Shown here: positions 1 through 33,625 of the stretch, one piece after another | How positions within the stretch are numbered: position 1 is the stretch's first letter | Layout: each line of letters begins with the position of its first letter | From: Chitinispirillaceae bacterium | GTDB lineage: Bacteria > Fibrobacterota > Chitinivibrionia > Chitinivibrionales > Chitinispirillaceae | DNA: 33,625 nt | Reading direction: 5' to 3' | Assembly (NCBI GenBank): GCA_016929595.1 | Contig: JAFGIN010000146.1 | Location: 1-33,625 of the forward strand | Translations under genes and position numbers: made by a program | The notes under the pieces: model-generated | The model's database searches: none | What the model saw: only the letters and a program-made list of their open reading frames with translations | Told to the model about the DNA's origin: nothing

Positions 1-87
1 GTTTAGGTTTAGGTTTAGGTTTAGGTTTAGGTTTAGGTTTAGGTTTAGGTTTAGGTTTAGGTTTAGGTTTAGGTTTAGGTTTAGGTT
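1..87. repeat. Telomere-like hexamer tandem repeat, 14 perfect copies
   Basis: Positions 1-84 are fourteen uninterrupted copies of GTTTAG (equivalently TTTAGG, or CCTAAA on the other strand), followed by GTT before the sequence becomes unique. The array runs off the left edge, so its full length is unknown. It ends about 17 bp from the stop codon of the minus-strand radical SAM gene, so it lies just downstream of that gene and outside its reading frame. It resembles eukaryotic telomere repeats in form, but the adjoining genes are plainly bacterial. A slippage-prone microsatellite or a repeat at which an assembly stopped are the likeliest explanations. Confidence 0.95.
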
Positions 88-104
88 CTTATCCTGTTAA
101 TCCA

Positions 105-983
105 TTAATCCGACGAATCCCGGTCAAACCTTCTACGATAACTGCATTGTTTACAGAGTTCTTCAGCGATCATGTTTTTCTGGAACGACTTTTTAATCGT
201 TTGTGTACGATCTGATGCAAGTATCGTTTGCAGTGGCGTTGTAAAGAGATTCCCAAGGTTGATAATTCCCTCGTGGTCAAGGCAGCAGGGGATAACTGTT
301 CCATCAGTAAGAACGCCGATCTGTTCTTTGAGTCCAAGGCAATATCCTGTGGTGTTTTCAGAGGAGGTATCGTTAATGTGCGGCCACTCGAAATGCTCTG
401 CGGTATTTATGCTGATGTTGGGGCGAAGCATGCATCCTCGTTGCAGATTTAACGATTCAACCAGGCCATTAATATTGAAATGGCGCTCTATTTCTCTGAT
501 CGCATCACTATAGGTAATTTTTCCGGATTCGCTTCCCTTGTTCCACAAACGAAAAGTAAAAAGTGGTGAAGCTGATTCCTGGAATGTTTCAATGGCATTT
601 ATAAGTGAAGTAAGGTAATCACTGAACTCTTCAAATGAAGCAGTGGCGCACATACTCTGCAACGAGATGCTCACAGAGCGCAGTGCATCTTTGTTATGCA
701 GATTTATGATACATTTATTAAGAAGTGTGCCATTGGTGACGATGTGAACCCGGATCTGCTTTTTATCGCACAGATCCAGAAAGTGGCCGATAAGAGGATG
801 GAGTAATGGTTCTCCAAGAACATGGAAATGTAACAGTGATGTATATGGCGCAAGCTGGTTCAGAGCGTGTTCAAATTCCACGGCACTCATCATGCGGGGA
901 ACCCTTTTGTTCTGCGGGCAGAAAGGGCAGCTTAGATTGCAGGTGTTAATTATTTCGATGTAGGTTTTTCTGAATTTTTTCAT
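105..983 (-). CDS. Radical SAM protein with SPASM-like C-terminal domain
   Basis: 292 residues. The N-terminus carries the CNLSCPFC form of the CX3CX2C motif (Cys15, Cys19, Cys22), which binds the radical-SAM 4Fe-4S cluster, followed by VLGEPLLHP and IVTNGTLL, typical of the partial TIM barrel. The C-terminal part has cysteines in the order expected of a SPASM/twitch auxiliary cluster: CLGLKEQ, then DGTVIPCCLDHEG, then CKQC near the end. Enzymes of this class modify peptides or act as maturases; the substrate cannot be told from the sequence and no precursor peptide or partner enzyme is visible nearby. The ATG follows a T-rich stretch without a Shine-Dalgarno sequence and sits directly behind the htpX terminator hairpin. 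The protein appears complete. Confidence 0.9.
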   Translation of the reverse strand: MKKFRKTYIEIINTCNLSCPFCPQNKRVPRMMSAVEFEHALNQLAPYTSLLHFHVLGEPLLHPLIGHFLDLCDKKQIRVHIVTNGTLLNKCIINLHNKDALRSVSISLQSMCATASFEEFSDYLTSLINAIETFQESASPLFTFRLWNKGSESGKITYSDAIREIERHFNINGLVESLNLQRGCMLRPNISINTAEHFEWPHINDTSSENTTGYCLGLKEQIGVLTDGTVIPCCLDHEGIINLGNLFTTPLQTILASDRTQTIKKSFQKNMIAEELCKQCSYRRRFDRDSSD

Positions 984-1023
984 AAAACAAAAAGGTACTC
1001 ATGACTGACGAGTCATGAGTACC
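984..1023 (-). terminator. Rho-independent terminator of htpX
   Basis: A perfect 13-bp inverted repeat (GGTACTCATGACT and its complement, 994-1023) encloses a 4-base loop. On the minus strand it is followed at once by TTTTTGTTTT and then by the ATG of the radical SAM gene. Stem plus T-tract is the standard intrinsic terminator, placed 28 bp after the htpX stop. Because the T-tract touches the next start codon, the hairpin would also occupy the leader of any read-through transcript. Confidence 0.88.
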
Positions 1024-1051
1024 ATGGGTAACACTGTTATTTATGCTGAAA

Positions 1052-1906
1052 TTACATCTGCCTGGAAAGCTGCTGTAATTTTTCGATTCGTTCTGTCATC
1101 GGCGGATGAGTGCTGAAAAGGTTTGCGATTCCGCCTTTGAATGGATTGACAATAAAAAGGTGTGCGGTTGAAGGGTTTCCATTCTGAAGCGGTATTGCTG
1201 ATGCTCCCCGTTCAAGTTTTGCAAGAGCATTTGCAAGAGATAATGGCCTTCCGCAGAAACGGGCTCCCGTTTCATCTGCCGCAAATTCACGCGACCGTGA
1301 TATTGCCATCTGAATCAACATTGCTGCAAGAGGGGCAAGGATTGCCATTAAAAGCGCACCAGCCATCCCCAGGGGATTATTGTCATCATCATTGTGACGC
1401 ATCCCGCCCCACATTGCTGACCACTGCACCATTTGCGCGATCCAAGTGATAGCTCCGGCAATTGTTGCCGCAATTGTACTTGTCAGTGTGTCCCGGTTCT
1501 GGACATGTGCAAGCTCATGAGCCATCACTCCTTCAAGCTCATCTTCACTGAGAATCCGAAGAATTCCTGTTGTTGCCGCTACAGAAGCATGTGTTGGACT
1601 CCGCCCGGTAGCAAACGCATTAGGTGATTGATTATCAATGATATACACCTTGGGCATCGGAAGATTGTTCTTCTCGCAAATCCGCTGCACAACTCTGTAT
1701 AATTGCGGCGCTTCAGTGGGGCCGACCTGTTGAGCCCGGTACATGGAAAGAACAATTTTATCTGAGAACCAGTAGCTCGCAAAATTCATTACACCCGCGA
1801 TCAGCAATGCCATAGTAGCGCCCTGTGATCCACCGAGAAGATTACCAAAAACAACCAATAACCCGGTTAAAGACGCCAGTAGTATGGTCGTTTTTAACGT
1901 GTTCAT
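1052..1906 (-). CDS. htpX: HtpX-like membrane zinc metalloprotease (M48)
   Basis: 284 residues, the usual length for HtpX. Two hydrophobic segments lie at the N-terminus (about residues 7-27 and 30-47), followed by [18 protein letters not shown], the zinc motif HELAH within [13 protein letters not shown], a second hydrophobic pair (around [15 protein letters not shown] and [14 protein letters not shown]) and [11 protein letters not shown], which supplies the third zinc ligand. It ends with the typical [14 protein letters not shown]. HtpX is an inner-membrane protease that removes misfolded membrane proteins, complementing FtsH. The ATG has a good AAAGGAG about 7 bases upstream on the minus strand. 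A strong terminator follows the gene, so it is probably the end of its transcript. Confidence 0.96.
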
Positions 1907-2074
1907 AAAAATGGACTCCTTTTAAATTGTTTTTTCTGAAAATTTTCTGATCATACAAAGCTGATTAAAATAATTCAATTTTTAACATGATATCTGGAAA
2001 ATTACTGTTCTACAGAATTACTTTTACAAGTAAATACGTTTTAAAGTGGTAATTATTGATTTTTTTACCGGCAA

Positions 2075-3754
2075 TCAGTGGACTGGTGCAGAGCGGAGTT
2101 CCAACCTCATGTTTAACAAAAAGGATTTAAGCCGTGTGGTTGCTTCATATCTGAGGCGAGGACTTTTAAGTGCAGGATCACTCTCAATGCCTATAAATAA
2201 AGAACGAAGATCAGTACTGCTGCTGAAATTAATTATTCCCACAGGATTTTGATCACGCCTGATAAAAAGTATCTCTGATCCATCACAGATAACCGCTGCC
2301 CAGCCAGGGTGTCTGAGCAGGTAACGCGCCACACCGAAATACAAAGGGATATGTGCAGGGATGACAACTGCAGTGATGTCATACTGCTCCCGGATGTTTT
2401 TGAACTGTTCCGGTGGTGAGTTGAGGATGTTGATATAGTCTGCAAAGAACGATCGATTCCGCATGGATAGTCTAGTGTCGATAAATACCTTGTGTGAAGG
2501 AAACAGATGCCATAGCAGATAGCCGCCATAACGGTCTGCATTGAAAATCGTACCGGATATCCGATTGTTTTTAAGGTAGAGAGTACTTTTTACGGGGTGG
2601 CAGAAGGGCGATATCGGATTATGTACCGATGTAATCATGGAAAAATGGAGCACAGCAATAAAAACGAAAAATGATGTTGTAATCATGGTAAACCCGAATA
2701 CAACGAATCTGTTGAAAAAAAAAGTGTTATTTAAGCGTACATAGGTGAAATTTGATTGTAGTAAAGGAACGACTGCAAATACGAAAAGGATGAGATTCCT
2801 TTGTGCCATTAACGCAAGCACCGTAAAACTTAAAAAGAGATACAGGTGCGCCCATCGGGTCTTTTTACCGGCGATTATGATGCTTATCAGTGAGGCAAGA
2901 ACCAGAATCGCAAATGTCAGTAAGTAGAATATCTGATCCGTACCGAACAGGCTGGTAAGAGGGGTGTTTTCTGCTATGAGACTAGAATATAAATTCTCTG
3001 CACCCGGAGTGATCTGTCTGAGCAGGCGAAATGGAAAAAGAAATCCCTTTAGACCAGATGGGGTAATAAGTCCAGCGGCACATATCAGAAGAAAAACAGC
3101 CAGAACTTCAACACTTTTTTTTGTTCTGATAATTGCGAATGGTTTTACAAGAGATTTTGAACGTATGATGGAATCGGTGGCTATTCCCAGTATATACAAT
3201 ATATACACTGACGGCCCGATCATGAAAAGTCCCTGTGTGTTTACCCACAATATTTGCAATGGAATAAGGGGGAGCAGGAATTTTACGCGCAAACTCCTTT
3301 GGAAGTTTTCAAGAAGAAGTATAAAGAGCGACAGATATAACAGGGTCAGGATACCTGGTCTTAACGGTACGAGATAGCGGCATTGGTAGAAACAGAAAAG
3401 AAACAGGACGGCAGTGATAACCAATGATGTCATGGTACGATATAATGAAAAAAGCAGGAATACAGAGCAGGTAATAACTGCAGATTTAAAAAACAGGAGA
3501 CCATAATAACCGGTCAGTGAGAAAATAAGATAGGTGATTACCTGGAAGAGCCAGTGAAGATCGATCCACTGAATCCCGGGGGTAGTGTAACTGAATGGGT
3601 CTGATAGTAAAAATTGCTTACTGGAGAAGATCTCTCTACCCGATGCCAGATGCCAGAAGATGTCACCGTCAGCAATAGGGAAAAAGACAAAAAAACCTGC
3701 CAGTAGTGAGGTGCCAATAAGGATTAGAAATGTGCAGGATTCTTTTTTTACCAT
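2075..3754 (-). CDS. Polytopic inner-membrane protein, glycosyltransferase-like, function unknown
   Basis: 559 residues from the ATG. The frame extends upstream to a TTG at 3805 (576 residues); neither start has a Shine-Dalgarno, and I prefer the ATG because it gives MVKKES followed directly by a hydrophobic segment. About ten hydrophobic stretches occupy residues 8-390. The first is followed by ADGDIFWHLASGREI, a periplasmic-loop motif (D-x-FWHL-x-G) seen in GT39/ArnT-like and related polytopic glycosyltransferases and in an uncharacterised membrane family. The last 150 residues form a soluble domain beginning near GTIFNADRYGGYLLWHLFP and including VFIDTRLSMRN. No other polysaccharide gene is adjacent. 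The sugar-transfer role is inference from topology and motif only. Confidence 0.75.
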   Translation of the reverse strand: MVKKESCTFLILIGTSLLAGFFVFFPIADGDIFWHLASGREIFSSKQFLLSDPFSYTTPGIQWIDLHWLFQVITYLIFSLTGYYGLLFFKSAVITCSVFLLFSLYRTMTSLVITAVLFLFCFYQCRYLVPLRPGILTLLYLSLFILLLENFQRSLRVKFLLPLIPLQILWVNTQGLFMIGPSVYILYILGIATDSIIRSKSLVKPFAIIRTKKSVEVLAVFLLICAAGLITPSGLKGFLFPFRLLRQITPGAENLYSSLIAENTPLTSLFGTDQIFYLLTFAILVLASLISIIIAGKKTRWAHLYLFLSFTVLALMAQRNLILFVFAVVPLLQSNFTYVRLNNTFFFNRFVVFGFTMITTSFFVFIAVLHFSMITSVHNPISPFCHPVKSTLYLKNNRISGTIFNADRYGGYLLWHLFPSHKVFIDTRLSMRNRSFFADYINILNSPPEQFKNIREQYDITAVVIPAHIPLYFGVARYLLRHPGWAAVICDGSEILFIRRDQNPVGIINFSSSTDLRSLFIGIESDPALKSPRLRYEATTRLKSFLLNMRLELRSAPVH

Positions 3755-4969
3755 AAAAAAAACAGCCAGAACCAGATTATTGTATACTGAATATACCTGA
3801 TTCAAGAGTCGTTATGGAATAAGTTGATCAGTTTTCACGCCCGTACTCTGTTCCGATGTTTCCCAATCGTGACTGCAGAGGGTGGACTGGATTTTCGTGG
3901 GTTCAAGGGCGCTGTCGCAGGAACATCCCGAAAATCGGAATGTTTCAAGACTGCAGCGCAGGAAACCGATTACAAGGCAAGTGAGAATGGCCAGGTTATT
4001 TCATACCGACGCCTGAAGGATACTTCGTGACTTGGGGTACATACATAAAAAAGTTCCTGAGAAAATAAGTACTGAGCAAAAAGCTATATATGTTTTCATG
4101 CTTTATCCACGAATTGATGTGTATGAGAACAAAATGGATAGCTATACAAAAAAATTGACATTGCGGAACTTCAAAGGTGATGAAACAGAATAACACGCCC
4201 GACTATAAAAAAAATTTTTTGGGGGGCGATGGATCGCTCTTTACCATATTAATTATATCTACTTTGTCCAAAGATACCGAAGAAATGCGTTTACGCAAAT
4301 TGTATGAAAAATGTAAAATGAGATTTGCAGATTTCTGCGGTTGTATATCACTTACTGCTGGTAACTTAATTACTAACTTATTCGCATTCTGTAAATTATT
4401 CATTTCCGCATATCCTGACCCAGACAATATGCGAAAAATGAGGAGCAACACAATATATTACCTGTAACTTACTATCAGAATTTTTTCTTGCAAACCGACT
4501 ATAATCATAATATTCAAATGTCTATTCCAGTAACACTCGTTATCCCGGAGTGTTTGGGGCCGATATTTTTAGTTGTAATGCTTAATCTTTTCAGTAAGAT
4601 AATTTAGCTGCAAGCCTCTCCTTTCATTCTAATAATGGGTTTAGAGTCGGTGTTATACCAGGTATCTTAACAAAACAAAGTATCCTGAAAGTTTAGTCAC
4701 AATTGCTTTACTATTAATGAAATAACCGCTGTTGTGTAGGATTTTGACAAACTCAGTCACCAGGCTTCGATATCATCACTCAGCCAACACGACATTGGAA
4801 AACCCATATACCCACACTTACAGGCAGTGGATTTCACAGAAAGATTATATCTTGTAGTATATTTAGTGTAAATATTGCTTTTTTTAAATTATTGATTCTA
4901 TATTACAAATTGTGATTGACCATATATCCATTTAACTTCGAAAATAACCATTCCGGGAAAGGTATCCAT
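3755..4969. other. Long divergent spacer without a convincing gene
   Basis: About 1.2 kb separates the minus-strand membrane protein from the plus-strand TonB receptor. Short open frames exist (for example 4177-4467 plus and 4203-4451 minus), but they overlap one another, lack ribosome sites and recognisable motifs, and are rich in accidental-looking composition. The part around 3850-4030 is more GC-rich than the rest and might be a decayed gene end. From 4040 the DNA is strongly AT-rich. The promoters of both flanking genes should lie here, but I could not assign them with confidence. Confidence 0.6.
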
Positions 4970-7900
4970 ATGAGTCTCCTTGTTAAAACTGCAGGGACCG
5001 TACTTTTCTTATTTATCATATTTCTGTGTGTTAAAAGCCATGTATATGCGAATGAAAGCTCCGCCAGCTTTTCAGCCATTGTCACCGATTCACTAAACGG
5101 GAAAGCAGCAAGCGGCGCTACGGTCGTTTTACCGGAACTGGAAAAGAGCTTTTCTTCAGATGAAAACGGATTGGTAGTCATCGCCGGTCTTACTGCAGTA
5201 CCATCTTATATGATTGTAACTGCAGATGGATATGCATCACAAAGGGTATCTTTAACTAATGTTACACTGTCAGCACCCTTTCTGGTAAAACTTGTGCAGA
5301 CTACATCAACTGATACATCATCTGTTGCATCAGTGGCTGATACATCAACTGATAGATCTGTATTTGATACATCAGCGTCGGCCTCTTTCCAAAACAGTGA
5401 AGAACCAGTTAAACCCGTAGTTTCTGAATCCCGTCAGATATCGGGATTGGTAGTCGACCAGAAAACAGGCCTGCCGCTTCCGGATGCAGTAGTTTCAGTA
5501 GCCGCATTAAAAGAGGCTGTCATTACCGACAGTGTTGGAAAATTCAGTATACATATTCCGGCTGAAGCGCCTTGTTCGATGACAGTTGTCAAATCTGACT
5601 ACGAGCGGTTAACTGTTCCTTCCGATTCTCTGGATTCCGGGGAAGTGAAAATAGTGCTCACACAAATACCAATTTCCAAACTGAAAGATATGGTGGTCCA
5701 CGCCGAAAGAGTCAAACAGCTCATTAAAACCTCCAACAAAATTGGCCAGATAAAGATGTCTCCCGAGATAGTTTCGAAGCTTCCCGGTGCAGGGCAGGAT
5801 GATCTTTTCCGTGCACTCCAGTTTCTTCCCGGAGTAAGCGGCTCCAATGAAACATCAGCAGCACTGTTCGTGCGTGGAGGGACCCCCGATCAGAATCTTG
5901 TTCTTCTCGATCAGGTACCAATTTACTATGTGGATCATTTCTATGGTTTTTTCAGCACATTCAATCCTCATGCGATCGGGGATGTGACGCTTCACAGGGG
6001 CGGTTTTGGAGCACGGTGGGGCGGCCGATTATCCAGTGTTGTTGATCTGGTCAGCAGTGGCATGAATGCATCCGATACGGGTGGAATTAAGGCGAGTATT
6101 GGAAGTGGGCTTTTGAGCAGCGATGCATATTTACAGATTCCTCTCAATATGAACAAAACCGGGACGCTGATGTTTGCTGCCCGTCGTGCCATGACCGATA
6201 TAACAAAAACCGATCTTTTCAGCAGTATTTTCAACCGAATGCATGGAAACGATACTCTATATTCCGAAGGTTCCACCGGCCACCAGACTTACTGGGAACT
6301 TAACCCCGATTCTTCCTATTCGATCTTCCCAACAATGAGGGGCTATCGATTAGTATATCAACCCAAATATTACTTCTGGGATCTCAACGGTCTTGCCGCA
6401 TTCAGACTGGGAACCCGCGGCAGACTTTCCACCACCTTTTTTGCAAGCCGCGACTATCAGGATAACTCACTGGATACATCCTTTTCAGAAAAAGCTATCA
6501 GGGCAATCTGGCTTGTGGACATGATTCGAAACATCAAATACTTTTCCCGTTATGACACAGCAATCAGTGTTGTAAATGTAAAGAGTAAAAATCCTCTCAT
6601 CTGGGGCAATCTTTGTGCCGGACAGGAATGGGAACAGCAATGGTCGGATGCATTCAAGTCCAGACTGAGTTTGTCCTATTCACAATTTCTTGGCACAAAG
6701 ACAGAGGATTATTACAGGAGGGATTCAATTTCTGTTCGTTACTCCGATACGAAAGCTCCTTTTGACACAACCGTCGGACTCAGATCAGGGATGAATTCAA
6801 GGAACAAAATAGTCGATTTTTCGGGTAAACTGGATAACTCATTCAGATTATCGGACAGGAATATGCTCAATATGGGAATTGAGGTATCATGGAAGTCTGT
6901 TGTTTACGATCGAGATACAGTTCCTGATCCTGGTTCTGACCCTGGTACAACGTGGGGCGAAAGATTTGTTTCTGTCATTACCTCAACCCGGCCCGTTCAC
7001 ACTCGTGATACAGGAGTTTCATGTGCTTTTTATGCTGAAGATGAGATGACTTTTGGTGATAAAGCGGGTATGACACCGGGTGTACGTTACTATTATTTCC
7101 AGCATTCTGCTGCACATGCAGTTGATCCGCGTCTGAGTCTGTGGTACAGCCTGCTCCCGGGACTCAAGATAAAAGGAGCATGTGGAATATACACCCAGGA
7201 GATACACCGAGCCGAGGAGGAGGATATAAGTGGGGGCTCAAAATTTGTATGGCTTCTGTCAAATAAGAACAGGCCTCTTGAAAAATCAAACCAGGTGCTT
7301 GCGGGTCTCTCCTTGGAGACAGCACATCTCTTAATTGACGCGGAGGGGTACGTAAAAAGATTGAATGGTTTGCTAACCATTTCGGAAAGAGTGCGTTCCT
7401 ATATTTTCGAAGAAAAACAACCATTTGACCCGCATCAGTTCGCTATTTTTGAAGGTACAGGATTTGTCAGAGGAGTCGATCTGCTCATTCAGATTAAAAA
7501 TGCACGTTTCAGCCTGTTTAACAGGAGTGCAACGTACGATGGGTGGATGGCATATACCCTAAGCAAGTCTGAAAACACTTATCCCGTGTTCAACGACGGT
7601 AAACCATTTCCTGCGAGAAATGATCATACTCACGAGTTTAAAATAGTCAACAGCCTCGAATGGAAAGTTGCATCATGGTCAAGTATCGATCTTGGGGCTG
7701 TCTGGATGTACTCCACCGGGGCGCCGTATACTGCACCGGTAGAGTTTTTCACTCTGAATCAGTTCAGCGGTCCAGACAATCGCACTTATGTCCATGTCAG
7801 TGATAAGAACGCCTACCGGCTTCCGGAGTATCACCGGCTCGATATCAGTACCGCATGGAAAATAAATATCGGCAAACATTTTCAGAGCAGTCTGACTCTG

Positions 7901-8104
7901 GGGCTTTTTAATGCATACAACCGGAAGAATATTCTCGAAAGAACCTATACTGTTACAACTGTAAACACATATAACTATGAGTTCGGCTATTATGATTATA
8001 ACATTATACCTGATTATTGCAGGAAAACGGTTATTACAAAGAAAGATCGAAAAGCGATGGACGTGCTTCCGAATGCTGCATTTAAAGTAACTGCGGTATT
8101 TTAG
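4970..8104 (+). CDS. TonB-dependent outer-membrane receptor with two N-terminal carboxypeptidase-regulatory-like domains
   Basis: 1044 residues from the ATG at 4970, chosen because GGGAAAGG lies just upstream and it opens a clear signal peptide (MSLLVKTAGTVLFLFIIFLC to about residue 27); the frame reaches back 18 codons. Two CarboxypepD_reg-like beta-sandwich domains follow (about 32-108 and 156-232), separated by a Ser/Thr/Asp-rich linker (110-150). The plug domain (about 262-365) holds LPGAGQDDLFRALQFLPGV, FVRGGTPDQNLVLLDQVP and GGFGARWGGRLSSVVDLVS. The rest is a beta barrel ending in the terminal phenylalanine expected of an outer-membrane protein. It imports an unknown ligand using TonB energy. 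The DUF4249-like lipoprotein starts 19 bp downstream and is its probable partner. Confidence 0.93.
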   Translation: MSLLVKTAGTVLFLFIIFLCVKSHVYANESSASFSAIVTDSLNGKAASGATVVLPELEKSFSSDENGLVVIAGLTAVPSYMIVTADGYASQRVSLTNVTLSAPFLVKLVQTTSTDTSSVASVADTSTDRSVFDTSASASFQNSEEPVKPVVSESRQISGLVVDQKTGLPLPDAVVSVAALKEAVITDSVGKFSIHIPAEAPCSMTVVKSDYERLTVPSDSLDSGEVKIVLTQIPISKLKDMVVHAERVKQLIKTSNKIGQIKMSPEIVSKLPGAGQDDLFRALQFLPGVSGSNETSAALFVRGGTPDQNLVLLDQVPIYYVDHFYGFFSTFNPHAIGDVTLHRGGFGARWGGRLSSVVDLVSSGMNASDTGGIKASIGSGLLSSDAYLQIPLNMNKTGTLMFAARRAMTDITKTDLFSSIFNRMHGNDTLYSEGSTGHQTYWELNPDSSYSIFPTMRGYRLVYQPKYYFWDLNGLAAFRLGTRGRLSTTFFASRDYQDNSLDTSFSEKAIRAIWLVDMIRNIKYFSRYDTAISVVNVKSKNPLIWGNLCAGQEWEQQWSDAFKSRLSLSYSQFLGTKTEDYYRRDSISVRYSDTKAPFDTTVGLRSGMNSRNKIVDFSGKLDNSFRLSDRNMLNMGIEVSWKSVVYDRDTVPDPGSDPGTTWGERFVSVITSTRPVHTRDTGVSCAFYAEDEMTFGDKAGMTPGVRYYYFQHSAAHAVDPRLSLWYSLLPGLKIKGACGIYTQEIHRAEEEDISGGSKFVWLLSNKNRPLEKSNQVLAGLSLETAHLLIDAEGYVKRLNGLLTISERVRSYIFEEKQPFDPHQFAIFEGTGFVRGVDLLIQIKNARFSLFNRSATYDGWMAYTLSKSENTYPVFNDGKPFPARNDHTHEFKIVNSLEWKVASWSSIDLGAVWMYSTGAPYTAPVEFFTLNQFSGPDNRTYVHVSDKNAYRLPEYHRLDISTAWKINIGKHFQSSLTLGLFNAYNRKNILERTYTVTTVNTYNYEFGYYDYNIIPDYCRKTVITKKDRKAMDVLPNAAFKVTAVF

Positions 8105-8123
8105 TTGTTTAAGGAGAACACCT

Positions 8124-9143
8124 ATGAAAATGACTACTGTAAAAACCGGAATCGGCGGCATGCTGCTCTGTGCAGCTGCAATGCTGTCATGCAATACAGG
8201 CACTGAGCCGGCAGGCTATGACAAAGATGCAATAATCATTCAGGCATCCTTGACTGCCGGACAGCCTGTCACCTATGTGTATCTTCTTCATCTGGCGAAA
8301 CTGTACGTTGACACTGTAGTAAAGGCAAGATGGAACGGATGGCCTACTGATCCCAATTACGATCCCAACAACGGCAGAGACAGCTCCGATACGATAACCT
8401 TAACACGAGACAGTATAATTGAAGATGCAGAAGTAACTATTTCGACTGGCGATACATCTTATACTCTCGATTACGTCGGTTATGGAATGTATTCTGATAC
8501 GATCAGGAAACTCGTGGTAACTGCGGGCAAGACCTATCGACTTGATGTACATTATAACGGAATGCATGCATGGGCGCAAACCACTGTTCCTTTTCCGGAG
8601 GGTGGCCTTTCCATCAACCGGGATACCTTGTATACACTTAAGGATGGGGAAGTAAAAATGAAATATTACGATTTTAGCGGTCCTGATATTCCTGATGACG
8701 GCATTCCGGACAGTCTGCAGAGTCTGTTCGTTACATTCAGTAAACCCCGCAAGGCATTTTATTATAATTATTATTCTTTTTATAATAATACCTATTCCGG
8801 ATTGAATTACTGGATTTCGAATGCAAAATATTATTCTACCGACAGTATGAAGGTTATAAGTTCCAGCTACTGGACTAAAAAGAGTGTTTTTGAAAGTTGT
8901 CCGGTGGTTCTCAGTCTTGCTCAACCTGCAAGGTATAAACTTCTTATTTACACGATTACACCCGATTTTTATGACCTGCTTGAAAAAATGGTTGATACGA
9001 CATACCAGGATCAATGGAGTGAACCACCTACAAATATCAATAACGGATTAGGGTTTTTCACCTCAATGAGTCCCGACAGTATCTTTTTCGATGTCGTCGA
9101 AATGGACAATGGAATCGAAATTCCTGACAAAACCGGTAAATAG
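8124..9143 (+). CDS. DUF4249-like outer-membrane lipoprotein
   Basis: 339 residues. A signal peptide ends in the lipobox-like AMLSC, so Cys23 is the probable lipidated residue. The mature part has features of DUF4249 proteins, which accompany TonB receptors in Bacteroidota: an early IIIQASLTAGQPVTYVYL strand, a GKTYRLDVHYNG...AQTTVPFP segment resembling the conserved Y-x-L-x-V ... A-x-T-x-IP core, and many aromatic beta strands. AAGGAG lies 7 bases before the ATG and the gap to the receptor is 19 bp, so the two are co-transcribed. Assignment to DUF4249 is by pattern, not by search. The long acidic segment around TDPNYDPNNGRDSSDT is unusual and could be a metal-binding loop. Confidence 0.75.
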   Translation: MKMTTVKTGIGGMLLCAAAMLSCNTGTEPAGYDKDAIIIQASLTAGQPVTYVYLLHLAKLYVDTVVKARWNGWPTDPNYDPNNGRDSSDTITLTRDSIIEDAEVTISTGDTSYTLDYVGYGMYSDTIRKLVVTAGKTYRLDVHYNGMHAWAQTTVPFPEGGLSINRDTLYTLKDGEVKMKYYDFSGPDIPDDGIPDSLQSLFVTFSKPRKAFYYNYYSFYNNTYSGLNYWISNAKYYSTDSMKVISSSYWTKKSVFESCPVVLSLAQPARYKLLIYTITPDFYDLLEKMVDTTYQDQWSEPPTNINNGLGFFTSMSPDSIFFDVVEMDNGIEIPDKTGK

Positions 9144-9184
9144 AATACTATTAACGCTGCCCTGTTGTCTAAAAACAACACATA

Positions 9185-9222
9185 TAAAATAAAAAGTTCT
9201 TTTTCGGAGTGCTTTTATTTTA
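9185..9222 (+). terminator. AT-rich hairpin, weak terminator candidate
   Basis: TAAAATAAAAAG at 9185-9196 pairs with CTTTTATTTTA at 9212-9222 over 11 bp with one bulged A. It lies about 40 bp after the lipoprotein stop. The stem is almost all A-T and no clean T-run follows, so termination would be weak; it may simply be AT-rich DNA. Confidence 0.3.
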
Positions 9223-9314
9223 CATTAGATGGTAGCGGCTTATAGGTAAACCAGTGGGTACATTGATATTAAGAATATTTAATGTACTTTGAATGGTTAA
9301 AAAAGGATTTTGAA

Positions 9315-10643
9315 ATGAAGTATTCTGGTATTTCTGTAGTGCTGTGGTTGTCGTTCTGGGGTGGTGCTCTGCATGCTGAATTAAAAACTGGTATGCTGCT
9401 TTTTATGCAGCCGGGAGGAAGAACATTCGTTTCTGTAGATTTTTCAAAAAGCTCAGGGATAATAGATAACAATTACCTATCGTCGTCAATCATGAAGGAT
9501 AGCATCCCACCTGACAGTGTTGATATGTATATAACTGATGGTGCACTGGTGGCTCCAAACGGCATTGTATCCGGTGGGTCATCCTTTTATGATTCGTATA
9601 TCAGTAAAAATCGAACATTACGGGTTGATGAAGAGTGCCTTTTTTACCTTGATTCAATGGCAAAGAAAGAGAGTCTGAGTTTTATAGACGTTCAACAGTC
9701 CGGATCATTAAAAGATACCGTAAAACTATATCGGGATGATACGGTTTTTATTATGAAAACCCGTGAAGATGATCATGTCATTATGTTTAAAGTGTATATG
9801 TATATCGGAGGTATTGATAGATACGGTTACTACTGGATATACCCGGGCTCAGGGAGCAGGCTTTATAAAAATGAACTGATTTCAGGTCCGGATTCATTAC
9901 TGGTCGGGGTTTCAATCTTTTCAGGGAGATATGATCCAGTTTTTAAAATAAAAAACAGGAGTATAGCTGGAGAATTGCTGACAAAACTTTACTCAAATGT
10001 TAATTTCCAATTGAATCCTGATTTGAAAACTGCCGGTCTGGAAGGGTTTGAAAGCAACTCGCTGGGGTTGAGAAAAGTATCCCTGTATGGGTTTGGCGGT
10101 GGAAGTGACTATCCCCGTTTTGAAATTGTAAAAGGTAAAGTTGCATTTTTACGTAATCAGCTTGTTTCGTCCATTTATCCCCCTGTCATCGTTAATGATT
10201 CTCTGGGGCTTATTGCCTGCATGGTTTTTCGTTGTTGCGTAGAGCAGGATCTACAGACTGCAGATCAATATGGCTCTATCAGGTTTGCAGATCTCATTCC
10301 CGACAGTGTTCGCAATAATTTATCAGTTTGTAATATTCAAGGATTATGGGCGAGCTCTACGACAGCGGTTGTACCGGCTCTGTCCCAAAATAAACCGGTG
10401 TTATGTAGTGTTTTAACAGGTGGTAATAGCATTTTGTTAAAGACAGAAGCCGGAATGCTTCGTGGAGTTATTTCAAATCTTGCCGGAACTGTGCTCTGCA
10501 GGTTTAATTCCAGAACAGAAGGAAATTATTCAGTAAGGTTCCCAAACAGGTTTGGAAAACAGATGTTGCTACTTTCTGCTACCATTCAGTCACCTGATGG
10601 CAGGATCAGAGAAGTAAATAAGAAAGTTCTCTTGGACGATTAA
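9315..10643 (+). CDS. Secreted protein of unknown function
   Basis: 442 residues from the ATG at 9315, chosen because AAAAGGA lies 7-8 bases upstream and the protein then opens with a signal peptide (MKYSGISVVLWLSFWGGALHA, cleavage near residue 21). The frame extends upstream by 11 codons. I recognise no domain. The mature protein is rich in beta-forming segments, with few cysteines and no lipobox. The final 70 residues (from about SILLKTEAGMLRGVISNL) have a strand-rich look distantly like a sorting or beta-sandwich module, but lack the clear GxY/GIY pattern of a type IX signal. It lies 171 bp after the lipoprotein in the same direction and could be a further cell-envelope member of that locus. 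Confidence 0.75.
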   Translation: MKYSGISVVLWLSFWGGALHAELKTGMLLFMQPGGRTFVSVDFSKSSGIIDNNYLSSSIMKDSIPPDSVDMYITDGALVAPNGIVSGGSSFYDSYISKNRTLRVDEECLFYLDSMAKKESLSFIDVQQSGSLKDTVKLYRDDTVFIMKTREDDHVIMFKVYMYIGGIDRYGYYWIYPGSGSRLYKNELISGPDSLLVGVSIFSGRYDPVFKIKNRSIAGELLTKLYSNVNFQLNPDLKTAGLEGFESNSLGLRKVSLYGFGGGSDYPRFEIVKGKVAFLRNQLVSSIYPPVIVNDSLGLIACMVFRCCVEQDLQTADQYGSIRFADLIPDSVRNNLSVCNIQGLWASSTTAVVPALSQNKPVLCSVLTGGNSILLKTEAGMLRGVISNLAGTVLCRFNSRTEGNYSVRFPNRFGKQMLLLSATIQSPDGRIREVNKKVLLDD

Positions 10644-11389
10644 CTGGTGGCGGTTTTAACATTGGGAAAAAGCTGGAATAATATTATGCTAAAACAGGAT
10701 CTCAGAATGTCAAAAAAAATATTACGTGTTACTAATTTCAATGGCAGTACTTCTACAAGATTTGTATGGCCGGAAAACAGATTTGATTGATTATCTTTTC
10801 GAAAAAAAACCTATTTTGAAAAAATGTTAAATCCTGTAAAGCTAATGGTAAGCTTCGATCCCGATCCCGATTACGACCCCGGTTTACTTCGATAATTCTC
10901 TGAAAATTCCCCTGTGGAAGGATGGCAGGCATCGCCTGACGGGGTGGTCCAACCCGCACACGAGCGCCACGTGTGGGTCCCCCCTGAAAATGACTCGGCC
11001 TTACCTGATGCAGCTCCCGCCCTCGGGATGACACATTCGACTTCGCTCAGTGCACCGCACATTCGACTGGCTCAGTGCACCGCACATTCGACTGGCTCAG
11101 TGCACCGCACATTCGACTGGCTCAGTGCACCGCACATTCGACTTCGCTCAGTGCACCGCACAGATTGAAGCCTTTAGCCTCATATAAAAATTAACAAAAA
11201 ACAATTTTGATATCCTTGAAAAATCACTTTCACTCTGAGTAGCCCTGTTGTCAAAGAGCTAGTAATTATCGTGTCACTTTGGTTAGCTCATACTACTCCC
11301 GCCTTTTGCGGGAACAGCACGAGCGTCTTTTGAACAATAACGGGTAGCACTAATGTTAAGCCCTATAGTGTATTTGTAATAAGCAGGAC
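10644..11389. other. Convergent spacer with GC-rich block and tandem repeats
   Basis: 746 bp between two convergent genes. An AT-rich start gives way to a short CGATCC-type repeat near 10856-10875, then a GC-rich block (10915-11030) containing an imperfect hairpin around ACCCGCACACG...CGTGTGGGT (10952-10978), then the tandem repeat at 11032-11158. A small stem TCCCGC/GCGGGA lies near 11297-11313. Open frames crossing this block consist of the repeat itself and are not genes. The composition differs from the flanks and suggests an inserted intergenic repeat element. Confidence 0.7.
11032..11158. repeat. Five-copy 25/26-bp tandem repeat
   Basis: Five consecutive units beginning CACATTCGAC and ending CAGTGCACCG fill 127 bp exactly. 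The three inner units are 25 bp and identical, with TGGCTCAG in the middle; the first and last are 26 bp with TTCGCTCAG. The outer form contains CGACTTCGCTCAGTG, a word I associate with short dispersed intergenic repeats in several bacterial groups. The pattern of identical inner copies between two matching outer copies points to recent expansion by slippage or unequal recombination. Confidence 0.92.
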
Positions 11390-13504
11390 TCAGGAAATAC
11401 AGCTGGCGGCGGATTTCTGTTGAGTAATTTTCTGGATCTCCTGAGAAAGCACATGAAGCTGGAACGGCTTTTTGATGAACCCGCTCACATGGGCTTCAGA
11501 AATTTTTTGAAATTCTTCAGAATCACTGCATCCGGAGATAATAAACACGGTTACATCTGAATTGATTTTCCTGAGCTTTTTCAAGGTGTCAGTTCCGTTT
11601 ATAAGGGGCATATTCATATCAAGGAATATAATATCGATCGAGTCATGGTGTTTAGAGTAAAAGTCAACTGCAGAAATTCCATCACCGAACGATGTCGTTT
11701 GAATGCCAAGTTTACTAAGAAGCTTGCATATTGTCAATCTGACAATAGGATCGTCATCGACTACGATTGTTTTTAACCGGGGCATAATATCTGGTAACAT
11801 TTCAGGTGAACCTTCCTTGATTGGTGGTGTTTTCGGGGCTTCGGGTATCAATGGAAAATATAAAACAAAGGTTGTTCCTTCATTCTTTTTGCTATGTAAG
11901 GATATTGAGCCGCCATGTTCGCGAATCGTACCGTAAACAGCGGCCAGTCCCATTCCTGTTCCCTTTCCAATAGGTTTAGTTGTAAAGAACGGTTCAAAGA
12001 TATTGTTGAAATTTTCTGGTGGAATACCTTCACCGGTGTCGCTGACTGATACTGCGAGGTATTTTCCAGGGGCAAGAGGGTCGACAAGCAGGGCGCAATC
12101 AGTCATGTTTAAGTCAGCTTTATAAACCCTGATAGTGAGGATGCCGCCTTCGGGCATTGCATCACGTGAATTTATACAGAGATTAAGGAGGGCGTTCTGA
12201 ACTTTACCGGGATCACCTTTGAACAATGGCAGTGAAAGATTGGGGGTAAATTTCAGTTCAATACGTTTGTCAAAACTTCTTTGAAGCATTGTAAATGTTG
12301 ATTCTGCAATGTTGTTCATGGAGATGTCCTGGAATGCAGATTCACCTTTGCGGGCAAAAAAAAGCAGCTGCTGTGTCAATTCAGCTGAATGTTTGGCGGA
12401 CTGGATTATAAGATTAAGTGTTTCAAGTTGCTGTGTACTCGAAACCTCCGTCTTGAGCAGTTCAGAACATCCAAGAATCCCTGTGAGTTGATTTCTGAAA
12501 TCGTGGGCAATTCCTCCCGCTAGCCTTCCCAAAGCAGTCAGTTTTTCATTCTGTTTTATCCGCTCTTCGATAACACGTTTTGCTTCTATGTTCCTGATTA
12601 CAATCAGTAAACGATCCCGATCGTCGATCATAGCCTTACATAGAGAAACTTCAACTCTGAAACGATCACCGTTTTTTTTGTATGCAACTGAAGAAAACAG
12701 ACGTTGCCCTTTACCATTTTTACTCTCAAAGTGTATCAGTTCAGATGTGAAAGAGGTATCTTCATTTGCAGGACAAAGCTGTTCAATCGTGAGACCTGGA
12801 ACCTCCTGAGCCGTATAACCAAACATCGATAACATGGTTTCATTTGCATGTACGAATGTACCCGTTTCCCTGTCTCTTATAAGTATTGCGTCACCAATGG
12901 AATTGAAAATTTTTCTGTAGTTCTGGGCGTTTTTATGTGCGTATGCCAGAACTTTAAAAAGATTTTCAGAAAACAGGGAACTGATCAGAACTGTTGCACT
13001 GCCAAGAATAATAAGAAGAAAAATGTCAATCAAAGATGCACTGGATGAAAATTTGTTGACAATATGACCGTTTAATTCACCCAGACCGATAAGAGCCATA
13101 AATGTCAATGTAAGAAAAGAGAGGATAAGGAAAAATGACCTGTCCAGCATAAAACTGCTGATAAGAAAGAATGGTGGGAATAGAAAAATGGCCGTATCAT
13201 GGATTCCGTCACCGGTCATAATTGCATACAGGCCCAGTATCATAAGTGAGGCAGATACAACGATCGATGCATATTTAATATGATTATAAGTAATCAGGAT
13301 ATTACTGAACGTAAAAACACCAAGGCTGCAAAGAGATAGAAATGTTACCCGTCGGTGATCCTGGATAAAACTTATTACAAGCATTAAAACTGAAAGTATA
13401 GCAAGTATCTGGACAATCTTTTGAAAGATACGATTCATCCATTGATGTTCGATATCTTCAGTTAATGGCTTCGAAACAATGTTTTTAAAAATGTTGAAAC
13501 TCAT
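11390..13504 (-). CDS. Hybrid sensor histidine kinase with membrane domain, PAS and receiver
   Basis: 704 residues. About six hydrophobic segments span residues 28-180 (7TM/MASE-like sensor region with short loops). A PAS domain follows (about 196-308: [31 protein letters not shown]), then HisKA with phospho-acceptor His334 in [16 protein letters not shown], and an HATPase domain with the N box [14 protein letters not shown], the G1 box [15 protein letters not shown] and [13 protein letters not shown]. The C-terminal receiver (about 578-692) has VVDDDP, phospho-acceptor Asp629 in FLDMNMP and Lys679 in KKPF. All catalytic residues are present. No response regulator with an output domain is adjacent, so phosphate probably passes to a distant partner. 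The start is at the end of a spacer, transcribed away from degT on the same strand. Confidence 0.94.
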
Positions 13505-13552
13505 ACTAACGTAATATCTTGTTGATCTATAGATTTCTGAGAAATTCCAACC

Positions 13553-13584
13553 ACAAAAGGTGCTTCAACTGAAAACTGAAGCAC
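13553..13584 (-). terminator. Terminator of the ligA-degT transcript
   Basis: GTGCTTCA and TGAAGCAC form a perfect 8-bp stem (13560-13567 and 13577-13584) with a 9-base loop. On the minus strand the stem is followed by CTTTTG, a short T-run. It lies about 80 bp after the degT stop and before the histidine kinase start, where a terminator is expected. Confidence 0.6.
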
Positions 13585-13662
13585 AAAGCTGCAAGTCGAT
13601 TAAAAGTATACTTTAATGGCAACGGGAATGCCATCATTCAATCCGTTCTGTATGAAACCGCC

Positions 13663-14835
13663 TTACATTTTTAGTGAAATTCTGATCGAATCGATAACAT
13701 CCTGGATATCAGAATCTGTCAGTCGGGGTGAAAGGGGCAGGCTCACTGTCTGCCTTCCGATTCTGGAAGCATTAGGAAAATCATGGGGTTGCCATCCAAA
13801 TCGTGTCTGGTAAAATGGGTGCTCAGGAATACTGAGATAGTGTACACCAACGCCGATGTTATTATATGTCATTTCGGAAAGAAACGTGTCCCGACTTATT
13901 CCACACTGATTTTGGTCAACCATAACGGTAAAAAGATGCAATGCGTGACGGCTGTGAGGTTCGCACGGGGCAGGAAGTTCTATCGGAAAGCCATCTAGCG
14001 CATTGAGATACATCTCCCAGATCACTTTTCTTCTTTGATAAAACTCTTCAATTTTATTCAACTGGTGTATTCCAATCGCTGCCTGAAGGTCCATCATGTT
14101 GTATTTGAAACCGCTGTCAACGACAAAGTAGTGCCTATATCCCTCATCACTGAACCGTTTCCAGGCATCGGCACTCATTCCATGAAGCGCGAGAATCTTT
14201 ACGCACGAAGCCATTTCCGGATCCCTGCAGCAGATCATCCCGCCTTCACCGGTAATTATATTTTTTGTAACATAAAAGCTGAAACAGCCGAACTGACCAA
14301 ATGTCCCCGTCTTTTTACCTTTGTATTCACTTTCAATGCTGTGGGCACAATCCTCAATTACATACAGGTTGTACTTCTGAGCAATTGACATAATCGCATC
14401 CATGTCGCAGGGACGGCCGCCAAAATGTATCGGAAGGATTACTCGTGTTTTGCTGGTTATTCTCCGTTCTATTTCTGATGGATCGATATTCATCGTAACA
14501 GGGTCAATGTCTGCCAGAACCGGAGTCAGGCCTGCGTGCATAATAGCATTTATTGTCGCACAAAATGTCATGGGGCTGGTAATGACTTCTGAACCTGGAT
14601 CGAGTTTCAATGCCAGAAGGCTCAGATGAAGTGCTGCGGTGCAGGAATTGACTGCTACAGAATGCGGACTTTGAATATATGATCCGAACTGCTTTTCAAA
14701 TTTCGCTACTCTTGGTCCGGTACCAATCCAACCGCTTTTAAGTGTGGCGACTACCTCATTGATTTCTGAATCCCCGATAATGGGTGAGCCGAAAGTCAAA
14801 AACCGTTCCTTGGATCTCACTGGTTGTTTTTTCAT
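13663..14835 (-). CDS. DegT/DnrJ/EryC1/StrS family PLP-dependent aminotransferase
   Basis: 390 residues, normal for the family. Recognisable are SGWIGTGPRVAKFEKQF, the cofactor-binding NSCTAALHLSLLA, PIHFGGRPCDMD, EDCAHSIESEYKGKKTG with Asp162, and the Schiff-base lysine Lys191 in SFYVTKNIITGEGGM. Then come KYNMMDLQAAIGIHQL and the C-terminal GVGVHYLSIPEHPFY. Such enzymes transfer an amino group to keto sugars of nucleotide-linked sugars for surface polysaccharides. No other sugar-biosynthesis gene is adjacent. The start lies 11 bp after the ligA stop, so the two genes are probably co-transcribed although unrelated in role. Confidence 0.95.
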   Translation of the reverse strand: MKKQPVRSKERFLTFGSPIIGDSEINEVVATLKSGWIGTGPRVAKFEKQFGSYIQSPHSVAVNSCTAALHLSLLALKLDPGSEVITSPMTFCATINAIMHAGLTPVLADIDPVTMNIDPSEIERRITSKTRVILPIHFGGRPCDMDAIMSIAQKYNLYVIEDCAHSIESEYKGKKTGTFGQFGCFSFYVTKNIITGEGGMICCRDPEMASCVKILALHGMSADAWKRFSDEGYRHYFVVDSGFKYNMMDLQAAIGIHQLNKIEEFYQRRKVIWEMYLNALDGFPIELPAPCEPHSRHALHLFTVMVDQNQCGISRDTFLSEMTYNNIGVGVHYLSIPEHPFYQTRFGWQPHDFPNASRIGRQTVSLPLSPRLTDSDIQDVIDSIRISLKM

Positions 14836-14846
14836 ATTAAAAATTT

Positions 14847-16874
14847 CTATACGCCGGATATGGTACCCAGCATTGTTGTAAATTGTTGTTCATCGATGAT
14901 TTTGATGTTTAATGCCAGAGCTTTATCAATTTTCGAACCCGGATCTGCTCCGGCAAGGACGTAGTCGGTTTTTTTGCTCACACTTGATGAAATTTTTCCA
15001 CCTCTGGATTCAATTTCCTTTGCAGCTGCCTCACGGGTAAAATGGGAAAGGGTACCGGTAAGAACGATTGTTTTATTTGAAAATATTCCATCAGCAGTGC
15101 CCTTTGGCGTACCGGACATGTTGACACCAGCTTGTCTGAGTCTGTCGATAAGAATCCGGTTCTCCTGGCGGTCAAAAAAATAACGGATACTTTGTGCCAT
15201 GGTCGGTCCGATCGATTCAATTTTGCAGAGATCGTCCACAGACATGAAAAAAAGATCACAGATATCATTTACGTGTTGTGCAAGAATTTTTGCGCTCTGT
15301 GCTCCGATCATCCGGATGCCAAGGCCGTGAATTAATTTGTCAAGGGTATTACTTTTTGACTGATTAATGGAATCCAGAACATTCTGAGCGGATTTTTCAG
15401 CCATGCGCTCGATCTTGACAAGCTGTTCAATTGACAGACCATAGAGGTCTGCAGCATCCCGTATCAGGCCAGCTCCGATGCAATGATCGATGAGCGCGGG
15501 ACCAACTTTACGAATATCCATTGCTGATCTGGACACAAAATGCTGTAAAGATGCTGAAAGCTGTGCGGGGCAGGCATTGTTGAAACAGCGAAGCGCCACC
15601 TCTCCGTCAAGTCTCTCAAGTGTTGAGCCGCACGATGGACACTGCATCGGAGGGGTATAGGGTACTGAGTTTACGGGACGTTTTTCGGGAATATAACCAA
15701 TCACCTTGGGGATTATCTCACCACCCTTTTCTATCTGCACATAGTCACCGATTCGGATACCCAGCCGTTCGATTTCATCGTAGTTGTGCAGTGTAGCACT
15801 CCGGATGGTCGTTCCTGCAAGATAAACAGGTGATAAACGGGCGATCGGTGTCACAACGCCGGTGCGCCCAACATTCGCATCAATCGATTCAAGGCGGGTT
15901 ATTGCCTGCTCTGGCTGATACTTGTAGGCGATTACCCATCGGGGTGATTTGGCAGTATTTCCGGCTGTTTCCCGATGAGAAAATTCATTTACTTTTATAA
16001 CAATACCATCTATCGGAAAGGGGAGTGAATGCCGTTTTTCCCCCCAATGATGAACAAAATCGATAATCTCTTCACGGTTGTGTAAAGCTTCGGAATGAAT
16101 GACAACAGGAAAGTCGTCCTTCTGAAGCGCCGTGAGACCGTCACTGTGCGTATCGATTCCAAAACGATCCAGAATCGCGTATGCAGAAAAGCTCAGATTG
16201 CGTGATGCAACCTCTCGCGGATCCTGAAGCTTCAATGTGCCGGCAGTGGTATTTCGCGGATTCTGCATAGGTTTGAGACCACTTTCGGTCAGCCGTTCAT
16301 TGAGCTCCTGAAATGTGTTGAAAGCCATAAACGCCTCACCCCTCACCTCAAAACTGCTTTGAGAGGGCACAGAAAGTGGTATCGAACGAATTGTCCGTAC
16401 ATTAGCGGTAACATCATCACCGATGACACCATTGCCGCGGGTGACCGCCCGCACCAGATTCCCGTTTTCGTATACAAGTGACAACGCGATCCCGTCGACT
16501 TTGAGTTCTGCAATGTAGGATGGACGTTTTCCCTCCAGCAGTTTGTCAAGACGAACGATCCAGTCTGAAAGCTCATCTTCTGAGTAGGTGTTGTCGATAC
16601 TCATCATTGGAATGCCGTGCTCTATTTTGGCGAACTCTTTTGTAAGGTCGTTTCCAACACGTCTGGTTGGAGAATCCACCGCATCATATTCCGGATGGGC
16701 TTTTTCGAGGTTGACAAGCTCATGGTACAGATCATCATATTCTTTATCACTGACAAGTGATTGCCCGTGTGCATAGTATGCGGTGTCAAACTGCCTGATC
16801 TGCCGGCGAAGCTCTTCGATACGTGATTTTATTTCCATTGGTGTTACTCTGGTAAAAAACTGGTCAAAAGCCAT
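14847..16874 (-). CDS. ligA: NAD-dependent DNA ligase LigA
   Basis: 675 residues, the standard LigA length. Domain order is complete: Ia domain (DTAYYAHGQSLVSDKEYDDLY), adenylation domain with nucleophile Lys125 in AELKVDGIALSL and TRGNGVIGDDVTANVRTI, OB fold (VGRTGVVTPIARLSPV), a four-cysteine zinc finger (CPSC and CFNNAC), helix-hairpin-helix repeats (LYGLSIEQLVKIERM, IHGLGIRMIGAQSAK, LCKIESIGPTMAQSI) and a C-terminal BRCT domain (about 595-675). It seals nicks in replication and repair. The chosen ATG has AGGGTGA 10 bases upstream; another ATG 12 codons later is possible. degT follows on the same transcript. Confidence 0.98.
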   Translation of the reverse strand: MAFDQFFTRVTPMEIKSRIEELRRQIRQFDTAYYAHGQSLVSDKEYDDLYHELVNLEKAHPEYDAVDSPTRRVGNDLTKEFAKIEHGIPMMSIDNTYSEDELSDWIVRLDKLLEGKRPSYIAELKVDGIALSLVYENGNLVRAVTRGNGVIGDDVTANVRTIRSIPLSVPSQSSFEVRGEAFMAFNTFQELNERLTESGLKPMQNPRNTTAGTLKLQDPREVASRNLSFSAYAILDRFGIDTHSDGLTALQKDDFPVVIHSEALHNREEIIDFVHHWGEKRHSLPFPIDGIVIKVNEFSHRETAGNTAKSPRWVIAYKYQPEQAITRLESIDANVGRTGVVTPIARLSPVYLAGTTIRSATLHNYDEIERLGIRIGDYVQIEKGGEIIPKVIGYIPEKRPVNSVPYTPPMQCPSCGSTLERLDGEVALRCFNNACPAQLSASLQHFVSRSAMDIRKVGPALIDHCIGAGLIRDAADLYGLSIEQLVKIERMAEKSAQNVLDSINQSKSNTLDKLIHGLGIRMIGAQSAKILAQHVNDICDLFFMSVDDLCKIESIGPTMAQSIRYFFDRQENRILIDRLRQAGVNMSGTPKGTADGIFSNKTIVLTGTLSHFTREAAAKEIESRGGKISSSVSKKTDYVLAGADPGSKIDKALALNIKIIDEQQFTTMLGTISGV

Positions 16875-17100
16875 CTTTACAGTTCACCCTGCCCCCGCAT
16901 CCTATCTCCTGATTCTGCGATGGCAAAAAAGTATGCAGCAGCACTGTTGGCCTGCAATAGAATGTATGTACATTTGTAAGTAGTGGTAACTTTTATCTGC
17001 CCTGTTATCATTGCATGTTCACCAGACTACAGTCCAGTCAGGTGCTACATATTTTAATAAATTAGTTTCTGCCGCTGAATTTCTCATCTATTTTTAATAC

Positions 17101-17895
17101 ATGTCTCTTCGTTTACGATATATCGATGATGGGCCCCGCTCTGCACGCTTTAATATGGCTGCTGATAAGTATCTGCTTGGAAAATATGCGGATAGTGATA
17201 GTATGGTGGTGCGCACCTATACCTGGGAGGTTCCATCAATCACCATTGGAATGCTTCAGGACGCAAATTCTGTACTCGACAGGAAAAGTATAGAGCGTGA
17301 TGGTGTGCAATGGGTTCGCAGACCAACCGGTGGCAGACCGGTACTTCATTACCGGGATTGCACCTACAGTTGCGTTTTTTCTCAGAAACATGGTAGTCTG
17401 GGGCACACAGTCAAAGAAACGTACGCGATTATTTCAGGCTGCCTTCAGAACGCGTTAAAAATGCTGGGTATTAATTCTCAAACTCATGATTCAGATCTTC
17501 TGTTTAATCAATTAAAACGGGAACAGAAACTTCCATGCTTCCTGGCACCAAACAGAGATGAAATCATGGTGGATGGGAAGAAACTCATAGGGTCAGCTCA
17601 GAGGAGAACTGCCGGTGCGGTCCTTCAACACGGATCACTGCCCCTCTCTGATGCCTATCAATGCCTGCCCGATTACCTTAATATTACCGAATCGGAACGT
17701 GAGATTCAGAAAAAACTCCTTCAGATTAAAACGATATATCTTTCGGCCCTCGATCCGGCCTTAAGCTATGCACGGGTCTCAAAAGCGATTCTTGAAGGAT
17801 TTATCCAGATGCTCCAGATACCTTTTGAAGAACAGCTATGGAGTGATGAAGAGTTAGATTTTTTATTATCTGATTCTGTTCTGCTTCCAGAATAA
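17101..17895 (+). CDS. lipM: LipM-type octanoyltransferase / lipoate-protein ligase family
   Basis: 264 residues. The BPL/LplA fold shows FNMAADKYLL, RRPTGGRPVLHYRDCTYS, and PCFLAPNRDEIMVDGKKLIGSAQRR followed by LQHGSLPL. Cys146 in the PCF motif sits where LipM enzymes carry the acyl-thioester cysteine, and Lys161 in VDGKKLIGSAQ is the conserved lysine. This favours octanoyl transfer from acyl carrier protein to a lipoyl domain over ATP-dependent lipoate ligation, but the distinction is not certain. No lipA or lipoyl-bearing E2 or GcvH gene is nearby. The ATG has no clear Shine-Dalgarno. The spacer to ligA, 226 bp, is divergent. Confidence 0.88.
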   Translation: MSLRLRYIDDGPRSARFNMAADKYLLGKYADSDSMVVRTYTWEVPSITIGMLQDANSVLDRKSIERDGVQWVRRPTGGRPVLHYRDCTYSCVFSQKHGSLGHTVKETYAIISGCLQNALKMLGINSQTHDSDLLFNQLKREQKLPCFLAPNRDEIMVDGKKLIGSAQRRTAGAVLQHGSLPLSDAYQCLPDYLNITESEREIQKKLLQIKTIYLSALDPALSYARVSKAILEGFIQMLQIPFEEQLWSDEELDFLLSDSVLLPE

Positions 17896-17982
17896 GTTAT
17901 ATTCACTCTGTTGTGCATAAGCAGTAGAGAATTTTTCGGGTCTATTCTTCACTACTAAGTTATTAATAATGGAAGGCGAATA

Positions 17983-18318
17983 ATGAAAATGAAAGAAGTA
18001 AAAAAAATGGTTTCTTTGAATGTTAAAGATCAATTGGTCAGCAAAGTTCTTGAAACGATTCAGGAAAGTCTCGATCAAAATCTGATCTATTCAAAAACGG
18101 TTCTTTCAAACCAGAAAGGTGATGAACACCTTATAACTGCCAGAATAGAAAAGGTTGAACCCGAAACAGCGCTTTTCATGATTGTAAAGTCATTAGGGAT
18201 GATTGTTGAAGAATTCGAGAATGGACATCTTATTATCAGGGCGCCCGAACTGGAGGATGATCTTGACAGTGATGGTTTGGATAAAGATGAAGACTTTGGT
18301 GAAGATATGCCATTTTAA
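17983..18318 (+). CDS. Small STN-like (secretin/TonB N-terminal-like) protein with acidic tail
   Basis: 111 residues. Residues about 9-92 follow the pattern of the secretin/TonB short N-terminal domain: VSLNVKDQLVSKVLETIQ, a middle ITARIEKVEPETALFMIVKSLG, and the closing strand FENGHLIIRAPE. The last 20 residues are strongly acidic and end in GEDMPF. STN domains normally sit at the periplasmic N-terminus of secretins, TonB receptors or FecR-type proteins; here the domain stands alone and there is no signal peptide, which suggests a cytoplasmic protein. GGAAGGCGA precedes the ATG. The next gene, an outer-membrane-type protein, starts 19 bp later. Domain assignment is by eye. Confidence 0.75.
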   Translation: MKMKEVKKMVSLNVKDQLVSKVLETIQESLDQNLIYSKTVLSNQKGDEHLITARIEKVEPETALFMIVKSLGMIVEEFENGHLIIRAPELEDDLDSDGLDKDEDFGEDMPF

Positions 18319-18337
18319 TAGTAAAAAGAGAGGTAAC

Positions 18338-18970
18338 ATGATGGTAAAACTCAGAGTGGTCGGTATTTTGTTATGCTTTGCAGGGTTGTGTCTTGCTGAT
18401 TCAGAATATAAAGATCGTAGAGCGAGGTTCACGGAGGTTTCCACTAAACGATATCCAAATTACATAGGTTTTGCAGCGGGCTCATTTTCCGGTCAAGGGT
18501 TGTCCTATAAAAGGTGGTTTGATAAGTGGGCTCTGCAGCTCACGATGTTTCCCTGGTATGAAGAAACTAAGTACCCTGAAGGTAATGATGATGATATTTT
18601 TTATTATTCGAATGGGCGTGATAGCGGATATTCCAATAAAGGGACTGGATCAATTGGTCTGGTATACAGCCGCTCGATTCACGAGGCACGATTTTTTCGG
18701 ATTTACGCTCAAGGTGGGGGAAGCTGGAACCTGGATTATCATAAATATGATTACTACTACAATGAGTACAGAAACAACGCTAATGTTCCGGTACGCTATA
18801 AGGGAAAAACGACTAAAAACACGGTTTCTTTAGGAGCCGGTTGCGGAGTGGAGTTCTTTTTCTGGCGTTTTTGTGTACATTTCACAACTGGTATCTTCGG
18901 AGCAAAACGATCGGATGATCTCAAAAAAATCGGCCTCGAGGGTGGTACTGGTATCTATTTCAGGTTATAA
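18338..18970 (+). CDS. Small outer-membrane beta-barrel-like protein
   Basis: 210 residues. Two adjacent in-frame ATGs (18338 and 18341) follow GAGAGG at 18328-18333; the second has better spacing, so the protein may be one residue shorter. A signal peptide (MMVKLRVVGILLCFAGLCLA) is followed by many alternating amphipathic segments rich in Tyr, Phe, Trp and Gly, such as FAAGSFSGQGLSYKRWFDKW, GSIGLVYSRSIHEARFF and VSLGAGCGVEFFFWRF, ending GGTGIYFRL. This is what an 8-10 stranded barrel looks like. A tyrosine-rich loop (YHKYDYYYNEY) occupies the middle. Function is unknown. It sits between the STN-like gene and the Nudix gene with short gaps, so the cluster is probably one operon. Confidence 0.8.
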   Translation: MMVKLRVVGILLCFAGLCLADSEYKDRRARFTEVSTKRYPNYIGFAAGSFSGQGLSYKRWFDKWALQLTMFPWYEETKYPEGNDDDIFYYSNGRDSGYSNKGTGSIGLVYSRSIHEARFFRIYAQGGGSWNLDYHKYDYYYNEYRNNANVPVRYKGKTTKNTVSLGAGCGVEFFFWRFCVHFTTGIFGAKRSDDLKKIGLEGGTGIYFRL

Positions 18971-18979
18971 AACAGCACT

Positions 18980-19498
18980 ATGACAAATAATATAATTGAA
19001 GTCAGGGATGTCGCATTTGTCGATTGGAAATCGTGGGTTCCGAAAGAACGGGCGGTGCTCTGTTTTGTTCGTGATGGCAATCGGGTGATGTTGATCCATA
19101 AAAAAACAGGCCTCGGAAAAGGTAAAGTAAACGCACCAGGTGGGAGAATCGAACCAGGAGAAACTCCGTCAGAGGCAGCGGTACGGGAAACATTTGAAGA
19201 GACCGGGGTTCAGACATCGGAACTCCATAAGGTGGGGGAGCTGTTTTTTATTTTTACTGATGGCTACTCGCTCCATGGAACAGTTTTTTTTGCAGATGCG
19301 CACAGCGGAACTCCATTTGAGACCCCTGAAGCCGATCCGTTCTGGTGTTCCATGGGTGCAATTCCTTACGATCAGATGTGGCAGGATGATATCCACTGGC
19401 TTCCACTTATTCTTGCTGGTAAGAAATTCAAAGGCTATTTCATTTTCGATGATGATAAAATGTTAAGCAAATCTGTTGTGACAGTTGAAGAGTTCTGA
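18980..19498 (+). CDS. MTH1-like Nudix hydrolase (oxidised purine nucleotide sanitiser)
   Basis: 172 residues. The Nudix box is intact at residues 55-77: GRIEPGE, seven residues, then REtfEEtG. Upstream, HKKTGLGKGKVNAPGG matches the MTH1 substrate-binding loop. Downstream, MWQDDIHWLPLILAGKKF followed by KGYF (Trp134, Asp136, Asp137) matches the MTH1 segment that recognises oxidised purines. The protein should therefore hydrolyse 8-oxo-dGTP and related nucleotides to monophosphates. It follows the preceding gene by 9 bp. Its placement near SOD and peroxidase genes fits an oxidative-damage role, though those are separate transcripts. The resemblance to the animal-type MTH1 subgroup rather than MutT is my reading of the motifs. 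Confidence 0.92.
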   Translation: MTNNIIEVRDVAFVDWKSWVPKERAVLCFVRDGNRVMLIHKKTGLGKGKVNAPGGRIEPGETPSEAAVRETFEETGVQTSELHKVGELFFIFTDGYSLHGTVFFADAHSGTPFETPEADPFWCSMGAIPYDQMWQDDIHWLPLILAGKKFKGYFIFDDDKMLSKSVVTVEEF

Positions 19499-19591
19499 AA
19501 AAACAGATCCCGAAATCGCGTAAGGTGCGCCAGTCATGTTGCGTAAGGGCTGAATAGAATTAGTCTGACGGCCATACTTTTCATCAATGTC

Positions 19592-19643
19592 AAAAATAAG
19601 AGTGATCAGAACTGAGCCGATAGTTCCGATCAATCTTATTTTG
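19592..19643. terminator. Bidirectional terminator between Nudix gene and sodA
   Basis: AAAATAAGAGTGATCAGAACT (19593-19613) and AGTTCCGATCAATCTTATTTT (19622-19642) pair at 19 of 21 positions around an 8-base loop. The stem starts in an A-tract and ends in a T-tract, so it can terminate transcripts from both sides. It lies in the middle of a convergent 168-bp gap, as expected. Confidence 0.85.
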
Positions 19644-19666
19644 TCAATTATCTGTCGTCTCCTGAC

Positions 19667-20374
19667 TTATTTCTTCTCCGGTGCTTTTTTGCTCTGATTA
19701 GTCAGTGATGTAAAACGTTTCGAGACCTCAGGCCAGTTTACAACATTCCAGAATGCATCAATGTACCCGCCGCGCTGATTCTGATATTTGAGATAATACG
19801 CATGCTCCCAGACATCAAGGCCAAGAATTGGTGTACCCCGTTTTTCGGCAACATCCATGAGTGGATTGTCCTGATTGGCTGTCGAGGTGATAAACAGTGA
19901 GCCATCATCAGCAACGCATAGCCATGCCCATCCACTGCCAAACCGTGTAAGAGCTGCCTTTTTGAACTGCTCCTTGAATGTATCAAACGATCCGAACGTT
20001 GCGGTAATACGTTCTCCTAATGTGCCTTCCGGTTTACCACCTGCTTTGGGAGCCATTATACTCCAGAACAGTGTGTGATTGAAATGCCCACCAGCATTAT
20101 TGCGGACAACCGGAGTGAGTTTGCTGGCTTTTGCAAAAAGTTGAGGTAATCCACTTACACTCAGTGATTCAGCTTTTACAGCTTTAATGAGATTATCGAA
20201 ATATCCGCGATGGTGTCTGGTGTAATGGATCTTCATGGTTTTTGCATCGATATGAGGTTCCAGTGCGTTGAACGCATACGGCAGAGAGTCAAACTGAAGT
20301 GCAGGTGTTTTTGTTTCGCTTGAAAAGGATGATGAAAATAGTGTTACGATTGCCAGAAAACTGAGAAATTTCAT
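19667..20374 (-). CDS. sodA: Exported superoxide dismutase, Mn-type signature
   Basis: 235 residues from the ATG, chosen over an in-frame GTG nine bases upstream because AAAGGTGG lies just before the ATG. A hydrophobic signal peptide (MKFLSFLAIVTLFSSSFSS) precedes the enzyme, so it should act in the periplasm or outside. The four metal ligands are His50 (KIHYTRHH), His100 (GGHFNHTLFW), Asp187 and His191 (LDVWEHAYYLKYQ). AGGHFNH and STANQDNPLM are typical of manganese enzymes, including the Gln that positions solvent at the metal. It converts superoxide to hydrogen peroxide and oxygen. The tail ends in a lysine-rich QSKKAPEKK. It is complete and probably monocistronic, ending at a strong terminator. 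Confidence 0.96.
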   Translation of the reverse strand: MKFLSFLAIVTLFSSSFSSETKTPALQFDSLPYAFNALEPHIDAKTMKIHYTRHHRGYFDNLIKAVKAESLSVSGLPQLFAKASKLTPVVRNNAGGHFNHTLFWSIMAPKAGGKPEGTLGERITATFGSFDTFKEQFKKAALTRFGSGWAWLCVADDGSLFITSTANQDNPLMDVAEKRGTPILGLDVWEHAYYLKYQNQRGGYIDAFWNVVNWPEVSKRFTSLTNQSKKAPEKK

Positions 20375-20451
20375 AACTACCACCTTTCTATGGCTGTAAT
20401 ACTAAATATTTTTTAACCTGAAATACCACAGGCTATGTTTTATAGCGTCAA

Positions 20452-20479
20452 TTTACTGCGGTTCTGTTTTTAATATACT
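20452..20479 (+). promoter_or_regulatory. Possible sigma70-like promoter before a small ORF
   Basis: TTTACT and TATACT are separated by 16 bases, placing a start near 20487 and just upstream of the small ORF at 20505. The -35 match is weak. Confidence 0.3.
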
Positions 20480-20504
20480 ACATGAGATATTGAGGTAAAA
20501 GGAA

Positions 20505-20606
20505 ATGCTCAGTTATTTGAAAAGTCATAAGAATATGGAAAACAACAACTCAAAGAACACTGAGACCTATCTGATAAATATAGTCAGTCCATTATTCCGG
20601 AAATAA
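20505..20606 (+). CDS. Candidate 33-residue small protein
   Basis: ATG at 20505 is preceded by GAGGTAAAAGGA, a plausible ribosome site, and by the promoter-like element described at 20452-20479. The frame encodes 33 residues (starting MLSYLKSHKN, ending SPLFRK), polar and basic with no membrane segment or known motif. It lies in the gap between the divergent sodA and glycosyltransferase genes. The support is only the start context; it may be chance. Confidence 0.25.
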   Translation: MLSYLKSHKNMENNNSKNTETYLINIVSPLFRK

Positions 20607-20646
20607 ACCTCTCCACTCTTTCCGGCAGCGTTCTGCAAAATAAAGG

Positions 20647-20690
20647 ACTATCTATTCATTGATAGTAATTTAAAAATCAGGTATACTATC
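20647..20690 (+). promoter_or_regulatory. Sigma70-like promoter with overlapping operator-like half-sites, for the glycosyltransferase operon
   Basis: TTGATA (20659-20664) and TATACT (20682-20687) are separated by exactly 17 bases, each matching consensus at 5 of 6 positions, giving a start near 20694. ACTATC (20647-20652) and GATAGT (20661-20666) form an inverted repeat with an 8-base centre that covers the -35 element, and a third ACTATC (20685-20690) covers the -10. This arrangement resembles a repressor operator. The glycosyltransferase start lies about 70 bp downstream. Confidence 0.55.
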
Positions 20691-20763
20691 AGTATAATGA
20701 ATACCAGAATGCCCGATATTTTCGAATAATAAATCTGCATTGAAAATACAGGGGGAAGGATGT

Positions 20764-21969
20764 GTGGTTGGTACGATTATGAATTTGGATACATCATTGC
20801 CGTTTGGCTTCAATGTGATAGGTTTTCCCAGCTGTAACTTTGGTCTCGGTATTGCAGCCCGCAATACCATTGCCGCACTTGTAGAAAGTGGGCATCAGGT
20901 TGCTGTATACGATATTCCCCTTCCCGGAAGATCGGGAGCTGACAGCGCCTGGAAGCATCTTTCCCATACTCTTGCGGAGCCCCCGCGTTTTGCGGTCAAT
21001 CTATTTCATGTCAATCCACCACAACAGAAATCAGTAAAAACCGGTATGAATCACGGTTTTGCCACTGTACCACTCAATGTCGCAGTTCCTTACTGGGAAT
21101 TACCACGTATTCCCGAACAGTGGAAACCGGAACTAGAGAAGACTGACATCGTACTTGCTCCAAGCAGATTCATTGAATATGCGATTGCTTCATGGACATC
21201 ACGATGCAGGGTACTCTATTATCCGCAGGCGATAATGACAACTGCAACTCCCCGGCCGGACCGTGCCGCTTTTGGCCTCCCGGATAATTGCTTTCTTTTT
21301 GTCACCAGTGTGGATATTGGAAGCGATATGGTACGAAAAAATCCCGTTGGGGCCATCGATGCATTCAGGCTTGCCTTCGATCGGGAAGCGCCGGCTATGC
21401 TCATTCTCAAACTCAACAAAACTGTTGGTGGATCTGTCTTTGACACAATAGAAACTAAACTGCGCGGTTATATAGCTGGTGACCCGCGCATAAGAATCCT
21501 CGACTATTCAATGACATATGAAACCATACTGTCGCTCTACGCCTCATGCGACTGTTATGTTTCACTGCACAGATCAGAAGGGCTTGGTATGGGGGTGATG
21601 GAGGCGATGATGCTTGGGAAACCAGTGATTGCTACCTTCTGGTCGGGTACTGCAGATTTTATGACGCTTGACAATTCGTGTCCTGTATCCTACAGTATTG
21701 TTAACTGTGATCCGATTTTTAATCCAGGCATCCGTCCCGAGTCGTTAGGTTTTCAGGGAGTATGGGCAGAACCAGATCTCAATGAAGCCGCTTCATGGAT
21801 GCGCCATCTGGAATCGTCTCCCGACCGTTGTGTCACTATAGGCGCCGAGGCACGGCGATACATGCTGGAGCGGCGAAAACTGATGAGTAGTGGTGAAACA
21901 TTTCGCTTTGTCAGGATTGCTTATGAACATTATTCAGACAACATATATTCCCGGAGCGTTCAACCATGA
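20764..21969 (+). CDS. Family 4/1 glycosyltransferase (GT-B fold)
   Basis: 401 residues from the GTG at 20764, chosen because GGGGGAAGGA precedes it; the frame extends to a TTG at 20740 and an internal ATG lies at 20779. The N-terminal FNVIGFPSCNFGLGIAARNT is the usual opening of a bacterial subgroup acting on surface glycans. The C-terminal domain shows GSDMVRKNPVGAIDAFRLAF, and the EX7E motif is Glu272 and Glu280 in SEGLGMGVMEAMMLGKPVIAT, which binds the nucleotide-sugar donor. It is predicted cytoplasmic, with unknown donor and acceptor. Its stop overlaps the start of the methyltransferase, so the two are translationally coupled and probably act on the same glycan. Confidence 0.92.
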   Translation: MVGTIMNLDTSLPFGFNVIGFPSCNFGLGIAARNTIAALVESGHQVAVYDIPLPGRSGADSAWKHLSHTLAEPPRFAVNLFHVNPPQQKSVKTGMNHGFATVPLNVAVPYWELPRIPEQWKPELEKTDIVLAPSRFIEYAIASWTSRCRVLYYPQAIMTTATPRPDRAAFGLPDNCFLFVTSVDIGSDMVRKNPVGAIDAFRLAFDREAPAMLILKLNKTVGGSVFDTIETKLRGYIAGDPRIRILDYSMTYETILSLYASCDCYVSLHRSEGLGMGVMEAMMLGKPVIATFWSGTADFMTLDNSCPVSYSIVNCDPIFNPGIRPESLGFQGVWAEPDLNEAASWMRHLESSPDRCVTIGAEARRYMLERRKLMSSGETFRFVRIAYEHYSDNIYSRSVQP

Positions 21970-22559
21970 CCGAACAGAGTGACAACCAGGCGTACTCATT
22001 CTACCACACGACCGAAAACCTCGAGGCAACACGAATTCTGATGAGTGTCTACATTTCCCTCTATGCACGGTGCGGTACGGTTCTTGACATCGGCTGCGGT
22101 CCCGGTACCTTTCTCGAACTGCTGCGTTCTCAGAACGCTGCGCAGTCTCTCATAGGGATCGATAACGATCAGGCAATGGTCAGGTGCTGCCGTGAGAAAG
22201 GATTTGATGCCCGCCTCTCCCGGGTACAGGAACTCCACATGACGGTTAACGAAACTGTTGATGGAATCTATGCCGGGCATATTATCGAACATCTTAACGG
22301 CAGCGAAGCTCTTGATTTTATAACAGTATGTTTTACAAAGCTTAATCCCGGCGGAATTCTTGTGCTACGCACACCAAACTGGAGCGTTCCCTATGTGCGG
22401 GATGAAGGATTCTGGCTTGACCTGTCGCATATTCGTCCCTATCCCGCCCGGTTGCTTGACAAGATGCTCGCGGAAACAGGTTTCGTTAACGTGAGGACAT
22501 TTGCCGAAAACAGCGGTCTCCACGATGTGGTGGCAATAGGGGTAAAGAATGTCGATTGA
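21966..22559 (+). CDS. SAM-dependent methyltransferase (class I)
   Basis: 197 residues. The SAM-binding motif I is VLDIGCGPG at residues 39-47, followed by IGIDNDQAMV (motif with the acidic ribose-binding residue), IYAGHIIEHLNG and LNPGGILVLRTPNWS, the arrangement of the Methyltransf_11/23 group often found in glycan clusters. Start and glycosyltransferase stop overlap as ATGA (21966-21969). The likely role is methylation of a sugar added by its partner, which is inference from coupling. The stop lies 9 bp before the convergent feoB stop. Confidence 0.93.
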   Translation: MTEQSDNQAYSFYHTTENLEATRILMSVYISLYARCGTVLDIGCGPGTFLELLRSQNAAQSLIGIDNDQAMVRCCREKGFDARLSRVQELHMTVNETVDGIYAGHIIEHLNGSEALDFITVCFTKLNPGGILVLRTPNWSVPYVRDEGFWLDLSHIRPYPARLLDKMLAETGFVNVRTFAENSGLHDVVAIGVKNVD

Positions 22560-22568
22560 GTTACTGTT

Positions 22569-24704
22569 CTATTGCAAACCCAGTAACTTTCCAATCTGAA
22601 AAACGATCGTTGCTGTAGAAAATGCAAAAATAAGCTGATAACAGACGCTGAATGCCGACCACTTCCAGTTCTTCAGCTCACGGATGATAGTGATAAATGC
22701 GACGATGCACGGGGTGTAGAGAAGAACAAAAAGCATGAATGCAAAAGCAGACAATGGAGTAAAATGCTCCTTGAGTTTTGCTCGCAGCACATCACTTTCT
22801 TCAGCTCCTTCTGTACCGGCAGAGTATAATACCCCCATCGATCCGACAACTATCTCTTTGGCGACAAAACCGGTAATAAGTGATACTGCCCCGCGCCAGT
22901 CGGTTCCAAATGGACGAACGAGAGGTTCGAATATGTGCCCGACTCTTCCAATGTAAGACTGTTCCAACAGTTTTGCACTCTTTTCTGTCTGAAGTTCAGC
23001 AATTCTTGCTTCCCGTTGTTCACTGCTGAGCTGCCCGGTAGTATTGATCGATGCAATTTTCGAATCGTACTCCTTTTCAATCGCTGGAGACTCAGGATAG
23101 CTTCCTGCCCACCAGAGAATGACCGAGAAAAGAAGCACAACACCCCCCATTTTCTGAAGGTAATGTTCCGCTTTGTGCCACATGTGAATAAGAACACTCC
23201 TTACTGTTGGTAAACGGTAGGGAGGAAGTTCCATCACAAAAGGGTTGTCCGCGCAGCCCTTGAACAGCGTATGCTTGAAAAGTATCGCCATAAGAATAAA
23301 TGCGCCGAAACTGAATACTACTTGAAAAAGAAAAACAACGTTTCCTGCATGTTTTGGGAAAAATGTGCCTGCAAAGAGTACAAACACTGGTAAACGTGCA
23401 GAACAGGAAATCAGTGGCGTCAGAAGAATCGTTTTGATTCGGTCGTTACGGGATTCAAGAGTGCGCGCTGCCATTATTGCCGGTACACTGCAGCCCAGGC
23501 CCATGATCATCGGTATAAAACTTTTTCCATGTAAACCGATACGGTGCATGAGACGATCCATGATAAATGCAGCACGTGCCATATATCCGGTATCCTCCAT
23601 GATCGATATACCAAAGAAGAGAATCATGATGTTTGGTAGAAATATGATAACACCTCCTACCCCGGCAATGATTCCGTCAACGATAACATCGCGAATTACA
23701 CCTGCGGGCAGTGTTGATGACGCAAATTCCTGGAGCCATCCCACTAGTGATTCAATCCATCCCATCGGATATTCACCGAGTTTGAATGTAGCCTGAAACA
23801 GTAACCACATGAAAATAATAAATATCGGATAAGCCCAGAACCGGTGAGTCAAAACTACATCGATTTGATCTGAGACCTCGATCCTGTGCTGCTTACCCTT
23901 TACAATTGTTTCCCGGGCAATACCTGCAATATAACCATACCTGCTCTCGGCAATCAGGCTTGCAGGATCGTCACCAAGTCTCTTTGTGATCAGAATGTCA
24001 GATTCATTGCGTTGTGCACGTATCAATGGTGCACCAGGCTGATTTTCGATAATTTTTTCGATGGTTTTGTCTCTCTCAAAGAGTTTGGTTGCATACCAGC
24101 GATGCTGAGAGAGGTCGGGAAAATGCTCTTTTAATGATTTTTCTACAGCAGTGATGCTTTGTTCAAGCTCTTCGGGCATTCTGACCGAAAGAATGCTTAC
24201 TTCCTTATTATTGTTTGCAGCCTGTTCTATAGCTTTGAGCATCAACTGGTCGATTCCGGTTCGATTTCGGGCGCTTGTTGTCACTGCTGTAACGTCAAGC
24301 AATGCCTGAAGCTGTTTGAGATCGATGGAGTCTCCTTTTGCGGTAACTTCATCCCACATGTTAAGCGCCAGCACCGGACGGATTCCCATCTCCATTAGCT
24401 GTACCGTCAGATACAGATGACGTTCGAGATTGGTTGCATCAATGACATTTATGACAACGTCAGGTTTTTCTTTGACAAGATAATCGCGGGCTACCTGTTC
24501 CTCTTCTGAAAAGGCACTTAAAGAATAGGTTCCGGGAAGGTCGATCACTGTAACTCTGGTTCCATTGACAGAAGTAATTCCTTCCTTGATTTCCACAGTA
24601 ACCCCGCCCCAGTTACCAACTTTCTGCATTGCTCCTGTTATAGCATTGAAAAGGCTGGTTTTCCCGGAGTTGGGGTTTCCGGCGAGTGCGATTCTGATAC
24701 TCAT
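22569..24704 (-). CDS. feoB: FeoB ferrous iron transporter
   Basis: 711 residues from the ATG at 24704, chosen because AGGGGG lies 7 bases upstream; a GTG two codons earlier is in frame. The N-terminal G domain has GNPNSGKT (residues 9-16), VIDLPGTYSLS and LNMWDE; its helical regulatory region follows. The membrane part has the paired Gate domains, seen in FFGISIMEDTGYMARAAFIMDRLM, GLGCSVPAIMAARTLESRNDR and the second FVAKEIVVGSMGVLY. It takes up ferrous iron across the inner membrane under GTP control. The FeoA function is not a separate gene here but a domain of the upstream regulator. The gene lies 129 bp after that regulator on the same strand, with a palindromic operator candidate in between. 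Confidence 0.97.
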   Translation of the reverse strand: MSIRIALAGNPNSGKTSLFNAITGAMQKVGNWGGVTVEIKEGITSVNGTRVTVIDLPGTYSLSAFSEEEQVARDYLVKEKPDVVINVIDATNLERHLYLTVQLMEMGIRPVLALNMWDEVTAKGDSIDLKQLQALLDVTAVTTSARNRTGIDQLMLKAIEQAANNNKEVSILSVRMPEELEQSITAVEKSLKEHFPDLSQHRWYATKLFERDKTIEKIIENQPGAPLIRAQRNESDILITKRLGDDPASLIAESRYGYIAGIARETIVKGKQHRIEVSDQIDVVLTHRFWAYPIFIIFMWLLFQATFKLGEYPMGWIESLVGWLQEFASSTLPAGVIRDVIVDGIIAGVGGVIIFLPNIMILFFGISIMEDTGYMARAAFIMDRLMHRIGLHGKSFIPMIMGLGCSVPAIMAARTLESRNDRIKTILLTPLISCSARLPVFVLFAGTFFPKHAGNVVFLFQVVFSFGAFILMAILFKHTLFKGCADNPFVMELPPYRLPTVRSVLIHMWHKAEHYLQKMGGVVLLFSVILWWAGSYPESPAIEKEYDSKIASINTTGQLSSEQREARIAELQTEKSAKLLEQSYIGRVGHIFEPLVRPFGTDWRGAVSLITGFVAKEIVVGSMGVLYSAGTEGAEESDVLRAKLKEHFTPLSAFAFMLFVLLYTPCIVAFITIIRELKNWKWSAFSVCYQLIFAFSTATIVFQIGKLLGLQ

Positions 24705-24802
24705 CAGCACACCCCCTGCGCAGAGATTCGGGAGTTCCGGGTATGTTTTACCATCATCATGTTCCTCAATTTATATAATTTATTTCGAGCTAATGAACAT
24801 AG

Positions 24803-24816
24803 TTAGATTTGTCTAA
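24803..24816 (-). promoter_or_regulatory. Candidate DtxR-type operator upstream of feoB
   Basis: TTAGATTTGTCTAA is a 5-bp inverted repeat (TTAGA/TCTAA) around 4 bases, about 100 bp before the feoB start and 18 bp before the regulator's stop codon. The same TAGA-N4-TCTAA layout occurs in the regulator's own promoter. Shared half-sites in two iron-linked promoters support autoregulation plus control of feoB. No clear -35/-10 pair could be assigned here. Confidence 0.5.
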
Positions 24817-24833
24817 TACACTGATAAAAAAAA

Positions 24834-25565
24834 TTATTCAGGTTCGACCAGTATGTTAGCAGCTTCTTCACGACGCAGAGAGAGATTGTAATTTCTTACC
24901 TTTACCTCAATCGGATCGTCCAGTGGAGCTGCTTTAACAACTGTTATTTTCTGACCGTTTGTTATGCCCATTTCGTAAAGACGACGTTTAAGTTCACCCT
25001 TTCCCAGTATCCGGGTTATAAAACCGGATTTTCCGGGCTTGATAAGGTTGAGATCACTCTGTGCGCTATCCTTTCCATTTTTTGATCCGGATCCGTTCTG
25101 ACTGTAAAGGCAGTTTCTTTCGCAGAGTATTCCATCTTCAGATTGTGCCATTTTTGTTTTCAACTTTTGAGCTAATGCCTTATCTTCACGTATTGTTTGA
25201 AGTAAACTGGTAATTTTCTGACATAGTCGGGTGCTCATTCCATGTTCCATTTTGCAGGCCGCATCCTCAGCTTCGGTTTCCTGCAACCCGAACACTTCAA
25301 CAAAAGCATCCTTGAGGATGTGATGACGTTTATTGATACAATGGGCAATTCTCTTGCCCTCTTCAGTCAGAGTAATGAAAGAACGGGGTTCATAATTAAT
25401 CAGACCTTTGTCTGCCAGAGAGCGTAAAGCTACCGTTACTGTCGGTCGTTTAACATTAAGTTTATCAGCAATCTCCATTGAACGGGCAACCTTGCTCGTG
25501 GCGATAATGTTAAAAATTGCCTCAAGGTAATCTTCAAGTGTTGATGTGAGCGTATCTGCTGTCAT
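24834..25565 (-). CDS. DtxR/MntR-family metal-dependent repressor with C-terminal FeoA domain
   Basis: 243 residues from the ATG at 25565. The frame also opens 13 codons upstream, but that start lies at the predicted transcription start and operator, so the shorter form is preferred. Order: winged helix (EDYLEAIFNIIATSK ... VKRPTVTVALRSLADKGLI), dimerisation/metal domain (HHILKDAFVEVFGL, CKMEHGMS with Cys104, Glu107, His108), a flexible linker of about 40 residues rich in Ser, Gly and Asn containing CERNC, and a FeoA/SH3-like domain from about residue 175 (RRLYEMGITNGQKITVVKAAPLDDPIEVKV, then LSLRREEAANILVE). Asp12 at the Met10 position resembles MntR, but Cys104 resembles DtxR. It should repress feoB and itself when metal-loaded. 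Metal identity is not decidable from sequence. Confidence 0.93.
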   Translation of the reverse strand: MTADTLTSTLEDYLEAIFNIIATSKVARSMEIADKLNVKRPTVTVALRSLADKGLINYEPRSFITLTEEGKRIAHCINKRHHILKDAFVEVFGLQETEAEDAACKMEHGMSTRLCQKITSLLQTIREDKALAQKLKTKMAQSEDGILCERNCLYSQNGSGSKNGKDSAQSDLNLIKPGKSGFITRILGKGELKRRLYEMGITNGQKITVVKAAPLDDPIEVKVRNYNLSLRREEAANILVEPE

Positions 25566-25588
25566 AATACTGCCTGAAAAAGGTGTGC

Positions 25589-25636
25589 TAGAACGTTCTA
25601 ACATAATAAGATACTATGTTTTAACTGAGATTGCAA
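25589..25636 (-). promoter_or_regulatory. Promoter and palindromic operator of the DtxR-FeoA gene
   Basis: On the minus strand TTGCAA (25631-25636) and TATCTT (25608-25613) are 17 bases apart, followed by the perfect 12-bp palindrome TAGAACGTTCTA (25589-25600), which would cover the transcription start. It is placed 23 bases before the preferred ATG. The palindrome shares TAGA-N4-TCTAA with the site before feoB. Each promoter hexamer matches consensus at 4 of 6. Confidence 0.55.
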
Positions 25637-25660
25637 CTTTTTTTTTATGTTTTTTTGATA

Positions 25661-25783
25661 GAGGAAGGAGGGAGGAGGAAGGAGGAAGGAGGAAGTAGGA
25701 AGTAGGAAGTAGGAAGGAGAAAGGAGGAGGAAGGAGGAAGGAGGAAGGATGAAGGAGGAAGGAGGAAGTAGGAAGTAGGGAGG
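25661..25783. repeat. Pure-purine heptamer-like tract
   Basis: About 120 bases of almost only A and G on the plus strand, built of degenerate seven-base units such as GGAGGAA and GTAGGAA; the only pyrimidines are T in the GTAGGAA units and one GATGAAG. It lies in the 298-bp gap between the DtxR-FeoA promoter and the glutathione peroxidase. Such mirror-like polypurine tracts can form triplex (H-DNA) structures and block polymerases. A shorter related purine-rich stretch occurs near 30788-30860. Confidence 0.9.
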
Positions 25784-25902
25784 TGAGTCTTTCTTCATTT
25801 CAAACTTTAAACTTTAAATGTGAACACACTGGAAAAAAGAGTAAGCATGGTTTAAATTGAATGATATACAACAAACACCATAATCCTCAAAGGGGGTATA
25901 CC

Positions 25903-26493
25903 ATGAAACTTTTAAAAATTGTAATACCGGTACTTCTGATCAGTGTAGCTGTTTTTATCGGTTCTGCGGCAGACAACAAAGGTAAAGATGCCTTATCCGA
26001 CAGTGATAAAGAGAAAATCTCAGAAGAATTCTATGCGCTTGAAGTACGTTCACCATCAGGGGATACAATAAGGATGTCTGAGTTCAAAGGGAAAACAATA
26101 CTTATTGTAAATACCGCAACAAAATGTGGTCTGGCATCGCACTTTGAAGGCCTTGAAAAGTTGCATCAAACATACAAAGACAGCGGCCTTGTGGTAATTG
26201 GATTCCCATGCAATCAGTTTCTCAACCAGGAACCAGTGACTAATCAGAATATGGTTGAGAGCTGCAAGATTAATTTTGGGGTTACCTTTACATTGACGGA
26301 AAAGATAGCGGTCAACGGAAAAAATACCCATCCGGTTTTTGTTTTTCTTAAAAAAAGTTTACCCGGTAAAGATATCAAATGGAATTTCACCAAATTCCTT
26401 ATTGAAAACGATGGAATTCCTTATAAACGGTATGCCCCGAAAACGAAACCTGAAGAAATAGAACATGATATACGGGTGTTGTTACGTACATGA
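25903..26493 (+). CDS. Exported glutathione/thioredoxin peroxidase family protein
   Basis: 196 residues from the ATG at 25903, which follows AAAGGGGGT and starts a signal peptide (MKLLKIVIPVLLISVAVFIG); the frame reaches 14 codons further upstream. The catalytic residues are Cys75 in NTATKCGLASHF, Gln105 in GFPCNQFLNQEP, and Trp160/Asn161 in KWNFTKFLI. Cys103 (PCNQ) and Cys121 (ESCKINFGVTF) sit where yeast Gpx3-type enzymes have their second and third cysteines, so the enzyme is a non-selenium, two-cysteine peroxidase probably served by thioredoxin rather than glutathione. It would remove peroxides in the periplasm. The function follows the family; the reductant is inference. Confidence 0.94.
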   Translation: MKLLKIVIPVLLISVAVFIGSAADNKGKDALSDSDKEKISEEFYALEVRSPSGDTIRMSEFKGKTILIVNTATKCGLASHFEGLEKLHQTYKDSGLVVIGFPCNQFLNQEPVTNQNMVESCKINFGVTFTLTEKIAVNGKNTHPVFVFLKKSLPGKDIKWNFTKFLIENDGIPYKRYAPKTKPEEIEHDIRVLLRT

Positions 26494-26621
26494 CTCTTTT
26501 CTGCTGAAATACCTGTGGAGTGATAGTGCTTGCTGATATAATTTTTCGATCTTATTTTTAGAAATTTGACTAATTTGATGCTTCGGGTCATTACCAAACC
26601 CGGGAAAGTGACGTATTCAGT

Positions 26622-27986
26622 ATGGATCTTCAACAGTTACGGCAGGCAGTTGAAATTTCGCCGGATAATGCACCGCTGCTGGTTCTTCTGGGAAATGCCT
26701 GTATCGAGGCATGGAATCTTGAGGAGGCACAGAATATTTTCCAGCGGGCGATAACTCTTGACTCGTCAATTACTGATGCCCATATCGGACTTGCTGCTGT
26801 ATTTTTGCGCAAGGGAATGTTAGACGATGCTTTCAAGGTGTTCGGGACTATCGACACTTCAGGATCACTGTCAGGCAGAGGGCATTTGGTGTACGCTCAG
26901 ATTCTTGTAAAGCTTGGACGGACTGATGACGCAGAGAAACATTATGATGAAGCTCTTCGTATGGATTCACAGACAAAGGATGAAGAGATCGAACGTGCTC
27001 TGTCAAAAACCGGCAGACACAAGTCCGCTGATACCGATGCTCCTTTAAAAAACTACTCAATGACCCATGAAACAAATGATACCGATATCAATCATTTACT
27101 CTCATCCATCGAAGAAAAGAGCAGGGCTGAAAATACTATTACATTTAAAGATGTTGGTGGGATGACTGAGATAAAAGAGCAGATTCGTATGAAAATTCTT
27201 TATCCAATTCAGAATCAGTCACTTTTTGAAGCGTATGGTAAAAAAGCGGGTGGCGGCGTACTGCTATATGGACCACCGGGATGTGGCAAGACACTGATCA
27301 GCAGGGCCGTGGCAGGTGAAATAAAAGCATCATTTTTCAATATCGGAATTCATGAAATCCTGGATATGTATATTGGTAACAGCGAAAAAAATCTTCATGA
27401 ACTTTTTGAAAACGCCCGTTCGAAGGTCCCTTCGGTACTGTTTGTTGATGAGGTCGATGCACTGGCATCAGATCGTAACTATCTCAAAATGAGTGCAGGG
27501 CGAACACTTATCAATCAATTCCTCTCTGAACTCGATGGAGTGACGACTGATAACAGTAACCTTCTTGTAATGGCAGCAACCAATGCTCCCTGGCATGTGG
27601 ATCCAGCGTTTAAAAGACCGGGGCGTTTTGACAGAGTAATTTTTGTACCACCGCCAGATCTGGAAGCACGTAAAGCGATACTTGAAATCCATCTTAAAAA
27701 CAAACCATCAGAAAAACTTGATATAAGTTTGATCGCACAAAAAACTGACGGGTTTTCTGGTGCTGATATACGTGCACTCATCGATACCGCATCAGAAATT
27801 GTTCTTGAAAAGGCTATGAAAAAAGGTACGGTGATACCTCTGACAAATGCAGATATTGTTTCGGCAATGAAAAAAACAAAGCAATCGATAAAAGCCTGGT
27901 TTGAAAGTGCTAAAAATTATGCCCTGTTTGCTAACCAGGGCGGGTTCTATGATGATCTTCTCCCATATGTAGGAATAAAAAAATGA
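26622..27986 (+). CDS. TPR-AAA ATPase, single AAA module without protease domain
   Basis: 454 residues. Residues 1-130 hold about three TPR units (LLVLLGNACIEAWNLEEAQNI, HIGLAAVFLRKGMLDDAFKV, YAQILVKLGRTDDAEKHYDEAL). After a charged linker, an AAA module starts near TFKDVGGMTEIKEQI: Walker A GPPGCGKT (217-224), pore loop around DMYIGNSEKN (Tyr250), Walker B VLFVDE (272-277), sensor 1 AATN, and second-region-of-homology RPGRFDR (332-338). The helical lid follows (DGFSGADIRALIDTA). It belongs to the classical AAA clade with p97, FtsH and spastin, and has no HEXXH or second ring. It likely remodels or unfolds proteins recruited by the TPRs. The stop overlaps the start of the TPR-membrane gene. 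Confidence 0.95.
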   Translation: MDLQQLRQAVEISPDNAPLLVLLGNACIEAWNLEEAQNIFQRAITLDSSITDAHIGLAAVFLRKGMLDDAFKVFGTIDTSGSLSGRGHLVYAQILVKLGRTDDAEKHYDEALRMDSQTKDEEIERALSKTGRHKSADTDAPLKNYSMTHETNDTDINHLLSSIEEKSRAENTITFKDVGGMTEIKEQIRMKILYPIQNQSLFEAYGKKAGGGVLLYGPPGCGKTLISRAVAGEIKASFFNIGIHEILDMYIGNSEKNLHELFENARSKVPSVLFVDEVDALASDRNYLKMSAGRTLINQFLSELDGVTTDNSNLLVMAATNAPWHVDPAFKRPGRFDRVIFVPPPDLEARKAILEIHLKNKPSEKLDISLIAQKTDGFSGADIRALIDTASEIVLEKAMKKGTVIPLTNADIVSAMKKTKQSIKAWFESAKNYALFANQGGFYDDLLPYVGIKK

Positions 27987-29251
27987 ATTACCATGAACAG
28001 TCTGAAGAAATTCTTCAGCGTGCACTCATTCTACTGAATCAACATAACTATGAACAGGCCAGGGTGTTTGCAGAACAGGCTGCAGCACAAAACCCCGATA
28101 ACTCCCGTTCGCTCTACGTTCTTGCACTTGTGTACTCACACTTTGAAAAGGAGCTTCCAAAGGCTCTTGATACAATAGAGAGGGCAGTCTCTCTTGATCC
28201 TATGGAAAGCACGTATCTGTGCCTGAAAGCATTTATTTTCAGTAAAATCGGTCGTTACGCAGCTGCGTTAACGACGGCAGATTCAGCCTTGTCAATAAGT
28301 CCGGATTCATCAGAGTGTTTTCTGGAAAAGGGGCGGGCTCTTATGGGTATGCAGCGATGGCGTGATGCGGAAACAGCGTTTCATGATGCATTGGCGATAG
28401 ACCCGGATGATATCAACGCTGGAAATATGTTGACAATCGTTCTTCAGATGCAACAGCGGGGTGAAGAATCAAACTTGCACGCGGAATCGATGCTTCAGAA
28501 AGATCCGCAGAATGCATATTCACATGCCAATGCCGGATGGACCGCATTACGGGAAAGTAATCTTATCAAAGCTCGTGAACACTTCCTTGAAGCACTTCGG
28601 CTGGAATCGGGGCTTGAGAGTGCCCGCCTGGGAATAATAGAAACATTCAAAGCTCAGTCGCCACTGTATCGCGGATATTTGAAATATGTCTTTTTTATGA
28701 GCCGCTTCAGTGGCAAAAACGGCATTATGATCATCGTGGGGTTTTATATCGCATACCGCATCCTCTATCGCATACTCTCGGGTGCCAATCAGTTTCTTGC
28801 GACAACACTCGCTATTGCTTACCTGACATTCGCATTATGGAGCTGGGTTGCGCGGGGGGTGGGAAATTTTATGCTGCTGATGAATTCGTTTGCACGTAGT
28901 GCTTTGACAAAAGCAGAAAAGATCGAGGCCGCGGTTGTCGGTGGTAATGTGATTGTCGGGCTGCCGTTATTGATTTCGGGGATCACATTTGATATACCGG
29001 CACTGTTCATGGGCGGGGTTTCGATGATCTGGAGTGCGTTCCCATTTTCGATAAGTTTTACTAATGAGAATAAGACAGGGCGGTTTGTTTATGGCGCTGC
29101 CGGTGTAACAATTTTGATCGCTGGTTTGTTTATTGTTTTAGCAGGAACAAACATAGTCCAGTTTAAGCCGCCTCAGGCGGTCATTTCTCTTGTGTATATC
29201 ATCTCGATCGGTGTGATCTGGATGGGTTCTTTCGGTGTGTTGCGTAAATAG
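27983..29251 (+). CDS. TPR-membrane protein partner of the AAA ATPase
   Basis: 422 residues. Residues 1-225 contain about six TPR units (ALILLNQHNYEQARVFAEQAA, YVLALVYSHFEKELPKALDTI, LKAFIFSKIGRYAAALTTADSAL, LEKGRALMGMQRWRDAETAF, NAGWTALRESNLIKAREHFLEAL). After SPLYRGYLKYVFFMSRFSGK come six predicted membrane segments (about 247-266, 273-300, 318-336, 341-360, 369-388, 398-420). The protein has no signal peptide, so the TPRs should be cytoplasmic, facing the ATPase. The ATGA overlap with the AAA gene indicates coupled synthesis and a joint role. I know of similar TPR-plus-membrane proteins beside AAA genes in other bacteria but not of a studied function. Confidence 0.92.
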   Translation: MNYHEQSEEILQRALILLNQHNYEQARVFAEQAAAQNPDNSRSLYVLALVYSHFEKELPKALDTIERAVSLDPMESTYLCLKAFIFSKIGRYAAALTTADSALSISPDSSECFLEKGRALMGMQRWRDAETAFHDALAIDPDDINAGNMLTIVLQMQQRGEESNLHAESMLQKDPQNAYSHANAGWTALRESNLIKAREHFLEALRLESGLESARLGIIETFKAQSPLYRGYLKYVFFMSRFSGKNGIMIIVGFYIAYRILYRILSGANQFLATTLAIAYLTFALWSWVARGVGNFMLLMNSFARSALTKAEKIEAAVVGGNVIVGLPLLISGITFDIPALFMGGVSMIWSAFPFSISFTNENKTGRFVYGAAGVTILIAGLFIVLAGTNIVQFKPPQAVISLVYIISIGVIWMGSFGVLRK

Positions 29252-29264
29252 GTCGATCTATGTA

Positions 29265-30695
29265 TCAATTGTTTTTTATCCGGCAAAAATTCCCTGTACT
29301 GTCAAATTGCACCGCGGTCTGCCTGAATGCTTCAGAAGACAATTGATTGAGCAGGCTGACAGCATTTTTTTGAGTGTCAATCATCGGAACGCCATCACTA
29401 TCAAAAACAAGAGGGGTAACAGCCGCTTTTGTGCAGACACCGTTTGATGCGAGTTGTACGCGTAAAATCGCACTATACTTCAGAGATCCTTCTGTGGAGA
29501 ATGATTTGTAGCTGCAGAAGTTGCCAAGACTGTAGGCTATAAGACGTCCTTTATAGATTTCCATTGCCCTGAGTACATGCGGTCCATGTCCAAGAACAAG
29601 ATCGGCTCCGGCATCAACCGCAGTGCGGGCAAATTGAAATGAATTTCCCCTGTTCTCTCCATGGTAAAATTCAACGGTATCCCTTATTTTTAAAGCATTA
29701 TTACCTTCTGCACCACCGTGAAAAGAGACGATGACAATGTCGTTTGACTTGTCAAGATGATGGATTAACTTTTTAACATTGTCGGTATTTTGAATAACAA
29801 ACGCGGCTTCCTGGGTTGAGTAGGCAACCATACAGATTTTCAATCCGTTTTTCTCCCAGAACGCAATCTTTCCTGTGCGTCCGCTATGAAGAATTCCGCT
29901 GGAATCGAGTGCCCCCATGGTCTGATAAATACCATGAGTCTTAAAATCGTTTGCGTGATTATTTGCAGTGCTTAAAACAGAAAAACCAACCTCTGCAAGT
30001 GCTTTTGAGTAGGAGGTGGGTACTCTGAAAATAAATATTCCACCACCTTTTTTCTGTGCTTTCATGCTTCCACCACTATTACTGAGTACTGTTTCAAGAT
30101 TACCAAAAGTAATATCTGCCTTTAAATGGGTGTTGACATTTTTAAAGATGGACAAAGGTCCATTGGGTGGAAGTGCCGCATGCTCAACTGGCCAGGCTCG
30201 TCCCATCTGTATATCACCAACTGCTACGACATCTATAGTACGAGCACCCGATGGAAGGGTGTCGATCTGTTTTGATGAAAAATGTTCCAGAGTATCAATA
30301 AGTTTCTGAGCTGCGAGACGATCCTCTGCCATTCTGAGATTTATTGCCAGATCTGGCATCTTTGGATTAAGAATCTTAATGCGGTTCCAGAGTGTATACA
30401 CGTTCTGCCAGTTTTCTGTAAGATAATAAGCCCATCCGGCTTCCCACAAGGCCGGAATATACGATGAATCTGCAATTACTGCGCTGTCGAGATAGGGAAG
30501 TGCTTTTAAAGTGTTCTTGGTTTTAAGATAGGGGATAGCAAGGTTAACCATCTGTTTTGCCTTAACAGTATTACGAGACGACGATACTTTTTGAGGACTT
30601 TTCTGCTGGGCGAACGTTGAAAAAAGAGGAAGCAGTATAACGTAAATAGTAATTATAGCTTTTTTTACGGGATTTTTTTTTAAGATAGAGGGCAT
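29265..30695 (-). CDS. CapA/PGA_cap metallophosphatase-like secreted protein with TPR-like N-terminus
   Basis: 476 residues. A signal peptide (to about SFTFA, residue 29) precedes a helical TPR-like region (about 42-135; ALPYLDSAVIADSSYIPALWEAGWAYY). From residue 153 it follows the CapA fold: VVAVGDIQMG (Asp161), FGNLETVLS (Asn199, Glu201), LSTANNHANDF (Asn246, His247), VSFHGGAEGN (His326) and VLGHGPHVLRAMEIYKGRLIAYSLGNF (His370, His373). CapA relatives act in capsule or poly-gamma-glutamate export or as metallophosphatases; the substrate here is unknown and no pgs genes are present. It is convergent with the TPR-membrane gene, 13 bp between stops. No clear Shine-Dalgarno precedes the ATG. 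Confidence 0.93.
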   Translation of the reverse strand: MPSILKKNPVKKAIITIYVILLPLFSTFAQQKSPQKVSSSRNTVKAKQMVNLAIPYLKTKNTLKALPYLDSAVIADSSYIPALWEAGWAYYLTENWQNVYTLWNRIKILNPKMPDLAINLRMAEDRLAAQKLIDTLEHFSSKQIDTLPSGARTIDVVAVGDIQMGRAWPVEHAALPPNGPLSIFKNVNTHLKADITFGNLETVLSNSGGSMKAQKKGGGIFIFRVPTSYSKALAEVGFSVLSTANNHANDFKTHGIYQTMGALDSSGILHSGRTGKIAFWEKNGLKICMVAYSTQEAAFVIQNTDNVKKLIHHLDKSNDIVIVSFHGGAEGNNALKIRDTVEFYHGENRGNSFQFARTAVDAGADLVLGHGPHVLRAMEIYKGRLIAYSLGNFCSYKSFSTEGSLKYSAILRVQLASNGVCTKAAVTPLVFDSDGVPMIDTQKNAVSLLNQLSSEAFRQTAVQFDSTGNFCRIKNN

Positions 30696-31217
30696 TTTCG
30701 ACTTGTCTCACAATTCTTTTTTCATGGAACATAACGGTTATTTGCTGATAATGGCGTGCTAAGGAACATATAGATAAATATAACACTCCGGAGGCTTGGG
30801 AGGAATGAGGAATGAATGGGGGAGTGGGGACAAGAAGCTATAAGATAGAGGGTGGAAGAGAGTGGTGATACCTGAACATCTTCTTCATATACGCCCCGAA
30901 TGGGGTTGGAATTAACAGCCTGAGCCGGATTTTACCGGAGGCTCGGGTGGGCGGCATAAACGCAAAGAATTTGGTAGTGTAGTGATTTAATCAAATCCCT
31001 TTGTGCGCGCGCTATAAATCTTTCATCCTTTAACTCCATAAATTGTTCGCATCATATTTGAAAGTCGAATAAAAAACATCAAATTCCAAATGACACATCA
31101 TAATAATATACGTTGAATTTTAATACCACATATTCTTCTAAACAGCTTTTTTTTACTCATACTCATATTTTATACGTATATTATAAATAAATTATAACAA
31201 ATAAAGTGTCTATACTT
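30696..31217. other. Divergent spacer with GC-rich structured segment
   Basis: 522 bp without a gene. A purine-rich stretch (30788-30860) resembles the tract at 25661. At 30888-30965 a GC-rich island has two hairpins: CCCC-GAAT-GGGG, and GAGCC closing with GGCTC around CCGG-containing arms, followed by GGTGGGCGGC. The remaining 200 bases before the protease gene are very AT-rich with several TATA-like words. The structured island could be a leader element, small RNA or dispersed repeat; it does not match a riboswitch class I know. Confidence 0.55.
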
Positions 31218-32789
31218 ATGATTTCAAGGAATAAAGTAGTTAGATCGATCTTCTTTTTACTGCAAGTATTCATAATCTCTATATCTGCTGAGCTCACCGG
31301 ACCGACTACAAACCTGCCCCCCTCTATTGACAATTCAATCCACAAGGCATTCCGTCCAATCTTCAATCAAGCTGGAACCAGTTGTTCACAGGCCACTGCA
31401 GTTGGATATATCTACACTTATGAAATCAATTGCCAAAGAGGGTTATCAGCAGATATTCCTCAAAATCAATACCCCTATGATTTTATCTTTAATTTTCTTA
31501 ACAGGGGTAAGAGTGCACAAAGTACTGACCCCAGGATGGGATGGGAGTTAATACGGGATATCGGCATACCTTCTGTGACTGACTATGGTGGATTTGGGCT
31601 TGGAAAGTATTCCCAATGGATTAGTGGCTACCCTATATATTTAAAAGGGATGGAAAACCGTCTCAAAGAGGTTTTTAACATAAAAATTTGCAGCACAAAA
31701 GATCTGCTTACCACAAAACAATGGCTTTTTGATCATGGTAATGGTTCTACAACAGGCGGTTGTCTTGAGTTTTCAGGATCTGTTCACGATATGCAAATAG
31801 TGACACTTCCAGATTCCTCTCTCGATTACAATAAAGCTATCGTAAAGTTCGGAAAGACTGGTGGCCATACCATGGCTATTGTTGGCTATAACGATTCTGT
31901 CCGGTATGACTATAACAATGATGGTAGATTTACCAACGACATCGATATAAACAATGACGGGATTGTTGATATTAAAGATTGGGAGATCGGGGCGATGCTC
32001 ATGGTAAACAGTTGGGGGCTGTCCTGGGGCGATAATGGAAGAGCATACGTAATGTACAAACTGTTACTCGACAGTGCTTCACATGGTGGAATATGGGGAC
32101 CCTATCTCGGAGGAATCAGGTTGTACGATGAACCAATCATCAAACCTTCTATTGCTATTAAATTTTCAATTTCACATCCAGAAAGAAGCAAAATAAAAAT
32201 AGTTGCAGGTAGTTCAACAGATACTGTGTCGTTGACAAAAGCCAAAACAATATCTCTGTCATCAATTATTTATTTTTCTGGAGGTCCCTTCCCAATGCAG
32301 GGAATAAATAATGAACCGCTTGAATTTGGTCTGGATTGCAGTAAGTTACTTATTGATCCCGAAGGCTCAACCAGAGCTTTTTATCTTAGTGTCTACGCAG
32401 GAGACAAAAGAGGTATATTGCATAAAATTTCCTTAATGGATTATACCAGTACCCCATTTACTGAATACCTTTACCCACATGAAAATGTCATTCTTGATAG
32501 TGGAACAACTTACTTTAAAATAATCAGACCAGAATCAGCACAATCTATTTCTAAACGTTCTAAACCTCCAGCAACCCATAATATTTCTTCCAGTTTTCAG
32601 ATTAAAAATGGAATCATTACTGTTTTAAATTACAATAATTTCATGAAAGTTGTCTCTCTTGATGGTAAAACTGTCATGTCATTATTACATGTCAAAAACA
32701 AATCAACAATTGATATTTCCAGATTCAAAAATGGTATCTATTTTTTAGTGTATCAGCATGGATGTCTGAAATTGCCTGTAAAAATGTAG
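31218..32789 (+). CDS. Secreted papain-like (C1A) cysteine protease with calcium-loop insert and type IX-like sorting domain
   Basis: 523 residues from the ATG at 31218 (a GTG four codons upstream is in frame). A signal peptide ends near residue 24. The catalytic residues are Gln51 and Cys56 in FNQAGTSCSQATAVGY, His217 in GGHTMAIVGY, and Asn264 in VNSWGLSWGDNG. There is no long propeptide, with the core starting close to residue 40. Between His and Asn lies an insert DYNNDGRFTNDIDINNDG plus IVDIKDW, with two EF-hand/dockerin-like loops. Residues about 310-450 form an unassigned beta-rich region, and the last 65-70 (FQIKNGIITV ... SLDGKTV ... IDISRFKNGIYFLVYQ ... LKLPVKM) resemble a Por sorting domain. 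It is probably exported and cell-surface or secreted. Confidence 0.9.
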   Translation: MISRNKVVRSIFFLLQVFIISISAELTGPTTNLPPSIDNSIHKAFRPIFNQAGTSCSQATAVGYIYTYEINCQRGLSADIPQNQYPYDFIFNFLNRGKSAQSTDPRMGWELIRDIGIPSVTDYGGFGLGKYSQWISGYPIYLKGMENRLKEVFNIKICSTKDLLTTKQWLFDHGNGSTTGGCLEFSGSVHDMQIVTLPDSSLDYNKAIVKFGKTGGHTMAIVGYNDSVRYDYNNDGRFTNDIDINNDGIVDIKDWEIGAMLMVNSWGLSWGDNGRAYVMYKLLLDSASHGGIWGPYLGGIRLYDEPIIKPSIAIKFSISHPERSKIKIVAGSSTDTVSLTKAKTISLSSIIYFSGGPFPMQGINNEPLEFGLDCSKLLIDPEGSTRAFYLSVYAGDKRGILHKISLMDYTSTPFTEYLYPHENVILDSGTTYFKIIRPESAQSISKRSKPPATHNISSSFQIKNGIITVLNYNNFMKVVSLDGKTVMSLLHVKNKSTIDISRFKNGIYFLVYQHGCLKLPVKM

Positions 32790-33625
32790 TACTCTAAATC
32801 GAAGAATCGGGGCAAGAAGCAGCACAGCGATAAAAATGTCCACTGGCGGAAAAATGAGACAAATATCTCTATATGTGCTACTGCCGGTATTCTGATATAT
32901 CATAACCTGCAGCAAGCAGATCGGTTTTGAAAAAAGGCCTCTAAGTGTGGCTTCACGGAACTTTCGATGTATCGCTACACTCGCTGGCCCTCACTAAATC
33001 GCCTCGGCGTCCATATAAAAACAAGCCTCGTCAGAAAGATTTGTGGGTAGATTCCGGTAAAGGAAGGTTCCCAAGCGTATTATATAGAGCATATTTTAGC
33101 GTATTATATTGACGAAAACCATACGATTAACGAAAATTCCGTTTCCATTATTACTATTTCTATAAATACTTGATCCCTACAGGATCAGGAAAAAAAATCA
33201 GTATATTTACATAAGACGATCAGAGAGTAGCTTTGTAACTACACACAAATTTCTCAGAAGAGTCTTATGTATATACTATTTAAAAAATCACTACTTGTGG
33301 ATTTCAAAAGAAGAAGAGACTTTGGGTAAAGGGGAGTTAAGAGTTTTTGGACTGCAAAGCAGAAGAGTGTGGGGTAGGCAGGGTGTTGCGACGCCGGGAG
33401 ATCTGCGAACCCACACTTAGAGGCATTGAATATCGCCATTTGTGTTCTCATCATATCGCAGGGGGTACGTTACAACGTACCCCCTGTTTGTTTACCCATC
33501 AATCGCATTTATTTCTATAATCCGACCGTAACCTTCCGATTATTCTATAATTGAGACTCACCTAAAATCGCCGATTTGTTTTCAAAAATTACACAATTTT
33601 CTGAAAAAAACTGGATTCTTTACAA
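32790..33625. other. Terminal spacer without a convincing gene
   Basis: 836 bp to the right edge. Short open frames exist (for example 33254-33454 minus) but overlap repeat-like and structured DNA and have no recognisable motif. The 32938-33010 part (CTAAGTGTGGCTTCACGG ... GCCTCGGCGTCC) is GC-rich and may be a dispersed repeat. AGCGTATTATAT occurs twice, 24 bp apart, at 33074 and 33098. GTGTGGG (33367-33373) can pair with CCCACAC (33410-33416). A strong terminator follows at 33459. The last 100 bases are AT-rich and could hold a promoter for a gene beyond the window. Confidence 0.55.
33459..33493 (+). terminator. Strong intrinsic terminator with no obvious gene before it
   Basis: CAGGGGGTACGTT (33459-33471) and AACGTACCCCCTG (33474-33486) are perfect complements, 13 bp, around AC, followed by TTTGTTT on the plus strand. 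On the minus strand no T-run follows, so it acts on a plus-strand transcript. The nearest plus-strand gene ends at 32789, 670 bp upstream. Confidence 0.85.

Follow-up and report, generated by a model that had tools for sequence, protein, structure and literature searches.

The comparisons reported here give good support to the conclusion, drawn from sequence, that a gene encoding a TPR-AAA ATPase and an adjoining gene encoding a TPR-membrane protein form a conserved, co-inherited functional pair. The anatomy of both proteins and the pairing of their genes are directly established by sequence and model; with moderate confidence, the pair may further be viewed as a membrane-docked AAA unfoldase machine, the cytosolic ring of which would be tethered to the inner membrane through the TPR protein. 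Both genes lie in the window, i.e. the whole stretch of 33,625 nucleotides analysed here, from a Chitinispirillaceae bacterium (GenBank assembly GCA_016929595.1, contig JAFGIN010000146.1, forward strand). The coordinates of the two open reading frames and their ATGA overlap, given in a preliminary description of this DNA, were borne out in the sequence (Table 1). The same description knew of no function for the pair and, indeed, none is assigned in Pfam, NCBIfam, PADLOC or the literature searched; no paper on the AAA/TPR-membrane pair was found in a literature search that mostly excluded subscription journals and preprints.

Conservation and distribution of the gene pair

In the phylum samples, 63 of 67 loci have the partner directly next to the AAA gene, reversed order included: 9/9 in the window's own phylum, 4/4 of the Verrucomicrobiota loci examined, 7/8 in Bacteroidota, 32/34 in Planctomycetota and 11/12 in Chloroflexota. 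The orthologues of two genes first described as coupled from the window are thus not usually separated. At least 586 relatives carrying the C-terminal tail of the AAA protein were detected by a scan for this element, and among the 80 loci retained from it, mostly from Verrucomicrobiota and Bacteroidota, adjacency was found in 73 of 78. In 32 of 84 homologous pairs the two genes overlap by exactly four bases, while control loci of FtsH-type AAA genes yielded no partner-like open reading frame (0/36). An arrangement that recurs in most loci across phyla, against none of the 36 controls, is beyond chance. The pairwise distances of the AAA and partner proteins also correlate (r = 0.87, 45 loci), a correlation explicable by shared ancestry alone.

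Within the window's phylum (168 genomes), a profile search returned nine genomes at E values of 2e-135 or better, all other matches (2e-68 or worse) being FtsH-type and other AAA proteins. The family AAA gene is present in 18 of 241 sampled genomes of Verrucomicrobiota, 8 of 345 of Bacteroidota, 34 of 244 of Planctomycetota and 12 of 251 of Chloroflexota; taken with the window's own phylum, this gives prevalences of 2-14% across five phyla. The pair is also found on Actinomycetota plasmids, where the first gene is annotated just as 'ATP-binding protein' or 'AAA family ATPase' and the second as 'tetratricopeptide repeat protein' or 'hypothetical protein'. The window protein belongs to this family: its A6/A1 profile score is far above that of other AAA proteins, it carries the W[FM]x[TS]A[KR]N tail and it has an adjacent TPR-membrane gene.

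In an AAA-core tree covering the family, FtsH-type proteins and CDC48 copies (Vps4, katanin and further classical AAA groups lie beyond its scope), the family is monophyletic; its grouping has 100/100 support, and a long branch separates it from the FtsH-type and CDC48 copies. Copies from the window's phylum are scattered on this tree, at least five changes being forced by well supported branches, and that of the window sits among Verrucomicrobiota copies. Such scattered placement, together with the retained adjacency, indicates that the two genes have been transferred together from one phylum to another. That the window's contig is a contaminant was rejected on the similarity of its tetranucleotide profile to the rest of its genome (r of 0.90-0.95 with five other contigs and 0.85 with a sixth); since the composition is not foreign, an old transfer is likeliest.

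Several variants of the arrangement were observed. In about ten loci a single AAA gene is accompanied by two or three TPR-membrane partners in tandem, with extra partners following the first in L097, L126, L151, L160, L165, L242, L243, L246, L248, L249 and L253, some of these calls resting on open reading frames with shadow extensions in GC-rich DNA. In a reversed-order sub-clade (L235 and L268-L272 in Planctomycetota, L236 in Chloroflexota) the partner lies upstream of the AAA gene and is itself preceded by a third gene, the product of which (~165-200 amino acids) has several hydrophobic segments and a RPW...GG...N.RRLG motif, and for which no Pfam family was found. Four Verrucomicrobiota loci contain AAA paralogues without an adjacent partner (in L232 as far as the contig reaches, its end lying just past the gene), the main family copy being also present in three of these four genomes, and a few AAA orthologues likewise have no partner next to them. 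In Planctomycetales bacterium 10988 (L161, 8216-8746), a different membrane protein of 176 amino acids, encoded after the AAA gene with a one-base overlap, replaces the TPR partner; to judge by its sequence (E about 0.01), kinship with the small third-gene product of the reversed-order sub-clade is improbable.

Architecture of the two proteins

The AAA protein has a single AAA domain (Pfam AAA, E = 3e-40, in addition to AAA_lid_3 and TPR matches), and the features by which a classical AAA ATPase is recognized, namely Walker A and B, sensor 1 (Asn321), arginine fingers and the AAA lid, are all present, as is an SGAD motif at residues 379-382. Across 46 aligned homologues, no variation was seen at those Walker, sensor-1 and arginine-finger positions that were checked, and all 46 have Trp, Tyr or Phe as the aromatic residue of the pore loop. 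The Trp of a PW dipeptide following sensor 1 is also invariant in this alignment and resembles a motif of the meiotic clade. By fold, the core is nearest to p97 D2, spastin and Vps4 (VIA-align Z about 26-28). The N-terminal TPR region was modelled with pLDDT values mostly above 90, and its first repeat is the most conserved, with Leu6, Ala9, Pro14, Asn16 and Leu19 invariant in the family alignment; at the other end of the protein, Trp426, Phe427, Ala430, Asn432 and Tyr433 of the tail are invariant among the 46 homologues. Neither HExxH nor peptidase M41 was detected by motif scan and Pfam, and no transmembrane helix was found. The preliminary portrayal of a single classical AAA domain with intact Walker, pore-loop and arginine-finger motifs, fused to TPRs and devoid of a protease, therefore holds in Pfam and motif scans.

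The partner was modelled by AlphaFold2 with a mean pLDDT of 93 and a pTM of 0.89, and its TPRs are matched by Pfam (E = 8e-19). Its six membrane segments were recovered as previously described, while the earlier count of about six TPRs gives way to the seven TPR-like helix pairs of the model. According to the positive-inside distribution of loop charges, both termini are cytosolic, whether the charges are those of the window protein or averages over the family, and the TPRs are predicted to face the cytosol, on the same side as the would-be AAA ring. The most conserved stretch in the family alignment, residues 181-240, comprises the last TPRs and the segment just before the membrane, and is a plausible candidate for a docking or substrate site. 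No Pfam family was found for the six-helix membrane domain, and the PDB structure matches of the model were taken up by its TPR part, the membrane-domain fold being barely probed by them. The partner is shorter in Chloroflexota and in the three-gene sub-clade, with only about two membrane segments, which indicates that the six-helix domain is not a requirement.

Table 1. Coordinates of the gene pair, of its features and of variant loci (window positions unless a locus is named).
Feature	Position	Strand	Details and basis
TPR-AAA ATPase gene	26622..27986	+	454 aa; ORF call, Pfam AAA + AAA_lid_3 + TPR, tree clade
N-terminal TPR region, residues 1-115	26622..26966	+	Pfam TPR matches; helical pairs in model
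AAA core and lid, residues 172-401	27135..27824	+	Pfam; structural comparison
Walker A GPPGCGKT, residues 217-224	27270..27293	+	Motif scan; G/K/T invariant in 46 homologues
Pore loop 1 MYIG, residues 249-252	27366..27377	+	Family form M[WY][ILV]G
Walker B VLFVDE, residues 272-277	27435..27452	+	Motif scan, homologue alignment
Arginine fingers R332 and R335 (RPGR)	27615..27626	+	Motif scan, homologue alignment
C-terminal helix plus tail specific to the family, W[FM]x[TS]A[KR]NY...N..G.YDD	27882..27983	+	Specific probe in relatives scan
ATGA stop/start overlap, AAA gene to partner gene	27983..27986	+	Sequence
TPR-membrane partner gene	27983..29251	+	422 aa; ORF call, AlphaFold2 model
Seven TPR helix pairs (14 helices), residues 3-239, predicted cytosolic	27989..28699	+	AlphaFold2 model
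Six-helix membrane domain (six long C-terminal helices), residues 244-416	28712..29230	+	AlphaFold2 model
TM2-TM3 loop, conserved, positively charged, predicted cytosolic	28853..28921	+	Family motif N.....DR.AR.AL...E
Reversed-order three-gene loci	L235:4996-7865; L236:4092-6757; L268-L272		
Partnerless AAA paralogues	L231:6112-7500; L232:4511-7093; L233:5841-7280; L234:6076-7533		L232 contig ends just past gene

Proposed mechanism and relation to known systems

As judged from sequence and model, the AAA protein appears to be equipped to thread polypeptides with nothing to cleave them, and its neighbour would supply an anchor and cytosolic adaptor repeats. The AAA protein would assemble as a hexameric ring, its short N-terminal TPR docking at the cytosolic surface of the inner membrane on the partner's TPR solenoid, and the aromatic pore loop would pull on membrane-bound or membrane-proximal proteins. 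Clients might thereby be extracted or unfolded, or complexes taken apart, without degradation. The partner may be the anchor, a substrate adaptor or both, in which case the extra tandem partners would be alternative adaptors for one AAA ring. The pairing, the cross-phylum transfer with adjacency, the invariant catalytic residues, the missing protease and the topology of the partner all support a docked machine, as do the core fold, the conserved membrane-proximal region of the partner, the tandem partners, the membrane protein added in the sub-clade and the lack of conserved genes outside the module. On the other hand, the AAA paralogues and the few orthologues without an adjacent partner count against it, as does the reduction of the partner to about two membrane segments in Chloroflexota and the three-gene sub-clade, and, TPRs being ubiquitous, a repeat common to both proteins is by itself weak evidence for docking. 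Taken further, and only tentatively, the family could represent a bacterial protease-free membrane-protein extraction system with interchangeable TPR-membrane adaptors and sometimes a third small subunit, spread horizontally and of an origin independent of both Msp1 and the peroxisomal export module.

Membrane-protein quality control in bacteria is usually ascribed to FtsH, and proteins extracted by FtsH are degraded by it. The family resembles FtsH in its classical AAA core and its link to the membrane; membership was rejected given the lack of peptidase M41, HExxH and a transmembrane helix, as well as the separate, fully supported clade. If the proposed mechanism is correct, a widespread protease-free AAA ring with its own membrane adaptor would constitute a non-destructive counterpart to FtsH, akin to Msp1 or PEX1/PEX6. 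Experiments have a clear two-gene target in the conserved pairing, cultured genera that carry it including Streptomyces, Hymenobacter and Roseibacillus.

PEX1/PEX6, which extracts proteins from the membrane, is brought to the peroxisome through a separate membrane anchor (PMC6862443). The pair described here, recognized by gene pairing, would share with it the combination of a protease-free AAA protein and a separate helical membrane anchor, which for PEX1/PEX6 is PEX26/PEX15. However, PEX1/PEX6 are eukaryotic hetero-hexamers that contain both D1 and D2 rings as well as special N-domains, in contrast to one AAA domain with TPRs, and PEX26/PEX15 is tail-anchored by one transmembrane segment, compared with about two to six in the partner. 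Membrane proteins are also extracted by Msp1/ATAD1, a single protease-free AAA ring (PMC9273213). Here the likeness extends to the single classical AAA domain, the lack of a protease, the C-terminal helix and the aromatic pore loop, although the family pore loop has one aromatic residue followed mostly by Ile, Leu or Val, unlike that of Msp1/ATAD1, and its membrane anchor is a second protein. In ATAD1/Msp1 an N-terminal membrane anchor is part of the AAA protein itself; the N-terminus of the family protein is a TPR region with no anchor of its own, and membership of this group was rejected. The D2 domain of p97/Cdc48 offers the closest solved structures by both sequence and fold, but a single AAA domain, a TPR region in place of the Cdc48 N-domain and a score of 214.9 bits against a cut-off of 802.65 led to the rejection of Cdc48/p97 membership, in line with the separate clade from the CDC48 copies. 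The likeness to the meiotic-clade proteins Vps4 and spastin is by fold only, the members of that clade lying outside the tree.

Alternative explanations

The partner might instead be the client, self-assembling at the membrane and being remodelled or recycled by the AAA ring in the manner of NSF/alpha-SNAP or Vps4. The near-obligate pairing and co-inheritance would suit such a relationship, as would the proximity of the core fold to Vps4 and spastin and the invariant, meiotic-clade-like tryptophan; yet AAA paralogues exist without a neighbouring partner, and a membrane domain ranging from about two to six helices is more variable than would be expected of a structural polymer. We regard this explanation as unlikely.

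The genomic neighbourhood bears on two further alternatives. No conserved third gene was found in the main family beyond lineage synteny, any one Pfam family occurs at most three times among 96 neighbour genes and, with no conserved genes outside it, the AAA/partner module looks self-contained. The surroundings resemble neither a defence island nor a larger operon around the pair; the neighbours are mutually unrelated. The pair could serve to assemble or activate a particular membrane enzyme or transporter whose genes lie at another site, the partner acting as receptor; with no conserved neighbours, such a client would have to be unlinked. The patchy distribution in every sampled phylum and the absence of a protease agree with this, but no client candidate was found and unit transfer between distant phyla suggests either self-sufficiency or universal clients, so that we consider it rather improbable. 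A defence or stress module with an ATPase sensor and a membrane effector is very doubtful: two horizontally moved genes, with a low prevalence per phylum and some copies on Actinomycetota plasmids, and the cross-match of the AAA protein to IetA models would fit it, but the IetA match lies far under the NCBIfam cut-off (115.5 versus 510 bits), PADLOC gave single cross-hits only among the 96 unrelated neighbours, and several Verrucomicrobiota loci share syntenic neighbours resembling housekeeping genes. IetS is a subtilisin-like protease. IetAS, too, consists of two genes, one of them for a related AAA protein, and membership was rejected on the score above and on the partner, which is a TPR-membrane protein with no IetS protease present.

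Elsewhere in the window, a DtxR-type iron-dependent repressor fused to a FeoA domain is encoded at 24834-25604 and adjoined by feoB at 22569-24710. A PGA_cap-type capsule synthesis protein (29265-30695) is convergent with the TPR-AAA/TPR-membrane pair, and positions 31206-32789 encode a protein of 527 amino acids that is probably secreted, with a weak match to a C-terminal Por secretion tail.
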